DNA of 64,000 nt from Actinomycetota bacterium. Its GTDB lineage: Bacteria; Actinomycetota; Acidimicrobiia; Acidimicrobiales; Ilumatobacteraceae. The stretch's first letter is position 1; every line of letters starts with the position of its first letter. Location of the stretch: positions 62,001 to 126,000 of the forward strand of contig WLIV01000004.1 in assembly GCA_009702045.1 (NCBI GenBank), written 5' to 3'. Both the position numbers and the translations under genes were made by a program. Shown piece by piece: positions 1 through 64,000 of the stretch. The notes below the pieces were generated by a model that saw only the letters and a list, made by a program, of their open reading frames with translations, was not told the DNA's origin and searched no databases.

Positions 1-34
1 ATCGTCCCTAGCGCGAGGGGGCCACGGGCCGACG

Positions 35-412
35 TCATGCCAAGCCGGCCTGCCGTTGGAAGACGAGGCTGTCCCAATAGTCCGTACGCCGGGCGATCAG
101 GTCGCCGCGCACGAGAAAGCGCATCACTCCGCGAACAGCCACATCGTGGCCGTTCACGTGAGTGTGCAGCGTGTACGCGGCAGCGACCCGGTCGCCATCG
201 GCAATCACGTCCTCGACCTCATACCGAAGCCCGGGCATCGAGGCGAGGAAGTTCGGCACGCGGCTCGCGTACTCGGTCTTTCCCTCGCACCCGGAACCCA
301 GCGCGGCGGTGTGCTCATTGACGAAGTCGTCGGTGACATGTGCCGTCACCAGTTCGGGATTGCCGCTCGCGAAGGAGTCGAGGTACGAGCGGCAGATGTC
401 GGCGGCGCTCAG
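35..412 (-). CDS. SnoaL-like / NTF2-fold protein
   Basis: About 125 residues with the SnoaL/ketosteroid-isomerase-like pattern: an N-terminal helix (ADICRSYLDSFASGNPE), a segment reading VTAHVTDDFVNEH, and a C-terminal sheet ending RTDYWDSLVFQRQ. Members are small cone-shaped enzymes or binding proteins; the substrate cannot be read from sequence. The frame stays open upstream to 523, but that part lies inside the preceding VOC gene and looks like out-of-frame translation. The only sensible start is CTG at 412, whose last bases overlap the VOC stop (CTGA). That would be translational coupling from a rare start codon. It is the third gene of a VOC-VOC-SnoaL operon. The fold is likely; the start is uncertain. 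Confidence 0.7.
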   Translation of the reverse strand: MSAADICRSYLDSFASGNPELVTAHVTDDFVNEHTAALGSGCEGKTEYASRVPNFLASMPGLRYEVEDVIADGDRVAAAYTLHTHVNGHDVAVRGVMRFLVRGDLIARRTDYWDSLVFQRQAGLA

Positions 413-876
413 CCCCAGACCTCTTGGGCCTTCTCGTAGACGCCCTGGTCGAACGAGAACTCGATCATGTTGCCGTCGGGGTCGGTGCAGGCGCAGATGT
501 AGCCGATGGGATCGGGCATCCACTGCGGCTCCCAGACCAGGCAGCCTTGCGCTCTGCCGAGTTCGGCGACGGCATCGACCTCTTCCTTCGTCGGCATCTC
601 GATGCCGATGTGGGCGAAAGGAGCCATGATCGGGATGGGGCCCTTGTTCTGGTCGCGGAAGAAGCTGACGAGTACCAGGATGAACGGCTTGTCGCCGTTG
701 TCGGGGTGCCCGAGCCAGGCGCCGTACCCGTCGGCGTCTTCGCGGCGGTCCAGCAGACGCAGCGGGGTGAACGCTTCGTACCAGGCGATGGTCTTGTCGA
801 TATCCGACGCCGGCAAGGCGATGTGTGTCCAGCGCACCGACGTGGGGCGCACGCGCTCGGATCGTGCGTCACTCAT
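409..876 (-). CDS. VOC-family (glyoxalase/dioxygenase-fold) protein
   Basis: 155 residues. Paired beta-alpha-beta-beta-beta modules are visible. The first opens RWTHIALPASDIDKTIAWYE, with a candidate metal-ligand His at the end of strand one. The second holds FAHIGIEMP and ends DPDGNMIEFSFDQG, whose Glu is the usual last metal ligand. This is the layout of glyoxalase I and type I extradiol dioxygenases. The longer open frame upstream is discarded because ATG 876 overlaps the previous VOC stop by 8 nt. Function is unassigned; the tandem with another VOC gene suggests processing of one small-molecule substrate. Confidence 0.85.
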   Translation of the reverse strand: MSDARSERVRPTSVRWTHIALPASDIDKTIAWYEAFTPLRLLDRREDADGYGAWLGHPDNGDKPFILVLVSFFRDQNKGPIPIMAPFAHIGIEMPTKEEVDAVAELGRAQGCLVWEPQWMPDPIGYICACTDPDGNMIEFSFDQGVYEKAQEVWG

Positions 877-1357
877 GGGTGTAACCGTCCTTGATCTCCG
901 GGTTGTCTCCACCCTTGCTCCACATGATGATGCTGTTGCCCCACGGGTCTTCGAACGCACCGCTGAAGCCGTTGAACTCTTTCCAGTAGTGGTGCCGCCA
1001 CAAGATCTTGGCCCCGTGTCGCTCGGCCCGGTCGAGGATGTCGTCCTCGTTGTCGTGGTCGCCGACCAGCACCCAGAGCCGCATTGCGCGACCGCCCGTC
1101 GACATGTGTCGGGGCTCAACTCCTGCCGGGTCTGGATGCGGACGCATGTTGCCGACATCGCTGAAGCCGAGGTGCAGGTTGCCGACCTCGGAGTCGGTGC
1201 CATCGTCGAGTGGGAAGAAGCCGCCGGGTACTCCGCGGTGGAAGACGCCGGTGGGGCGGCCTTCGACCATCCACCCCATGACCTCTTGGTAGAAGTGGGC
1301 GCACGCCACCACGTCATCAGACGGGAGGTCGACGAAGATCAAAGTGTTCTGACTCAT
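869..1357 (-). CDS. VOC-family protein, first gene of operon
   Basis: 162 residues with a VOC fold: MSQNTLIFVDLPSDDVVACAHFYQEVMGW at the N terminus and AFEDPWGNSIIMWSKGG near the C terminus. The expected metal-ligand positions are poorly kept (Phe/Val in place of the first His, Ile in place of the last Glu), so it may not bind metal in the usual way. A minus-strand TAAGGT lies 6 nt before ATG 1357, which suggests a leaderless mRNA. The FadR-like palindrome at 1384-1396 lies where the -35 element would be. It overlaps the downstream VOC gene by 8 nt. Confidence 0.85.
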   Translation of the reverse strand: MSQNTLIFVDLPSDDVVACAHFYQEVMGWMVEGRPTGVFHRGVPGGFFPLDDGTDSEVGNLHLGFSDVGNMRPHPDPAGVEPRHMSTGGRAMRLWVLVGDHDNEDDILDRAERHGAKILWRHHYWKEFNGFSGAFEDPWGNSIIMWSKGGDNPEIKDGYTHE

Positions 1358-1363
1358 GTTGCA

Positions 1364-1369
1364 ACCTTA
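1364..1369 (-). promoter_or_regulatory. -10 element (TAAGGT) of the VOC operon
   Basis: The hexamer TAAGGT on the minus strand sits 6 nt before ATG 1357. This would put the transcription start at or next to the start codon. Confidence 0.5.
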
Positions 1370-1383
1370 GCAAGCTTGGACTG

Positions 1384-1396
1384 ATGGTCTGACCAT
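1384..1396. promoter_or_regulatory. FadR-like palindromic operator
   Basis: ATGGTC-T-GACCAT is a perfect 13-bp inverted repeat. Its core TGGTCNGACCA equals the central consensus known for FadR-type GntR operators. It overlaps the expected -35 region of the VOC operon. A second palindrome, CCATTCG-AG-CGAATGG (1393-1408), overlaps its right arm. No GntR gene is in the window, so the regulator is unidentified. Confidence 0.5.
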
Positions 1397-1446
1397 TCGA
1401 GCGAATGGGTTACAGTTCCGGTATGCGATCGCTGTGTACTGCGAAC

Positions 1447-2793
1447 TCAGCCTCGCGCGCGCAGCAGGTGGTCGCGCCGCTCGAGCGCCTCTGCGCGCAG
1501 ACTGTTCACATCGACGGTGATGCACTCACGGTCACGAAGCACGTGCCGGCCGGCCACGACGACGTCTCGTACCGACCTTCCGTCGGACGCCCACACCAAC
1601 TGGCGCACCGCGTCGGTGCTGCGTGGCAGGAACTGAGGCCCGCTCGTGTCGTGCACCACCAGGTCGGCTTGTTTGCCGATCTCCAGCGAGCCGATGAGGT
1701 TGCCTTTGCCGATGGCTTCTGCTCCGCCTCTGGTCGCGAGGGCAAGGGCGTCGTGAGCCGTCATCGAGAACGCATCCATGCTCATATCGCGGGCAAGGCC
1801 GACGAACAGCGAGGCGGCGCGCAGAATGTCGACGGCATCTCCGGCGTTCTCGGCGTCACAGCCGAGTGCCAGGCGTGCGCCGCGGTGGAACAACGTCGGA
1901 TGGCAGCCGGCAGTGAAACCCTGTGCCAGCCGCAGGTAGGCCCATGGGCAACTGGCGACGGCGGTCTTTGTCTCCAGCACGCACTCGACTTCCTGCTCGT
2001 CGAGGTGCACGGCGTGCGCCAGCAGCACATGTGGACCGAGCGCTCCCAGTTCGTGGAAGTGCACGACTGGCCGTCGGCCCGTTCGCTCCAGGTACAGCCC
2101 GGCATCGCCTCGGTGCGGCGAGATGTGGAATGTGAGGCCGGTCTGTCGGCTTCGTGCCAACTCGCTGGCTCCCACCAGCAGGTCGTCGCTCATCAGATCG
2201 TGTCCCACGAGGGTCACCCAGGCCTCGACCAAGCCTCCTGTGGGGTGACGGTCGAGCATCTCCGCCTGCAGTGCGAGCACCTCATCGGTGGGAGCGCCGA
2301 AGGGAACGCCCTCGACATCCCATCCCCAGCGGCCGACGGTGCCGCGGATACCTGCGTGCAGCATGCCCATGGCGACGCGGTCGGGGTTGGCCACCGTGCC
2401 GGCCTCGATGGTGCACGTGATGCCGTTGGTGAGGGCCTCCACCGCTGCCAGCGTTGCCGACAACTCATCGTCGTCCGGGGTGTGCGCGCTGTGCACCGGT
2501 ACGGCCCAACCGAAGATCGCTTCCTGCGAATCGATCGCATCGGGGATGCACGAGTGGACCAACCGGTCTCCGGTCATGTGTTGATGCGCGTTGATGTAGC
2601 CGGGGGTCACGATGGCGTCGTCGTTGCCGATCACGGTTGCGTCGGGGTGCAGCGCCCGCAGATCAGCCCAGGTGCCGACTGCGGTGATCAGCGAACCTTC
2701 GATGCGCACTGCGCCGTTCGACACCACGGTGTCGTGCGAATCCATCGTCACCACGTCGCTTCCGCGAACCAGAATCACTCCAACGTCGTCCAT
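1447..2793 (-). CDS. Amidohydrolase-family protein (TRZ/ATZ, cytosine-deaminase-like)
   Basis: 448 residues, usual for metal-dependent deaminases/chlorohydrolases. A small beta-sandwich precedes a TIM barrel. Near residue 70, GYINAHQHM carries the HxH metal pair. HISPH, LLAHAVHL and LGCDAENAGDAVD supply the later His and Asp ligands. The C-terminal GSLEIGKQADLVV returns to the sandwich, as in SsnA/AtzB-like enzymes. The product would come from hydrolytic deamination or C-N cleavage of a heterocycle; the substrate is unknown. Its start lies only 17 bp from the divergent Rieske oxygenase start, which suggests joint control. Confidence 0.88.
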   Translation of the reverse strand: MDDVGVILVRGSDVVTMDSHDTVVSNGAVRIEGSLITAVGTWADLRALHPDATVIGNDDAIVTPGYINAHQHMTGDRLVHSCIPDAIDSQEAIFGWAVPVHSAHTPDDDELSATLAAVEALTNGITCTIEAGTVANPDRVAMGMLHAGIRGTVGRWGWDVEGVPFGAPTDEVLALQAEMLDRHPTGGLVEAWVTLVGHDLMSDDLLVGASELARSRQTGLTFHISPHRGDAGLYLERTGRRPVVHFHELGALGPHVLLAHAVHLDEQEVECVLETKTAVASCPWAYLRLAQGFTAGCHPTLFHRGARLALGCDAENAGDAVDILRAASLFVGLARDMSMDAFSMTAHDALALATRGGAEAIGKGNLIGSLEIGKQADLVVHDTSGPQFLPRSTDAVRQLVWASDGRSVRDVVVAGRHVLRDRECITVDVNSLRAEALERRDHLLRARG

Positions 2794-2810
2794 TTCGCAA
2801 AGGTTGCCAC

Positions 2811-3839
2811 ATGACCAACTCCACCACGCTCCCCACCTCGCCAGTCACTGCAGTGCTGTGCGGAAACCCTGCATTTCGTGATGCGTGGTATCCGGTCGCC
2901 CGCTCGATCGAACTCAGCGTCGACCGCCCTCACGCGGCCATGCTGCTCGGCACGAAGATCGTGCTCTACCGCGTCGACGGCACGGCCATTGCCGCTCCGG
3001 ACCGTTGCCCGCACCGCGAGGCGCCGCTCTCGAAAGGGTCCATCGAGGACGGCTGTCTGGTGTGCCCGTACCACGGGTGGAAGTTCGGGAGCGGTGGACG
3101 CTGTGTGAACGTGCCGTCGTCGGGCGACCACGTGCCGCCGCCGCCGCGTGCGCACCTCTCCACGCTGCTCTGCGAGGAGCGGTACGGCTTGGTGTGGGTG
3201 TCGCTCGGTACTCCGCGCCAGGGGATTCCGGTGATCCCGCACGATGCTGATCCTTCGTTCCGGCGCATCACCAATCCGACTGAGCTGTGGCATACGTCGG
3301 CGACCCGCATGGTCGACAACTTTCTCGATATCACTCACTTCCCGTTCGTGCACACCGGCACGTTCGGCAAGGGGCAGGACACGAGAGCGCCGAGCGTCGA
3401 GCTGCAGTCGCTGGACAACGACTGGTTCGGTTACGCCTACGACGTGAAGGCCAACAACGACACCGCCGGTGGATCGTTGGCAACTGGCGAGACAGCAGCT
3501 GTCGTGGAACGCTCGATGACCTCCGGCTTTCAGCTGCCGCTGGCGTGCCGCAGCACGATCCGCTACCAGAGCGGGCTCGAGCACATTCTGTTGTTGATGT
3601 CCACTCCAATCGACGATGTGACGTCCTACTTCTCGTTCGTGATCTGGCGGAACGACGACTTCTCGGTCTCGGCCGAGGAGATCGTGCGCTTCGACCACGC
3701 GATCGGTGCTGAGGACAAGAGAATGCTGGAACAGTTCGACGGTGTCTTGCCGCTCGACCAGACCACGTTGGTGAGCGTGCAAGCTGACAAGTGCAATGTG
3801 GAATGGCGTCGTCGCCTTGTTGAGGCGATGCGCGGCTGA
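2811..3839 (+). CDS. Rieske non-heme iron oxygenase, alpha subunit
   Basis: 342 residues, the length of single-subunit vanillate-demethylase/PaO-type oxygenases. The Rieske [2Fe-2S] ligands are Cys66, His68, Cys85 and His88. The mononuclear iron motif follows as N170...D173-x2-H176-x4-H181, where Asp173 would bridge electrons between subunits. Such enzymes O- or N-demethylate or hydroxylate ring compounds and need a separate reductase, which is not in this window. ATG 2811 has AAAGG about 9 nt upstream. It is divergent from the amidohydrolase and followed by a TetR gene. Confidence 0.92.
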   Translation: MTNSTTLPTSPVTAVLCGNPAFRDAWYPVARSIELSVDRPHAAMLLGTKIVLYRVDGTAIAAPDRCPHREAPLSKGSIEDGCLVCPYHGWKFGSGGRCVNVPSSGDHVPPPPRAHLSTLLCEERYGLVWVSLGTPRQGIPVIPHDADPSFRRITNPTELWHTSATRMVDNFLDITHFPFVHTGTFGKGQDTRAPSVELQSLDNDWFGYAYDVKANNDTAGGSLATGETAAVVERSMTSGFQLPLACRSTIRYQSGLEHILLLMSTPIDDVTSYFSFVIWRNDDFSVSAEEIVRFDHAIGAEDKRMLEQFDGVLPLDQTTLVSVQADKCNVEWRRRLVEAMRG

Positions 3840-3871
3840 CGAGTACTCGCCGTGGCTCGCCGCGACCGGGC

Positions 3872-3877
3872 TACCGT
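3872..3877 (+). promoter_or_regulatory. -10 element (TACCGT) of the TetR gene
   Basis: TACCGT lies 7 nt before ATG 3885, consistent with a leaderless transcript. It favours 3885 over the upstream GTG at 3852. Confidence 0.45.
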
Positions 3878-3884
3878 TGGCGCG

Positions 3885-4520
3885 ATGTCAGTGGCGGCGC
3901 ACAGCGGAATCCCCTCCCCGGTCACGGGCGAGGAGCGCGCGCGCTCGGAACGCGACCTGTTGCTGCGTGCAGCGTTCCGCCTGGTCGGGCGCGCCCACGA
4001 CGGACCAGTGTCGGTACAGCAGATACTCGACACCGCCGAGTTGTCGACGAGAGCGTTCTACCGACACTTTCGAAGCAAGGACGAGCTGATCATCACCATG
4101 TGTCGGTCGGCAGCAGATCGCATGGTGGTGGAGATGACGGCGGTCATCGAACGGTCTCCGTCCACTGCCGCAGCGTTGCGGGCGCTCATCCGCGACCAGC
4201 TTGCCGTGGTCTACGACCCGAAGCGGGCCCGGCAGACCTCGGTGCTTGCGTCGCCCGAAGCTCGCGCTGCGGCCGGCTTCGACCAGGCCAAGGAGGACGC
4301 GGCAGCGGTTCGCCGACAGCTCGTGGCCGGAGTGATCGCTCGCGGTCATGAGGAGGGAGTGTTCCCGTACGCGGAGAACGCAGTGGAAGCGGCGCGCGCC
4401 GTCAACGGTGTGGTCATGGCGGTCATTGAGGCCCGCATCGCCGGCCACGACGTGCCCACCTGGGAGGACGCGACCGAGCACACGGCCGATCTCTTCCTTC
4501 GGGCGTTTGGCGCGAGCTGA
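3885..4520 (+). CDS. TetR-family transcriptional regulator
   Basis: 211 residues. The N-terminal helix-turn-helix is typical: ARSERDLLLRAAFRLVG, then VSVQQILDTAELSTRAFYRHFRSKDEL. A helical ligand-binding domain follows, with conserved LASPEARAAAGF and a C-terminal GHDVPTWEDATEHTADLFLRAF. Family members usually repress nearby or own genes and release DNA on ligand binding. A perfect 15-bp palindrome lies just downstream, before the thiolase operon, and is the likely target. ATG 3885 is chosen over GTG 3852 because a TACCGT element sits 7 nt before it. Confidence 0.9.
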   Translation: MSVAAHSGIPSPVTGEERARSERDLLLRAAFRLVGRAHDGPVSVQQILDTAELSTRAFYRHFRSKDELIITMCRSAADRMVVEMTAVIERSPSTAAALRALIRDQLAVVYDPKRARQTSVLASPEARAAAGFDQAKEDAAAVRRQLVAGVIARGHEEGVFPYAENAVEAARAVNGVVMAVIEARIAGHDVPTWEDATEHTADLFLRAFGAS

Positions 4521-4546
4521 TCCATCGTGTGGCCAGGTCCACAACT

Positions 4547-4561
4547 GAAAACAGTGTTTTC
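4547..4561. promoter_or_regulatory. Palindromic operator between tetR and thiolase operon
   Basis: GAAAACA-G-TGTTTTC is a perfect inverted repeat. It lies 27 bp after the TetR stop and about 80 bp before the thiolase start, upstream of a TACGGT -10 candidate at 4582-4587. Position and symmetry fit the site of the adjacent TetR protein; the pairing is inferred. Confidence 0.55.
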
Positions 4562-4581
4562 GTAGGTGTCGGAACGCGTGC

Positions 4582-4587
4582 TACGGT
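4582..4587 (+). promoter_or_regulatory. -10 element (TACGGT) of the thiolase operon
   Basis: TACGGT lies downstream of the palindrome. The mRNA would carry a leader of about 45 nt with GAGAGAGG before ATG 4641. Confidence 0.4.
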
Positions 4588-4640
4588 CGCCGCACGAACT
4601 GCGTTCGGCTCTGTGGGGAGCCTGAGCGAGAGAGGTAGCA

Positions 4641-5864
4641 ATGACCATCAAGGACAAGGCGGCGATCGTCGGCGTCGGCGCCACGCCGTATTTCAAGCGT
4701 GGTCAGTCGTACCCCGAGAGCGAGTTGTCGATGGCGTGCAGCGCCATCTTGATGGCGCTCGAGGACGCGGGTCTGACGATCAAGGATCTGGACGGCTTCT
4801 CGATCTATTCCAGTTCGTGCGACCCTGCCACCGTCGGTGCCGAGCTGGGAGTTCCCGAGATCCGCTGGGCCACCTCCACCACCTCGGGCGGCGGCGGCTG
4901 CGCCGGCGCGCTCGGTGTCGCCGCGGCGGCGATCGACGGTGGCATGGCCACCACGGTGGTCACGCTGATGACGCTGCAACAGCTCAACAAGCGACTCGGC
5001 GGTTCAGCGGTGGGCGGCATGTTGCAGTACGCGATGATGTCCGACGCTGGTGGCAGCCCCTACGGCGGTAGCGGCATCTCGCCGTCGGTCGCCTTCACCG
5101 CCAACAACGGCATGCTCTCGCCTGGCCACAGCTTTGCCCAGCTCACCTCACGCCACATGCACCTCTACGGCACCAAGCGCGAGCACTTCGCCGAGGTGTG
5201 CATGAGCACTCGCGACAACGCGATCAAGCGCCCGACGGCGTTGCGCACCGAGCCGCTGACGCTGGAGGACTACTTCAACGCTCGCATGATCAGCGACCCG
5301 CTGTGCCTGTTCGATTACACGATGGAGAGCGACGGTGCGGTCGCGGTCATCACCACCTCGGCGGAACGGGCGAAGGATCTCAAGCAGCCGCCGGTGTTGA
5401 TCATGGCGTCGGCGCATGGCGCCAGCGGCCGCTGGGGCCCGGCGTTGTTCAAGTACTTCCAGATCCCCAACGACGAGTTTCCCTCGTCGGGTCACCGTCC
5501 GGTGGCGAAGCGGATCTACGAGATGGCCGGTATCACCGCCGCCGACGTGGATGTGGCGTTGCTGTACGACCACTTCTCGCCGATGGTCATCATGCAGCTC
5601 GAGGACTATGGCTTCTGCCCGATCGGTGAAGGCGGCCCGTTCGTCGGCGACGGCAATATCCGTTACGGCACCGGCTCGATCCCGGTGAACACTCACGGTG
5701 GCAACCTGTCCGAGGCGTACATCATCGGGATGACCCACGTTCGTGAAGCGGTGGAGCAGATCCGCGGAACGGCGATCAATCAAGTGGAGGGCGCGGAGAT
5801 CGCGCTCGTCACAGGCGGCCCAGCCGGTTCGCCTGTGTCCGGCACTCTGTTGCGAAAGGCCTGA
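4641..5864 (+). CDS. Thiolase-superfamily protein, Ltp2-like aldolase candidate
   Basis: 407 residues of the SCP2-thiolase/lipid-transfer type. The usual nucleophilic Cys region reads TSGGGGCAGALGVAAAA. The C-terminal half has Y309-DHFSPM and H352-GG. The YD-F and HGG motifs are shared with Ltp2-type retro-aldolases, which cleave side-chain acyl-CoA in steroid breakdown and work with a DUF35 partner. The next gene is DUF35 and starts 1 nt after this stop, which supports that pairing. A true thiolase or a degenerate lipid-transfer protein is also possible. GAGAGAGG is the ribosome site. Confidence 0.82.
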   Translation: MTIKDKAAIVGVGATPYFKRGQSYPESELSMACSAILMALEDAGLTIKDLDGFSIYSSSCDPATVGAELGVPEIRWATSTTSGGGGCAGALGVAAAAIDGGMATTVVTLMTLQQLNKRLGGSAVGGMLQYAMMSDAGGSPYGGSGISPSVAFTANNGMLSPGHSFAQLTSRHMHLYGTKREHFAEVCMSTRDNAIKRPTALRTEPLTLEDYFNARMISDPLCLFDYTMESDGAVAVITTSAERAKDLKQPPVLIMASAHGASGRWGPALFKYFQIPNDEFPSSGHRPVAKRIYEMAGITAADVDVALLYDHFSPMVIMQLEDYGFCPIGEGGPFVGDGNIRYGTGSIPVNTHGGNLSEAYIIGMTHVREAVEQIRGTAINQVEGAEIALVTGGPAGSPVSGTLLRKA

Positions 5865-5865
5865 A

Positions 5866-6324
5866 ATGTCTGTCGAATTCGGTGAGTTGAAGAAGGGTGT
5901 CTTTCCCACGATCTTGTTCGAGACGCACTCCGATGCGTCGACCGAGCCGTTCTGGGAAGCCGCTCGTGAGGACAAGCTGGTCGCCCCGAAGTGCTCGAAC
6001 TGTGGCACATTCCGCCTGCCGCCCTCGCCCTACTGTTTCGAGTGCCAGACCCGTGGTGTGGAGTGGGTGCAACTGCCCGGCACCGGAACCATCCATTCCT
6101 TCACCGTGGTGCGCCACCCGCTGCACCCCGGTCTCGCGGAGTGCTGCCCGTATGTGTCGGGTTCAGTCGAGCTGGATGGCACCCAGGGTGCCGGAGCTCG
6201 CATGTTGGTGAACATCATCGACGTCGACCCCGATGCAGTACGGATCGGCGACCGTGTCGAGATCATCTTCGAACACGTCAACGACGAGATGTCTACCCCC
6301 CGTTTCCGACCGATTTCCAAGTAA
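5866..6324 (+). CDS. DUF35 OB-fold/zinc-ribbon protein, partner of the thiolase
   Basis: 152 residues. An N-terminal helix (STEPFWEAAREDKLVAPKC) leads into a rubredoxin-like zinc ribbon with Cys43, Cys46, Cys57 and Cys60. The OB fold follows (GTGTIHSFTVVRHPLHPG ... RIGDRVEIIFE). Such proteins form tight complexes with thiolase-like enzymes and complete their acyl-CoA tunnels. ATG 5866 comes 1 nt after the thiolase stop, so the two are surely co-translated. The open frame starting further upstream lies inside the thiolase gene. Confidence 0.92.
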   Translation: MSVEFGELKKGVFPTILFETHSDASTEPFWEAAREDKLVAPKCSNCGTFRLPPSPYCFECQTRGVEWVQLPGTGTIHSFTVVRHPLHPGLAECCPYVSGSVELDGTQGAGARMLVNIIDVDPDAVRIGDRVEIIFEHVNDEMSTPRFRPISK

Positions 6325-6352
6325 CGCTCGACACCACTCGTAAGGATTCACG

Positions 6353-7483
6353 ATGAAGATCTGGGCCAACTCCGGCGACTCACACCTCGTCGAGCCGGAC
6401 GACTTGTTCACCACCAGCCTCCCGGCCGAACTCGCGGACCGTATGCCGCGCAGCGTCAAGGATGACGATGGCACGCATGAGACGCTGTACATCGACGGGC
6501 AGGAAATCCGTCGCCGTATGCCTCGTGGCGCGGCCGCACTCAAGGACGATCAGGGGCTCACGGTCTACGAACGAGCACCTGGTGCGAACGACATGGTCCA
6601 GCGTCTGTTCGACCTCGACGGTGAGGGAATCTGGGCCGAACTCGTCTTTCCGTCGATCGGTATCTGGATGTCGTCGATCCAAGACCCGAAGCTGCTCTCC
6701 GCTGGTTGCGCAGCGATCAACGATTGGGCGATCGAGTACCAGCGCTATTCGGAGCGCTACGTATGTACCGCCACCATCCCACTGCTCGACGCCGAGCACG
6801 GGGTCGCCGAGGTGCACCGTGCGGCTGGCATGGGGTTCAAAGCGGCGTATCTCTCGGTGACTCCCGGCCTCGGCGCGCCGGAGTGGAACTACGACATCTG
6901 GGAACCGCTGTGGGCGGCGCTGGAGGAGACCGGTCTGGTCATCGCGTTCCACATCGGAACCGAAGCGCATGATGCGTCCACGATGCATGGCGCCTACTTC
7001 CGTGGGCCCGGCGGTGCGCTGATCAACTACATGGAGACCACCTATGGGGGGCAGCGGGCCATCACCAAGATGATCTCGTCGGGTGTGTTCGACCGTCACC
7101 CGGCGCTCAAGGCAATGGTGTCCGAAGGTGGCGCCACGTGGGGGCCGTTCGTCGCCGACCGACTCGACGAGGCCTACCGTCAGCACTCGTCGATGGTACG
7201 CCCGCAACTGCGCCGGTTGCCCAGTGAGTACCTCTACGAGAACGTCTACGCCTCGTTCCAGCACGATCGCTCAGCGGTGCAGGCGATGACCGCGATGGGC
7301 TGGCGCAATGTGTGTTGGGGCAGTGATTACCCGCACATCGAGGGCACGTTCGGTCACACTCAGAAGACGCTGCACGAGTTGTTCGATGGTGTCGACGAAG
7401 CGTCGGTACGACGTATGACCGTGGGTACGTTCGAAGAACTGTTCCCGCACGTGCCGGCGGCCCCGGTCAACGGCACCGAGTAG
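6353..7483 (+). CDS. Amidohydrolase-2 family protein
   Basis: 376 residues with a TIM barrel of the aminocarboxymuconate-semialdehyde-decarboxylase type. NSGDSHLVEPDDLF supplies the N-terminal metal site; VIAFHIGTEA and GSDYPHIEGTF give the later His and Asp. The family decarboxylates or hydrolyses ring or acyl substrates, and many actinobacterial members sit beside acyl-CoA genes, as here. The start is 28 nt after the DUF35 gene, with AAGGA about 7 nt before ATG. It is the third gene of the probable TetR-controlled operon. The substrate is unknown. Confidence 0.88.
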   Translation: MKIWANSGDSHLVEPDDLFTTSLPAELADRMPRSVKDDDGTHETLYIDGQEIRRRMPRGAAALKDDQGLTVYERAPGANDMVQRLFDLDGEGIWAELVFPSIGIWMSSIQDPKLLSAGCAAINDWAIEYQRYSERYVCTATIPLLDAEHGVAEVHRAAGMGFKAAYLSVTPGLGAPEWNYDIWEPLWAALEETGLVIAFHIGTEAHDASTMHGAYFRGPGGALINYMETTYGGQRAITKMISSGVFDRHPALKAMVSEGGATWGPFVADRLDEAYRQHSSMVRPQLRRLPSEYLYENVYASFQHDRSAVQAMTAMGWRNVCWGSDYPHIEGTFGHTQKTLHELFDGVDEASVRRMTVGTFEELFPHVPAAPVNGTE

Positions 7484-7491
7484 TCAGCCGC

Positions 7492-8199
7492 TCAGAGCAC
7501 TCGCCGGGTGGCGGCCATCAGATCGCAGGCGACGTCGGTTGCGTTTCGTTCCGACCAACTGCGTCCGTAAAGCTCGGGTCCGACTGCGCATGAAACCTGC
7601 GTGTCAGCGAGGACCGCCAACAGCTCGGCGACGTGGAACTGCCCGTCGCCTGGCAACCGCCGATGGAACATAGCTTCGTCGCGCGTGTCGGTGGGCGCTG
7701 CGAGCGGACCATCGGCCAGCTGGAGTGCCGAGACCAGACCGGATGGAATCATCCGCAGGTCGTCGGCCGTGCCTCCACTTCGGGAGAAGTGGCACACGTC
7801 GAGCAGCAGGCTCGCATTTGCGCGGTCTGCGTCTCGGAGGAGGCGCAGCGCAATCGACAGATTCGAAATGCCGCTGAACGGCATGAACTCCAACTGCACT
7901 CCGAAGCCGTGAGCAGCCGCATCGTCGCACAATGTGGTGAAGCCCTCGACGGCGACATCGTGTACCACCGCGTCAGGTGCCAGTTGCACAGCGGTCAGCC
8001 GTTCGATGCCGAGCTCGCTGGCACAGTCGAGGAACTGCTGACGGCTCCAGACCGATTTGAAGAGCGCGGGTGTGTCGGAGTTGCCCTCGACGGGCAGCCA
8101 GTCGCCGACAGGGTCGAGGTCGGTGATGCGCACTCCAGCGTCGTGTGCGATCGCCCGCATCGTGGCTGGGTCGAGGCCCTCGCGCGACTGGGCGCTCAT
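7492..8199 (-). CDS. Sugar-phosphate isomerase/epimerase-like TIM barrel, N terminus possibly in another frame
   Basis: 235 residues from ATG 8199. Barrel motifs typical of the xylose-isomerase-like (AP endonuclease 2) family are visible: VQLEFMPFSGI, SLLLDVCHFSRSGG, ALQLADGP and RRLPGDGQFHVAELLAVL. The first beta strand and helix are missing from this frame. The next frame upstream (8285-8196) is open for 29 codons, reads IRPTTSTAGTPAVALLAEML, and stops exactly in the overlapping ATGA. Either one base has been gained or lost near 8198, or a short upstream peptide exists. It is the last gene of the sulfotransferase-epimerase-SDR operon. Confidence 0.75.
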   Translation of the reverse strand: MSAQSREGLDPATMRAIAHDAGVRITDLDPVGDWLPVEGNSDTPALFKSVWSRQQFLDCASELGIERLTAVQLAPDAVVHDVAVEGFTTLCDDAAAHGFGVQLEFMPFSGISNLSIALRLLRDADRANASLLLDVCHFSRSGGTADDLRMIPSGLVSALQLADGPLAAPTDTRDEAMFHRRLPGDGQFHVAELLAVLADTQVSCAVGPELYGRSWSERNATDVACDLMAATRRVL

Positions 8200-8285
8200 A
8201 AGGCCACGGCTCGCAGCGGCGCCAGCATCTCGGCGAGCAACGCGACCGCAGGGGTGCCGGCCGTGCTGGTCGTCGGCCTGATCAG
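8196..8285 (-). other. 29-codon frame that may be the displaced N terminus of the isomerase
   Basis: A CTG at 8285 overlaps the SDR stop (CTGA). The frame runs through about 29 codons (LIRPTTSTAGTPAVALLA...) to TGA at 8196-8198, which overlaps ATG 8199. The residues fit the first strand-helix unit the isomerase lacks. It is either a frameshifted N terminus or a coupling peptide. Confidence 0.4.
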
Positions 8286-9112
8286 CCCTCGCCGGCGATC
8301 GCGCTGAGCGCGGACGTGTCAGGAATACCCAACTTGCAGCTGAGTCCACCGTCGATGGGTAGCAGGACTCCGTTCACGTACTCGCCCTCGTCGGAGGCGA
8401 GATAGACGCATCCACTGCCGATGTCGCGAGGGTGGCCGAGACGCGGTGAGGGGATGGCCTTCTTCACCGCAAGGATGAACGCAGGAGTCGCCAGCATTTT
8501 GGTCATGACCTCGCCGCCAGTGGGAGTGAAGCCGACGATGATGCCGTTCGAACGGATGCCCTCGCCCCCGTAGTCGACCGCCACCTGGCGGGTGAGCGTG
8601 TTCACCGCGCCCTTCGACGCCTGATATGCAGGCCGCCCGTTGATCGCCCGCAGGCTGGAAGCCGCGGAGATGTTGATGATCGCCCCGCCACCGGCCGCGA
8701 TGATGTGCGGGATCGAATGGCGGCACGTGAGCAGGATCGAGTGCACACCAGTGCGGATGATCTTGTCGAACGCCTCCCACGGGATATCGGTGATGCGGCT
8801 GTCCGCCCCGCCCGGACCGGTGGTCTCGGTTGCAGCAGCGTTGTTCACAAGGGTGGTCAAGCGGCCGTAGGTGTTGACGGCAGCGTCGACGGCAGCCTTC
8901 ACATCGGCCTCCTCGGTGACGCTGCCCTGCACGAACGTCACCTCGTGGCCCAGTGCGCGGAACCGCTCCTCGACCTCCTTGCCCTTGTCCAGCGTGCGGC
9001 CGGTGAACACCACGGAGGCACCCTCCTCGGCAAGGCGCTCGACGATGGACACGCCGATCCCCATCGTCGCCCCGGTGACAATTGCGACCTTGCCGTCCAG
9101 TCTCTTGGTCAT
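8282..9112 (-). CDS. Short-chain dehydrogenase/reductase (SDR)
   Basis: 276 residues of the classical SDR type. The cofactor site TGATMGIG is at residues 12-19, followed by NNAA, NISAASS (catalytic Ser) and YQASK (catalytic Tyr and Lys). The C terminus has YVNGVLLPIDGG. It would oxidise or reduce an alcohol/ketone with NAD(P). The Arg in VFTGRTLDKG after strand two hints at NADP, though this is not decisive. ATG 9112 overlaps the epimerase stop by 4 nt, and this start gives the expected short lead before the Rossmann strand. Substrate unknown. Confidence 0.92.
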   Translation of the reverse strand: MTKRLDGKVAIVTGATMGIGVSIVERLAEEGASVVFTGRTLDKGKEVEERFRALGHEVTFVQGSVTEEADVKAAVDAAVNTYGRLTTLVNNAAATETTGPGGADSRITDIPWEAFDKIIRTGVHSILLTCRHSIPHIIAAGGGAIINISAASSLRAINGRPAYQASKGAVNTLTRQVAVDYGGEGIRSNGIIVGFTPTGGEVMTKMLATPAFILAVKKAIPSPRLGHPRDIGSGCVYLASDEGEYVNGVLLPIDGGLSCKLGIPDTSALSAIAGEG

Positions 9113-10041
9113 GGTGCTGTGTGTCCCCCGCTGATCGTGGTGTGAATCTCGTCGAATGCTTCCCAGAACGACACCTTGCACGGGCCGGTGATCGACAGGC
9201 GACGCGTGTTGTCGGCTGCCGTGCCGGCCGGACTGCCCGGTGCCGGCGCGTGCAGCGCCAGGTGTCCGCTGCGGCCGGTGAGTTCGTTCGCGCGCTGCAT
9301 CCATTGCTGCGCGGTGACCGTCTCATCGCCGCACCAGTTGGTGATCACCGCGGTCGTGCTCGCCGCGTCCAACATCGCTTCCAGCTGATCGGCCATGTCC
9401 GTGAAGTGGATCGGGGTGTGCGGATTCGGATCGGTGGGCACCGGTAGTGTGCCATCCGCCATCGAGGTGCTGATGTGGATGCCAGGGAATGAACCGGGTG
9501 TGCCGTGGAACGTGTTCAGCCGGGGAATGACGACAGGAAGGTTGAACGCTCGGGCGCAGAACCGGGCCACCGACTCGACGCCCAGTTTTGATGCGGGACT
9601 GGTGGGCGCGTACGCGGTGGACCCACGGCCGATCGGGTCGGTCTCGGTGTAGGCGTGCCACGGGTCGTCATGGCCCGAGTAGATGCCCATACCGGACATC
9701 ACCAGCGCGGCCTTTGCCGTGCGACAATGCTGCAGCAGGAGGCCGGCACCTTCCACGTTGGTGCGCAGTGAGGCCTGTAGCTGATCGAGACCGGCGCGCA
9801 TCCAGGACAGGTGCAGTACATAGGTGAAGTCGTCGGGCAGCTCGCTGAAATCGCCGTCGCCAAGATCGAGCGCACGCGTGGTGATGCCCTCCTGATTCAG
9901 CCGCCAGCGAGTGGCGGCACCGTCGCTGCCGCCGAAGCGGGCCACACCCCACACTTCGTTGTTGGCTGCCAGTGAGCGTGCCAGGGGAGCCGCGACGGCG
10001 CCGGTGACACCGGTGATGAGAATCTTCGCGTCAGCGATCAT
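9109..10041 (-). CDS. NAD-dependent epimerase/dehydratase-like protein
   Basis: 310 residues, extended-SDR fold. The N terminus ILITGVTGAVAAPLA has the GxxGxxA/G nucleotide loop. VLHLSWMRAGLD and ALVMSGMGIYSG follow. At the active site the usual YxxxK reads SPASK, so the catalytic Tyr appears replaced by Ser. The protein may have a changed mechanism or act without oxidoreduction. It lies between a sulfotransferase (2 nt upstream) and an SDR (4-nt overlap), so the three are co-translated. Confidence 0.85.
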   Translation of the reverse strand: MIADAKILITGVTGAVAAPLARSLAANNEVWGVARFGGSDGAATRWRLNQEGITTRALDLGDGDFSELPDDFTYVLHLSWMRAGLDQLQASLRTNVEGAGLLLQHCRTAKAALVMSGMGIYSGHDDPWHAYTETDPIGRGSTAYAPTSPASKLGVESVARFCARAFNLPVVIPRLNTFHGTPGSFPGIHISTSMADGTLPVPTDPNPHTPIHFTDMADQLEAMLDAASTTAVITNWCGDETVTAQQWMQRANELTGRSGHLALHAPAPGSPAGTAADNTRRLSITGPCKVSFWEAFDEIHTTISGGHTAP

Positions 10042-10043
10042 GG

Positions 10044-11201
10044 TCAGTGGGCCTTCGGATCGTCGGCAACGCCGAATCGCTCGCGATAGAACGAGAAGCG
10101 GCGACGGAGACCGGTGACCGTGAGCCCGAAGCCTTCAGCGCTGTACTCGTGTAGACCATGCTGAGTTTGCGGGTGATCGTCAATCCATAACTGCACCGCT
10201 GAGCGCGACGACTCACCAAACTCGACACCGAAGTGGTTGCACACTGTGGCAAGCGTGCCGACCTGATCGCTCATCAGGTCTCGGTAGTGGATGTCGAGAT
10301 CGCGATTGGGAGCGCCCGGGCGACGGTCGCGGGTGGAGATACCGCGGCGCATCACGACTTCCTCCAACAACGCCCATTCGCGACCGAACAGCATCGGGTC
10401 GTAGCCGGGGGTCGGCGAGCGCATGTAGCCGGTAAGGCTGCACACCGAAGGCAGCACAGCAGCAGGGTCGCGATGGGTCCAGATCAACCCTGCATCGGGG
10501 TAGGCGTCGAACACGGCGTCGAGGTTCAGCAGGTGCTTGGGGTACTTCAAGATCCAACGACCGGGATGTAGCCACTGGAGATGCTGCAGCGTTCGCCGGT
10601 GCACTTCCAGGGCATCTGTGTGGTCGGCATCGAACAACCACTCGCGGTACGACGGGATGCGGTAGCTGGCCAACCACGCGAGGTTGTAGAAGCTCCAGTC
10701 CATCAGCAGGTTGCACTGTTCGGGGCGCAACGCGGCGATCGGGTGGCGTACCAGCAGGTCGGCGGGCATCTGATCGACGAGCGCCTGCGCAGTTGCGATA
10801 CGCGGATCGGTGCGGCGCGTGGCTGCGCGCGGTGGTGGCGACGGGAACGTCATCTCCCAGAACATCGGCGCGCGAAGCGCTTCGACATTGGCAAGGAGGG
10901 AGTGGATGTGGGTCGAGCCGGTGCGTGGTGCGCCGACGATGAAGAGCGGTGCGATGATCTGCTGTTGCGCGATCTCGGGATGCACCTTGCGGTCGTTCAC
11001 GAGCGCGAGGCGCTTCATGAGCATTCCGGTGATCATTCCCTGCGCGCCGGCGAACCTGGGGCCCTCCAAGGCTGCCTCGCGGTTCATCGAATCGACGAGT
11101 ACGTCAAGCGGTCCGAGAAACGGGATGTCGCCGAAATCGTCGAGACCGGTTGCCTGCATCGCCGAAGCGATCATTTGATCGCGTTTCAGCTGTTCGCTCA
11201 T
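10044..11201 (-). CDS. Sulfotransferase-family protein
   Basis: 385 residues. The PAPS 5-prime phosphosulfate loop appears as PLFIVGAPRTGSTHIHSLLA around residue 90. The 3-prime-phosphate region fits WILKYPKHLLNLDAVFDAYPDAGLIWTHRDPAAVLPSV. This is the Sulfotransfer_3-like group common in actinobacteria, which moves sulfate from PAPS to a hydroxyl. Acceptor unknown. The minus-strand upstream sequence GAGGGGA, about 6 nt before ATG, is a good ribosome site. It is the first gene of the four-gene operon reaching down to 7492. Confidence 0.9.
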   Translation of the reverse strand: MSEQLKRDQMIASAMQATGLDDFGDIPFLGPLDVLVDSMNREAALEGPRFAGAQGMITGMLMKRLALVNDRKVHPEIAQQQIIAPLFIVGAPRTGSTHIHSLLANVEALRAPMFWEMTFPSPPPRAATRRTDPRIATAQALVDQMPADLLVRHPIAALRPEQCNLLMDWSFYNLAWLASYRIPSYREWLFDADHTDALEVHRRTLQHLQWLHPGRWILKYPKHLLNLDAVFDAYPDAGLIWTHRDPAAVLPSVCSLTGYMRSPTPGYDPMLFGREWALLEEVVMRRGISTRDRRPGAPNRDLDIHYRDLMSDQVGTLATVCNHFGVEFGESSRSAVQLWIDDHPQTQHGLHEYSAEGFGLTVTGLRRRFSFYRERFGVADDPKAH

Positions 11202-11261
11202 CCGTATCCCCTCGCGGTGAGCGACTACCCCAGCAGCCGCTGCGGCATTCTCGCACAGGCG

Positions 11262-13019
11262 TCAACCGTGTTGAAAGCCATTGCGGCACGAGACGATCGC
11301 CTTCAGGATCGATCGCCCAGGTTCGTCATCGAGGATGTGTTCTGTCGAGGAGGGCATCCGCAAACTCCAGTTTTCTGGGCTCACGGTGCCCGGGCGGTTC
11401 GGCCGCTCGACACACCCCGCCAGGTCGTCCATGGAGGCCAGCATCAGCACACAGCTACTCGCGGCAACCTGGGCGTGCACGGCTACCGCTGCACCAGTCG
11501 CATCGCTGCTCCCGTCCACCGCCGCGCGCAGGAGAGCGCCCATCTCGTCGTCACCGTCCGTCCCAGTCCACACTCCGGACACCGTCGGCAGATCGTGGGT
11601 GGTGACCGTGGCAAGGTTGGTCGTGGCCCACTGCGTCGGCGATGGGTCGAACCACCACACCTTGGTGCCGAGAATGCCGCCACTGGCCATTGCTTCGCGA
11701 ACGCCGTCCTGCACGGTGCCGAGGTCTTCGCCCACGACAAAGGTGCCGGCACGTGTGGCCTCGAGGCGAATGAGCGCCAGCATTTCGTCGGCCGGCATCT
11801 GCACGTACGCGCCGTCGGCTGCGCTGCCACCCTCTGGCACCCAGAACTGACGGAACAGGCCCATCACGTGATCGATACGTACGCCGCCCATCCCCTCGCA
11901 CGCGGAGCGAAGCATGGCGATGAACGGTGCGTAGTGGGCCGCCCGGAGGCGTGAGGGGATGAACGGCGGCAGACCCCAATCCTGACCGGCAGCGTTGAAC
12001 GGGTCGGGTGGCGCACCAATGCGCACGCCCAGCGCCATCAGGTCCTGGTACATCCAGGCATCCGCGCCATCAGGCGAGCTGCCCACGGCGAGGTCGCTGA
12101 TCAGCGCTAACCCAGCGGCTGCGATGGTGTGGCGCAGTTCGTTGCGCGCGACCCATTGCAACCAGGCGTGGAATTCGCACGCAGTGGCGAACTCGTGGTC
12201 GTGCAGCGGGAGGTCGGCGACAGCGGGGGAGTCGGGGTGGCGGAGGTGCTCGGGCCAGTGCGTCCATTGCGCGCCATGACGATCGGCGAGCGCGTTCCAT
12301 GTGGCATAGCGCCACAAGTCGGCACCTTGTGCTCGCGCCCAGCTCCGCCATCTTCCGTCGCCGCCCTCGCGAGAGAAACGCTGTGAGAGCGACTGTCGCT
12401 TGGCGCCCCACACGCGATCGCGCTCGATGTACGCGCCGGGTTCGTTAGTGAGGCCACCCGGCCGGTCACCGGGCATCGGGATGAGCAACGGATTCAGCCA
12501 TCGCCGGGAGCTGGGGTAGTACGGGCTGGACTGCTGGGGCTGCGTTGGCGCTGGGGCGTGCAGCGGGCTGAGCAGTACGGCGGTGCCCCCTCGGGCGGCG
12601 ATGTGCTGGCCGAGTTCGGACACATCGCGTAGATCGCCGATACCCCACGCATCGTGCCGCCACAGTGAGTACACCTGGGCAGCGACCCCCCAGCCCGTGG
12701 GCGGTGCGGGACAGCTGCGCGGGGTGACGACCAGCGTCGTCGAGGCGCCGCCGTCCACCGGGTCGAGCCTGTGGTATCCGATCGGCAGATCGGCCGGCAG
12801 CGCGTCGACCCCGCCACGTTCACTCGTGTCCTCCAACACGAGCCGGCAGCGGCTCAACAGCGCGTGCGTCGTACCTTCGTCGACGAACCACAACGGATCG
12901 GTTGCTGGCGCCTCACCGAGCAGCGTGCGCAGCTGCTCGCGCGTGTCAGTAGGCGTTGCGTGCCACACGCCTTCCACATCGTGATAGCCGTGTGCAATGC
13001 CCCACTGGTCGTACACCAT
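11262..13019 (-). CDS. malQ: 4-alpha-glucanotransferase
   Basis: 585 residues, GH77. Visible motifs: WGIGDLRDVSELGQHIAARGG, SPYYPSSRRWLNPLLI, DLAVGSSPDGADAW, GGVRIDHVMGLFRQFW (nucleophile Asp), VVGEDLGTV (acid/base Glu) and VTTHDLPTVSG (transition-state Asp). The enzyme moves maltodextrin segments between glucans in glycogen/maltose metabolism. ATG 13019 is preceded by GAGGAGG with only 1 nt between, so initiation at the next codon (GTG 13016) is possible. The open frame above it overlaps the divergent small gene and is not used. Confidence 0.95.
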   Translation of the reverse strand: MVYDQWGIAHGYHDVEGVWHATPTDTREQLRTLLGEAPATDPLWFVDEGTTHALLSRCRLVLEDTSERGGVDALPADLPIGYHRLDPVDGGASTTLVVTPRSCPAPPTGWGVAAQVYSLWRHDAWGIGDLRDVSELGQHIAARGGTAVLLSPLHAPAPTQPQQSSPYYPSSRRWLNPLLIPMPGDRPGGLTNEPGAYIERDRVWGAKRQSLSQRFSREGGDGRWRSWARAQGADLWRYATWNALADRHGAQWTHWPEHLRHPDSPAVADLPLHDHEFATACEFHAWLQWVARNELRHTIAAAGLALISDLAVGSSPDGADAWMYQDLMALGVRIGAPPDPFNAAGQDWGLPPFIPSRLRAAHYAPFIAMLRSACEGMGGVRIDHVMGLFRQFWVPEGGSAADGAYVQMPADEMLALIRLEATRAGTFVVGEDLGTVQDGVREAMASGGILGTKVWWFDPSPTQWATTNLATVTTHDLPTVSGVWTGTDGDDEMGALLRAAVDGSSDATGAAVAVHAQVAASSCVLMLASMDDLAGCVERPNRPGTVSPENWSLRMPSSTEHILDDEPGRSILKAIVSCRNGFQHG

Positions 13020-13050
13020 GGCCTCCTCGTCGACCCATTGTGTCCGTTCG

Positions 13051-13056
13051 TACACT
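13051..13056 (+). promoter_or_regulatory. -10 element (TACACT) of the 68-residue gene
   Basis: TACACT lies 7 nt before ATG 13064, fitting leaderless initiation. The 44-bp gap to malQ must also hold the malQ promoter. Confidence 0.4.
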
Positions 13057-13063
13057 GCTGCAC

Positions 13064-13270
13064 ATGGCTTCACCGATTCTCACCTGGCAGCTGCGTCAGA
13101 TCGGGGCCCGGTTGCGAGCCCGTCGCGACGAACTGGTGGTGATCGGCGAACAGTTGATGGCGATGCCCGATGATGCCGACGAGGCGGCGATGCAACGCCA
13201 TCGCGCCCATGTCATCGCCGAGATCTCCCGACTCGAGGCACGACAGGACGCGCTGCTCGATCGGATGTGA
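13064..13270 (+). CDS. Small coiled-coil protein, function unknown
   Basis: 68 residues, almost all helix, with a heptad-like run from LTWQLRQIGARLRARRDEL to AEISRLEARQDALLDRM. It is charged, with no Cys and no signal sequence. It starts divergently from malQ and ends 47 bp before the ANTAR regulator. The TACACT element just before ATG and GC-rich third positions support a real gene. No family recognised; an adaptor or DNA-associated protein is possible. Confidence 0.65.
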   Translation: MASPILTWQLRQIGARLRARRDELVVIGEQLMAMPDDADEAAMQRHRAHVIAEISRLEARQDALLDRM

Positions 13271-13317
13271 AACCGATTCCTCTCGGGTATCCGGTTGCGG
13301 CCTGCTTGAATGTGGGC

Positions 13318-13893
13318 ATGACCATCCGTGTGGTGATCGCCGAAGACGAAGCCATTATCCGACTCGACTTGCGCGAGACCCTCGAGGAAGAGGGTTACGA
13401 GGTCGTTGGTGAGACCGGCCGTGGCGACCAAGCAGTCGAGCTCGTGCGCAGCTTGCGTCCCGATCTCGCGATCCTCGATATCAAGATGCCGCACATGGAC
13501 GGGCTGGATGTGGCGCGCATCATCACTGCCGAACGTATCTGTGGTGTGCTCATGCTCACCGCGTTCAGCCAGCGCGAAGTCGTCGAGGAAGCTCGCGATG
13601 CCGGTGCGTTGGCGTTCTTGGTGAAGCCCTATCAGAAGAGCGATCTGATCCCGGCGATTGAGGTCGCCATCGGTCGCTTCCGCGAACTGCAGCAACTCAG
13701 CGGTGAAGTCGACGCATTGGGTGAGCAGCTCGAGGCACGCAAGGTCATCGAACGTGCCAAGGGGATGCTGATCGATCAGTTCGGGCTGAAGGAGAGTGAT
13801 GCGTTCACCTTCATCCAGCGCACTGCCATGAGCGAGCGCTCGCGCATGCGCGATGTTGCCGACCGCATTCTTGCGGGCACGTTGCACCCGTGA
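13318..13893 (+). CDS. ANTAR-domain response regulator
   Basis: 191 residues. A receiver domain is followed by an ANTAR RNA-binding domain. Receiver: acidic pocket EDE, phospho-acceptor Asp in LAILDIKMPHMDG, and Lys in AFLVKPYQKSD. ANTAR: EARKVIERAKGMLIDQFGLKESDAFTFIQRTAMSERSRMRDVADRIL. ANTAR proteins bind paired hexaloop hairpins and prevent termination of target mRNAs. Actinobacteria usually carry this kind of regulator next to polA, as here. ATG 13318 is preferred; GTG 13312 is possible. Its stop overlaps the polA GTG. Confidence 0.95.
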   Translation: MTIRVVIAEDEAIIRLDLRETLEEEGYEVVGETGRGDQAVELVRSLRPDLAILDIKMPHMDGLDVARIITAERICGVLMLTAFSQREVVEEARDAGALAFLVKPYQKSDLIPAIEVAIGRFRELQQLSGEVDALGEQLEARKVIERAKGMLIDQFGLKESDAFTFIQRTAMSERSRMRDVADRILAGTLHP

Positions 13894-16559
13894 AGATCCT
13901 CCTCCTCGACGGCAACTCGCTCACGTACCGAGCGTTCTTCGCGCTGCCCACCGACATGGCCACCGCTTCGGGGCAGGTCACGAACGCAGTCTTCGGCTTC
14001 ACCTCGATGCTTGCCTACATGGTGAAGGATCAGCAGCCCGACGGCCTGTTGGTGGCCTTCGACCGGCCCGAACCCACGTTCCGCCACGAGATGGACCCGA
14101 CCTACAAGGCGCAGCGCGAGGCCTCGCCCGACATCCTGCGCCAGCAGATGGGCCTCGTGCGCGAAGTGCTCGACGCGTTGAGGATCACCTGGCTCGAGCT
14201 CGTCGGCTGGGAGGCCGACGACATTCTGGCCACCCTGGCGGAGAAGGCCAAGGACGCTGGTCACGACGTGGTAATCGTCACAGGCGACCGCGACAGCTAC
14301 CAGCTCGTCAGCGATCCACACGTGAAGGTGCTCTACAACAAGCGTGGTGTGAGCGACTACGCGCTGTACGACGAAGCGGGTATCAAGGAAAAGACGGGCG
14401 TCACGCCGGAGATCTACCCGCAGTACGCGGCGTTGCGCGGCGACCCCAGCGACAACCTCGAAGGTGTGCCCGGTGTCGGCGAGAAGACCGCCGCCAAACT
14501 GCTCAACCAATACGGCAGCCTGAACGGAATCTTCGCCAACGTCGATGCGCAGACGCCGAAGTTGAAGGCCTCGCTCATCGAGCACGAAGGCAGAGCGCGC
14601 CACAACTTCGAGATGATGACGCTGCGACGCGACGCCCCGGTCGAGATCGACTTCGAGTCGCTCGTGGTGCGGCCGAACGACGAGGAAGTCAAGCGCCTGT
14701 TCGAGTTTCTCGAGTTCAAAGCCCTGTACGAGCGCATGTACGACGCGCTCGGCGTGGTCGGCTCGGCCCCTGGCCCCAGACCTTCGACCGGCGAGACGCT
14801 GGAAGCCGAGATCACCGACTTCGACCGTCCGGCGGATGCCGCCGGACTGATCCGCACGCTGCCGACACTCGACGTGATTCCCGCGTGGTCGGGCGAGCCG
14901 GGTCGTAGCGATGTGCTCGGGCTGGCAGTCGTCACCGACGCAGCAGGCGCAGAGGTCGCGTGGTTGCCGTCGGGCGTGGTTGAGTCGGCCGATGTACTGG
15001 TGGCGCTGAGCGAGCACCGCAGCTGGCGCGGCCACAATGCCAAATCGCTGATGCGCTGGTTGCTGGGCAGGGAAGGTGCAGGCCAGCTTGTGGTGCCCGG
15101 GCTGCGGCTCGACACGGCGATCGCCGCCTACCTCATCGACCCCGCCGACACCCGGTACGCCTTGCGCGACCTCCTCGATCGCTACACGCGGTTCCACCTT
15201 CCTGATGACAGTGCCGCGGCCACCGGTCAGCTGGATTTCGGCAGTGGTCCCGATGCTCGACGGATTGCTGCGCGCGACGCCTTGGCGGTCGCGCATCTTG
15301 CGGCGGCGTTGGAAGATGCGCTCGATAAACAGGGCATGGCGGAGCTGTACACCACTATCGAAAACCCACTGGTCAGCGTGCTGGCCAAGATGGAGCATGT
15401 CGGCATCGCCGTCGACCGCGCCGAGCTGCAGCGGCTGAACGAGAAGCTCACTGCCGATGTCGAGCGCCTCGGTCTCGAACTGGTACGGGTCGCCGGTCGG
15501 CCGTTCAATCTCAACTCGCCGATCCAACTGCGCGAGATCCTTTACACCGAGCGCGGCCTCGCACCGGGCAAGAAGACCAAGACCGGTTTCAGTACGGATG
15601 CGGCGACGTTGGAGAAACTGCGCAACCAGTGGCCCGAGTTCATCGATCCGTTGCTGCAGTACCGCGAGGTCGAGAAGCTACGCGGCACATATGGAACCGG
15701 TCTGCTGAATGAAGTGGCCGCCGATGGTCGCATTCATGCCACGTTCAACCAGACAGTCGCCCGCACCGGTCGGCTGTCCAGCGACCAGCCGAACCTGCAC
15801 AACATTCCGGTGCGCAGCGAGGAGGGCCGCCAGTTCCGCAAGGCGTTCGTACCCAGTGCCGGGTGTTCGCTCCTGGTCGCCGACTACAACCAGATCGAAC
15901 TGCGCTGTATTGCCCACCTTGCGCAAGACCCTGGCCTCATCGAGGCGTTCACCAGCGGCACCGACATCCACAACGCCACTGCGGCGCGGGTGTTCTCAGT
16001 GGCACCCGCCGACGTCACGATCGAGCAGCGGTCGAAAGCGAAGATGGTCAGCTATGGCCTGGCCTATGGGATGGAGGCGTTCGGCCTCGCGCAGCGCCTG
16101 GCCATTCCGATCGACGAGGCGTCGGTGATTCTCAACGCCTACTTCATTGCCTTCCCGAATGTGAAGGACTACATGGATCGCACAGTGGTCGAGGCCCGCA
16201 TGCGCGGGTACACCGAGACCCTGTTCGGTCGCCGGCGCCCGATTCCTGAACTGTCGAACAGTAACTTCCGCATCCGTCAGGCTGGCGAGCGTCAGGCGAT
16301 GAATGCCGGCATTCAGGGTCTCGCGGCGGACATCTTCAAAGTTGCCATCGTGCGGATCGATCAGGCGCTCGACGCCGCCGGTGTCAAGAGTCGCCTCGTT
16401 CTGCAGGTGCACGACGAAGTGCTCGTGGAAGCGCCAGAGGATGAGGTCGACCATGTCGGGCCGCTGGTGATCGATCTGATGCGTCACGCTGCGGAACTCG
16501 ACGTGCCCTTGGAGGTCAACGTCGCGTGGGGCGCTACCTGGGCGGACGCGAAGGGCTGA
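13890..16559 (+). CDS. polA: DNA polymerase I
   Basis: 889 residues with all three modules. The 5-prime nuclease (about 1-290) has VTGDRDSYQLV and GVPGVGEKTAAKLL. The 3-5 exonuclease-like domain lacks the DxE metal residues and should be inactive, as in other actinobacterial and Taq enzymes. The polymerase domain has motif A (LLVADYNQIELRCIAH), an O-helix RSKAKMVSYGLAYG, and motif C (LQVHDEVLVE). The O-helix Tyr takes the place of E. coli Phe762, a position known to govern dideoxynucleotide discrimination. GTG start; GTGA overlaps the ANTAR stop. Confidence 0.97.
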   Translation: MKILLLDGNSLTYRAFFALPTDMATASGQVTNAVFGFTSMLAYMVKDQQPDGLLVAFDRPEPTFRHEMDPTYKAQREASPDILRQQMGLVREVLDALRITWLELVGWEADDILATLAEKAKDAGHDVVIVTGDRDSYQLVSDPHVKVLYNKRGVSDYALYDEAGIKEKTGVTPEIYPQYAALRGDPSDNLEGVPGVGEKTAAKLLNQYGSLNGIFANVDAQTPKLKASLIEHEGRARHNFEMMTLRRDAPVEIDFESLVVRPNDEEVKRLFEFLEFKALYERMYDALGVVGSAPGPRPSTGETLEAEITDFDRPADAAGLIRTLPTLDVIPAWSGEPGRSDVLGLAVVTDAAGAEVAWLPSGVVESADVLVALSEHRSWRGHNAKSLMRWLLGREGAGQLVVPGLRLDTAIAAYLIDPADTRYALRDLLDRYTRFHLPDDSAAATGQLDFGSGPDARRIAARDALAVAHLAAALEDALDKQGMAELYTTIENPLVSVLAKMEHVGIAVDRAELQRLNEKLTADVERLGLELVRVAGRPFNLNSPIQLREILYTERGLAPGKKTKTGFSTDAATLEKLRNQWPEFIDPLLQYREVEKLRGTYGTGLLNEVAADGRIHATFNQTVARTGRLSSDQPNLHNIPVRSEEGRQFRKAFVPSAGCSLLVADYNQIELRCIAHLAQDPGLIEAFTSGTDIHNATAARVFSVAPADVTIEQRSKAKMVSYGLAYGMEAFGLAQRLAIPIDEASVILNAYFIAFPNVKDYMDRTVVEARMRGYTETLFGRRRPIPELSNSNFRIRQAGERQAMNAGIQGLAADIFKVAIVRIDQALDAAGVKSRLVLQVHDEVLVEAPEDEVDHVGPLVIDLMRHAAELDVPLEVNVAWGATWADAKG

Positions 16560-16618
16560 ATCAGCCGGCGCTCAGCGTGCTCGGGGCGGTTTCGATTCTG
16601 CGAACTACGCCTTTGTGT

Positions 16619-16654
16619 CACACGCTGGCCTCGGGAGCCCGTGATCAGCGTGTG
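16619..16654. repeat. Inverted repeat upstream of a methyltransferase gene
   Basis: CACACGCTG (16619-16627) and CAGCGTGTG (16646-16654) are perfect 9-bp arms 18 nt apart. A further partial half-site CAGCGTG is at 16573-16579. It lies about 40 nt before the methyltransferase start, and an operator or a hairpin in the leader is possible. No T-run follows. Confidence 0.4.
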
Positions 16655-16693
16655 TCCGGAAGCGGATGAGAGAGAGCTTTGGAGAGTGAGAGC

Positions 16694-17416
16694 ATGAGCG
16701 AAGGGCAGCATTGGTTCGAGCCGGTGGCAGATCACCTCGGGTCGGCCTACCTGCGGTACTCGTTCACTAAAGGGACTCGTCAGGAGGTCGACTTCCTGTG
16801 GGGTGCCCTCGGCCTGCAGCCGGGGATGCGGGTGCTCGACGTCGGGTGCGGCCCAGGCCGGCACTCGAACGAGCTAGCTCGGCGCGGCCTCGTGGCGCAC
16901 GGCATCGATATCAGCAGTCGGTTCGTCGAGCTCGCCCAGACCGACGCCCCAAGCGGTGCCACATTTCAGCGGATGGACGCGCGCGACCTGGCCTTCGAGG
17001 CCAGCTTCGACGCCGTGATCTGCCTGTGCCAGGGAGCGTTCGGCCTGATGACCGCGAACGGCGACGACGAACTGATCCTGAAGGCGATGGCCAAGGCGTT
17101 GAAGCCCGGTGGTCGGCTGGCGCTCAGCGCATTCAGCGCCTACTTCGTGGTCAAGTACTTCGACGGCAACGCTGGCGCGACCTTTGATGCCGACACCGGG
17201 GTGAACCACGAGCACACCGAGGTCAAGAACGAGCTGGGTGACACCAAGGTCGTCGACCTGTGGACGGGTTGCTACACGCCACGGGAACTGCGCGTGCTGT
17301 GCCGGACTGCAGGGTTGACGGTCGATTCGATCTCGTCGGTCGAACCCGGGGCCTACGGGGCTGGCCAACCCACTGTCGAGAGCCCGGAGTTCTTAGTGAT
17401 CGCCCGCCGGCACTGA
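16694..17416 (+). CDS. Class I SAM-dependent methyltransferase
   Basis: 240 residues. Motif I reads VLDVGCGPGRHSNELARRG, motif II HGIDISSRFVELAQ, then FQRMDARDLAF and FDAVICLCQGAFGLM, with a post-motif LKPGGRLALSAFS. The core is complete. Substrate not predictable; the RNA- or small-molecule-modifying branch of the family is most likely. ATG 16694 is chosen because GGAGAG lies 7 nt upstream; TTG 16679 is the alternative. It stands alone between polA and rpsA. Confidence 0.9.
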   Translation: MSEGQHWFEPVADHLGSAYLRYSFTKGTRQEVDFLWGALGLQPGMRVLDVGCGPGRHSNELARRGLVAHGIDISSRFVELAQTDAPSGATFQRMDARDLAFEASFDAVICLCQGAFGLMTANGDDELILKAMAKALKPGGRLALSAFSAYFVVKYFDGNAGATFDADTGVNHEHTEVKNELGDTKVVDLWTGCYTPRELRVLCRTAGLTVDSISSVEPGAYGAGQPTVESPEFLVIARRH

Positions 17417-17421
17417 CGGGC

Positions 17422-17453
17422 GGGGGTGGGGATGGCTGGGGGTGGGGATGGCG
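17422..17453 (+). repeat. G-rich tandem 16-bp repeat ahead of rpsA
   Basis: Two copies of GGGGGTGGGGATGGC(T/G) lie back to back (17422-17437 and 17438-17453), giving four G-runs of at least 4. A G-quadruplex on the coding strand is possible. It lies right after the methyltransferase stop and 55-80 nt before rpsA. Confidence 0.5.
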
Positions 17454-17507
17454 TGTGGGCAGGTCAGCTGATATCGTGCCCAGGTCCGGAATCCGCCGGG
17501 CTCTTCA

Positions 17508-18932
17508 GTGTTTCTGTTCGAAAGCGATCGTCCCTTGTCCGATACCTCTACCACCTCCACGTCAACCGAGCCCACCTGGGGCACGTTCGATGAAGAGGGC
17601 AACTACACCCCCCGCCAGATCGTCTCCGACGATCTCGGCATGTCCTTCGCAGATGCCATCGCCGGCACCATGGTGTCCGTCGAAGACGGTCAGCTCGTCA
17701 ACGGCACGGTGGTGAAGGTCGACAAGGACGAAGTACTGCTCGACATCGGCTACAAGAGCGAGGGCGTCATCCCCGCTCGCGAGCTCAGCATCCGTAACGA
17801 CGTCGACCCGAACGACATCGTGTCCATCGGCGACAAGATCGAAGCCCTCGTCCTCACCAAGGAGGACAAGGAAGGCCGTCTGGTGCTCTCCAAGAAGCGC
17901 GCTCAGTACGAGCGTGCCTGGGGCACCATCGAGAAGATCAAGGAAGCCGACGGCACCGTCGAGGGTCTGGTCATCGAGGTCGTCAAGGGCGGCCTGATCG
18001 TCGACATCGGCCTGCGTGGCTTCCTGCCCGCCTCGCTCGTCGAGCTGCGCCGTGTTCGCGATCTCGTCCCGTACGTCGGCAAGATGGTGCAGGCCAAGAT
18101 CATCGAGCTCGACAAGAACCGCAACAACGTTGTGCTCAGCCGTCGCGCCTTCCTCGAGGAGACGCAGAAGGAGAGCCGCGACAGCTTCCTCACCAACCTC
18201 AAGCCTGGCGAAATCCGCGAGGGTGTCGTCAGCAGTGTGGTGTCGTTCGGTGCGTTCGTCGACCTCGGCGGTATGGACGGCCTCATTCACGTCAGCGAGC
18301 TGTCGTGGAAGCATGTCGATCACCCGGGCGCCGTCGTCACCGTGGGCGACAAGGTCACCGTCCAGGTGCTCGACGTCGACTTCGAGCGCGAGCGCATCAG
18401 CCTGTCGCTGAAGGCCACCCAGCAGGATCCGTGGCAGGAGTTCGCCTCCACCCACGAGGTCGGCCAGCTGGTCTACGGTCGTGTCACCAAGCTCGTGCCG
18501 TTCGGCGGTTTCGTGCAGGTCGGCGACGGTATCGAGGGTCTGGTGCACATCTCGGAGATGTCCACCCACCACGTGGATGCCCCCGAGCAGGTCGTCACCC
18601 CCGGCGAAGAGCTGTGGGTCAAGATCATCGATCTCGATCTCGCCCGTCGCCGCATCAGCCTGTCGATCAAGCAGGCCGCCGAAGGTGGCGAGCTGGCCGA
18701 GGAATATCGCCAGCACTTCGAGATCGACGAGCACGGCAACTGGGCAGCGGGCGGCGACGACGCCGAGCGCGAAGCTGCGTGGGCCGAGTACTACGAAGCG
18801 AACCCGGACGAAGCTCCGGGCGCCGAGGGTGCACCGCCGGCTCCGGCCTCCGTTACGGAAGCGGCCTCCCTTGCGGAAGCGGCCTCCGTTACGGAAGAGG
18901 CCTCCGTTACGGAAGAGGCCCCCGAAGCCTGA
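17508..18932 (+). CDS. rpsA: 30S ribosomal protein S1
   Basis: 474 residues with four S1 OB-fold repeats: NGTVVKVDKDEVLLDIGYKSEG; EGLVIEVVKGGLIVDIGLRGF; REGVVSSVVSFGAFVDLGGMDG; YGRVTKLVPFGGFVQVGDGIEG. Four domains are usual in high-GC Gram-positives (six in E. coli). S1 helps mRNA bind the 30S subunit. The C-terminal tail is acidic and carries an 18-bp DNA repeat. The start could be GTG 17508 or TTG 17535 (LSDTSTT). The gene ends at a strong shared hairpin. Confidence 0.96.
   Translation: MFLFESDRPLSDTSTTSTSTEPTWGTFDEEGNYTPRQIVSDDLGMSFADAIAGTMVSVEDGQLVNGTVVKVDKDEVLLDIGYKSEGVIPARELSIRNDVDPNDIVSIGDKIEALVLTKEDKEGRLVLSKKRAQYERAWGTIEKIKEADGTVEGLVIEVVKGGLIVDIGLRGFLPASLVELRRVRDLVPYVGKMVQAKIIELDKNRNNVVLSRRAFLEETQKESRDSFLTNLKPGEIREGVVSSVVSFGAFVDLGGMDGLIHVSELSWKHVDHPGAVVTVGDKVTVQVLDVDFERERISLSLKATQQDPWQEFASTHEVGQLVYGRVTKLVPFGGFVQVGDGIEGLVHISEMSTHHVDAPEQVVTPGEELWVKIIDLDLARRRISLSIKQAAEGGELAEEYRQHFEIDEHGNWAAGGDDAEREAAWAEYYEANPDEAPGAEGAPPAPASVTEAASLAEAASVTEEASVTEEAPEA
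18846..18917 (+). repeat. 18-bp x 4 tandem repeat inside rpsA
   Basis: Four head-to-tail copies of GCCTCCGTTACGGAAGCG-like units (18846, 18864, 18882, 18900) encode A-S-V-T-E-A/E. The second copy differs by two bases. Such in-frame repeats change copy number by slippage without breaking the frame. Confidence 0.85.
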
Positions 18933-18953
18933 TCAGCGTTCGCTAGGTAGTGC

Positions 18954-18987
18954 AACGAGGGGTGCGGCTGCGGCCGTGCCCCTCGTT
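18954..18987. terminator. Bidirectional hairpin between rpsA and luxR-type regulator
   Basis: AACGAGGGG (18954-18962) pairs with CCCCTCGTT (18979-18987). The stem continues inward with two wobble pairs and CGGC/GCCG around a TGCG loop. It sits between convergent genes. No U-tract follows, as is common for actinobacterial hairpin terminators. Confidence 0.75.
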
Positions 18988-18998
18988 CGCGTTCACGC

Positions 18999-19625
18999 TC
19001 AGGTGAGCTTGACGATGCCCATCTTCACGGCCATGAGCACGGCCTGTGTGCGGTCGCGAGCGTCGAGCTTCTCGTAGATCGAGGCCAGGTGGTTCTTCAC
19101 AGTCTTCTGGCTGATGAACATCGTGGCCGCGATCTCGCCAGTTCCCAGCCCATTGGCGACGGCCTGCAGTACCTCTTCCTCGCGTGCGGTGATGATGTTG
19201 TCGGGTGCCTTGCGCGCCTCTTGCAGCATCGCCACTGCGAGCTGTGGTGACATCGGGCGATCTCCGTTGGCGGCGAGGTGGATGGCCTCGACGACTTCGC
19301 TGATCGAGGAGTCCTTCGTGAGATAGCCGACGGCGCCGGCCTTGAGCGCCCGGTCGATGACATCGCGATCGATGTGCATCGTGAGCATCACGATTCGCTT
19401 GGACGCGTCGGCGGCGATCAGCTGCCGTGTGGCGTCGATACCGTCCATCTTCGGCATCGTCACGTCCATCAACACGACATCGGGTGAGGTCGCCAGCGCC
19501 ACCTTGACGCCTTCGATGCCGTCAGCGGCCTCACCGATCACGGTGATACCTTCGGCCTCCAGCGCTCGCCGCAGCCCTTGGCGGAGCATGGTGTGGTCAT
19601 CGACCAACACGACCTTGAGTGACAT
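18999..19625 (-). CDS. NarL/FixJ (LuxR-type) response regulator
   Basis: 208 residues. The receiver has VVLVDDH, phospho-Asp in DVVLMDVTMPKMDG and Lys in GYLTKDSS. The C-terminal LuxR HTH reads ITAREEEVLQAVANGLGTGEIAATMFISQKTVKNHLASIYEKL. It is the output partner of the histidine kinase directly upstream on the same strand; stop and start overlap (TGATG), so the two are translated together. The targets are not visible here. Confidence 0.95.
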   Translation of the reverse strand: MSLKVVLVDDHTMLRQGLRRALEAEGITVIGEAADGIEGVKVALATSPDVVLMDVTMPKMDGIDATRQLIAADASKRIVMLTMHIDRDVIDRALKAGAVGYLTKDSSISEVVEAIHLAANGDRPMSPQLAVAMLQEARKAPDNIITAREEEVLQAVANGLGTGEIAATMFISQKTVKNHLASIYEKLDARDRTQAVLMAVKMGIVKLT

Positions 19626-21412
19626 CAGAGCTGAACCCCTCCGAGCGGGAGCTCAATGGACACTTCTGTACCGCCCGAGGCAACCGATCGTACCGTCAGG
19701 GTGGCCTCGAGGCGGTGAGCCCGCTCGCGCATACCGGTCATTCCGTAGCTGTCGGGGCGAGCCTTGGTGGCGTGCAACCCGACGCCGTCGTCGATCACCC
19801 TGATCAAGAGGTGCTCGTCGGCGCAGCGTCCCGACACCGTGAGGTGCGTCGCTTGCGAGTGTCGCTCGGCGTTGAGGATGGCTTCCTTCACGATCTGCCA
19901 CAACTCGCGCTCGACCATCAGCGGGACTCGTTCATCGAGGTGGAGTTCGCACGCCGTTTCGATCCCGCTGCGCTGTTGCACGTACTGCAAGAACTGGGTC
20001 GCCGTGGCGGTGAGGTCGCGGCTCTCCGTCACTTCGGTTCGTAGGTCGAGCAGTGTGTTGCGCACGTCCTTCACCACCAGCGACACCTGCTGGCGAAGTT
20101 CGCTGAGCACTGGTTGCACCTCGCCACCATCCGCTGCCACATGGATGGCGCGATCGACTTCGAAGCCGATCAGGGCCAGCGAAGAGCCCACGTGGTCGTG
20201 CAATTCGCGAGCGATGCGCGAGCGTTCCTCGTCGGCGGCCAGTGTGCGGATTCGGAGGAACAGGCGGGCGTTATCAATGGCGATGCCGAATGGCTCGGTG
20301 AGGCCGTGCACGATCTCGGCTTGTTGCTGGCCGAAGTTCTCCGCACTGTTGCTCTCGAGCGCGATGAACCCAATCAGTGCGCCGCGGGCTCGTAGCGATG
20401 CATAGAGGCCGCTGTGGGCTCCGGTGCTGATGCCGTCCGTTTCGGTGAGGTCGTCGAGGCGCACGGTCTTGGACGACTCGGCGGCAAGGCGCAGACCGCG
20501 GGGTAGCCCCGTGAGGGGGTAGGGCTCGACCATCTCCACACCGTGGGTGCGCACCGGTAGTGCCAGATCGGTGTCGTCGTCGAGGAGATACACCGCGAGT
20601 GCATCGTGCCGCACCATGGTGCGCAGACGGCCCACGGTGGAGTTGAGTACATCCTCGAGGTCGAGCGAGGCGGGGAGACTCTGTGCGACACGCTGCAGGG
20701 CGAAGAGCAGTGAGTTTGCCTCAGCCAGCTTGCTGACTCTGTCGAGTGCTACCTGCTGCTGGCGGGCGGCGTCGTGAGCGGCGCGATGGGCGAGCCCACT
20801 GGTGAAGGCCACCATTCCCAATAGGCCGGCCCACAATGCGCCATCCTGGACAGCGGTGCGTGCGCCCGCAGAGGGTACGAACTGGGCAGTGACGACCGCC
20901 ACCGACGCAGCGGCGAGCTGAGCGCTCATCATGCCGCCGGCAGCAAAGCCGGCCACCATCCCCGTGGGCACGAAGAACAGCACGAACGGGGAGCCCCACT
21001 GCCCGGTGAGCATGACGGCCGCAGTGTTCAGTACCTGCTCGAAGACGATGCGCACGCGACTGGAACGTTCGGCCCGATAGGGGAGGGGATGCCAGCAGAC
21101 GTATGAGGTGTAGAACGCCATCACGATGGCGGTGGCGACGAAACGCGACTGATGCCAATCGAAACCGTCCTCGGCACGGACAACGGCGCCAGCTACGGCA
21201 GCCAGACGGAACGGCCAGATAGCGGCGGACCCGAGCGTCGGAATGGCGTTGCGGAGCGGAGCTTTGGCGAGAACGGGCTCGGCGTCTCGGCGCTCGACTG
21301 CATCTTGGAGAGCACGATCGCCCCCTCGGCGCTCGACCAATGGCCAGCCGACCGGTGACGAGTCGTTGGCACTGTCAGGTGCTCGTCGGTGCTCGTCGGT
21401 GTCGTCGGCCAC
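19625..21412 (-). CDS. GAF-containing sensor histidine kinase (NarX/DesK type)
   Basis: 595 residues. The N-terminal part (about 60-205) has four to five membrane segments (AIVMAFYTSYVC, PFVLFFVPTGMVAGFAAGG, LLGMVAFTSGLAH). A linker helix and a GAF domain (about 245-390) follow. The HisKA_3 box is RIARELHDHVGSSLALIGFEVDRA (phospho-His) and the ATPase domain has VKEAILNAERHSQA and SYGMTGMRERA. The signal is unknown; GAF suggests a small ligand or redox cue. GTG 21412 has minus-strand TAGAGT 6 nt before it, implying a leaderless mRNA. Confidence 0.93.
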   Translation of the reverse strand: MADDTDEHRRAPDSANDSSPVGWPLVERRGGDRALQDAVERRDAEPVLAKAPLRNAIPTLGSAAIWPFRLAAVAGAVVRAEDGFDWHQSRFVATAIVMAFYTSYVCWHPLPYRAERSSRVRIVFEQVLNTAAVMLTGQWGSPFVLFFVPTGMVAGFAAGGMMSAQLAAASVAVVTAQFVPSAGARTAVQDGALWAGLLGMVAFTSGLAHRAAHDAARQQQVALDRVSKLAEANSLLFALQRVAQSLPASLDLEDVLNSTVGRLRTMVRHDALAVYLLDDDTDLALPVRTHGVEMVEPYPLTGLPRGLRLAAESSKTVRLDDLTETDGISTGAHSGLYASLRARGALIGFIALESNSAENFGQQQAEIVHGLTEPFGIAIDNARLFLRIRTLAADEERSRIARELHDHVGSSLALIGFEVDRAIHVAADGGEVQPVLSELRQQVSLVVKDVRNTLLDLRTEVTESRDLTATATQFLQYVQQRSGIETACELHLDERVPLMVERELWQIVKEAILNAERHSQATHLTVSGRCADEHLLIRVIDDGVGLHATKARPDSYGMTGMRERAHRLEATLTVRSVASGGTEVSIELPLGGVQL

Positions 21413-21418
21413 TCGGCG

Positions 21419-21424
21419 ACTCTA
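21419..21424 (-). promoter_or_regulatory. -10 element (TAGAGT) of the kinase-regulator pair
   Basis: Minus-strand TAGAGT lies 6 nt before GTG 21412. It is divergent from the coaE promoter 30 bp away. Confidence 0.4.
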
Positions 21425-21449
21425 GTGGTGAGCGTCGGCCACGCAGCGC

Positions 21450-21455
21450 TACCGT
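21450..21455 (+). promoter_or_regulatory. -10 element (TACCGT) of coaE
   Basis: TACCGT lies 7 nt before ATG 21463; probable leaderless start. Confidence 0.45.
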
Positions 21456-21462
21456 GCGTTCC

Positions 21463-22098
21463 ATGATCCTGGTGGGGCTGACGGGTGGTATCGGTTCGGG
21501 CAAGTCGACGGTGAGCGCTGCTCTGGCAACGAAGGGGGCGGTCATCATCGATGCCGATGCGGTGACCCGCGAGTTGCAGCAACCGGGACAGCCGCTGTTG
21601 CAGACGCTATCCGAGCGGTTCGGTGCAGGCATTCTCACTGCTGATGGTGTTCTCGACCGGCCCGCGATGGCCGCGATCGCCTTCGCCGACCCGGTGGCGT
21701 TACAAGACCTCAACACGATCGTTCATCCCGTCGTGGGTGCTGAGATCGGTCGGCGCATCGTCGAGGCTTCGCACACACAGCAGGTCGTGGTGATGGACAT
21801 CCCGTTGTTGACGGAGAACCCGCGTGAAGGTCTGCAGGCGATCGTCGTCGTCGACGTGCCGCAGGAGACGCAGGTCGCGCGACTCGTGCAGTTCCGCCAC
21901 TTTGCCGAGGCCGACGCCCGGGCGCGCATCGCGCAGCAGGCGACGCGGGAGCAACGCCTGGCCACCGCCACGTTCGTGATCGACAACAGCGGCGACCTCG
22001 CATCGCTGACTCCACAGATCGATGCGCTGTGGCAGGCGGTCACGTCGCTGCCGCAGTTGCCGCCTGGCGCGACCGGGCTGCGCGCCGACGGTGCCTGA
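21463..22098 (+). CDS. coaE: Dephospho-CoA kinase
   Basis: 211 residues. The Walker A loop is [13 protein letters not shown] (residues 6-17), followed by [16 protein letters not shown] and LNTIVHPVV, with lid region [16 protein letters not shown]. It catalyses the last step of coenzyme A synthesis (3-prime phosphorylation of dephospho-CoA). The single-domain form lacks the C-terminal GrpB-like extension seen in mycobacteria. ATG 21463 fits the first strand exactly and has TACCGT 7 nt upstream. uvrB follows after 32 bp. Confidence 0.95.
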
Positions 22099-22108
22099 GC
22101 GCGAGACA

Positions 22109-22122
22109 CGAACATTCGTTCG
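22109..22122. promoter_or_regulatory. LexA (SOS) box upstream of uvrB
   Basis: CGAAC-ATTC-GTTCG matches the actinobacterial/Bacillus-type LexA consensus CGAACnnnnGTTCG with intact arms. It ends 8 bp before ATG 22131. LexA binding there would block uvrB expression until DNA damage. Confidence 0.75.
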
Positions 22123-22130
22123 GGGCTAGC

Positions 22131-24173
22131 ATGGTCGCCGTGTCCGTGCCCCAGCAGTCCCGGTTCCAGGTGGTGTCCTCATTCCAGCCTGCCGGCGACC
22201 AACCGACTGCGATCAAGCAGCTTGCAGCGGGTATCGACCGTGGCGATCGCATGCAGACCCTGCTCGGTATCACTGGCTCGGGAAAGAGCGCCACGATCGC
22301 CTGGACGATCGAGGCTGTCCAGCGCCCGACGCTGATCCTTGCCCCCAACAAATCGTTGGCGGCTCAGCTCACACAGGAGATGCGCGAGTTCTTCCCGCAC
22401 AACCGGGTCGAGTACTTCGTCAGCTACTACGACTACTACCAGCCCGAGGCATATATCGCGTCCAGCGACACGTACATCGAGAAGGACTCATCGGTCAACG
22501 ATGAGATCGACCGGTTGCGTCACTCGGCCACTGCCGCCTTGCTCACCCGGCGCGACACCATTGTCGTTGCGTCCGTCAGCTGTATTTACGGCATGGGCGA
22601 TCCGGCGGAGTACAAGGGGCAACTGCTGGAGTTGCACGTCGGGGTTGACTACGACATGCGCAGCATCCTGCGCCGCCTAGTGGATCTGCAGTTCGATCGC
22701 AACGACATCGCTCTCGGCCGTGGGAAGTTTCGTGTGCGCGGCGACACCATCGAGGTGCACCCCAGCTACGACGAGACCGTGCTGCGCATCGAGATGTTTG
22801 GCGACACGGTCGATCGCATCACCACGGTCGACCCGCTCACCGGCGAGACCCTGGCGGAGATGAACCAGATCATGGTTTTTCCGGCCACGCACTACGTGGC
22901 CGGCGACGAGCGGATGCGCAGGGCCGTGGTGGGTATCGAGGCAGAACTGCAGGAACGCCTGGCATGGTTCGAGGCCAACGGCAAGTTGCTGGAGGCACAG
23001 CGGCTGCGTATGCGCACGCAGTACGACCTGGAGATGATTCAGGAGGTCGGCTATTGCAACGGCATCGAGAACTATTCGATGCACGTCGACGGCCGCACGG
23101 CCGGGCAGCCGCCGTTCACTCTGCTCGACTACTTCCCCGATGACTTCCTGCTCGTCATCGATGAGAGCCATGTGGCCGTGCCGCAGTTGCACGGTCAGTA
23201 TCTCGGCGACTTGCGGCGTAAGGATGAACTCGTCGAGCACGGCTTCCGGCTGCCCAGCGCCCGCGACAACCGGCCGCTGCGGTTCGAGGAAGTGATCGAA
23301 CGCATCCATCAGTGCGTGTTCCTCTCTGCCACCCCGTCCAAGTGGGAGATCGAGCACAGCACCCAAGTGGTGGAACAGATCGTTCGCCCCACCGGCCTCG
23401 TCGATCCAGAGGTCATCGTCAAGCCCACGAAGGGTCAGATCGACGACCTCATCGAACTGGTGAACGATCGCATCACCCGTGGGGATCGCGTGCTCGTCAC
23501 CACGCTCACGAAGAAGATGGCCGAGGACCTCACCGACTACCTGCTCGAACAGGGTCTCCGTGTGCGGTACCTGCACAGCAACATCGACACCATCCAGCGC
23601 ATCGAGATCCTGCGAGCCCTGCGTCTTGGCGAGTTCGACGTGTTGGTCGGCATCAACTTGCTGCGTGAGGGCCTCGACCTCCCGGAGGTTTCGCTGGTCA
23701 CGATCCTCGACGCCGACAAAGAAGGGTTTCTGCGCAGCGAGACGTCGCTCATCCAGATGATCGGTCGTGCCGCCCGAAATGTCGATGGTCAGGTGGTGAT
23801 GTACGCCGACAAGATCACGCCCAGTATGACCAGGGCGATCGAGACCACCCGCGCCCGCCGCGAGAAGCAGATCGCCCACAACCTCGAGCACGGGATCAAC
23901 CCGCAGACCATTCGCAAGGCCGTCGGCGACATCCTGTCATTGCTGCGCCCCGACGACAGCTCGCCCGTGCCGGGAAAGGGTCAGCGCAAGAACCGCGAGC
24001 GCGACAAGGTGCAGCGCGAGTTGAAGACGTTGCCCCAGAAAGAGCTTGCCCGCCTCATTCAGACATTGGAAGAGGAGATGCACGAAGCTGCTGCTGAACT
24101 GAAGTTCGAGTACGCGGCGCGCCTGCGCGACGAGGTCAACGAACTTCGCCGCGAGCTGCGCGACGCCGGCTGA
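22131..24173 (+). CDS. uvrB: Excinuclease ABC subunit B
   Basis: 680 residues, full length. Walker A is GITGSGKSA (46-54). The beta-hairpin region [23 protein letters not shown] grips damaged DNA, and helicase motif II is [13 protein letters not shown]. Motifs V and VI are [27 protein letters not shown] and [11 protein letters not shown]-terminal UVR domain ([28 protein letters not shown]) contacts UvrC. ATG 22131 or GTG 22140 could start; both lie just after the LexA box. uvrA follows 95 bp later. Confidence 0.97.
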
Positions 24174-24255
24174 GCGCCCGCCGATGTCCGACGAACTCTG
24201 CCAAAAGGCACCCCTGGTCGAGGGCGTTTTCCTGATGGTGAGCGGATGTGTTCGG

Positions 24256-24261
24256 TAGCCT
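24256..24261 (+). promoter_or_regulatory. -10 element (TAGCCT) of uvrA
   Basis: TAGCCT lies 7 nt before ATG 24269, which favours that start over GTG 24248. No LexA box is visible in the 95-bp gap. Confidence 0.45.
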
Positions 24262-24268
24262 CCCGCAC

Positions 24269-27127
<2,859 letters not shown>

Positions 27128-27130
27128 GGC

Positions 27131-27994
27131 TCAGCGACCGCGGAGCTTCTTGCTCAACTCGTTCAGTCGGGCCTTCTCGGTCTTGGAGAGCGAGTCGATA
27201 CCGGCGGCGCTGATCTTGTCGAGCAACAAGTCGAGTTCGAGCTGATCCGCAGGACTGTGGGCCACTTCCCACGGTCCGGTGATCACCGTCTGGCCAGAGT
27301 TCTTGCCTTTCCGGCGGGCGGGCTTTGCCGTACGTGCGCGATTACCGGCGAACTTTGGGATCGCCTGCAGATGCGACAACAACCCGCACTGCCGCGCCCC
27401 AACCAGTGCGACGGCGATGACGCCGAGTTCGAGTACCAGCGGCTCGTAGGCCCTGTCGCCGAGATAGCGCAGCGCGTCGATGCCGACGTAGATCGCGGCG
27501 ATGACCCAAGCGGGGATACCGAAGAAGAACATTGCCGACGGGTTGTCGAGGGCGAACACGACCAGGAGCGCGATGCCCAGTACCCCTAGGCCGTAGGCCG
27601 CGTACTGCACGTCGAACTGGATGAGCGTGACGAGCGCAGACGGCAGCACGGTCATCGCCAGCATGAGCCACGTGAACCGTGTACGCCCGATCTGGTCCTC
27701 GATTCGGTGGCCGACGAACCAAAAGAAGGCGAGCGTGAGCACGACCCACAGTCCCTGCTGGTCGAGCGGGTTGGCGATCGGCCAGGTGGCGAGGCGCCAG
27801 ATGTCGCCGCTTCGCACCCAGACCCCGGTGAACACGAGTTTGCCGAGGGTCACCTTGTCGATCGCGTACCAGAAGATCGACAGAATGCCGAGTCCGACCA
27901 TCAGCGCGGTGGTGGTGACGTCGACGGTGCCGATGCGGAACCATCCGTCGCGTTGGCGTCGTTCGGGCAGGGAGAACTGATAACGGCCTGGCAC
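27131..27994 (-). CDS. Rhomboid-like membrane protein, probably not a protease
   Basis: 287 residues with six or so membrane helices (residues about 25-205) and a basic linker. The C-terminal motif LLDKISAAGIDSLSKTEKARLNELSKKLR matches the short domain found at the end of rhomboid-family proteins (DUF6576). Where active rhomboids have GxSG, this reads YGLGVLG, and no TM6 His is evident, so proteolysis is unlikely. GTG 27994 is chosen because minus-strand TAGGGT lies 7 nt upstream; higher starts would run into uvrC. Role unknown. Confidence 0.8.
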   Translation of the reverse strand: MPGRYQFSLPERRQRDGWFRIGTVDVTTTALMVGLGILSIFWYAIDKVTLGKLVFTGVWVRSGDIWRLATWPIANPLDQQGLWVVLTLAFFWFVGHRIEDQIGRTRFTWLMLAMTVLPSALVTLIQFDVQYAAYGLGVLGIALLVVFALDNPSAMFFFGIPAWVIAAIYVGIDALRYLGDRAYEPLVLELGVIAVALVGARQCGLLSHLQAIPKFAGNRARTAKPARRKGKNSGQTVITGPWEVAHSPADQLELDLLLDKISAAGIDSLSKTEKARLNELSKKLRGR

Positions 27995-28001
27995 GTGCGC
28001 A

Positions 28002-28007
28002 ACCCTA
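28002..28007 (-). promoter_or_regulatory. -10 element (TAGGGT) of the rhomboid-like gene
   Basis: Minus-strand TAGGGT lies 7 nt before GTG 27994. It shares a 49-bp divergent gap with uvrC. Confidence 0.45.
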
Positions 28008-28031
28008 CCCGCGCCACCCTGTCGTCGACCG

Positions 28032-28037
28032 TAGGCT
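28032..28037 (+). promoter_or_regulatory. -10 element (TAGGCT) of uvrC
   Basis: TAGGCT lies 6 nt before ATG 28044; probable leaderless start. Confidence 0.45.
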
Positions 28038-28043
28038 CGCTGC

Positions 28044-29933
28044 ATGGTTGCCCGCCCGCCTGCCGGAACGATTCCCGAGACCCCCGGTTCGTACCAGTTC
28101 AAGGACAAGGACGGGCGCGTCATCTATGTGGGTAAGGCGTCCAGCCTGCGTCAGCGACTGTCGAACTACTTCCAGGATCCGCGCAACTTGCACCCGCGCA
28201 CGGCGCAGATGGTGGCCACCGCAACGTCGGTGGAATGGATCGAGGTACGCAACGAGGTCGAGGCTTTGATGCTCGAGTACAGCCTCATCAAACAGCACCA
28301 CCCGCGCTTCAACGTGCGTCTCCGCGACGACAAGAGCTACCCGTTCCTTGCGGTCACGGTCGACGAGCAGTTTCCGCGAGCGCTGGTAATGCGCGGTCAC
28401 AAGCGCAAGGGCACTCGATACTTCGGCCCCTACGCACATGCGTACGCGATTCGCGAGACGCTCGACCTGTTGGTGCGCAGTTTCCCCATTCGTACGTGCA
28501 GCTCCAGCAAGTTCAATGAACATCAGCGTCTCGGTCGTCCGTGTCTGCTGTTTCACATCCAGAAATGCAGCGGACCGTGCGTGGGCGAGATCGACGAGAT
28601 GCCGTACCGCCAACTCGTGCAGGAGCTGTGCGACTTCCTCGATGGGGACACCGACGAGATCATCGGCCGGCTCGAGGCCGAGATGGCCGATGCGGCGAAG
28701 CTGCTGGAGTACGAGCGGGCGGCGCGTGTGCGCGACCGGTTGGCGTCGGTGCGGCGGGCGAGCGAGAAGCAGCAGATGGTCGGCGAGCGCAGTGAGGACA
28801 TCGACATCATTGGTCTTGCCGACGATGACTTGGAAGCTGCCGTTCAGGTGTTCTTCGTGCGCAAGGGTCGTGTGGTGGGCCGCAAGGGTTTCGTGCTCGA
28901 CAAGGTGGAGGAACTCACACCGGGTGGGCTGATCGACCGAATCCTCGAGTCGCTCTACGGCGATGATCCGCCAACTGGGGTGCCCAAGCAGGTACTTGTG
29001 CCGGTCGACCCTGACGACGCTGCCACCTACGAGGAATGGTTGACGCACCTGCGCGGCAGCCGAGTGCAGATTCGTGTGCCTCAGCGCGGCGACAAGCGCG
29101 AGCTACACGAGACCGTGACCCGTAACGCGAGTGAGGAGTTCATCCGCCACCGTTTGCGGCGCGCTGGCGACCACAACGCCCGAAGTCGGGCGCTCACCGA
29201 GTTGCAGGATCTGCTCGGGCTGCCAGAAGCGCCGTTACGGATTGAGTGCTACGACATGGCTCACCTGCAGGGCACGGATTACGTGGGCTCGATGGTGGTG
29301 CTGGAAGACGGACTGCCCAACAAGCGCGAGTACCGCCGGTTCAAGATCAAAGACGTCCCCGGCAACGACGACTACGCGGCGATGGAGGAAGTGCTCACCC
29401 GTCGCCTGCAGGCGTACCTCGATGAACGCGATCAGCCGCTGGATGACGACCTGCTCAGCCCTCAGGGGGGTCGACGCCCGAAACGGTTCGCGTATCCGCC
29501 GCAGTTGCTGTTGGTGGATGGCGGCAAGGGTCAGCTGGCGGTTGCCGAGCGGGTCGTGCGCAAGCTCGGCCTGTTCGACGAGATTCCGATCGCCTCGTTG
29601 GCCAAGCGGTTCGAGGAGGTGTTCCTCCCGGGCAACAGCGTTCCGGTGGAGGTGCCTCGCGGTAGCGATGCGTTGTTCATGTTGCAGCGAATCCGCGACG
29701 AAGCCCATCGTTTCGCCAACAGCTTTCACCGTGAGTTACGCGGGAAGCGGATGACCGTCAGTTCGCTCGACGGAATTCCCGGTTTGGGTGAAGCGCGCAA
29801 GAAGAAGCTGACACAAGCGATGGGCGGCGTGAATGCGGTCAAGGCCGCATCACTCGACGACCTCAAGGCGTTCACGTTCCTGCCCGACGCCGTCGCCGAA
29901 GCTATCCACACCAAGTTTCATCCCCCCGCCTGA
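28044..29933 (+). CDS. uvrC: Excinuclease ABC subunit C
   Basis: 629 residues. The N-terminal GIY-YIG nuclease (GSYQFKDKDGRVIYVGKASSL, in which GSY-YVG replaces GIY-YIG) makes the 3-prime cut. The UVR motif IIGRLEAEMADAAKLLEYERAARVRDRL binds UvrB. The RNase H-like nuclease (IECYDMAHLQGTDYVGSMVV) makes the 5-prime cut, and a helix-hairpin-helix pair (LDGIPGLGEARKKKLTQAMGGVNAVKAASLDDL) ends the protein. All functional parts are intact. With uvrA and uvrB nearby, the excision-repair set is complete. Confidence 0.97.
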   Translation: MVARPPAGTIPETPGSYQFKDKDGRVIYVGKASSLRQRLSNYFQDPRNLHPRTAQMVATATSVEWIEVRNEVEALMLEYSLIKQHHPRFNVRLRDDKSYPFLAVTVDEQFPRALVMRGHKRKGTRYFGPYAHAYAIRETLDLLVRSFPIRTCSSSKFNEHQRLGRPCLLFHIQKCSGPCVGEIDEMPYRQLVQELCDFLDGDTDEIIGRLEAEMADAAKLLEYERAARVRDRLASVRRASEKQQMVGERSEDIDIIGLADDDLEAAVQVFFVRKGRVVGRKGFVLDKVEELTPGGLIDRILESLYGDDPPTGVPKQVLVPVDPDDAATYEEWLTHLRGSRVQIRVPQRGDKRELHETVTRNASEEFIRHRLRRAGDHNARSRALTELQDLLGLPEAPLRIECYDMAHLQGTDYVGSMVVLEDGLPNKREYRRFKIKDVPGNDDYAAMEEVLTRRLQAYLDERDQPLDDDLLSPQGGRRPKRFAYPPQLLLVDGGKGQLAVAERVVRKLGLFDEIPIASLAKRFEEVFLPGNSVPVEVPRGSDALFMLQRIRDEAHRFANSFHRELRGKRMTVSSLDGIPGLGEARKKKLTQAMGGVNAVKAASLDDLKAFTFLPDAVAEAIHTKFHPPA

Positions 29934-29959
29934 CCCATCGGTGCCCGCCGCCCTTAGTT

Positions 29960-30067
29960 GGGCGCGTTTCGTGCCATTGCTGTCGTATGGGTGCGATTCG
30001 TGTCGAGGCTGCGCAGTTTTCGCGCCCGTGGGGGCTGGGGCGGTCACCAGCGGCACGAATCGCGCCC
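29960..30067. repeat. Three copies of a 16-bp motif, two direct and one inverted
   Basis: GGGCGCGTTTCGTGCC (29960-29975), GGGTGCGATTCGTGTC (29989-30004) and, on the other strand, GGGCGCGATTCGTGCC (30067-30052). The outer copies pair at 15 of 16 positions, so the segment could fold as a long stem-loop. It may be a degenerate intergenic repeat element. Confidence 0.6.
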
Positions 30068-30217
30068 GACCTGGAGGTGGAGTGGAGTGGAGGGGGGTGG
30101 GGGTGGGCGGTGATCGACCGACCAGAACGAGTGGTACCCATGCTGTTCGGCGAACTGGGCGACGGTCAGTGTCTCGTCCCAGGTGCGGTCGAACGAGGGC
30201 CACAGGGAGAACTTCAT
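30044..30217 (-). pseudogene. 5-prime remnant of an LLM-class (F420-type) oxidoreductase
   Basis: From ATG 30217 the minus strand reads MKFSLWPSFDRTWDETLTVA and then QFAEQHGYHSFWSVDH. That is the first strand, helix and second strand of luciferase-like F420-dependent oxidoreductases (compare [14 protein letters not shown]... at 55170). After residue 36 the frame passes into a proline run from the G-rich tract and stops at 30044. Only about 36 of the usual 300 residues remain. The break coincides with the G-rich and repeat sequence, so a deletion there is likely. Confidence 0.65.
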
Positions 30218-30227
30218 GACGGCACTC

Positions 30228-30233
30228 TAGATT
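30228..30233 (+). promoter_or_regulatory. -10 element (TAGATT) of the methyltransferase
   Basis: TAGATT lies 6 nt before GTG 30240; probable leaderless start. Confidence 0.45.
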
Positions 30234-30239
30234 GGTCGG

Positions 30240-30959
30240 GTGAGTGACAATCTTTGGGAGACCCACGCCGAATGGTGGATCGACGGCTTCACTGCCGGAG
30301 CCGATCCCGAGTATGAGGAGCAGATCCTCCCGCTCGCAGCACGTGAACTGCAGGGCGCCCGACGGGTGCTCGACGTCGGCTGTGGCGACGGTCAGGTCAG
30401 CCGCCTCGCAGCCAAACTCGGTGCAGAGGTGATCGGCATCGACCCGACGTGGAACTGCGTCAGCGTGGCTCATGAGCGCGGGATGGCGTCCTTCGCGCAG
30501 GCTGGCGCCGCGCAACTGCCCTTCGCCGACGGAACATTCGATGCGGTCGTGGCGTGCCTCGTGTTCGAGCACATTCGCGATGTCGATGCGGCCATCGCTG
30601 AGGTGGCCCGCGTGCTGCAGCAGGGCGGCACGTTCTGCTTCTTCCTGAATCACCCTCTGCTGCAGACCCCGAACAGCGGCTGGATCGACGATCAGTTCCT
30701 CGACCCGCCCGAGCAGTACTGGCGCATCGGCCCGTACCTCGTCGAGGACGAAACGATCGAGGAGGTGGAGAAGGACGTGTTCATCCCGTTCATCCACCGC
30801 CCGCTCAGTCGCTACATCAACACACTTGCCGACCACGGTCTGATGCTGCAGCGGATGGAAGAGCCGGCCCCGCCGCCCGGCTTTCTGGCAAAAGCCGAGG
30901 AGTACGCGGCGGCGTCCACGATCCCGCGCTTGTTGTACCTCCGCACGCGCAAGGTCTGA
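30240..30959 (+). CDS. Class I SAM-dependent methyltransferase
   Basis: 239 residues. Motif I is RVLDVGCGDGQVSRLAAKLG, then VIGIDPTWN, AQLPFADGTFDAVVACLVFEHI and ARVLQQGGTFCFFLNHPLL. This is the Methyltransf_11 group (small-molecule or lipid methylation). The C-terminal half (YWRIGPYLVEDETIEEV ... HRPLSRYINTLADHGL) is also typical of that group. Substrate unknown. GTG 30240 is supported by TAGATT 6 nt upstream. rapZ starts 19 bp after the stop. Confidence 0.9.
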   Translation: MSDNLWETHAEWWIDGFTAGADPEYEEQILPLAARELQGARRVLDVGCGDGQVSRLAAKLGAEVIGIDPTWNCVSVAHERGMASFAQAGAAQLPFADGTFDAVVACLVFEHIRDVDAAIAEVARVLQQGGTFCFFLNHPLLQTPNSGWIDDQFLDPPEQYWRIGPYLVEDETIEEVEKDVFIPFIHRPLSRYINTLADHGLMLQRMEEPAPPPGFLAKAEEYAAASTIPRLLYLRTRKV

Positions 30960-30965
30960 ACGACC

Positions 30966-30971
30966 TACGAT
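30966..30971 (+). promoter_or_regulatory. -10 element (TACGAT) of rapZ
   Basis: TACGAT lies 7 nt before ATG 30979; probable leaderless start. Confidence 0.45.
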
Positions 30972-30978
30972 CAACTCG

Positions 30979-31827
30979 ATGGCCGACATCCTCCTCATCA
31001 CCGGCTTGTCCGGGGCCGGGCGCTCTGGTGCTGCAGCCGTGCTGGAAGACCTCGGTTGGTATGTCATCGACAATCTGCCCACGAGCCTTGTGGACACGAT
31101 CGTGGAGCTGGTCAGCAAGCCGGGCAGCGATATCGAGCGCCTCGCGCTAGTTGCCGGACGACAGCACGTAGAGCTGCTCCCGAAGGTGGCGGCGCTGCGC
31201 GCTCAGGGCCACCGTGTTCGCCTGCTGTTTCTCGATGCGCACACAGGCGCGCTCGTGAAGCGGTACGACGCCACCCGGCGCAAACACCCACTCGACGGTG
31301 AGGCGCCCGGACTCGTGGAGGCCATCGAGCTGGAACGCGAGTTGCTGCAACCCGTGCGCAGTGCGGCCGACCTTGTCATCGACACGACCGAGCTGAACGT
31401 GCACCAGCTGAAAGCCAAGTTGGTCTCAGCATTCGATCAGGCGGGCGATGATCAGCGTCTGCAGATCGCCATTGAGAGCTTCGGCTTCAAACATGGTCTG
31501 CCGATCGATGCCGACGTCGTGATGGATGTGCGCTTCTTGCCGAACCCGCACTGGGATGAAGCGCTGCGGCCGCTCACCGGGCACGACCCTGCGGTGCGCG
31601 ACTTCGTGCTCGAGCGGGCGCAGGCCAACGACTTCCTCGAACGCTTTTCGGGGATGATCCTCGGGCTGCTCCCGGCCTACGAGCAGGAAGGTAAGAGCTA
31701 CCTGACCGTGGCATTCGGCTGCACCGGCGGTCGGCATCGCAGCGTCGCCGTCGCCGAAGACCTCGCCAGCCGCCTTCGTGATCGCGGGTACGCGGTGCGC
31801 GTCGGCCATCGCGATCTCAGCCGCTGA
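30979..31827 (+). CDS. rapZ: RapZ-family nucleotide-binding protein
   Basis: 282 residues. The P-loop is GLSGAGRSGAAAVLEDLGWYVIDNLP (Gly replaces the usual Thr/Ser after GRS). The conserved C-terminal half has FGFKHGLPIDADVVMDVRFLPNPHW and VAFGCTGGRHRSVAVAEDL. RapZ binds nucleotides and, in enterobacteria, sRNAs controlling glucosamine-6-phosphate synthase; its actinobacterial role is less clear. In most actinobacteria yvcK and whiA follow; here gap follows directly. Confidence 0.94.
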   Translation: MADILLITGLSGAGRSGAAAVLEDLGWYVIDNLPTSLVDTIVELVSKPGSDIERLALVAGRQHVELLPKVAALRAQGHRVRLLFLDAHTGALVKRYDATRRKHPLDGEAPGLVEAIELERELLQPVRSAADLVIDTTELNVHQLKAKLVSAFDQAGDDQRLQIAIESFGFKHGLPIDADVVMDVRFLPNPHWDEALRPLTGHDPAVRDFVLERAQANDFLERFSGMILGLLPAYEQEGKSYLTVAFGCTGGRHRSVAVAEDLASRLRDRGYAVRVGHRDLSR

Positions 31828-31861
31828 CCCGGCAACTTGGGAGTCGCCCCTGCTCGGATGA

Positions 31862-32929
<1,068 letters not shown>

Positions 32930-32931
32930 CG

Positions 32932-34044
32932 ATGAGCCGCATCCCCACACTCGCCGATCTCGGTGACGTGCGCGGGAAGCGGGTCTTGGTGCGAACCGAC
33001 TTCAACGTCCCTATGGACGGTGGCGTCATCACCGACGATTTCCGCATCCGCGCCGCGTTGCCCACGATCAACTGGCTCACTGAACGCGGAGCGACGGTCG
33101 TCACGGCTTCGCACCTCGGTCGCCCAAAGGGGCAACCGAACCCGAACTATTCGATGGACGCGGTGCGAGTTCGCCTCGCTGAGCTCGCGCCCGGCGTCGA
33201 ACTGCTGGAGAACCTGCGTTTCGATGCGGGTGAGGAAGGCAACGATCCGGCGTTCGTCGCCAAGATCACCGATGGGATCGACATGTATGTCGACGACGCG
33301 TTCGGCGCATGCCACCGCGCCCATGCCAGCATCGTCGGCCCACCCAAGAGCCTTCCGTCGGCGATGGGGTTGCTGTTGCAGAAGGAGGTCGAGGTACTCC
33401 TCGGCCTACGAAACGCTCCGAAGCACCCGTTCGTCGCAGTGCTCGGTGGCAGCAAGATCTCCGACAAGCTCGGCGTCGTCGAGGCATTGCTGAACACGGT
33501 CGATGCGCTGGTCATCGGTGGCGCGATGTGCTTCACGTTCCTGGCGGCGCAGGGCTACTCGATCGGCGATTCGCTGTTCGAGCCCGATCAGGTGGCGACG
33601 TGTACGCGTCTGCTCGCACAGTCGGCCGCCAGCGGCAAGACGATTCATCTCCCCGACGACCTTGTCGGTGTCGACGCAGCCGGTAGCTTCGCCACGTTCG
33701 GGCGCTCGCTGCCTGACGGCGCCAAGGGTTTCGACATCGGCCCCGGTTCGGCGGCAGCGTTCAGCGACGTGATCATGGATGCCCGTACCGTGTTCTGGAA
33801 TGGGCCGATGGGCATGTTCGAGGACCCGCGCTTCGAGGCCGGTACGCGCACCGTCGCCCAGGCGATGGCCGATACCAAGGCATTCACCGTCGTCGGCGGT
33901 GGCGACAGCGCTGCGGCGCTGGCGCAGTTCCGTCTCGACGAAGAGGTCGACCACGTCAGCACTGGCGGAGGTGCCTCGCTCGAACTCCTCGAGCTCGGCG
34001 ATCTGCCCGGTCTTGCCGCTCTGAGGGGAGCCCCCAATGCGTAA
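32932..34044 (+). CDS. pgk: Phosphoglycerate kinase (compact form)
   Basis: 370 residues against the usual 385-400. RVLVRTDFNVPMDGG, SHLGRPKG, LLENLRFDAGEE, VLGGSKISDKLGVVE, FWNGPMGMFE and VVGGGDSAAALAQF are all present, so catalysis should be intact. The shortfall lies between SHLGRPKG and LLENLRF, where about 20 residues of the N-terminal domain are missing. It makes ATP and 3-phosphoglycerate. The 3-prime end overlaps tpiA by 8 nt. Confidence 0.96.
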   Translation: MSRIPTLADLGDVRGKRVLVRTDFNVPMDGGVITDDFRIRAALPTINWLTERGATVVTASHLGRPKGQPNPNYSMDAVRVRLAELAPGVELLENLRFDAGEEGNDPAFVAKITDGIDMYVDDAFGACHRAHASIVGPPKSLPSAMGLLLQKEVEVLLGLRNAPKHPFVAVLGGSKISDKLGVVEALLNTVDALVIGGAMCFTFLAAQGYSIGDSLFEPDQVATCTRLLAQSAASGKTIHLPDDLVGVDAAGSFATFGRSLPDGAKGFDIGPGSAAAFSDVIMDARTVFWNGPMGMFEDPRFEAGTRTVAQAMADTKAFTVVGGGDSAAALAQFRLDEEVDHVSTGGGASLELLELGDLPGLAALRGAPNA

Positions 34045-34804
34045 GCCACTCATCTCCGGCAACTGGAAGATGAACCATAACCACTTCGAGGCCATCCAAT
34101 CGGTACAGAAGTTGGCCTATCTGGTGGGCAAGCACGAGCTGGAGTCTGCCGATGTCAGCATCCATCCACCGTTCACCGACATCCGCAGTGTGCAGACGGT
34201 GATCGACAGCGACAAGCTCGGATACGCCCTCGGTGCGCAGCATTGTCATTGGGATGAAAAGGGAGCGTTCACCGGCGAGGTGTCGCCGGTGTTTCTCCAG
34301 AAGCTGGGCGTGCAGTACGTCATCGCCGGTCACAGCGAGCGTCGCGAGATCTTCGGCGAAACCGATGAGATGGTTCACAAGAAGGTCGCGTCCATCCAGG
34401 GCCACGGTATGACGCCGATTCTGTGCTGCGGAGAGACCCTCGAGGAGCGTGAAGCGGGTCATACCGAGAGCAAGGTGCTCGGGCAGGTGAAGGCTGGCCT
34501 GGCCGGCCGGACGTCGCAGCAGATCGGCGCGCTCGTCATCGCCTACGAGCCCATCTGGGCGATCGGCACTGGGCGCACTGCCACGAGCGACGATGCACAG
34601 CAGGTGTGCGCTGCAATCCGAGTCTGTGTAGCGGAGATCGCCAACGCCGAAGCCGCCGCGAACGTCCGCATCCAGTATGGCGGCAGCGTCAAGGGCAGCA
34701 ACATCGCCGAGTTGATCGCGATGCCCGACATCGATGGCGCCCTCGTCGGTGGCGCCAGCCTCGACGCGGACGAGTTCGCACGTATCTGCAAACTCGGTCG
34801 CTGA
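34037..34804 (+). CDS. tpiA: Triosephosphate isomerase
   Basis: 255 residues. Substrate Lys in SGNWKMN, catalytic His in IAGHSERR, catalytic Glu in IAYEPIWAIGTGRTA (loop 6 included), and phosphate site IQYGGSVKGSN. It interconverts dihydroxyacetone phosphate and glyceraldehyde-3-phosphate. ATG 34037 lies inside the last codons of pgk, so translation is coupled. A small hairpin (GGCAGT-CGGT-ACTGCC, 34820-34835) follows and may end the operon weakly. Confidence 0.97.
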   Translation: MRKPLISGNWKMNHNHFEAIQSVQKLAYLVGKHELESADVSIHPPFTDIRSVQTVIDSDKLGYALGAQHCHWDEKGAFTGEVSPVFLQKLGVQYVIAGHSERREIFGETDEMVHKKVASIQGHGMTPILCCGETLEEREAGHTESKVLGQVKAGLAGRTSQQIGALVIAYEPIWAIGTGRTATSDDAQQVCAAIRVCVAEIANAEAAANVRIQYGGSVKGSNIAELIAMPDIDGALVGGASLDADEFARICKLGR

Positions 34805-34837
34805 GCCGTACGCCCAGAAGGCAGTCGGTACTGCCCG

Positions 34838-34854
34838 GTAACAGGCCGTGTTAC
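34838..34854. promoter_or_regulatory. Palindrome at the oligopeptide operon promoter
   Basis: GTAACA-GGCCG-TGTTAC is a perfect 6-bp inverted repeat with a 5-nt centre. It overlaps the candidate -10 TACTGT (34852-34857), so a bound protein would block transcription. Confidence 0.4.
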
Positions 34855-34857
34855 TGT
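34852..34857 (+). promoter_or_regulatory. -10 element (TACTGT) of the oligopeptide ABC operon
   Basis: TACTGT lies about 100 nt before ATG 34956 and implies a long leader. The same GTTACTGT octamer recurs upstream of the tautomerase gene (42033-42040). Confidence 0.35.
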
Positions 34858-34955
34858 TCGCTCGCCCGGACTGCTCGGGGAGGACAGTTCGTGCGCTGGG
34901 ACGACCATGGTATTCCCGAATCCAACCTCCCTCCGTTGAACCTAGGAGGACACCA

Positions 34956-36716
34956 ATGAGGACCACGAAGCGCGGCAAACTTGCTGTTATCGCGGTTGGC
35001 TTGGCCCTTGTGGCTGCTGCCTGCAGCGACAGCAAGGACACCAAGACCACCGCTCCGCCAGCGAAGGGTGGCACGATTACCTACGCCGCTGAGCAGGAGT
35101 TCTACACCTACAACAACGGCACGTCGGACGGTAACGCGTTCGCCAATGCGCTCGTGTTGAACCCGGTGCAGCCGTCCACGTTCTACTTCGACGACAAGGC
35201 CGCCTTGGTCATGTCGACCGACCTGCTCGATTCGGCCGAGCTCACCAGCACCAGCCCGGAGACCGTGGTCTACAAGATCAAGGCCGACGCAGTCTGGAGC
35301 GATGGTGTGGCCGTCGATTGCAAGGACTTCCAGCTGGCCTGGATCTCGAGCAACGGCACGCTGACCCAGCAGGGCAGTGACGGCACCCCCGTCACCGATC
35401 CCGATTCTGGCACGTCCGTGCTGCTGTTCAACACTGCCAGCACGACCGGCTACGAGAACATCAAGTCCGTCGAGTGCGCCGATGGCGGCAAGACCGTCAC
35501 CGCCACCTACGACAAGAACTTCTCCGACTGGAACGCTCTGTTCTCCGGTCTGATCCCGGCCCACGTGGTCGAGGCGAAGTCCGGCGTTGCCGACATCGCC
35601 AAGGCGTACGCAGACAAGAACATGGCCGACCTGGCCAAGGCCGCTGAGTTCTGGAACACCGGCTTCACGGCCGACAAGGGCATCGACCCCACCGTGATGG
35701 TGTCGGCCGGCCCGTTCATGATCACGTCGTTCACCCCTGGTGAGAGCGTCGTGCTCGAGAAGAACCCCAAGTGGTGGGGTACCCCCGCCCTGGCAGACAG
35801 CATCGTCTTCCGTCTGATCGACGACGCCACGCAGCAGCCGATCGCCCTGCAGAACAAGGAAGTCCAGGTCATCACCCCGCAGCCGAACCCCGATCTGCTC
35901 GCGCAGCTCGAGGGCGTCTCGGGCGCTGAGGTCAAGGTCGATGGTGGCTACACCTACGAGCACATGGACTTCAACTTCGCCAGCCCGCTGACGAAGCAGC
36001 TGCCCGTGCGTCAGGCGTTCGCACTCTGCCTGCCCCGCCAGGAGATCGTCGACAAGCTCATCATTCCGGTGAACCCGAGTGCAGTCGTGGTGAACAACCA
36101 CTTCTACTTCCCGTTCCAGTCGGAGTACGTCGACAACGCGGGTGACTATGCCAAGGTCGACATCGCCAAGGCAAAGTCGACCCTCGAGGCCGATGGTTGG
36201 GCCTTGGGATCGGACGGTATCTACGCCAAGGGCGGCACTCGCCTGTCGATGAAGATCGCCCGCAAGGATCCGAACCCCCGTCGTGCCAGCGAAGTGCAGC
36301 TCACCGCCGCCTCCTGCAAGGAAGCCGGTATCGAGATCATCGACCAGCCGAATGAAGACATCTTCAGCAACATCCTACCCACCGGCCAGTACGAGATCGC
36401 ACTGTTCGCCTGGGTCGGCAGCCCGCTGCAGTCCAGCCAGAAGGCGATCTTCACCACTGGTGGCAGCTCGAACTTCGGCCAGTACACCAACACGAAGCTC
36501 GACCCGTACCTCGATCAGCTGACGACCGAGCTCGACCCGGCCAAGCTGGCCGCAGCTGCCGACGCCGCCGACAAGCTGGTGTGGGCTGACGTGGCGACCA
36601 TCCCGATCTTCCAGTTCCCCGACCTCACGGCTACGGACGGCACCGTCACTGGTGTCATCTACAACCCGACGCAGGCCGGAATCACCTGGAACGCTCAGCT
36701 CTGGTCGCTGAAGTAA
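34956..36716 (+). CDS. Oligopeptide/nickel-type ABC transporter substrate-binding lipoprotein
   Basis: 586 residues, SBP_bac_5 family. Basic N terminus, hydrophobic stretch LAVIAVGLALVAAA and lipobox Cys23. Mature features: ITYAAEQEFYTYNN, VVYKIKADAVWSDGVAVDCKDFQLAW, and PLTKQLPVRQAFALCLPRQEIVD. The protein is anchored outside the membrane and hands ligand to the DppB/DppC-type channel. Very strong ribosome site AGGAGGA 5 nt before ATG. A 14-bp hairpin after the stop should keep its level above the downstream genes. Confidence 0.94.
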   Translation: MRTTKRGKLAVIAVGLALVAAACSDSKDTKTTAPPAKGGTITYAAEQEFYTYNNGTSDGNAFANALVLNPVQPSTFYFDDKAALVMSTDLLDSAELTSTSPETVVYKIKADAVWSDGVAVDCKDFQLAWISSNGTLTQQGSDGTPVTDPDSGTSVLLFNTASTTGYENIKSVECADGGKTVTATYDKNFSDWNALFSGLIPAHVVEAKSGVADIAKAYADKNMADLAKAAEFWNTGFTADKGIDPTVMVSAGPFMITSFTPGESVVLEKNPKWWGTPALADSIVFRLIDDATQQPIALQNKEVQVITPQPNPDLLAQLEGVSGAEVKVDGGYTYEHMDFNFASPLTKQLPVRQAFALCLPRQEIVDKLIIPVNPSAVVVNNHFYFPFQSEYVDNAGDYAKVDIAKAKSTLEADGWALGSDGIYAKGGTRLSMKIARKDPNPRRASEVQLTAASCKEAGIEIIDQPNEDIFSNILPTGQYEIALFAWVGSPLQSSQKAIFTTGGSSNFGQYTNTKLDPYLDQLTTELDPAKLAAAADAADKLVWADVATIPIFQFPDLTATDGTVTGVIYNPTQAGITWNAQLWSLK

Positions 36717-36741
36717 CCCTTTAGAGTCCAACCGAATGAGT

Positions 36742-36774
36742 CCTCGGGGAGGGTGCTCAGCACCCTCCCCGAGG
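36742..36774 (+). terminator. Intra-operon hairpin (attenuator / mRNA stabiliser)
   Basis: CCTCGGGGAGGGTG (36742-36755) and CACCCTCCCCGAGG (36761-36774) pair perfectly over 14 bp around CTCAG. It lies between the binding-protein and permease genes; no T-run follows. Such hairpins partly stop transcription or protect the 5-prime mRNA. Confidence 0.75.
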
Positions 36775-36792
36775 CCCGTTCATACGACGCCC

Positions 36793-37959
36793 ATGCTTCG
36801 CCTCATCATCCGCAGAATGCTGGTGGCCATACCAATGCTGTTGGTATGTTCAGTGCTCGTCTTCGTGCTGGTCGCCAACGCTGGTGACCCGCTTGAGGCG
36901 CTGCGCGGCCGGCCGAACAGCCAGCAGGCAATCGCCCAGCGAACTGCCACGCTCCATCTCAACAAACCGATCTTCGAGCGCTACTGGCTGTGGTTCAGCA
37001 AGATGCTGCACGGAGATTTCGGTATCGACAACAAAGGTCTGCGCATTGGACCTCAGCTGTGGCGGGCAATGGGCACCACGTTGCAGATCGTGTTGCTCTC
37101 CACCATTCTCGCGGTGTGCCTCGGCATCGCCGTCGGTGTGATCAGCGCCGTTCGGCAGTATTCGTTCTTCGATTACTCAGCGACCTTCGTGTCGTTCCTC
37201 TTTTATGCGATGCCGGTGTTCTGGTTCGCCGTGTTGTTGAAGGTGTTCGGCGCGATCGAATTCAACAACTGGCTGGAAAACCCGGGGATCGGTACCGTCG
37301 GGTTCTTGCTGATCGGTCTCCTCGGAGCCGGTTTCACCTCGATGCTGTTCGGCTTCAAGCGAACGGTGTCGAAACGTCGACGCCTGATCGCTGGCATCGC
37401 CGGTTTTGCGGGCACCGTGCTCGTGTGCCTGCTGGTCGACCGGTTCTTGGCCGACCGCACGTATTTCCGCTGGATCGGAACTGTGAACACCACCGATCCC
37501 CGCTTCGCCCATCAGGGCTTCTGGCCCCGCTTGGGCGACCACCTTGGCCACCTGCTGCTGCCGGTCACCACTCTGGCGGTCATCAGCTATGCCGGCTACT
37601 CGCGCTTCACTCGCGCCTCGATGCTGGAAACTCTCAGCGCCGACTATGTGCGCACCGCACGGGCGAAGGGAGTCAGCGAGCGGGCCGTGATTTTCAAGCA
37701 CGCGTTTCGCACGGCACTGATCCCGATCGTCACTGTGGTGGCCCTCGACTTCGGCGCCATCTTCGGCGGCGCCATCATCACCGAGACGGTGTTCAGCATC
37801 CAGGGCATGGGCAAACTGTTCCGCGAGGCGCTGCAGAAAGACATCGACCCGAACAAGGCGATGGCCTACCTGATCGTCACTGCGATCAACGTCGTGGTGT
37901 TCAACCTCATCGCGGACATCATCTACGCCAAACTCGACCCGCGGATCCGTCATGAGTGA
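36793..37959 (+). CDS. ABC transporter permease, DppB type
   Basis: 388 residues, longer than the usual 310-340. The N-terminal MLRLIIRRMLVAIPMLLVCSVLVFVL and ATPase-contact EAA loop ADYVRTARAKGVSERAVIFKHAFRTALIPI are typical. An extra segment near the middle (NPGIGTVGFLLIGLLGAGFTS ... GIAGFAGTVLVCLLVDRFL) adds about two membrane helices. ATG 36793 starts the first helix. The end overlaps the next permease by 8 nt. Confidence 0.93.
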   Translation: MLRLIIRRMLVAIPMLLVCSVLVFVLVANAGDPLEALRGRPNSQQAIAQRTATLHLNKPIFERYWLWFSKMLHGDFGIDNKGLRIGPQLWRAMGTTLQIVLLSTILAVCLGIAVGVISAVRQYSFFDYSATFVSFLFYAMPVFWFAVLLKVFGAIEFNNWLENPGIGTVGFLLIGLLGAGFTSMLFGFKRTVSKRRRLIAGIAGFAGTVLVCLLVDRFLADRTYFRWIGTVNTTDPRFAHQGFWPRLGDHLGHLLLPVTTLAVISYAGYSRFTRASMLETLSADYVRTARAKGVSERAVIFKHAFRTALIPIVTVVALDFGAIFGGAIITETVFSIQGMGKLFREALQKDIDPNKAMAYLIVTAINVVVFNLIADIIYAKLDPRIRHE

Positions 37960-39064
37960 AACGACCGACACGACCCCGACGACGCAGGACCACGAGTTCG
38001 ACGTCAAGGCACGCACGCAAGCGCAGTTGGTGGTTCGCCGCTTCCTGCACCACCGCTTGGCGATGATCAGCCTCGTGGTGCTGGTACTCATGGCGTTGTT
38101 GGCGTTCGCTGGTGCTCGCGTGTGGGGGTACGACCATGCTCGCATCCCGCAGAACAACCTCGAGTCCTACAACGCACCCTCGCTCACCAAGCCGGCGGGT
38201 CGTTGTCGGCCGATTGAGACGGTCGCGGTGCCCACCAACACCGACCCTGGTGTCACCACCACGGTCGACCGCCTGGCGCCGGCACCCACCACGACGATCG
38301 CCGGCGCCACTGGCGACACCGGGGATTGGCGGGCGGACTTCATTGCCAAGTACCCGCGCGACCACGACCTCAGCTGTGCGCCGCACCTGTTCGGCACGAA
38401 CCAGGTCGGCCAAGACCTGTTCGCCCAGACGCTACGCGGCACTCAGCGCAGTCTGCTGATCGCAATCATGGTCGCCATCGTCAGCACGACGCTTGGTGTC
38501 CTGATCGGTGCCGCTGCAGGGTTCTTCCGTGGCTGGCTCGACGCGGTCCTGATGCGCATGACCGACCTGATCCTCACCGTGCCCTACCTGGCAGTGGCGG
38601 CGGTGCTCGGCCGTAAGGTCAGCGGCGATACGTGGTGGGTCATCCCACTCATCCTTGGTGGCTTTGGTTGGATGGGGATCGCGCGCATCATCCGTGGCGA
38701 GTTCCTGTCACTGCGCGAAAAGGAGTTCGTCGAGGCTGCCCGTGCGTCGGGTGCCACGTCGAAGCGGATCATCTTCAAGCACATGCTCCCCAACGCGGTC
38801 GGCCCGATCATCGTCAACGCGACGTTGTCGGTGGCCGGCGCGATCCTCGCCGAGACGGCGCTCTCGTTCCTCGGGCTCGGCGTCAAGTCGCCTGATGTCT
38901 CGCTCGGCTCGCTGGTCTCCGAGAACCAGACGGCGTTCTCGACGCACCCGTGGCTGTTCTGGTTTCCCGGCCTGTTCATCATCGTGATCGTGCTGTGCGT
39001 GAACTTCATTGGTGATGGTCTGCGCGATGCGTTCGATCCCAAGCAGAATCGGGTGAGGGCATGA
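37952..39064 (+). CDS. ABC transporter permease, DppC type
   Basis: 370 residues against about 290-300 in relatives. After the first membrane helix (LAMISLVVLVLMALLAFAG) there is an outside segment of about 95 residues rich in Thr and Pro (TVAVPTNTDPGVTTTVDRLAPAPTTT). The standard core follows: HLFGTNQVGQDLF and EAA loop KEFVEAARASGATSKRIIFKHMLPNAVGPI. The insertion may touch the binding protein. It overlaps its neighbours by 8 and 4 nt. Confidence 0.93.
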   Translation: MSETTDTTPTTQDHEFDVKARTQAQLVVRRFLHHRLAMISLVVLVLMALLAFAGARVWGYDHARIPQNNLESYNAPSLTKPAGRCRPIETVAVPTNTDPGVTTTVDRLAPAPTTTIAGATGDTGDWRADFIAKYPRDHDLSCAPHLFGTNQVGQDLFAQTLRGTQRSLLIAIMVAIVSTTLGVLIGAAAGFFRGWLDAVLMRMTDLILTVPYLAVAAVLGRKVSGDTWWVIPLILGGFGWMGIARIIRGEFLSLREKEFVEAARASGATSKRIIFKHMLPNAVGPIIVNATLSVAGAILAETALSFLGLGVKSPDVSLGSLVSENQTAFSTHPWLFWFPGLFIIVIVLCVNFIGDGLRDAFDPKQNRVRA

Positions 39065-40107
39065 GCGCCGATTCGGAACTCCTGTTGGAGGTCGAGCACC
39101 TCACGGTCGATTTCCCCACCGACGACGGGGTGGTGCACGCCACCCGCGACATCTCGTACACGCTGAGCCGTGGCGACGTGCTCGGCGTGGTGGGCGAGTC
39201 GGGTTCAGGCAAGTCGGTCAGCTCCTTGGCGGTCATGGGGTTGTTGCCGCCGACCGCCAGGGTCTCCGGCAGCGCCAAGTTCTGCGGTCAGGAACTGCTC
39301 GGCTCGCACGGCGCTGTGAAGTCGCTGCGCGGCAACAAGTTGGCGATGATCTTTCAGGATCCGATGACAGCGCTCAACCCCGTGTACACCGTGGGTGTGC
39401 AACTCCGCGAGGCGTTGCGTGTGCACAACCGGGAGATGCCGAAGCGCGAGATCACCGAGCGCTCGATCGATGCGCTCGAGCTGGTGGGCATCCCGAACCC
39501 CAAGAGTCGCCTCGAGTCGTTTCCCCACGAGTTCTCCGGCGGTATGCGTCAGCGGGCGATGATCGCCATGGCGATGATCAATGATCCCGACATCCTCATC
39601 GCTGACGAGCCCACCACGGCGCTCGATGTGACGGTGCAGGCGCAGATCCTCGAAACGCTCGAGCGGGTGCAGGATCGCACCGGTGCTGCGATCATCCTGA
39701 TTACTCACGACCTGGGCGTCATCGCCGGTATAGCCCAGCGTGTCTTGGTGATGTACGGCGGCGCTGTCGTCGAGTCCGGCTCGGTCGATGACATCTTCTA
39801 TCGCACCTCAATGCCGTACACCGCCGGTCTGCTGGGCTCAATGCCCGGTATCCATGCTCACGGCAGTCGGTTGCGGCCTATCCCTGGCAGCCCACCGTCG
39901 CTGATTCGGATGCCTCCCGGTTGTTCCTTCGGGCCACGTTGCCCGATGGTCACCGACGCCTGCCGCGTCGATGCCCCCGGCAAGTTCTCGTTGCTCGGAA
40001 GTGAAACGCACGCATCCGCCTGCATTCGCCGCGACGAAGTGCTGGCAATGGATGACGCTCGCACCATGTTCGCGGCCACGTACGACACGGAGGTGGTTCG
40101 TGACTGA
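39061..40107 (+). CDS. ABC transporter ATP-binding protein, OppD/DppD type
   Basis: 348 residues. Walker A is [12 protein letters not shown]-loop [17 protein letters not shown], signature [15 protein letters not shown], Walker [15 protein letters not shown] and H-loop ITHDLG. The C-terminal oligopeptide-transporter module has [21 protein letters not shown] with Cys residues that bind an iron-sulfur cluster in some relatives. ATGA overlap with the permease. It acts as a heterodimer with the OppF-type protein. Confidence 0.95.
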
Positions 40108-41116
40108 AGAGATCGTCCTCGAGATCACCGATCTGGTGAAAGAGTTCCCGGTCCGCGGCGGCGGCATCTTCCGGCGTACTGCCGGCATCGTCCAAGCGGT
40201 CTCCGGGGTGTCGCTCAGCGTGGCCCGCGGCGAGACACTCGGTCTGGTAGGGGAGAGCGGTTGTGGCAAATCGACGCTTGGTCGGGCGATCCTGCAGTTG
40301 CACAAGCCCACGTCCGGCTCGGTCAAGTTCGCCGGACAGGAACTGGTCGGCCTCAGCGAGTCCGACCTGAGAAAAGTGCGTCGCGATCTGCAGATCGTGT
40401 TCCAAGACCCCTATGCCTCGCTGAACCCGAAGCTGCCGGTGAACGACATCGTCGCCGACCCGATGAAGGTGCACCATCAGTACAGCGATAGTGGCCGTGA
40501 GCGTGTGGCCGAACTGCTGCGATTGGTGGGTCTGAACCCCGAGCACGGGAACCGCTACCCGCACGAGTTCTCCGGTGGTCAGCGTCAGCGCATCGGCATC
40601 GCCCGGGCCTTGGCGCTGCAGCCGCAGATGCTGGTGCTCGACGAGCCGGTGTCGGCGCTCGATGTGTCGGTGCAGGCCGGAGTCGTCAACCTGCTCGAAG
40701 AACTTCAGGACCGTCTCGGTCTGTCGTTCCTGTTCATCGCCCACGACCTGTCGGTGGTCCGCCACATCTCTGACCGGGTGGCAGTGATGTACCTCGGCAA
40801 GATCGTCGAGATTGCGGACTCCGAGGTGTTGTACGAAGCGGCGGCGCACCCATACACGAAGGCACTCCTGTCGGCTGTGCCGATCGCCGATCCCAAGGCC
40901 GAGCGCGCCCGCCAGCGTGTGGTGCTCACCGGCGACGTGCCCAGCCCGCTGAATCCGCCCTCCGGCTGCCGTTTCCGCACCCGCTGCCCGGTTGCGCAGG
41001 ATCGCTGCGCTGTCGAGGAGCCGGCGTTGGAAGAGCGCGGTCAGGGCCACCCGGTGGCGTGCCACTTTCCAGCACTCGAACCCGTCGCAGTGGCCGTGCG
41101 CGGCGCCGCTCTGTGA
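40100..41116 (+). CDS. ABC transporter ATP-binding protein, OppF/DppF type
   Basis: 338 residues from GTG 40100, which overlaps the OppD-type stop by 8 nt. Walker A is [16 protein letters not shown]-loop [14 protein letters not shown], signature [15 protein letters not shown], Walker [14 protein letters not shown] and H-loop [11 protein letters not shown]. The C-terminal module has [23 protein letters not shown]. It is the last gene of the operon; secG follows with its own promoter. Confidence 0.95.
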
Positions 41117-41126
41117 CCTAGCCCGA

Positions 41127-41132
41127 TAGGAT
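41127..41132 (+). promoter_or_regulatory. -10 element (TAGGAT) of secG
   Basis: TAGGAT lies 8 nt before GTG 41141; probable leaderless start. Confidence 0.45.
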
Positions 41133-41140
41133 TTCTCACC

Positions 41141-41380
41141 GTGCGCGAATTCTTGCTGTATGTCTCCGTGATCCTGAACGTCATGGCCCTGCTGGGTATG
41201 GTGGCCGGTGTGCTCATGCATAGTGGTCGCGGCGGCGGCCTCAGCGACATGTTCGGCGGCGGCGGCAGCACAGCGCTTGGCAGCACGGCGGCCGAGCGCA
41301 ACCTCACCCGGATCACCTCAGTGTTCGGTGTGATCTGGATCGGTACGGTCCTTGCCCTGAGTTTCCTGTTGGTGCACTGA
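41141..41380 (+). CDS. secG: Preprotein translocase subunit SecG
   Basis: 79 residues with two membrane helices (LLYVSVILNVMALLGMVAGVLMHSG and SVFGVIWIGTVLALSFLLV) around the conserved loop GRGGGLSDMFGGGGSTALGSTAAERNLTRIT. SecG aids SecYE protein export. In actinobacteria secG normally follows tpiA; here the oligopeptide operon has been placed between them. GTG start. Confidence 0.93.
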   Translation: MREFLLYVSVILNVMALLGMVAGVLMHSGRGGGLSDMFGGGGSTALGSTAAERNLTRITSVFGVIWIGTVLALSFLLVH

Positions 41381-41411
41381 GCGCTCGCAGGTAGCCTTCA
41401 TGGCTCACCAC

Positions 41412-41495
41412 GTCGAAGTGGCGGAATAGGCAGACGCGCTAGCTTGAGGGGCTAGTGAACTTAGGTTCGTGGGGGTTCAAGTCCCCCCTTCGACA
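41412..41495 (+). tRNA. tRNA-Leu (anticodon GAG)
   Basis: Acceptor arms GTCGAAG (41412-41418) and CTTCGAC (41488-41494). Anticodon stem CTAGC/GCTAG with loop TTGAGGG gives anticodon GAG (codons CUC/CUU). A long variable arm (GAAC-TTA-GGTTC) marks class II, and the T stem is GGGGG/CCCCC with TTCAAGT. The discriminator is A; CCA is not encoded. Confidence 0.95.
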
Positions 41496-41510
41496 CACTG
41501 ATTGCAGTAC

Positions 41511-41540
41511 CAGCCGCCCTCCGGGGCGGCTGTTGCGTTT
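41511..41540 (+). terminator. Rho-independent terminator after tRNA-Leu
   Basis: CAGCCGCCC (41511-41519) pairs with GGGCGGCTG (41524-41532) around TCCG, followed by TTGCGTTTT. Confidence 0.85.
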
Positions 41541-41635
41541 TGTCGTCGAACGCTTCTGCCCTCAGGCGCGGGCCAGCCGCTTCCGTTTCGCTGGGGTATG
41601 CCCACGCGTTGGCAGAACTGCTGTCGGCTAGGCGA

Positions 41636-41749
41636 TCAATCGCTGTTGTAGAACGGAGCCCGCCCACCGGCCCAGTGTGACAACCAGTGTGCAGCGATGA
41701 GGAAGACCAACACCCATGGGACCAGCCCCACTGCGACTGGAGCAGCCAT
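41636..41749 (-). CDS. Possible 37-residue single-helix membrane peptide
   Basis: From ATG 41749: a hydrophobic helix MAAPVAVGLVPWVLVFLIAA followed by HWLSHWAGGRAPFYNSD. It is a credible membrane microprotein with an aromatic interface after the helix. There is no clear ribosome site and no -10 element at the spacing seen elsewhere. Treat as a candidate only. Confidence 0.3.
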   Translation of the reverse strand: MAAPVAVGLVPWVLVFLIAAHWLSHWAGGRAPFYNSD

Positions 41750-42034
41750 CGGCCGATCAGCAGATGCGGGCCCTTATTGAGCCGTTCTTCGTCGAGCGGG
41801 GGCATCACGCCGTCCCGAACCTGTCGGACACCGTTGCCGGGGCGAGCGTGGCTCGTGAGGCGCGAGGTGACGTGATGGCTCGCGCCGTCCGATTCGCGCT
41901 CGCGCTCCTCAATGTCGGCGTTCAGGCCGGGCACCACCCCATCTCATCGCCAACATTGGAAGGGCCGAGCACGTTGGCCGCTGACTCCTACACCACGTGA
42001 TGGGACTCACCCCCGGCGTCTCCGGTGGTTCTGT

Positions 42035-42040
42035 TACTGT
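42035..42040 (+). promoter_or_regulatory. -10 element (TACTGT) of the tautomerase operon
   Basis: TACTGT within GTTACTGT lies about 50 nt before ATG 42092. The leader carries GGGGAG at 42081-42086. Confidence 0.35.
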
Positions 42041-42091
42041 GCCCCTCGCCACACAACTGTGGTGCTGTGGCACACAAATAGGGGAGTTGCA

Positions 42092-42289
42092 ATGCCGGTT
42101 GTGCGAGCTCAGTTCTGGTCAGGTGCGTCCACTGAATCCAAGAACGCAATTGCTGCGGACATCACTGACGTGATGGTGGCGCATCTGTCCTGCCCACGTT
42201 CGGCCGTCACGGTCATTCTCGACGAGATCCAGAAGGACGACTGGTACATCGGCGGGGTCGACAGCGTCACGCTGACGGCTGCGCAGTAG
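42092..42289 (+). CDS. 4-oxalocrotonate tautomerase-family protein
   Basis: 65 residues. Pro directly follows the initiator Met (MPVVRAQFWSG), so after Met removal it would be the catalytic N-terminal base of the 4-OT family. The length (about 62 residues) and helix-strand pattern (ESKNAIAADITDVMVAHLSCPRSAVTVILDEIQKDDWYIGG) fit a hexamer-forming subunit. It would shift double bonds in an enol/keto acid. GGGGAG lies 5 nt before ATG. The next gene, 5 bp on, is maleate-isomerase-like. Confidence 0.88.
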   Translation: MPVVRAQFWSGASTESKNAIAADITDVMVAHLSCPRSAVTVILDEIQKDDWYIGGVDSVTLTAAQ

Positions 42290-42294
42290 CAGAG

Positions 42295-43221
42295 ATGACC
42301 GCAGACGTGCAGCACACCCGCGGTGCCCTGTCGGGCAGGACGTTTCATGTTCCAGACGTGGGCGTCGATGCACTTCCGCCAGGTGTGATCGTCGATGGTC
42401 AGGTCGATGCTCGATTCGTTCGGGCAGACGCGCCATCTGGCGGTGATCCCGATTCGCGCAGCTTTCGGCGCCGGTTCGGCCTGATCGTGCCGGCAACGAA
42501 CACGATCATGGAGCAAGAGCTCTGGAGTCTGCTCATCGGCAACGGAGCGTCGGCGGGGCTCGATGGAGTCGGGTTGCACACCACTCCGGTGGTGACGCCC
42601 AAGCCGGACATCAGTACTGCGGCGGGTGTCGCCGAATTTCGAGCAGGCTTTCTGAGTGGCCTTGATGCTGCAGCGCAGACGGCACTGCTCGGCACTCCGC
42701 AGTACATGATCCTCGGCATGAGCCTCGAGCACATCCTGGTGGGGATGGACTCGATCAGCGAGACGATGGACAGGGTGGAGCACGGCTCCGACCTGGGATG
42801 GGCGACGTGGCACCACGCCGTTCGCAGCGCTCTCGGGAGCATGGGCGCGACGCGAATCGGGCTGCTCACTCCGTTCGAGGCCAGTGGAAATGCATCGGCG
42901 ATCCGCATGTTCAACGACATGGGCATTGATGTGGTGGCCAGCGTGGGGTTGGCGTGCAACAGCCTGCAGAAGCTTGCGCACCTGCCCGACTGGGCCAAGG
43001 AGCAGGCGGTTACGGAAGTTCTGGCAACACCCGGCAACCGACTCGATGCGGTGGTGCAGTGTGGAACGGGAATGAGCATGTTGAACGTGATCGACCGATT
43101 GGAAACCACCACCGGTGTGCCGATCGTGGCGATCAACCCGACACTGCTGTGGTATGCGCTCCGTGAGAACGGATTCGATCAGCCGATGAAGGGTGCCGGT
43201 CTACTCCTCAGGGAGTTCTGA
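42295..43221 (+). CDS. Maleate isomerase / arylmalonate decarboxylase-like protein
   Basis: 308 residues, Asp/Glu-racemase superfamily. The N-terminal 55 residues look unordered. The core starts at RFGLIVPATNTIMEQELW. VVQCGTGMSML holds the second catalytic Cys, but the first Cys site appears as YMILGMSLEH, with no Cys. With a single thiol it would work more like a one-Cys decarboxylase than a two-Cys racemase. It is co-transcribed with the tautomerase; both handle unsaturated dicarboxylates or their analogues. Exact substrate unknown. Confidence 0.8.
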   Translation: MTADVQHTRGALSGRTFHVPDVGVDALPPGVIVDGQVDARFVRADAPSGGDPDSRSFRRRFGLIVPATNTIMEQELWSLLIGNGASAGLDGVGLHTTPVVTPKPDISTAAGVAEFRAGFLSGLDAAAQTALLGTPQYMILGMSLEHILVGMDSISETMDRVEHGSDLGWATWHHAVRSALGSMGATRIGLLTPFEASGNASAIRMFNDMGIDVVASVGLACNSLQKLAHLPDWAKEQAVTEVLATPGNRLDAVVQCGTGMSMLNVIDRLETTTGVPIVAINPTLLWYALRENGFDQPMKGAGLLLREF

Positions 43222-43274
43222 GCCCGGCACCTCGTCCTGCGCCAGGGCGCGTTGCACCGCTAGCCCTGCCCGCC

Positions 43275-43280
43275 TACGCT
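43275..43280 (+). promoter_or_regulatory. -10 element (TACGCT) of the CapA-like gene
   Basis: TACGCT lies 6 nt before GTG 43287; probable leaderless start. Confidence 0.45.
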
Positions 43281-43286
43281 TCTGCG

Positions 43287-44531
43287 GTGACTTCACACGG
43301 GAAGACGCGTTCTCACAGGGTCGGAGTGCTCGCGCTCGGATCCGCCGCGATGATGCTGCTGGCTGCGTGCGGTGGTGCGTCGGCCACCGCCGATCCAGAC
43401 CCCACGATGGCGCTTACCCCGATCGTGTCGGCGAACTCGTCTGTCACGGCGGCCCCAGTCGGCGGTTCGACGTCCTCCACGTCGCCCACCTCCACCACGA
43501 CCACACTTCCTGCACGTCCGCAGGGCGAGGTCACGATGGCGTTCTCCGGCGACATCCTGATCCACTCTTCAGTCTGGAAGGACGCCACTACGAACGCTGG
43601 TGGCACGGGGTACGACTTCGCGCCGATGTTCGCCGAAATCACGCCGCTGGTGTCCAGCGTCGATCTCGGGGTCTGCCACCTGGAGGTGCCGATCGCGCCA
43701 GCCGGCAAGCAGCCCTCCACGTTTCCCCTGTACGGGGCACCCAAGGAACTCGTCGCCGGGATCCACTCGGCCGGCTACGACCGTTGCAGCAACGCCAGTA
43801 ACCACTCGCTCGATCAGGGTGTAGCGGGAATCGAAGCCACGTTGGGTGCGCTGGACGAACAGGGCATGGGCCACGCCGGTATGGCGCGCACCCCAGACGA
43901 GATCGAGCCGAAGGTGTTCGCAGTGAACGGGGTGACGATGTCGCACCTGTCGTACACATGGGGATACAACGGTCTGGACACCCCGAAGGGTGAGTCGTGG
44001 CGTTCGGCGCTGAACAACCCGAAGCGGATCATCAGCGACGCCAAGAAGGCCCGCGCGATGGGCGCCCAGTTCGTAGTCGTCAGCATGCACTGGGGAACCG
44101 AGCCGCTCGCCGAGGTGACCTCGGCACAACGCAAGCTCGCCGCGGAACTCACCGCCAGCGGTCAGATCGACCTCATCGTCGGCCACCACTCACACATGAT
44201 TCAGAAGATCGAACAGATCAACGGCGTGTGGGTGGTGTTCGGCATGGGCGACAGCCTCAGCGACTTGCCGACACGTGCGTACTTCCCGCCCGCCACGCAG
44301 GATGGCGTCGTGGTGATGATCACGATGCGTCTCGACCCTGCGACTGGAAAGCCCGTGGTGGCTGCACCGGTCGTGCACCCCACGTGGGTGGACAAGGACC
44401 ATGGCCACGTCATCCGCGATGTGCTGAAGGAACTAGCCCGTACCGATCTCAGCGCTGGTGAGCGGGCTACCTATACCGAGTCGCTGCGGCGAACTTCGCT
44501 ACAGGTCGGCGACTTCATCACCCCGCACTGA
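43287..44531 (+). CDS. CapA-family (PGA_cap) lipoprotein
   Basis: 414 residues. Signal peptide with lipobox LLAAC (Cys28), then a Thr/Ser-rich linker. The metallophosphatase-like CapA fold follows: VTMAFSGDILIH, GVCHLEVPIAP, CSNASNHSLDQG, VVSMHWGTEP and LIVGHHSHMIQKIEQINGVWVVFGMGD. Relatives take part in poly-gamma-glutamate or cell-surface polymer handling. Anchored outside the membrane. Its 3-prime end overlaps the convergent acyltransferase by 14 bp. Confidence 0.92.
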   Translation: MTSHGKTRSHRVGVLALGSAAMMLLAACGGASATADPDPTMALTPIVSANSSVTAAPVGGSTSSTSPTSTTTTLPARPQGEVTMAFSGDILIHSSVWKDATTNAGGTGYDFAPMFAEITPLVSSVDLGVCHLEVPIAPAGKQPSTFPLYGAPKELVAGIHSAGYDRCSNASNHSLDQGVAGIEATLGALDEQGMGHAGMARTPDEIEPKVFAVNGVTMSHLSYTWGYNGLDTPKGESWRSALNNPKRIISDAKKARAMGAQFVVVSMHWGTEPLAEVTSAQRKLAAELTASGQIDLIVGHHSHMIQKIEQINGVWVVFGMGDSLSDLPTRAYFPPATQDGVVVMITMRLDPATGKPVVAAPVVHPTWVDKDHGHVIRDVLKELARTDLSAGERATYTESLRRTSLQVGDFITPH

Positions 44532-46659
44532 AACTGTCCACGAACGGCGCAACCACCGCTTCGAACAGCGGGGTGAGCCACTGAATGAACGTGTTCGTGA
44601 AGTGGTCGCCGTCGCGGTAGACGAGGATGTCGCCGACGACCACCGGACACAGGCCGTTGGCGCAGGTCCATCTTGGTGGTTCGACGAAGCTCACCCTGTC
44701 GGTGGCGGTCATCGACCGCAGGGCATCGTTGATCGCAGTGGCCTCGGCGGCGTCACTGCGCGCATCGCAGGCGGAGATCTGGTGGCGGTTCTTGGCCACG
44801 CAGTCGGGAACGTTCTTCGGCGGGTTCGGAACGTCACCGATGATGATCGGCTCGACCCCGTCGGCGCGCAGGCTTGCGATCAGCGCAGGGATCTGACCCT
44901 GCCATTGTGCGACGGAGATCGGTTGCCGTGAGCCAGCGTCGGTGAGCGAATAGAACTCGGACATGAACACGAAGTTCGCGCCTTGCTGCTTCATGTAGGC
45001 GCGCACGGCCGCCCGCCATGCGCCGCAGTGATGGAAGACCGTGTTGTCGTGGTTGTTGAACACCTCGACGTCGAGGTACGGGCAGCCACCCTGGGTCAGT
45101 GCCAGCAGCTTCCAGTGGTGGGTCTTGCCGATGGAGTCGAGCGCGCTGAACCACTGCGCGGCGTGCGAGTCGCCCCACAGCGCAACCGTGATGGTGCCGT
45201 TGGGGTCGCCGAACACGCAGCCCGGCTTTACGTCGCTGGCGTAGTACTGGTGGCAGCCGTTGCCATAGATGGAGCCGGTGTCGTTCTTGGCGTTGAGTAC
45301 CGGCGGCCGCACATTGTCGGGCACTACGTCGTTCGTGAGCGCGTCGACGATGGCCTGTACCACAGGCGTATCTGCCATGGCGATGGGCACTGGCCCGGCG
45401 GGCACGGTGGTGGGAGGTGTGGTGGTGTCCATGCCAGCGGTGTCGGCCGTGGGGAGCGTGGTGGCGGGTGTCGCTGTGGTGGTGGTGACAACAGCCGATG
45501 GAGCAGCGGCGACGACGCCGGTGGACAGGTCGGGGTGATAGTTGTGCAGCAGCACCCCTGCGAGCAGGCTGACCGCCACCAGCCCGCCGCCCATCGCCAA
45601 CGATCGCGCTGGCCGTCGGGCGAGCGGCCGGTACGAGCGGATCGGGTCTTCGATGAAGCGGTAGCCCATCTCGGCGAGAGCGAATACCAGCGCGAGGGCG
45701 ACGATCTTCTCGCTGAAACGCAAGCTGCGGTCGAGGCGCGCCTCAGCGATCACCAGCACGGGCCAGTGCCACAGATACAGCGAATACGAACGTGTGCCGA
45801 GGTACACGAATGGCTCATGGCGCATGAAGAACGATGGTGAGCGCGGCGTACGGTTGCCGGCCACCAAGATGGCACCTGTGGCGAGCACGGGAAGCGCGGC
45901 AGCCCATCCGGGGAAGACGGTGACTTTGCCGAACGTCACTATTGCGACGCCGATACCGGCGATGCCGACCCAGCCGAGTGCAGCCCGGTGGCGATCGGGG
46001 ATGCGGTCGGTGTGTGGGGCAACTGCCGCGAGTAGGGCTCCCAGCCCAAGTTCCCACGCCCGAGTGTGCAGTCCGAAGTACGACCAGGATGGGCTCCCGG
46101 AAGTGAGCAGCACGCTGAGGCCGAACGAGCCGACGACGATGGCGCCCATCGCTTGAGCAGTTCGGCGCCGTACGTTGCGCGCACCGATGGTGACGACGCC
46201 GATCAACGCTGGCCAGATGAAGTAGAACTGCTCCTCCACTGCGAGCGACCAATAGTGACGCAAGGGCGACGGCGCAAGCGAGGCGCTGAGGTAGTTCGTG
46301 CCGCGCTGAGCGAACAGGAAGTTGGCCGCGAACAACGCCGCTGCCCGGACCTCAGCGGCAAGATCGGACAAGCGGGTCGCGGGCATCAGCACTGCGCCAG
46401 CGATGGCGGTGACGACGATGACCGTGGCTGAGATGGGGAGGAGTCGCCGGGAGCGCCGGGCGTAGAACGCCTTGATCGAGATGCGGCCCTTGGTCTCGCG
46501 CTCGTCGATCAACAGTGAGGTGATGAGATAGCCGGAGATGACGAAGAAGACGTCGACGCCCACGAAACCGCCGTCGAGTCCGGGTACACCGAAGTGGTAC
46601 AGCAGCACAGCCACCACGGCGATCGCGCGCAGGCCCTCGATATCGCGACGATATTTCAC
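44518..46659 (-). CDS. OafA-type acyltransferase with C-terminal SGNH domain
   Basis: 713 residues. The N-terminal acyltransferase-3 domain (about 1-370) has ten or so membrane helices, with DIEGLRAIAVVAVLLYHFG and FVGVDVFFVISGYLIT. A low-complexity Thr/Ala linker follows. The periplasmic SGNH part has nucleophile motif ALWGDSHAAQWF and C-terminal DGDHFTNTF (Asp-His). Such enzymes add acetyl groups to surface polysaccharide or cell-wall sugars. GTG 46659 has minus-strand TAACCT 6 nt before it. Confidence 0.94.
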   Translation of the reverse strand: MKYRRDIEGLRAIAVVAVLLYHFGVPGLDGGFVGVDVFFVISGYLITSLLIDERETKGRISIKAFYARRSRRLLPISATVIVVTAIAGAVLMPATRLSDLAAEVRAAALFAANFLFAQRGTNYLSASLAPSPLRHYWSLAVEEQFYFIWPALIGVVTIGARNVRRRTAQAMGAIVVGSFGLSVLLTSGSPSWSYFGLHTRAWELGLGALLAAVAPHTDRIPDRHRAALGWVGIAGIGVAIVTFGKVTVFPGWAAALPVLATGAILVAGNRTPRSPSFFMRHEPFVYLGTRSYSLYLWHWPVLVIAEARLDRSLRFSEKIVALALVFALAEMGYRFIEDPIRSYRPLARRPARSLAMGGGLVAVSLLAGVLLHNYHPDLSTGVVAAAPSAVVTTTTATPATTLPTADTAGMDTTTPPTTVPAGPVPIAMADTPVVQAIVDALTNDVVPDNVRPPVLNAKNDTGSIYGNGCHQYYASDVKPGCVFGDPNGTITVALWGDSHAAQWFSALDSIGKTHHWKLLALTQGGCPYLDVEVFNNHDNTVFHHCGAWRAAVRAYMKQQGANFVFMSEFYSLTDAGSRQPISVAQWQGQIPALIASLRADGVEPIIIGDVPNPPKNVPDCVAKNRHQISACDARSDAAEATAINDALRSMTATDRVSFVEPPRWTCANGLCPVVVGDILVYRDGDHFTNTFIQWLTPLFEAVVAPFVDSFSAG

Positions 46660-46665
46660 CCAGGC

Positions 46666-46671
46666 AGGTTA
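46666..46671 (-). promoter_or_regulatory. -10 element (TAACCT) of the acyltransferase gene
   Basis: Minus-strand TAACCT lies 6 nt before GTG 46659; probable leaderless start. Confidence 0.45.
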
Positions 46672-46745
46672 ACCGCTGACGGCAGTGGCCCCGAGGTCGC
46701 CCTGGCACTGGATCCTTGGGGGCGAACATCCGCACAAGCGACGGA

Positions 46746-46751
46746 TAGTGT
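46746..46751 (+). promoter_or_regulatory. -10 element (TAGTGT) of the diguanylate cyclase gene
   Basis: TAGTGT lies 6 nt before GTG 46758; probable leaderless start. Confidence 0.45.
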
Positions 46752-46757
46752 TGCGGC

Positions 46758-47969
46758 GTGCACGATGAGTGGGATCAGCTGCCGGTGGCGGGGAGCAGCT
46801 CGGATTCCCCCGACCCGGGAACTGTGAGAACTGAAGTGGTGCGGCGAGCCGCCCTCTTGGCGCCAGCGTCGATGCTCACCTCACCTGTCGGTGCTTTCTT
46901 CGTGGTGCTCGCGGTGATGGGTGATGCGTCGTGGGTCCGTATTGGCCTGTGGTGTGGTGTCTTTGTCGTCACGTTCTCGTTCCACTACGGCATGAGCGTG
47001 CACACAGCGCGTCGCATCGCGGAATCACCCACCGCGCTCCCAGGAGTGATGAACTCGGTTTCACGGTTGGTGGACGGCTTCGGGTGGGGCCTGGCTGGGC
47101 CGATCCTGGCACCCAGCAGTAGTGACCAAGAGTTGCGGCTGAAGGTCGTGCTGGTGCTCGCAGTCGTTGGGGTCTCTGGTGGCATTGTCATCGCCGGAGG
47201 CGCACGCTACGTCGCCCAGTTCATCTGTTCGTTGGCGCTGCCGCTCGTGGTTCTGTTCGCGTTCGACGGGGGTGCGTTGACCGCACTCCTGGTGCCCGGT
47301 CTGGTCACCACGTGTGCGGTCACCATCGGGTACGGCTGGGTCTGGAACAAGGCTGTCTTCGATTCCACCGAGGCTCAAATGCGCTCGGCGATCCTTGCCG
47401 AGCGCCTCGAGACTCAAGCTCGCGTCAGCGAGGAGGTTGCTGAGCGATCGCGAGAACTGCACATCGCGATGAGCGACATGGCCCGTCGCGACGATCTCAC
47501 CGGGATGTTGAACCGGCGCGGATTCTTCCAGGGTTTCCAGCACGTCGACGAAGAGGCGCGCACATGGCACGTTGCGCTGCTCGATGTCGACCACTTCAAA
47601 CAGGTCAATGACAACTTCGGTCACGCTGCGGGTGACGAAGCGCTACGACACATCGCCCGCGCAATGCTGGATGCGGTGCCGGACCACGCAGTACTCGGTC
47701 GCCTTGGAGGTGAGGAGTTCGCGCTCGTGCTGCCGGATGTGACGGCTGATGAGATGGTCATTGTCGTCGAACAGATCCGTACCCGACTGGATCGATCGCC
47801 GACGCCGGGTGGGCATGCGCTGACGGTGTCGGTCGGGATCTCCGCTGGCGGGCGCGGTGTGCCGTGGGGGTTGACGATCGACCAGGCGTTGTCCCGGGCC
47901 GATGCCGCGATGTACCGGGCGAAGGCCAGTGGGCGCGATGCTGTGGTGCTGGACGAGGTGCGCTCGTAG
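46758..47969 (+). CDS. Membrane diguanylate cyclase (GGDEF)
   Basis: 403 residues. The N-terminal sensor region (about 30-200) has five or six membrane helices. A short coiled coil (AERLETQARVSEEVAERSREL) and a GGDEF domain follow: RRDDLTGMLNRRGFF, ALLDVDHFKQVNDNFGHAAGDEAL, GRLGGEEFALVLP. The active-site GGEEF is intact. No RxxD feedback site precedes it (the position reads VPDHAV), so product inhibition may be absent. It makes c-di-GMP, perhaps to control surface polymer genes nearby. Confidence 0.95.
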   Translation: MHDEWDQLPVAGSSSDSPDPGTVRTEVVRRAALLAPASMLTSPVGAFFVVLAVMGDASWVRIGLWCGVFVVTFSFHYGMSVHTARRIAESPTALPGVMNSVSRLVDGFGWGLAGPILAPSSSDQELRLKVVLVLAVVGVSGGIVIAGGARYVAQFICSLALPLVVLFAFDGGALTALLVPGLVTTCAVTIGYGWVWNKAVFDSTEAQMRSAILAERLETQARVSEEVAERSRELHIAMSDMARRDDLTGMLNRRGFFQGFQHVDEEARTWHVALLDVDHFKQVNDNFGHAAGDEALRHIARAMLDAVPDHAVLGRLGGEEFALVLPDVTADEMVIVVEQIRTRLDRSPTPGGHALTVSVGISAGGRGVPWGLTIDQALSRADAAMYRAKASGRDAVVLDEVRS

Positions 47970-47981
47970 GTCAGCGGCGGC

Positions 47982-48782
47982 TCACATCGGGTCCCAGTTC
48001 GGCGTCCGCTTCTCCATCAGGGCGGCGGACGCCTCCTGCATGTTGTGGGTGAAGCCGGTCATGATCTGGATGCGGTTCTCCAGTTCCTTGGCATGGCGCA
48101 GGCTGGGCGCATCGAGCGCAGTGTTGATGCCGATCTTCGTCTGCCAGACGCCGAATGGGTTGTTGGCTCGGATGCTGCGGGCCATGCGCAGTGCAGCCTC
48201 GATCAGGTCGTCGGCGGGCACCACCTCGTGGACGAGTTGGATGCGGTGGGCTTCGTCCGACTCGATGATGCGCCCAGTGAGCATCATCTCTCTGGCGGCT
48301 CCGACACCGACGATCTTCGGCAGCAAATAGCTGGTGCCCATGTCCATCGACGACAGGCCGGCCTTGATGAAGGCAGAGCCGAAACGTGCCGACTGAGACG
48401 CGATGCGGATATCGCAGTGCAACGCGAATGCCAGCCCTCCGCCGACAGCGACACCGTTCACGGCTGCGACCATCGGAATCGGCAGGTCGTACATGCGCGA
48501 GTATTGATCGGTGAGGCGCACCTGCGAGTCGTACATCGCCTTGTAGCCCGGACCTGTTGAATCGGTCCAGCTCGTGCCGCCGCTGCTGAGATCTGCTCCA
48601 GCGCAGAAACCACGACCGGCGCCAGTGAGGATGCCGACGCGGAACTCGTTGGTGCTGAGTCGGTCGAGCGCTTCGTCCATCCCGTCGATGAGTTCACGGT
48701 TGATCGCGTTCAGTCGCTCCGGGCGGTTGAGGGTGACGAGTGCGATCCCGTCCTCGAGTGTGGTGAATTCGACAGCGGCCAT
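47982..48782 (-). CDS. Enoyl-CoA hydratase/isomerase-family protein
   Basis: 266 residues, crotonase fold. VTLNRPERLNAINREL, oxyanion-hole segments GAGRGFCAGADLS and AAVNGVAVGGGLAFALHCDIRIAS, and SAFIKAGLSSMDMGTSYLLPKIVG. The last segment carries Asp rather than the hydratase Glu, and the first Glu site is also changed, so isomerase, hydrolase or C-C lyase activity is possible. Minus-strand TACCGT lies 6 nt before ATG 48782, giving it its own leaderless start at the end of the aromatic operon. Confidence 0.92.
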   Translation of the reverse strand: MAAVEFTTLEDGIALVTLNRPERLNAINRELIDGMDEALDRLSTNEFRVGILTGAGRGFCAGADLSSGGTSWTDSTGPGYKAMYDSQVRLTDQYSRMYDLPIPMVAAVNGVAVGGGLAFALHCDIRIASQSARFGSAFIKAGLSSMDMGTSYLLPKIVGVGAAREMMLTGRIIESDEAHRIQLVHEVVPADDLIEAALRMARSIRANNPFGVWQTKIGINTALDAPSLRHAKELENRIQIMTGFTHNMQEASAALMEKRTPNWDPM

Positions 48783-48788
48783 GGCTGC

Positions 48789-48794
48789 ACGGTA
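48789..48794 (-). promoter_or_regulatory. -10 element (TACCGT) of the crotonase-family gene
   Basis: Minus-strand TACCGT lies 6 nt before ATG 48782, in the 13-bp gap after the aldolase gene. Confidence 0.4.
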
Positions 48795-48795
48795 C

Positions 48796-49572
48796 TCAGT
48801 TGCCGGTTCGAGGGATGAACCGACCAGCGAGCTGGCTGGCGCCCTTGGCCAACAACGTCACGTCTGCTCCGACGGTGAGAATCGTGGCTCCGGCCTCGGC
48901 GTAGCGCTGGGCCAGCGCCTCATCGAACGTGTTCACGCCGGCAGCCTTGCCGGTGGCGGCGATGGTGCGGATTGCGGCTTCGACTGTGGCGATTACCTCG
49001 GGATGCGAAGAGCCGCCAAGCAACCCCATCGACCCGGCAAGATCGGCTGGCCCGATGTAGACCGCATCAATACCATCCACGGCTGCGATGTCGGCGAGGT
49101 GGGGGATGGCGTTGATGTGTTCGACCTGCACGATGACGGTGATGTCGTCATCAGCGTGCGAGTAGTAGTGCGTGTCGAGTCCCCAGCGTGCAGAGCGGGC
49201 GAGCGACGCACCGATACCGCGGACACCGCGCGGCGGATAGCGCACGGCACGCACGACGAGCTCGGCTGCCTCGACAGAGTCGATCATCGGCACGAGAAAG
49301 TTGATGACGCCGATGTCGAGGTACTGCTTGAACAGCACAGTGTCGGCCGCAGCCGGTCTTACCACGGGCGCCACTGGATAGCCGCTCATTGCTTGCAGCT
49401 GAGCAAGGACGGAACGCAAGTCGTTCGGGGCGTGTTCGGTGTCGATGGCGAGTAGGTCGAGACCCGACGCAGCGCAGATCTCGGCAGCGACAGGGTCGCC
49501 AGACGCGACCCACATGCCGTACTGCGCGCGACCGGATCGGAGACGGTGTTTGAGTGATGCCGGATTGTTCAT
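48796..49572 (-). CDS. HpcH/HpaI-type class II aldolase
   Basis: 258 residues. Starts SLKHRLRSGRAQYGMWVASGDPVAAEICAASGLDLLAIDTEHAP; VIVQVEHINAIPHLADIAAVDGIDAVYIGPADLAGSMG carries the metal-ligand Glu and Asp. Relatives split 4-hydroxy-2-oxoacids into pyruvate and an aldehyde, the last carbon-carbon step of meta-cleavage routes. ATGA overlap with the hydratase gene fixes ATG 49572. No acetaldehyde dehydrogenase follows, unlike MhpE/MhpF systems, so the aldehyde may differ. Confidence 0.92.
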   Translation of the reverse strand: MNNPASLKHRLRSGRAQYGMWVASGDPVAAEICAASGLDLLAIDTEHAPNDLRSVLAQLQAMSGYPVAPVVRPAAADTVLFKQYLDIGVINFLVPMIDSVEAAELVVRAVRYPPRGVRGIGASLARSARWGLDTHYYSHADDDITVIVQVEHINAIPHLADIAAVDGIDAVYIGPADLAGSMGLLGGSSHPEVIATVEAAIRTIAATGKAAGVNTFDEALAQRYAEAGATILTVGADVTLLAKGASQLAGRFIPRTGN

Positions 49573-50375
49573 CGGAACCTGCAAGTGATAGTGCCCAGTG
49601 GACCGTAATCCGCATGGAACGTGGAATCGGGCGTGACCCACACTGGACGCGTGAAGGAGCCAGCCAGGATGAGTTGGCCGGCCTCCAGCCGTGTGCCGTG
49701 GAGTGCCAACTTGTTGGCCAGCCAGGCGACGCCGTTGGCAGGGTGGTCGAGCACCGCCGCAGCCACGCCCGACTCTTCGATCACACCGTCGCGGTAGAGC
49801 AGCGCCGACACCCAGCGGAGGTCGACCTCGTCGGGTCGCACACGGTGGTTGCCGACGACGATGGCGGCATCGGCGGCGTTGTCGGCGATGGTGTCGACGA
49901 TGGTTCTGCCGGTGCCGCTGAGAGCGTCGGTCATCTGCACGCGGGCGTCGAGGACCTCGAGCGCAGGCACGACGTACTCCACCGCGGCGAGGGCATCGGC
50001 GAGCGTGCAGTCGGGTCCGCTGAGCGGCTTACCGAGCATGAATGCCAGTTCGACCTCCACTCGCGGAGCGATGAAACGCTGGAGCGGGAGATCATCGCCA
50101 TCTGAGAAGAACATGTCATCGAGCAGGACCCCGTAGTCGGGTTCGGCGATGTTCACCGCTTGCTGCATGGCTCGGGACGTGAGCCCGATCTTGCGGCCCT
50201 GCACCACCCGACCCTCAGCGAGGCGACGATCGGTCCAGGCTCGTTGGATGGCATACGCGTCGTCGATCGTGAGCTGCGGATGGCGCTGAGAGAGCTGACG
50301 GACAGGGGTGCGGGTGCGGGCCGCAGTCAGCAGTTCGTCGGCGCACTCGGCGATCAACTGGGGGTCGGCGCTCAA
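49569..50375 (-). CDS. 2-keto-4-pentenoate hydratase-family protein
   Basis: 268 residues, MhpD/HpaH fold: LTIDDAYAIQRAWTDRRLAEGRVVQGRKIGLTS, PDYGVLLDDMFF, RVEVELAFMLGKPL (metal-ligand Glu) and VLDHPANGVAWLANKLALHG. It would add water to a 2-hydroxydienoate, giving the 4-hydroxy-2-oxoacid used by the aldolase downstream. The start is TTG 50375, whose bases overlap the monooxygenase stop (TTGA); no ATG or GTG fits. Confidence 0.93.
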   Translation of the reverse strand: MSADPQLIAECADELLTAARTRTPVRQLSQRHPQLTIDDAYAIQRAWTDRRLAEGRVVQGRKIGLTSRAMQQAVNIAEPDYGVLLDDMFFSDGDDLPLQRFIAPRVEVELAFMLGKPLSGPDCTLADALAAVEYVVPALEVLDARVQMTDALSGTGRTIVDTIADNAADAAIVVGNHRVRPDEVDLRWVSALLYRDGVIEESGVAAAVLDHPANGVAWLANKLALHGTRLEAGQLILAGSFTRPVWVTPDSTFHADYGPLGTITCRFR

Positions 50376-51991
50376 TGCCCCACTCCGATCACTGTGCGCA
50401 GCGCGTCGGTGACTGCCGTGAGGTCGGCCGCACGACACACTGCAGCGACGTAACGGTCGGGACGCAGCACGATCACCTCATCGTTCGGCCGAGCAAGCAG
50501 CCAGTCGCGGAAACCGCCATCGACGTCGACGAGATGCTGTAGCGGCTGGTCTGCGGCTGCCACTTCTGCGGTGCCAGGAAGCGGTCGTGAGCGGGGTGAG
50601 TCGACCTGTACGAAGCGTGCGCCGAGTGCGCCCCACCACCGGCGCTGCTCGGCATTCAGCCCGGCGGAGGGATCGCGGCCGATGCCGATGACGGCGAACC
50701 ACGGGCCAATCGCGTCGTCCAAACGCAAACGCGTGCGGTTGTCCGTCTCGACGAGTGGCTGGGGGAACATGCGGCCCGTGGGGTGATCGCTGCGCTTGGC
50801 CGTGTCGGCTCCGGTGACGACACCCGTCGTATAGCGCGGCATCGGCTTGAACTTCATTTGCAGGATGTATTCCTTGCCGCCGGGGACGACATTCAGTACC
50901 CGGAACAGCAGGCTGCGCAGGCGCTCGGTAACTCTGTTGTGCGGTGTGTACAGGTTCCCAATGCGGGTGGCGAATCCCACCATCACGGCTGCAGTGTGAC
51001 GACGCTCGATGTCGTAGGTGTCGATGAGTTCGGGGCCTGCGCGACCGCTGACCACTGCTGCCAACTTCCACGCCAGGTTCGTGACGTCGCGCATCCCTGA
51101 GTTCATCCCCTGGCCGAAGAACGGCGGCTGCAGGTGGGCTGCATCGCCAACGAGCAGCACCCGGCCGTTCTGAAATGTCTCTGCGATGCGCGAGTGGTGC
51201 ATGTACACACGGCTACTCACGACGCGGGGGAGTGCGACACCCGCGTAGCGGGGTGCAATGAGCGACATCACGTGGCCGGGGTGCATGGCTGCAGCGTCAT
51301 CGGCGTCGTCGTCAAGTCGAAACTCCCACCGGCGGTGCCGGTAGGGCAGCGGCACCATCAGGACCGGCTTGTGCGAGTCGCAGTAGACGGCCGAGTACGG
51401 CATGTCGAGCACGTCGTCGGCGACATCGACTACCAGCCATTTCATCGCTGCGGTGGAGCCCGTCATCTCGATGCCAGCGAGGCGGCGCACCGTGCTCTTG
51501 CCGCCGTCGGCACCGACAAGGTAGGAGGCATAGATCTGGTGTGCCGTGCCGTCGCGATCGGTGACGGTTGCGGTGACGCCGGTGCCATCAGCGACGTACG
51601 ACTGCAGTTCGTGCCCGAGTCGCACGTCGATCGTGTCGAAGCGTTTCACCGCCCTGCGCATCGACGCTTCGAACAACGGCTGCAGGAACAGGTTGCGACG
51701 CGGCCAGCCGTATGGCTTTCCGGCCGGCTTGACGTGGGCGAAGCAGCGCCCCCACGAGGTGTGATAGCGAATCGGTGTGTTCTGCACACAGTCGTCCAGC
51801 ACTTGCTCCACCGCACCTGCCGCCTGACACGTGCGCAGGCTCTCGTCGTCGATACCGACCGCTCTGGGGAAGTCGATGACCTGCAGTTCTCGGTCGAGGA
51901 CGACGGCCTTCACGCCGTACACGCCGAGCAGGTTGGCCATCGTGATACCGCACGGGCCGCCGCCCACGATGAGGATGTCGGTGGTGATCAC
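50372..51991 (-). CDS. FAD-dependent aromatic monooxygenase (MhpA/PheA-like)
   Basis: 539 residues. FAD site ILIVGGGPCGITMANLLGVYGVKAVVLDREL; DG motif YLVGADGGKSTVRRLAGI; GD motif VGDAAHLQPPFFGQGMNSGMRDVTNLAWKL. The C-terminal thioredoxin-like domain ends WLLARPNDEVIVLRPDRYVAAVC, as in phenol and 3-(3-hydroxyphenyl)propionate hydroxylases. It would add a hydroxyl to a phenolic ring, making the catechol used by the next enzyme. GTG 51991 overlaps the previous stop by 4 nt (GTGA). Confidence 0.94.
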   Translation of the reverse strand: MITTDILIVGGGPCGITMANLLGVYGVKAVVLDRELQVIDFPRAVGIDDESLRTCQAAGAVEQVLDDCVQNTPIRYHTSWGRCFAHVKPAGKPYGWPRRNLFLQPLFEASMRRAVKRFDTIDVRLGHELQSYVADGTGVTATVTDRDGTAHQIYASYLVGADGGKSTVRRLAGIEMTGSTAAMKWLVVDVADDVLDMPYSAVYCDSHKPVLMVPLPYRHRRWEFRLDDDADDAAAMHPGHVMSLIAPRYAGVALPRVVSSRVYMHHSRIAETFQNGRVLLVGDAAHLQPPFFGQGMNSGMRDVTNLAWKLAAVVSGRAGPELIDTYDIERRHTAAVMVGFATRIGNLYTPHNRVTERLRSLLFRVLNVVPGGKEYILQMKFKPMPRYTTGVVTGADTAKRSDHPTGRMFPQPLVETDNRTRLRLDDAIGPWFAVIGIGRDPSAGLNAEQRRWWGALGARFVQVDSPRSRPLPGTAEVAAADQPLQHLVDVDGGFRDWLLARPNDEVIVLRPDRYVAAVCRAADLTAVTDALRTVIGVGH

Positions 51992-53409
51992 TGCACGACT
52001 TCCTGGAGGAACGCGAGGCTCGCAGAGTTGAACGTGTCGGGGTCCTCGAAGTGTGGCCAATGGCGCACCCCGGGCATCTCGAACAAACGGGCGTTGGGCA
52101 TCAAGCTGGCGACGCGCCGCGACGTGTTCTCGTATTCGTTGTGGTCCTTGCCGGAGGCGACCACGAATGCGGGCGCTGTGATCTCGCTCCACTCTTGCTC
52201 GCTGAGCAGGTTCCGGTCGCGGACGTCGGGGTCCTGGAGGATCAGGATGTGGTCAATGGCACGCTTCATCTCCGGCAGGCCATAGACCGCCTGACGGAGT
52301 GCGACGAGATCGTCGATTCGGTTGGCCGGCTCCGCGATCAGGTGTTCGAACATCGCGCTGATCGACGCCCAGCTGGGGTCATTGACTGCCTTCGTGCGCT
52401 CGGCGCGTATGCGGTCCATGTTCGTGCGAGTGGCGATCAGACCGGCGGTGGCCAGGAAGATGAGTGCCTCCACCTGCTCGGGATGGTCGTGGGCTAATCG
52501 GGCGGCCACCCATGAGCCCAACGACACGCCGATGAACGATGCCCTTTCCACGCCAAGTTCCCGCATGACTGCGCGCACGTGGTCGATGTAGACGGCGATC
52601 TCGTAGTCGGTGTCGGGCTTGTCGCTGAAGCCGTTGCCAATCATGTCGATGGCGATGCAGCGGTACTGCCGTGCATACGGTCCGAGGTTCGCGGCAAACG
52701 TCTCCCAGTGACCCCCGGTGCCATGCAGCATCATCACCACGGGCGCGTCTGCGGGGCCAGCCTCGGCGTAACGGGTGCGCACACCGTCGACCTCGAGAAA
52801 CCCTTGTGTAAAGGCGACCTCGCGTAGGTGCGTCCAGATGCTGCGGTACGGGCGATCGCCGGGCAGTGCCACACCCATCCGCTCGGCCACACCGGCACGC
52901 CATTGCTCGACCGGCTCCCACTCGGCCTCGGCGGCGATCACGCGCTGGGTCTCGGTGAGGATCTGCTCGTCCGTCCGGGACAGGTCGAGCGCCACCCGCC
53001 ATGGTTGGCGCGTGTGGAACGGTGTCGTGCAGTACATCTCGATCTTGTTGCCTTCGGGGTCGGCGAAGTAGATGCTCCAGCTGTTCCCGTGGTTGCGCGC
53101 TTCGAGGCCGGGCGCATGTACCGCGTCCGCCCGCGCATGGAAGGCGCGCAGTTCGGGCAGGCCTGGCACACGGAAGGAGATCTGGCCCAACAGCCGTGTG
53201 TCGTACGGCGCGTTGCGGCCGGTGATCATCACCAACTGGTGATGTTCAAACGGGTCACGTGAGAGGAACGTGAGGTGGCGTCCGAGATGTTCTCCCTCAT
53301 CGACAACGGTCATACCGATGACATCGGTGTAGAACCGCTTCATCGAGTCCATGTCATTGACCAGCACGCCGACGTGCGTGAGCTGGGCATCGGGGGCCGG
53401 TGTACTCAT
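51988..53409 (-). CDS. Fusion: VOC extradiol-dioxygenase-like domain + alpha/beta hydrolase
   Basis: 473 residues. Residues 1-130 form one VOC domain with probable iron ligands His12, His57 (or 56) and Glu124 (FADPEGNKIEMYCTTP). A helical linker (140-190) leads to an alpha/beta hydrolase: HGTGGHW at 229-235, nucleophile Ser296 in GVSLG, Asp422 in SGKDHNE and His450 in PGVRHW. Ring-opening dioxygenase and meta-cleavage-product hydrolase are successive steps normally made by separate proteins. Both active sites look intact. ATG 53409 overlaps the kinase-like gene by 4 nt. Confidence 0.9.
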   Translation of the reverse strand: MSTPAPDAQLTHVGVLVNDMDSMKRFYTDVIGMTVVDEGEHLGRHLTFLSRDPFEHHQLVMITGRNAPYDTRLLGQISFRVPGLPELRAFHARADAVHAPGLEARNHGNSWSIYFADPEGNKIEMYCTTPFHTRQPWRVALDLSRTDEQILTETQRVIAAEAEWEPVEQWRAGVAERMGVALPGDRPYRSIWTHLREVAFTQGFLEVDGVRTRYAEAGPADAPVVMMLHGTGGHWETFAANLGPYARQYRCIAIDMIGNGFSDKPDTDYEIAVYIDHVRAVMRELGVERASFIGVSLGSWVAARLAHDHPEQVEALIFLATAGLIATRTNMDRIRAERTKAVNDPSWASISAMFEHLIAEPANRIDDLVALRQAVYGLPEMKRAIDHILILQDPDVRDRNLLSEQEWSEITAPAFVVASGKDHNEYENTSRRVASLMPNARLFEMPGVRHWPHFEDPDTFNSASLAFLQEVVQ

Positions 53410-54572
53410 GAGCGCCTCTCGTCGAGTTGTTGTTGCAGTTGTCGGGGCAGCCGGTAGGCGCCTTCTCCGGCCACGAACGCTCGGCGCGGCTGCTTGCCCT
53501 GGGTGAGCAGGGCAACCGTGTCGTACTCCTCGGACGCGGCGAAGTGCCGCGCGACCATCTCGGCGCCACTGCTCTGGCCCCACATGTTGATGTTGCCCAA
53601 CCAGGCCTGTGTGCCGTAGCCGGGCCAGTGCATGAACTGCTGCCACGCATCGTCCTTGCTGGCGACACCCTGAGCGCCGGTGGCGAGTAGATGTTGGCGA
53701 TAGTGCTCGACCAAGTCGCGGTCGTTGGCGCGCCGTTCCTCCACGGTGAGCGAGCTGACGATGAAGTAGCTGACATCGCGGAAGGGTGTACCGCGTCGCA
53801 CGAGTTGCCAGTCGACCCAGATGCGCTGACCATCGGCACGAAGGAAGCTGTTGCCCTGATGTGCATCGCCGTGAACCAGACAGCGTGGTCCAGGCAGAGA
53901 TGCCTCGTACGCGGACAACTCGTCGAGGGCGTGATGCATCAGCTCAGGAGACTCATAGACCCAGTTAGGGACGACGGCCGCGTAGGCCGGGTCGGCGAGG
54001 TTGTACTGGATGTAGTGCCAGTACTGGATCACCTGCTCGGTGTCGTTGTCGGTACCCATCGAGTTCGGCAGCCAGTCGGATTCGGCGAGTGATGGGTCGT
54101 CCCAGAGGATGCCGTGCACCTGCGCGAGTGTCTCCAACCCCTTGGCAACGCCATCGACGCCCAGCGCGTCGTCGCTGAGGCCGAAGCGACCGGGCGAGAC
54201 CGAAAGGTCTTCCATCATCACGATCCCGTTGCCGCTGCCGTCGGTGTCCCAGTCGGCGAAGTACGAGACGGGGATCGGGTAGTCGAGGTTGTCGCGCATC
54301 AGACCATAGAAGCGTGCCTCGCGTTCGGTGATCTGGCCGGTCTTCATACCGGACCAGTTCGCCTTCAAGCACACCTGCTCAGGGATGCCAGCGGCGAGGC
54401 CAATGTCGTTGAGGTGCAGGCGCACGCGCAACTTGGTGGTGTGGCTGTTCTTGCACTCGATCTCGTCGAAGGAGTGCACGATGATGCCGGGCCAGCGCTG
54501 TGCGAGGAGTCGGGTGAGCCATTGTGGCGTGACCTCGTCGAGTCGACGGGGGAGCGGTTCCACGATCTGCAT
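53406..54572 (-). CDS. Aminoglycoside-phosphotransferase-fold kinase-like protein
   Basis: 388 residues. Brenner motif CLVHGDAHQGNSFLRADG (catalytic Asp) and metal motif IWVDWQLVRRG; N-lobe Lys in VCLKANWSG and an MMED hinge. This is the ecdysteroid-22-kinase/DUF1679-like branch of the APH group that is common in actinobacterial catabolic clusters. It may phosphorylate a small hydroxylated substrate. AGAGG lies about 6 nt before ATG 54572. It sits between the lipoprotein and the ring-cleaving fusion and must be co-transcribed. Confidence 0.88.
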   Translation of the reverse strand: MQIVEPLPRRLDEVTPQWLTRLLAQRWPGIIVHSFDEIECKNSHTTKLRVRLHLNDIGLAAGIPEQVCLKANWSGMKTGQITEREARFYGLMRDNLDYPIPVSYFADWDTDGSGNGIVMMEDLSVSPGRFGLSDDALGVDGVAKGLETLAQVHGILWDDPSLAESDWLPNSMGTDNDTEQVIQYWHYIQYNLADPAYAAVVPNWVYESPELMHHALDELSAYEASLPGPRCLVHGDAHQGNSFLRADGQRIWVDWQLVRRGTPFRDVSYFIVSSLTVEERRANDRDLVEHYRQHLLATGAQGVASKDDAWQQFMHWPGYGTQAWLGNINMWGQSSGAEMVARHFAASEEYDTVALLTQGKQPRRAFVAGEGAYRLPRQLQQQLDERRS

Positions 54573-54581
54573 GCGGTGCCT

Positions 54582-55106
54582 CTAGTTCACGTCGAGCAGG
54601 TCGTGGCACGCGCCGTAGGGCATCAGTGCCCGGAAGTGTTCAAGGCCCGCAGGCGGTGTCTGATCGACCTTGAGGCCCTTGACCTCGACCCGGTCGGCGA
54701 TGTCGCGGGCCCATACGGCGTAGGCGCTGAGTTCCTCGAGCGCAGCGGTCCACTTGTCGGCCATGACCGCGGGCGGGTCCAGATGAGTGAACGCGTCGAC
54801 GAGTGCATCAAGTTGATCCGCCCGATGACGGTAGAACTCGGCAAGGTGGCTGGGCACCGCAGTGTTCTCCACCGGCAACAACTGCTGTACGTCGGCAAGC
54901 GCTTCGTCGTTTGCCGTGGTGCACAGCGACATGATCGGACTCCACCTCGGAGCGTCCGGTGCGGTGGTCCACGGTGCGAGAGAGGTGGTGGTCGGCGGAT
55001 TGGCGCCTATCGATTGGAGCCGACTGCACCCGGCGGCCGTCCACCCGAGCAGGACCACCGCACACAGGAGAACCGGAGCCGAGAGGGGCAACCGTGAACG
55101 ACGCAT
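54582..55106 (-). CDS. Small secreted lipoprotein, function unknown
   Basis: 174 residues. Signal peptide with lipobox TAAGC (Cys27). The mature part is helical with a conserved-looking pattern ANDEALADVQQLLPVENTAVPSHLAEFYRHRADQLDALVDAFTHLDPPAVMADKW and three Cys residues (SLCTTAND, YGACHDLL and the lipid Cys). It resembles small actinobacterial lipoproteins of unknown role. ATG 55106 gives the best signal peptide. It ends 9 bp before the kinase-like gene, so it heads the aromatic operon. Confidence 0.8.
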   Translation of the reverse strand: MRRSRLPLSAPVLLCAVVLLGWTAAGCSRLQSIGANPPTTTSLAPWTTAPDAPRWSPIMSLCTTANDEALADVQQLLPVENTAVPSHLAEFYRHRADQLDALVDAFTHLDPPAVMADKWTAALEELSAYAVWARDIADRVEVKGLKVDQTPPAGLEHFRALMPYGACHDLLDVN

Positions 55107-55157
55107 TGCGCCATCATGCCGCGCGCGGGTGCCGTCGTTCATCTCGCGCCGCCTCCG

Positions 55158-55163
55158 TAGGCT
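55158..55163 (+). promoter_or_regulatory. -10 element (TAGGCT) of the LLM gene
   Basis: TAGGCT lies 6 nt before ATG 55170. It shares a 63-bp divergent gap with the aromatic operon. Confidence 0.45.
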
Positions 55164-55169
55164 GACGAC

Positions 55170-56093
55170 ATGCCCGGCTTGTGTCGTATCGGTGTGCAAC
55201 TCCCTGAGGTCGAGCGGCGCGTGCCGTGGTCGGAGTTGGTGGTCATGGCCAAGACCGCTGAAGAGGTCGGCTTCGATTCGCTGTGGGTCGGAGACCACTT
55301 GCTCTACGACTTGCCCGATGGTTCGGTTCGTGGGCCATGGGAAGTGTGGACCTCGCTCGCAGCACTGGCGGCCGTCACGCAACGGGTGGCGATCGGCCCG
55401 CTCGTGGCGTGTACCGGGTTCCAGAATCCGGCGATGCTGGCCAAGAAGGCGGCGACGGTCGATGCCATCTCCGGTGGTCGGTTGATCCTGGGCCTCGGCG
55501 CTGGTTGGAACGAGCGTGAGTATCAGGCGTTCGGGCATCCGTTCGAGCAGCGGGTGGCACGTTTCGTGGAGTCCTTCGACCTGATCCGTCGACTCCTCGC
55601 CGGTGAAGTGGTCGATCACGTCGGGCAGTTCTACTCGCTCGACCGTTGCGTCATCGACCCGCCACCCGTGCGCGCTGGTGGGCCGCCGTTGATGGTCGGC
55701 TCGATCGGCCCGCGCATGCTTCGCGCCACGTTGCCGTACGTGCGCGGCTGGAACGTCTGGTGGAATCAGTTCGGCAACACGCCTCAGGGTCTGGCTGAGG
55801 TGGCCCGCCCGGTACGTGACATGTGCGCGGCGCTTGGTCGCGACCCCGACGAGGTGTTGTGCACGGCGGCTGTCTACGTGCAGGCGCCGGGCGGCGGTGG
55901 GCGAGTCATGGGCGACTCGAACTCTGGTGTCGCTCCGATCAGTGGTTCGGTGGAACAGGTTGCCGAACAACTCGCAGCCTTCGCCGCGGTCGGCGCCTCG
56001 CACCTGCAGTTGGTGGTGGATCCGATCACCCAGGAGAGCATCGAATGGCTGGGTGAGGTGCTGGCGCTGCTGGACAAGGCCAGGGTTCGCTAG
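55170..56093 (+). CDS. LLM-class F420-type oxidoreductase
   Basis: 307 residues, luciferase-like TIM barrel. Opening [41 protein letters not shown], then [54 protein letters not shown], which is characteristic of F420-dependent members. [14 protein letters not shown] follows. Hydride transfer to or from an unknown substrate with F420 (or FMN). Divergent from the aromatic operon with only 63 bp between starts; it may be functionally tied to it. mscR follows after 26 bp. Confidence 0.92.
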
Positions 56094-56119
56094 TCTCGGC
56101 CTCCATCGAAGGAGGAGCT

Positions 56120-57205
56120 ATGGCTCAGCAGGTTCGGGGTGTTGTGGCGCTCAGCAAGGGCGCGCCGGTGACAATCGAGACGATCCTGGTGCCGGATCCG
56201 GGGCCGGGCGAAGCCGTCGTCAAGGTGCAGGCGTGCGGTGTGTGTCACACCGATCTTCACTACCGCGAGGGTGGCATCAACGACGAGTTCCCGTTCTTAC
56301 TCGGCCATGAGGCAGCGGGAGTGGTGGAGTCGGTCGGTGCCGGTGTCACCAACGTGCAGCCTGGCGACTTCGTCATCCTCAACTGGCGCGCGGTCTGTGG
56401 TACATGCCGCAGCTGCCTGAAGGGGAAACCGCACCTGTGCTTCAGTACGTTCAACGCGACGCAGAAGATGACCCTGCTCGATGGCACGGTGTTGTCGCCG
56501 GCGCTCGGGATCGGCGCCTTTGTCGAGAAGACGCTCGTCCACTCTGGTCAGTGCACCAAGGTCGATGCAGGCGTGCCGGCCGCCACTGCTGGTCTGCTGG
56601 GTTGTGGTGTGATGGCCGGTATCGGCGCCTCGATCAACACCGGCACCGTCAGCCGCGGTGATTCCGTCGCTGTCTTCGGTTGCGGCGGTGTGGGCGATGC
56701 CGCCATCGCCGGAGCCCTCCTGGCTGGTGCCACCACGATCGTTGCGGTCGACATCGACGACCGCAAGCTTGAATGGGCCAAGGGATTCGGCGCTACCCAC
56801 ACCTGCAACTCGTCGCTCGTCGACCCTGTTGAGTACATCCGCTCGGTTACTGGCGGCAATGGTGCCGACGTCTGCATCGAAGCGATCGGCAACCCGAACG
56901 TGTACCAGCAGGCATTCCAGGCTCGCGACCTCGCCGGGACAGTCGTGCTGGTCGGCGTGCCCCGGCCGGACATGATCTTGGAACTGCCCTATATCGAGGT
57001 GTTCGGCCGTGGCGGCTCGCTGAAGTCCAGCTGGTACGGCGATTGCCTGCCGTCGCGCGACTTTCCGATGCTGGTGGAGCTGCATCAGCAGGGCCGCTTG
57101 CCGCTCGACAAGTTCGTCAGCGAAATCATCTCGCTGGACGCGGTCGAGGAGGCATTCCACAAGATGGAACGCGGCGAAGTGCTGCGCTCCGTGGTGGTGC
57201 TCTGA
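56120..57205 (+). CDS. mscR: S-(hydroxymethyl)mycothiol dehydrogenase / class III-like Zn alcohol dehydrogenase
   Basis: 361 residues. Catalytic zinc ligands Cys42 (CGVCHTD), His63 (GHEAAG) and a Cys in [10 protein letters not shown]. Structural zinc Cys93, 96, 99 and 107. NAD site [14 protein letters not shown] with Asp in AVDIDD. Length, loop pattern and the adjacent metallo-beta-lactamase gene match the mycobacterial MscR pair. It oxidises the formaldehyde-mycothiol adduct, or reduces nitrosomycothiol. GGAGGAG lies just before ATG. Confidence in the exact substrate is moderate. Confidence 0.88.
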
Positions 57206-57219
57206 GTACCGTGCACCCG

Positions 57220-57846
57220 ATGGGGATCGAACTGGTCACGACGGACGGACTCTTCGCCCTGGACGGCGGAGAGTGGCAGGTCACCAACAACATCTGGATC
57301 GTTGGTGACGACCGCGAGGTCATCGTGTTCGACGCCGCCCATGACGCTGCGCAGATCGTGTCGGCGGTCAATGGGCGCAGGGTGAGAGCGATCGTGCTCA
57401 CCCACGGTCACAACGATCACGTCAACGCAGCGGTGCCGCTGCGGCAAGCTGTCGATGCCCCGATCCTGCTACACCACAGCGACCGCATGCTGTGGGACGT
57501 CGTGTGGCCGAATGAGCACCCAGATGGCCCTGTCACCGCTGGCGAGGTGCTGAAGGTGGCCGGTCACGAACTCGGTGTGTTGCACACGCCAGGTCATTCG
57601 CCGGGGTGTTGTTGTTTTCACGACGCAGCGTCCGGTGTGGTGTTCAGCGGCGACACGTTGTTCTGCGGAGGGCCCGGCGCCACCGGCCGCAGCTACAGCG
57701 ACGAGCCCACCATCGTGCGCTCGATCCGCGATCGTCTGCTCGGCTTGCCCGACCACACGGTGGTGCACACCGGGCATGGCGACTCCACCACGATCGGGGC
57801 CGAGCGTGAACGGGTACTGGCCCGAGCGGCAGAACTCGGTGTCTGA
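57220..57846 (+). CDS. Metallo-beta-lactamase-fold hydrolase, MscR partner
   Basis: 208 residues. The zinc motif THGHNDHVNA (HxHxDH) is followed by HTPGHSPG, FSGDTLF and a final His in HTGHGDSTTIG, giving a complete two-metal site. In mycobacteria the same neighbour follows mscR and is thought to release formate from formylmycothiol. ATG 57220 is 14 nt after the mscR stop. Its own stop lies inside the next gene, whose GTG overlaps by 8 nt. Confidence 0.9.
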   Translation: MGIELVTTDGLFALDGGEWQVTNNIWIVGDDREVIVFDAAHDAAQIVSAVNGRRVRAIVLTHGHNDHVNAAVPLRQAVDAPILLHHSDRMLWDVVWPNEHPDGPVTAGEVLKVAGHELGVLHTPGHSPGCCCFHDAASGVVFSGDTLFCGGPGATGRSYSDEPTIVRSIRDRLLGLPDHTVVHTGHGDSTTIGAERERVLARAAELGV

Positions 57847-59305
57847 GCGACGCACCTGGCGCTTCGGCCTAGCCGGGCTGGCGCTGCTGTCCGTCCTGTT
57901 GCGCCTGCGGTTCGTGTTCACCCCGATCACATCCGACGAGGGTGGTTATCTCGCCGTCGCTCGCGCCTGGCGTCATGGCAAGTTGCTGTACACCCAGGTG
58001 TGGGTCGACCGGCCACAGGGCACCCTGTTGCTGTATCGCCTGTGGGACATCCTGAGCTTCGGCGACGAGGACCACCTGCGGGTGATCTCGCTGGTGTTCG
58101 GCGCCGCAGCAGTGGTCGGCCTGGCGGTTATCGTCGGCGCGTTGTCCGGTCGGCGTTCGGCCGGGGTCATCGCAGGAGTCCTCGGAGCGTTGTTGTCGTC
58201 AGCCCCGGCGCTCGAGGGTTACTCCGCCAACGGTGAGTTGCTCGGCGGCACGTTCAGCGTCGTGTGTCTCGCTGTTGCAGTGCGAGTGCTGGTCGGTCGT
58301 TCCGATCGGCGCTGGATGTTCGCTGCCGGTGCACTCGGTGCGATCGGCTTCTCGATGAAGCAAGCCGGTATCGACGGTCTGCTCGCACTCGGTCTGTGGT
58401 TGCTGGTGGTCTGGGCCACCGGTGCCCGCCCACGCCCTGAGGTCCTCGCCCTGCTGTGGCGCACTGTCGTCGGTGCAGCCGGTGTGCTGGCATTGTTGGT
58501 GTTGCACGCGCTGACGCTGAACATGTCGGACTGGTGGTACGCCATGTTCGGCTATCGCCTGGATTCGCGGAGCGCGCTGAAAGGCGCCAACTTCGACCGG
58601 TTCTGGAGCACGTGGTCGGATGCCAAACCGCTGTTCGTGCCAATGATGCTGGCCGCATTCGTGTGCGCTGTGGTCGTCGTCGTCGGCCGCCGCTCTGGTC
58701 GCTTCGCCATCGAAAAGTCGCTGCTTCCGCTGTGGCTGATCTGCGCGTTCGCGACCTTCTTCTCCGGCGGCCAGTTCTTCCATCACTACTGGATCACGCT
58801 CACGTTCCCGGTCGCTGCGCTGTGTGCGCTGGTGATCGGCGCAGCGCCGTGGGAGTTGAAGTGGGTGTCGGTGATGGTCGCTTCGGTATTCGCCATGGTG
58901 TCATGGGGATCGCTGGCGCTCGAGTCGCGCAGTGAGATCCCGGTCAGTATCAGCGGTGAGACGCGACCGTTGAAGGCTGAGCACGTCGGCCACTGGCTGC
59001 GCGAGCAGATGGAGTCCGGCGACACGATGTACGCAATGTGCGCCGCCGCCCACTCATATGCGCACGCGCATGTCGACCCGCCCTACCCGTACCTCTGGTT
59101 CGACGGTGTGCGCCAAGCACGCCATGCGCAGCAGTTGCTGATCGCATTGTTCCAGCAGCACCCACCGACATGGGTTGCCGGATTCGATTCCGCGGCAGCG
59201 TGCAACGGAACGGGTGAGGTGGCGGCCGTGCTGGCGGCCTCGTACCGCCAGGTCGCGACGGTGGACGGCGTGCCGATCTACCGACTGCAGCCCTCAGGGC
59301 GTTAG
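57839..59305 (+). CDS. GT39-like polytopic membrane glycosyltransferase
   Basis: 488 residues with ten or more membrane helices. The first outside loop holds the acidic pair [15 protein letters not shown] and then [16 protein letters not shown], typical of the ArnT/PMT-like group that uses lipid-linked sugars. A soluble C-terminal part (about 395-488) ends the protein. GTG 57839 overlaps the hydrolase stop by 8 nt. It is probably a cell-envelope glycosyltransferase; acceptor unknown. It meets the convergent ABC gene with a 4-bp stop overlap. Confidence 0.85.
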
Positions 59306-60072
59306 AGGATCTTGGAGAGGAACTGCTTCGTGCGTTCGTGGGTGGGGTTGGTGAAGAAGTGCTCGGGAGTGCCCTCTTCGAGGATGACCCCGCCGTCCAT
59401 CATCACGACCCGGTCGCTCACTTCGCGGGCGAAGCCCATCTCATGGGTGACGCACACCATGGTCATACCGCCCACGGCAAGTTCCTTCATCACATCGAGC
59501 ACCTCGCCGATGGTCTCCGGGTCGAGCGCGCTGGTGGGCTCGTCGAACAGCATGAGTGCCGGCTTCATCGCCAACGACCTGGCGATGGCGACGCGCTGCT
59601 GTTGGCCGCCGGACAACTTGCCCGGGTAGACATCGCGCTTGTCGCTGAGCTTGACCCGCTTCAACAGTTCTTCGGCTGTAGCAACGGCTTCATCGCGGCT
59701 CTGGCCGCGGATACGCGTCGGAGCTTCGATGATGTTCTCCAGGGCCGTCAGATGCGGCCACAGGTTGAATCGCTGGAAGACGAAGCCGATCTCGCTGCGG
59801 ACGGCGGCGAGTGATTTCTCCGAGGCGCGGACGAACTTGCCGTTCTTGTCCTGCTGGAACCCCACCCGGTGACCGTTGACCGTGATCTGGCCCAGGTCGA
59901 TGGACTCCAGCGCATTGAGTGTGCGCAGGAACGTGGTCTTGCCAGAGCCCGATGCGCCGATGATGCACACCACTTCGCGGGGAGCAACCTTCAGCGTGAC
60001 ACCCTTGAGCACTTCGACACGGCCGAAACTCTTGTGCACGTCAACCGCATCGACGATCAGTTCACCGGTCAT
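59302..60072 (-). CDS. Polar amino-acid ABC transporter ATP-binding protein
   Basis: 256 residues, GlnQ/HisP type. Walker A is [16 protein letters not shown]-loop [17 protein letters not shown], signature [19 protein letters not shown], Walker [15 protein letters not shown] and H-loop [15 protein letters not shown]. It powers uptake by the permease and binding protein encoded upstream on the same strand. ATG 60072 shares its first base with the permease stop (TGATG). Confidence 0.95.
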
Positions 60073-60860
60073 CAGTGGCCTCCGATCAGTCGTCCGAGGT
60101 TGCGTTTGGCCCAGCCCCGAGTCTGCATGGTGGCATCGCGGTCGCTCTCGCTGAACTTGCGCTCGATGGCCTTCTGGGCGAACCCCCACAGTGTGGTGAG
60201 CAACAAATACAGGACGGCCACACCGGCCAGGTACTCGGGGTATTTGAACGTCGACGAGATGCGGATCTCGGCGTCCTGGAACAATTCGCGCACGCTGATG
60301 AACGCCAGCAGCGAGGTGGTTTTCAGCATGTTGTTGAACTCGTTGCCGAGCGGCGGCATGATCACTCGGGCCGCCTGGGGCAACACGATTCGACGCATGG
60401 CCAGACCGCGGCGCATCCCGACGGTCTTGGCGGCTTCCATCTGCCCGCTGTCGACCGCGCCGATTCCGGCGCGGACGATTTCAGACATGTAGGCGCCTTC
60501 GTTGACCGCGAGTGCGACCGCTCCCGCCAACACTGCACCCGACACCGAGAAGAACGGGAAGTGTGCAGTGCGCGGGAACAGGTCGTACCCGAGAAACAGG
60601 TTGGCGCCGTAGTAGGTGAAGAAGATCTGGACGATCACCGGCGTGCCTCGGAAGAACCACACGTACGCGCCGGACATGAACCGCAGGATCCTGAACTTGG
60701 ACATCTGCATCAGCGCCGAGATCAGCCCGAACAGCACCCCGAAGAACTGGGCGACGACGGAGATTCCCAACGTGAGATAGAGCGCGTCACGGGTGACGCC
60801 GTCCGGGGGCAGGATGTGGTCGAAGAAGACCGACCAGTCGAACTTCACCGCTGCGATCAC
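60072..60860 (-). CDS. Polar amino-acid ABC transporter permease
   Basis: 262 residues, HisM/GlnP family, five or so membrane helices ([41 protein letters not shown]). The EAA loop reads [42 protein letters not shown]. The single permease probably forms a homodimer. It lies 7 bp after the binding-protein gene. Confidence 0.95.
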
Positions 60861-60867
60861 AGCAGCG

Positions 60868-61662
60868 TCACTTCGTCAAGGCCGTGGTCGCCATTTCCCA
60901 CTTGGTAAGGATCTTCAGCATGGCGCCGTCGGCGTACATCGCGTCGATGGCGCCCTGGACCTTGGCCTTGAGCGGGTCGTCCTTGCGGATGGCGATGCCG
61001 ACGGTGATCGGGTTGATGGCTTCGCCACCGAATGCGAACTCGTCGGGCGTGGTCTTCACGTAGTAGGCCACCACGGGGGCGTCGCCGAAGTAGGCGTCCA
61101 CCTTGTTGGTGCGCAGCGCGTTCGCCGCGTCGGTGTCCTTCGGGAAGATCTTGATGTCGATGGCCTTCTTGCCAGCGGCGACGAACTCGTCGGACTTGGT
61201 GGTGAGGAAGTCGGCGTTGGAGGTGCCGACCTCGACCGAGACGGTCTTGCCAGCGATGTCGTCGAGCGACTTGATGCCGGCGGGGTTGCCCTTCTGCACC
61301 ATGAACGACTGACCGACGCTGATGTAGTCGACGAAGTCGACCTGCTTGGCTCGCTCTTCAGTGTCGTTCATCCCCGAGATGATGGCGTCGCACTTCTTGC
61401 CGACGAGTGCCGGGATGATGCCGTCGAAGCCGGTGTTGACGAAGTCGGCCTTGAGGCCCAAGCGGGTGGCCACTTCCTGGCCGATCTCGATGTCGCTGCC
61501 GACGGGCGTGGTGCCGTCGTAGAACTCCTCGGGCGGGTAGCTGATGTCGCTGCAGAACAGCAACGTTCCGCCTGAGCTGTCGGAGGACTTCTTGTCGTCA
61601 CCACAGCTCGCGAGGAGCATGGCGCCGGTGGCTGCGAGAAGAGCCAGGTGTCGGGTACGCAT
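60868..61662 (-). CDS. Amino-acid ABC transporter substrate-binding lipoprotein
   Basis: 264 residues, family 3 solute-binding protein. Lipobox LLASC (Cys20). The first lobe has LLFCSDISYPPEEFYDGTTPVGSDIEIGQEVATRLGL and GFDGIIPALVGKKCDAIISGMNDTEERAKQVDFVDYI. Anchored outside the membrane. Two Cys (FCSD and KKCDA) may form a disulfide. First gene of the operon, with a leader of about 40 nt after a TAACGT -10 candidate. Confidence 0.94.
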   Translation of the reverse strand: MRTRHLALLAATGAMLLASCGDDKKSSDSSGGTLLFCSDISYPPEEFYDGTTPVGSDIEIGQEVATRLGLKADFVNTGFDGIIPALVGKKCDAIISGMNDTEERAKQVDFVDYISVGQSFMVQKGNPAGIKSLDDIAGKTVSVEVGTSNADFLTTKSDEFVAAGKKAIDIKIFPKDTDAANALRTNKVDAYFGDAPVVAYYVKTTPDEFAFGGEAINPITVGIAIRKDDPLKAKVQGAIDAMYADGAMLKILTKWEMATTALTK

Positions 61663-61709
61663 GTGAGTGCTTCTTTCTGTGTCGCTGGGGCGACATGTGG
61701 AGTTGCGGC

Positions 61710-61715
61710 ACGTTA
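61710..61715 (-). promoter_or_regulatory. -10 element (TAACGT) of the amino-acid ABC operon
   Basis: Minus-strand TAACGT lies about 48 nt before ATG 61662. AGAAAGAAG in the leader serves as ribosome site. Divergent from the carboxyltransferase promoter. Confidence 0.35.
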
Positions 61716-61770
61716 GCGAACTTGGAAGGGCAGGGCGTAGATGTGATCAGTGGGTCGCATGAACGTCCTG

Positions 61771-61776
61771 TACGGT
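61771..61776 (+). promoter_or_regulatory. -10 element (TACGGT) of the carboxyltransferase fusion
   Basis: TACGGT lies 8 nt before GTG 61785, supporting that start. Confidence 0.45.
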
Positions 61777-61784
61777 CGATCCTC

Positions 61785-63599
61785 GTGGGAGATCCTGTCG
61801 ATATCACAGCACCGATGCAGGGAACGATCGTGGCGGTCGATTCGCGGCTCGGCGATCAGGTGCGAACGGGTCAGCAACTGATGCTCATCGAGTCGATGAA
61901 GATGCACCATGCCATCGAGGCTACGTGTGACGGTGTGGTGGTGGAGTTGCTCGTCACCGTCGGCGACACAGTGGGTGAGCATGCGTGCGTGGCTCGCATG
62001 CGGCCCGGTCAGGTCACTGTTCCCGAGGCTGCGGCCATCGCACAGGACAACCCGACTCACATCCGCGCGGACCTCGCTGAGGCGTTGGCGCGCCACGAGG
62101 TGGGTCTCGACCAGTCGCGTCCGGAGGCAGTCGCCAAGCGCCGTTCCACCGGTCGACGTACCGCTCGCGAGAACGTGAACGACTTGCTCGACGAGGGCTC
62201 GTTCGTGGAATACGGTCCGGTCGTCATCGCTCCACAGCGGCGGCGACGTTCGCTCGACGACCTCATCGCCCGCACTCCGGCCGACGGCATGGTGGGTGGT
62301 CTGGGCAAGGTGGGCGGACATCCGGTCGTAGCGATGAGCTACGACTACACCGTGCTCGCCGGTACCCAGGGTGGCCAGAACCATCGGAAGAAGGATCGAC
62401 TGTTCGAACTTGCCGAGCAGTTGCGCCTGCCGGTGGTGTTCTTCACCGAAGGCGGGGGAGGGCGACCCGGCGACACCGACACGATGGGGGTGACCGGCCT
62501 CGATTGTTCGGCATTCATGTACTTCGCGCAGCTCTCGGGCCTCGTACCGTTGGTGGGCATCAACGCCGGCTACTGCTTCGCAGGAAACGCCGCACTCCTG
62601 GGCTGCTGCGATGTGGTGATCGCCACCGCCGACAGCAACATCGGCATGGGCGGGCCAGCGATGATCGAGGGCGGTGGCCTGGGTGTGTTTGATCCCACTG
62701 AGATCGGGCCGATGTCGGTGCAGACCGTGAACGGTGTGGTCGACATCGCTGTCGCCGATGAAGCTGAGGCCGTAGTTGCCGCCAAGCAGTACCTTGGCTT
62801 TTTCACCGATCGCGCGCAGCCGCAGTGGGAATGTGCCGATCAGCGCGAGCTTCGCCACGTGATTCCCGAAGACCGCAAACGGGCGTACGACGTGCACGCC
62901 GTGATCCAACGGCTGTTCGACAGCGGCAGCGTGCTCGAACTTCGCCGCGACTTCGGACTCGGTATGGTCACTGCGCTCGCCCGTGTGGAAGGTCGGCCCG
63001 TTGGTGTGGTCGCGAACAACCCCGGTCACCTCGCCGGTGCCATCGACAGTGACGGTGCCGACAAGGCCGCACGCTTCCTGCAGCTCTGCGACGCATTCGA
63101 CATCCCGATCGTCACCCTCGTCGACACACCCGGGATGATGGTCGGCCCGGAGGTGGAGAAGACGGCCCTCGTGCGTCATTGCACGCGCTTGTTCGTCACC
63201 GGTGCCAATGTCAGCGTGCCGATCGTCAGCATTGTGCTGCGCAAGAGCTACGGCCTGGGGGCTCAGGCGATGATGGGCGGGAGCACGAAGGCCCCACAGG
63301 CGTGTGTTGCGTGGCCGACGGGCGAGTTCGGCGGGATGGGGCTGGAAGGTGCCGTGCGGCTTGGCTACCGCAACGAGTTGGAGGCCATCGCCGACCCTCA
63401 CGAACGCGAGACCACGTTCCAACAGATGGTCGACAAGATGTATCAGGTGGGCAAGGCGGTCAACATCGCCAGCCATTACGAGATCGACGATGTCATCGAC
63501 CCAGTCGACTCACGTCGCTGGATCTCGGCAATTCTGCAGGCGGTCCCTGCACCTCCTGCCCGCACCGGAAAGAAACGGGCCAACATCGACACCTGGTAG
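61785..63599 (+). CDS. Fusion: biotinyl (BCCP) domain + acyl-CoA carboxyltransferase
   Basis: 604 residues. Residues 1-75 are a biotinyl domain with acceptor Lys39 in IESMKMHH. The rest is a full carboxyltransferase with N- and C-halves: RRSTGRRTARENVNDLLDEGSF, FFTEGGGGRPGDTD, INAGYCFAGNAALLGCCDVV, then GRPVGVVANNPGHLAGAID, LVDTPGMMVGPEVEK and VLRKSYGLGAQAM. It would carry a biotin-bound carboxyl to or from an acyl-CoA; a separate biotin carboxylase is not in view. GTG 61785 fits the biotinyl strand and the TACGGT element. An in-frame GTG also exists at 61695. Confidence 0.88.
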   Translation: MGDPVDITAPMQGTIVAVDSRLGDQVRTGQQLMLIESMKMHHAIEATCDGVVVELLVTVGDTVGEHACVARMRPGQVTVPEAAAIAQDNPTHIRADLAEALARHEVGLDQSRPEAVAKRRSTGRRTARENVNDLLDEGSFVEYGPVVIAPQRRRRSLDDLIARTPADGMVGGLGKVGGHPVVAMSYDYTVLAGTQGGQNHRKKDRLFELAEQLRLPVVFFTEGGGGRPGDTDTMGVTGLDCSAFMYFAQLSGLVPLVGINAGYCFAGNAALLGCCDVVIATADSNIGMGGPAMIEGGGLGVFDPTEIGPMSVQTVNGVVDIAVADEAEAVVAAKQYLGFFTDRAQPQWECADQRELRHVIPEDRKRAYDVHAVIQRLFDSGSVLELRRDFGLGMVTALARVEGRPVGVVANNPGHLAGAIDSDGADKAARFLQLCDAFDIPIVTLVDTPGMMVGPEVEKTALVRHCTRLFVTGANVSVPIVSIVLRKSYGLGAQAMMGGSTKAPQACVAWPTGEFGGMGLEGAVRLGYRNELEAIADPHERETTFQQMVDKMYQVGKAVNIASHYEIDDVIDPVDSRRWISAILQAVPAPPARTGKKRANIDTW

Positions 63600-63609
63600 A
63601 ACCACATCA

Positions 63610-64000
63610 TGCGCATTGATGAAGTCGAGCTGCGGCTCGTCGAGCTCCCGTATCGAATGCCTTTCAAGACGTCGTTCTCCTCGGAGGAGGGCAAGGTGGC
63701 GATCATCGTCACCGTGCGCTCTGAGGGGATGGAGGGGTACGGCGAGGGCACTATGGACCCGTTCCCGTTCTACCGCGAGGAATGCACGGTGGGCGCCTGG
63801 CATCTGTTGCAGCACGCCTTCGCCCCTGATCTGCTGCAGCACGGGTGCGAGCACCCTTCGGAGCTCAGCGCCCGCTGGGCACGCTGGCGTGGCAACCCGA
63901 TGGCGAAGACCGCGCTCGAAGCCGCCGTGTGGGACTGTTACGCACGTCAACGGGGTGTGCCACTGCGCTCACTGTTGGGTGGAGAGCGCACCGAAATCCC
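63610..64000 (+). CDS. Enolase-superfamily protein (MR/MenC type), truncated by window edge
   Basis: The first 130 residues are visible: capping domain MRIDEVELRLVELPYRMPFKTSFSSEE and GMEGYGEGTMDPFPFYREE, then the start of the barrel AKTALEAAVWDCYARQRGVPLRSLLGG. This pattern (PFKTSF, YGEG) resembles o-succinylbenzoate synthase/N-succinylamino-acid racemase. Catalytic Lys and metal ligands lie beyond the edge, so the subfamily stays open. It begins 10 bp after the carboxyltransferase stop and is probably co-transcribed. Confidence 0.85.

Follow-up and report, generated by a model that had tools for sequence, protein, structure and literature searches.

What does the inverted repeat in front of a small operon of glyoxalase/VOC-family genes do, and which protein, if any, reads it? 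In the window (the whole stretch of DNA analysed, 64,000 nucleotides), the repeat precedes VOC2, the first gene of a predicted regulated operon (Table 1). A first-pass annotation had described the palindrome ATGGTC-T-GACCAT, overlapped in its right half by a second one, CCATTCG-AG-CGAATGG; both are present exactly, the latter with 7/7 pairs. The palindrome is real, and it is part of a longer element, TGGTCAGACCATCAGTCCA, which lies partly beyond the stretch then described. Judging from the sequence comparisons set out below, this element is very likely the operator of P0001, a GntR regulator of the FadR subfamily with an FCD domain, which would control both its own operon and the VOC2 operon of the window by repression that is released by a small molecule of the pathway.

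Table 1. Features around the VOC2 promoter, in positions of the window.
Feature	Position	Strand	Remark
SnoaL-like protein, third gene	35..421	-	Pfam SnoaL_2; start uncertain
VOC3, second VOC-family protein	409..876	-	Pfam Glyoxalase on 409-894; start 876 read from the sequence
VOC2, glyoxalase/VOC-family, first gene of the predicted regulated operon	869..1357	-	Pfam Glyoxalase_6 and Glyoxalase
-10 element TAAGGT	1364..1369	-	TGC directly before it (TTGCTAAGGT); 6 nt before the VOC2 ATG; leaderless-looking promoter
Operator TGGTCAGACCATCAGTCCA	1377..1395	-	FadR-type palindrome TGGTC-A-GACCA plus a third half-site, GTCCA, spaced 8 bp from GACCA
Core palindrome ATGGTCTGACCAT (ATGGTC-T-GACCAT)	1384..1396		core of operator TGGTCAGACCATCAGTCCA
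Second palindrome CCATTCG-AG-CGAATGG	1393..1408		partly a poor fourth half-site (1399-1403)
Amidohydrolase, TRZ/ATZ/8-oxoguanine-deaminase type	1447..2793	-	upstream of VOC2, same direction

On the minus strand, along which the VOC operon is read, the region runs TGGTCAGACCA TCAGTCCA (1395 to 1377), AGCTTGC, TAAGGT (1369-1364), TGCAAC and the ATG at 1357, and the upstream amidohydrolase gene ends 38 bp before the second palindrome. Beyond the SnoaL-like gene follows an aldo/keto-reductase-like gene that crosses the window's left end, and the gene order at this end of the operon is the same at related operator sites (here and below, the labels aldo/keto reductase, transporter ATPase/permease, methyltransferase and urease were given by eye). 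Farther upstream, at 2811-4520, the window carries a gene for a VanA-type Rieske oxygenase with an adjoining TetR gene (3885-4520). In many relatives the VanA-type gene has its own operator or one in common with VOC2; in the window it lies 17 bp from the divergent amidohydrolase gene, with no site there among the window's best-scoring ones.

The bare core alone is not above chance. The 11-mer TGGTCNGACCA, which we take to be the 11-bp core of E. coli FadR sites, has 5 matches in the 3.65-Mb genome, the same number as its reversed control, and with at most one mismatch it is found once in the window against 2.7 places expected. Two of the five genomic places extend further, as TGGTC(T/A)GACCATCAGTCCA, and the pattern TGGTCNGACCATCAGTCCA, with 3 mismatches allowed, returns these 2 genome places alone, both exact, against 6 inexact places for the reversed control. 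The two exact copies of the 19-mer are 18 kb apart on one contig. The element therefore stands above chance because its extended form, TGGTCAGACCATCAGTCCA, recurs exactly once more and is kept across genera and families.

The second copy (C34:45408-45426) stands 41 nt upstream of a further VOC-family gene, VOC1, whose stop codon overlaps the start of a gntR gene. The gntR product, P0001 (234 aa, encoded at C34:45950-46654, some 17 kb away from the VOC operon of the window), has a GntR domain (62.1 bits) and an FCD domain (64.7 bits), both above cut-off. Its operon reads VOC1-gntR-cupin-hyuA-hyuB-Rieske oxygenase-RraA-like, and 3' of the RraA-like gene are genes for a BMP-type binding protein, transporter-like proteins and a dehydrogenase, a methyltransferase-like frame and an amidohydrolase gene. 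P0001 and nearly all its relatives keep the DNA-contact positions of FadR at Arg35, Arg45, Thr46, Arg49 and Gly66, while Thr44 is replaced by Ala and His65 by Arg (mappings made by eye), and the DNA contacts are therefore not identical to those of FadR. In the FCD part, the Asp/His pattern D142, H146, H199 and H221, presumably the metal site of such domains, is kept in 41-42 of the 42 rows of the family alignment, in which the query may have been counted twice; the pattern would fit a metal-assisted small acid as effector.

The site and the regulator travel together through the family. We searched 221 family genomes with the pattern TGGTCNGACCATCAGWCCR (at most 1 mismatch) and for regulator homologues at E <= 1e-30, and found the motif in 40 genomes (0/221 for the reversed control) and a close P0001 homologue in 46; both are present in 39, the motif alone in 1, the regulator alone in 7 and neither in 174 (Fisher 5.5e-35, for genomes that are related and not independent). 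Within genera, the numbers of genomes with both and with neither are 5 and 10 in the organism's own genus, 6 and 4 in g12, 7 and 3 in g19, and 3 and 2 in g18; genus g21 has 4 with both, 1 with the motif only and 4 with neither. The match in the sole motif-only genome (G034) lies inside a predicted ORF, the ORFs and gene starts around related sites having come from a simple script and not from a gene finder. An upstream check covered six of the seven regulator-only genomes (all except G125): in five (G110, G122, G124, G126 and G127), TGGTCTGACAATCAGACCC lies upstream of VOC1, and in G095 TGGTCAGACCAACTGACCG stands between the regulator and a VOC3 homologue. In G154, any match to the core in the 250 nt before the regulator gene has 3 mismatches or more, and sites are found elsewhere in that genome.

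A scan with up to 2 mismatches matched 20 of 61 genomes (reversed control 6/61); its matches at the level of the order (G040, G041, G049 and G054), where no regulator match is better than 5e-8, were taken as chance. In one genome, G024, two GntR paralogues, about 42% and 77% identical to P0001, are encoded about 2 kb from each other next to operators (L058:12222-15106), possibly a split of the regulon after duplication; given the second, 42% identical paralogue, regulator and site may not pair one to one everywhere.

Conservation at orthologous operons, on which the first-pass annotation had let its reading depend, could be followed independently of the motif, with VOC2 orthologues chosen by protein similarity alone (the best 30 of 40 matches, of which 29 were scored over 150 nt upstream, one lying at a contig end). 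The motif withstands this check: the core precedes 27/29 of them with at most one mismatch (23/29 exactly), and the full pattern, at up to 2 mismatches, 22/29; shuffled upstream regions gave 21/2900 and 0/2900, respectively. The two upstream regions that lack the core (G233 and G080) belong to genomes outside the 46 with the regulator. Four cores with one mismatch (G110, G122, G125 and G127) read TTGTCAGACCA, which still fits the TKGT/ACMA boxes given in PMC4494728. In 5/27 core-bearing promoters (these four and G155) the full pattern has 3-4 mismatches, and the third half-site is therefore not kept there.

Beyond the family, loci were chosen by the regulator protein only and searched with the degenerate form TKGTCNGACMATCAGWCCR at up to 2 mismatches. 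In other families of the order the site is present at 21 of 22 regulator loci, from eight families, and of two loci from the wider class, one (L227) has an exact site and the other (L226, 43% identity) none. Together with two loci of the own family, 24/26 have the site, against 0/78 shuffles; the two with a regulator homologue and no site in a locus of about 3.7 kb are L226 and, in the same order, L219 (47%). Among named records, a site with at most 3 mismatches occurs at 13/13 loci whose homologue is at least 49% identical and at 0/5 with more distant homologues; 12 of the 13 are genomes already counted, and the new one, Sphaerimonospora mesophila, has TTGTCAGACCAACAGACCAACAGACCA just before VOC1.

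Which genes the sites mark can be read from 118 sites with at most 1 mismatch in loci of the family, most of them chosen because they bear the motif. A homologue of a cluster gene follows within 400 bp downstream and in the same direction at 92 sites (VOC2 29, VOC1 26, Bmp 11, GntR 8, VanA-type Rieske 8, VOC3 5, cupin 3 and amidohydrolase 2), 8 have a cluster homologue in the other direction only, 18 have neither, and 0 lie inside a reference homologue. Genes beside some of the remaining sites encode formamidase/acetamidase (G031 and G009) or enolase-superfamily proteins. In the sister genome G009 a third site precedes the formamidase gene, between urease-like genes and VOC1. The G009 formamidase has a single match in the present genome, a fragment of 40 residues containing a stop, and 4 of the 19 positions of the site have changed within flanks that still align (L020:3172-3460; C34:45172-45460); the gene has been lost and its operator has since decayed. 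Urease-like and accessory genes, named by eye, lie directly upstream of the regulator operon (L020:1-3180; C34:42001-45180), and in the relatives L065, L068 and L071 an operator is found at the end of the ureD-like gene.

Aligned with one another, 117 of the 118 sites (one near a contig end was left out) present three half-sites, TGGTC-1-GACCA-3-GWCCR, with a spacing of 8 bp between the second and the third; at the centre, where the search pattern allowed any base, A or T stands in 112/117. Among the sites found, conservation of the third half-site is close to that of the core, but the search pattern itself included this half-site. In 5/32 VOC2 promoters the far side bears a fourth half-site as well (at most one mismatch to TGGTC); the window has a poor CGCTC at this place. 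We tentatively suggest, with less than even confidence, that the operator consists of GACCA half-sites in a graded array with an 8-bp period (an inverted pair and one or two further direct ones), where two or more GntR dimers could bind side by side without a NanR-like N-terminal extension, and that the number and quality of half-sites might set promoter strength across the regulon of an N-heterocycle pathway in the Acidimicrobiales. An array of four half-sites, TGGACACATGGTCGGACCATGCGACCG, was seen in a genome without a close P0001 homologue (G006, L066:8957-8983, minus strand), possibly by chance because it lies inside a predicted ORF.

The position of the operator relative to the promoters bears on how it would act. 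A sigma-70 consensus scan of 1300-1500 found no promoter, and the -10 in Table 1 was accordingly assigned by comparison with related promoters, namely 32 of 35 VOC2 upstream regions, after removal of two that belong to 30-31% paralogues and of one whose core has 3 mismatches. TANNNT follows the operator in 31/32, at 4-7 nt (25) or 16-20 nt (6), the TGCTA form of the -10 is present in 20/32, and a start codon lies within a few bases of the -10 in 22/32, the last two counts made by eye and all three without a shuffled control. From the TANNNT spacing, the operator covers the -35/spacer region; in the window the -35 position for a 17-nt spacer is 1387-1392, within the first palindrome. An operator of the FadR-subfamily (GntR) type over the -35 of a leaderless-looking promoter with TAAGGT, as the first-pass annotation had it, is thus supported. 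At VOC1 the likely -10, TATGGT, lies 17 nt after TTGTGA and shares bases with the operator, and TATGGT overlaps the operator's first half-site in 26/32 VOC1 promoters (by eye).

With the two sites, their conservation, their match with regulator presence, the promoter positions and the DNA-contact residues computed, we infer binding and, over activation, repression relieved by an inducer from the substrate's pathway. P0001 would very likely regulate two units here, its own VOC1 operon, which is also trailed by the BMP-type ABC transporter, dehydrogenase and amidohydrolase genes, and the VOC2-VOC3-SnoaL-aldo/keto-reductase-like operon of the window. When inducer is lacking, a P0001 dimer would sit on TGGTC-N-GACCA, possibly aided by the third half-site GWCCR, and would block RNA polymerase, in the window by covering the -35/spacer immediately 5' of the -10 and in front of its own operon by covering the -10. 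Release would come from a small molecule of the pathway that the FCD pocket binds, probably an organic acid or an N-compound. We take repression as the likely mode because both operator positions would block RNA polymerase, and the varying distance to the -10, together with the -10 overlap at VOC1, fits it. That the same regulator activates the window operon and represses its own is a distinctly less probable alternative: the window operator does lie upstream of a -10 for which the consensus scan finds no standard promoter, and the two distance classes differ by about one helical turn, which could suit an activator, but distances of 4, 5, 6 and 7 nt to the -10 all occur, and a start at the ATG puts the core centre near -33, inside the -35 region, closer to the start than the usual site of a class II activator.

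The other readings fare worse than repression by P0001. That the palindrome is a chance structure without function could draw on the bare core being no commoner than its reversed control, but conservation refutes it (the two exact 19-mer places, the co-occurrence with the regulator, the loci in other families and the VOC2 orthologue promoters), and we regard it as scarcely credible. Competition of two different regulators at the two overlapping palindromes, as first proposed, is very unlikely. The second palindrome is exact over 14 paired bases, and its pattern at 2 mismatches has 14 genome places against 4 for the reversed control, but it is conserved only as far as the nearest relative, a sister genome (6/7 pairs, against at most 4/7 in the other 30 of 32 promoters), so that it is probably coincidental. 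The window's TetR gene was rejected as a partner of the site, since none of the ORFs shown around related sites corresponds to it; in the nearest relative, the contig stops short of the place in question. Slightly less probable still is acyl-CoA-responsive, FadR-like control that would make the VOC operon respond to fatty-acid status: in its favour are a core that agrees with the FadR-subfamily consensus and a regulator, P0001, from that subfamily, but P0001 has FCD and stays far below both FadR model cut-offs (45.7 vs 189 and 41.3 vs 249.2 bits), and no FadR_C domain was found in the genome by a search whose control finds the E. coli protein. Nor does the core mark fatty-acid genes, the point for which the first-pass annotation had proposed a genome scan: two of its five places are in the regulon, and the other three lie inside ORFs that by eye are lipoamide dehydrogenase-like, ABC transporter-like and another enzyme. 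The extended motif marks genes of amide/N-heterocycle type, namely hydantoinase-operon, VOC, Rieske, BMP-transporter, amidohydrolase and formamidase genes. The fatty-acid link fails, and the FadR reading is largely refuted.

The regulated genes probably serve the degradation of some nitrogen compound, not of fatty acids. It may resemble a hydantoin, a lactam or a purine, a guess made because hydantoinase, deaminase-type amidohydrolases and, beside urease-like genes, the relatives' formamidase genes accompany the site. The highest-scoring solved relatives are N-methylhydantoinase for HyuA, carnitine monooxygenase for the Rieske protein, and several amidohydrolases and deaminases for the amidohydrolase; VOC1 has weak matches only, and the BMP-type binding protein has no solved relative at E 0.001. 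From such a mixture no single substrate follows. Literature term searches returned no paper on a GntR regulon in Ilumatobacter or the Acidimicrobiia, nor on this target set (VOC, hydantoinase operon and BMP transporter), and we very likely have before us a new regulon of a known regulator type. It supplies a clean pairing of regulator with operator, and with it the definition of a regulon, in a group of actinobacteria for which metagenome assemblies are the main source, and because the operator is so specific, the genes of the pathway can be listed genome by genome, which should help to find the substrate.

Among known systems, the closest are the operators of the FadR subfamily (DgoR, ExuR, FadR, GlcC, LldR and PdhR), for which PMC4494728 gives a consensus of TKGT/ACMA boxes with GT and AC 3 nt apart. 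TGGTC-N-GACCA fits this consensus, as do TGGTCAGACCA in the window and, through K and M, the relatives' TTGTC/GACAA variants; P0001 combines the GntR HTH with the FCD-type helical domain, keeps several of the specificity residues, and matches the motif in its presence. Unlike those operators, the present one has a sequence-specific tail, TCAGWCCR, on one side. PMC4494728 also describes additional, weaker half-sites at a distance of 7-12 nt from GntR-family sites, with an unexplained role. Here, likewise, one side has a third half-site 9-13 nt away from the core centre, and the other in some cases a fourth, although, compared with those weaker half-sites, the third is conserved about like the core among the sites found and is missing from 5/27 VOC2 promoters; it makes the extra half-sites reported there directly testable. 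In E. coli NanR, three dimers bind the three GGTATA repeats of a (GGTATA)3 operator (PMC8012715), so that the three-half-site arrangement has precedents both in NanR and in those extra half-sites. NanR is also the highest-scoring NCBIfam model for P0001, and repeated half-sites are shared, as in Sphaerimonospora (GACCAACAGACCAACAGACCA). However, the half-sites here are GACCA and include an inverted pair, with no tandem direct GGTATA repeats, and P0001 scores 97.1 bits against a cut-off of 260. From E. coli FadR, finally, the system differs in having no FadR_C domain, in scores far below the model cut-offs and in its target genes.
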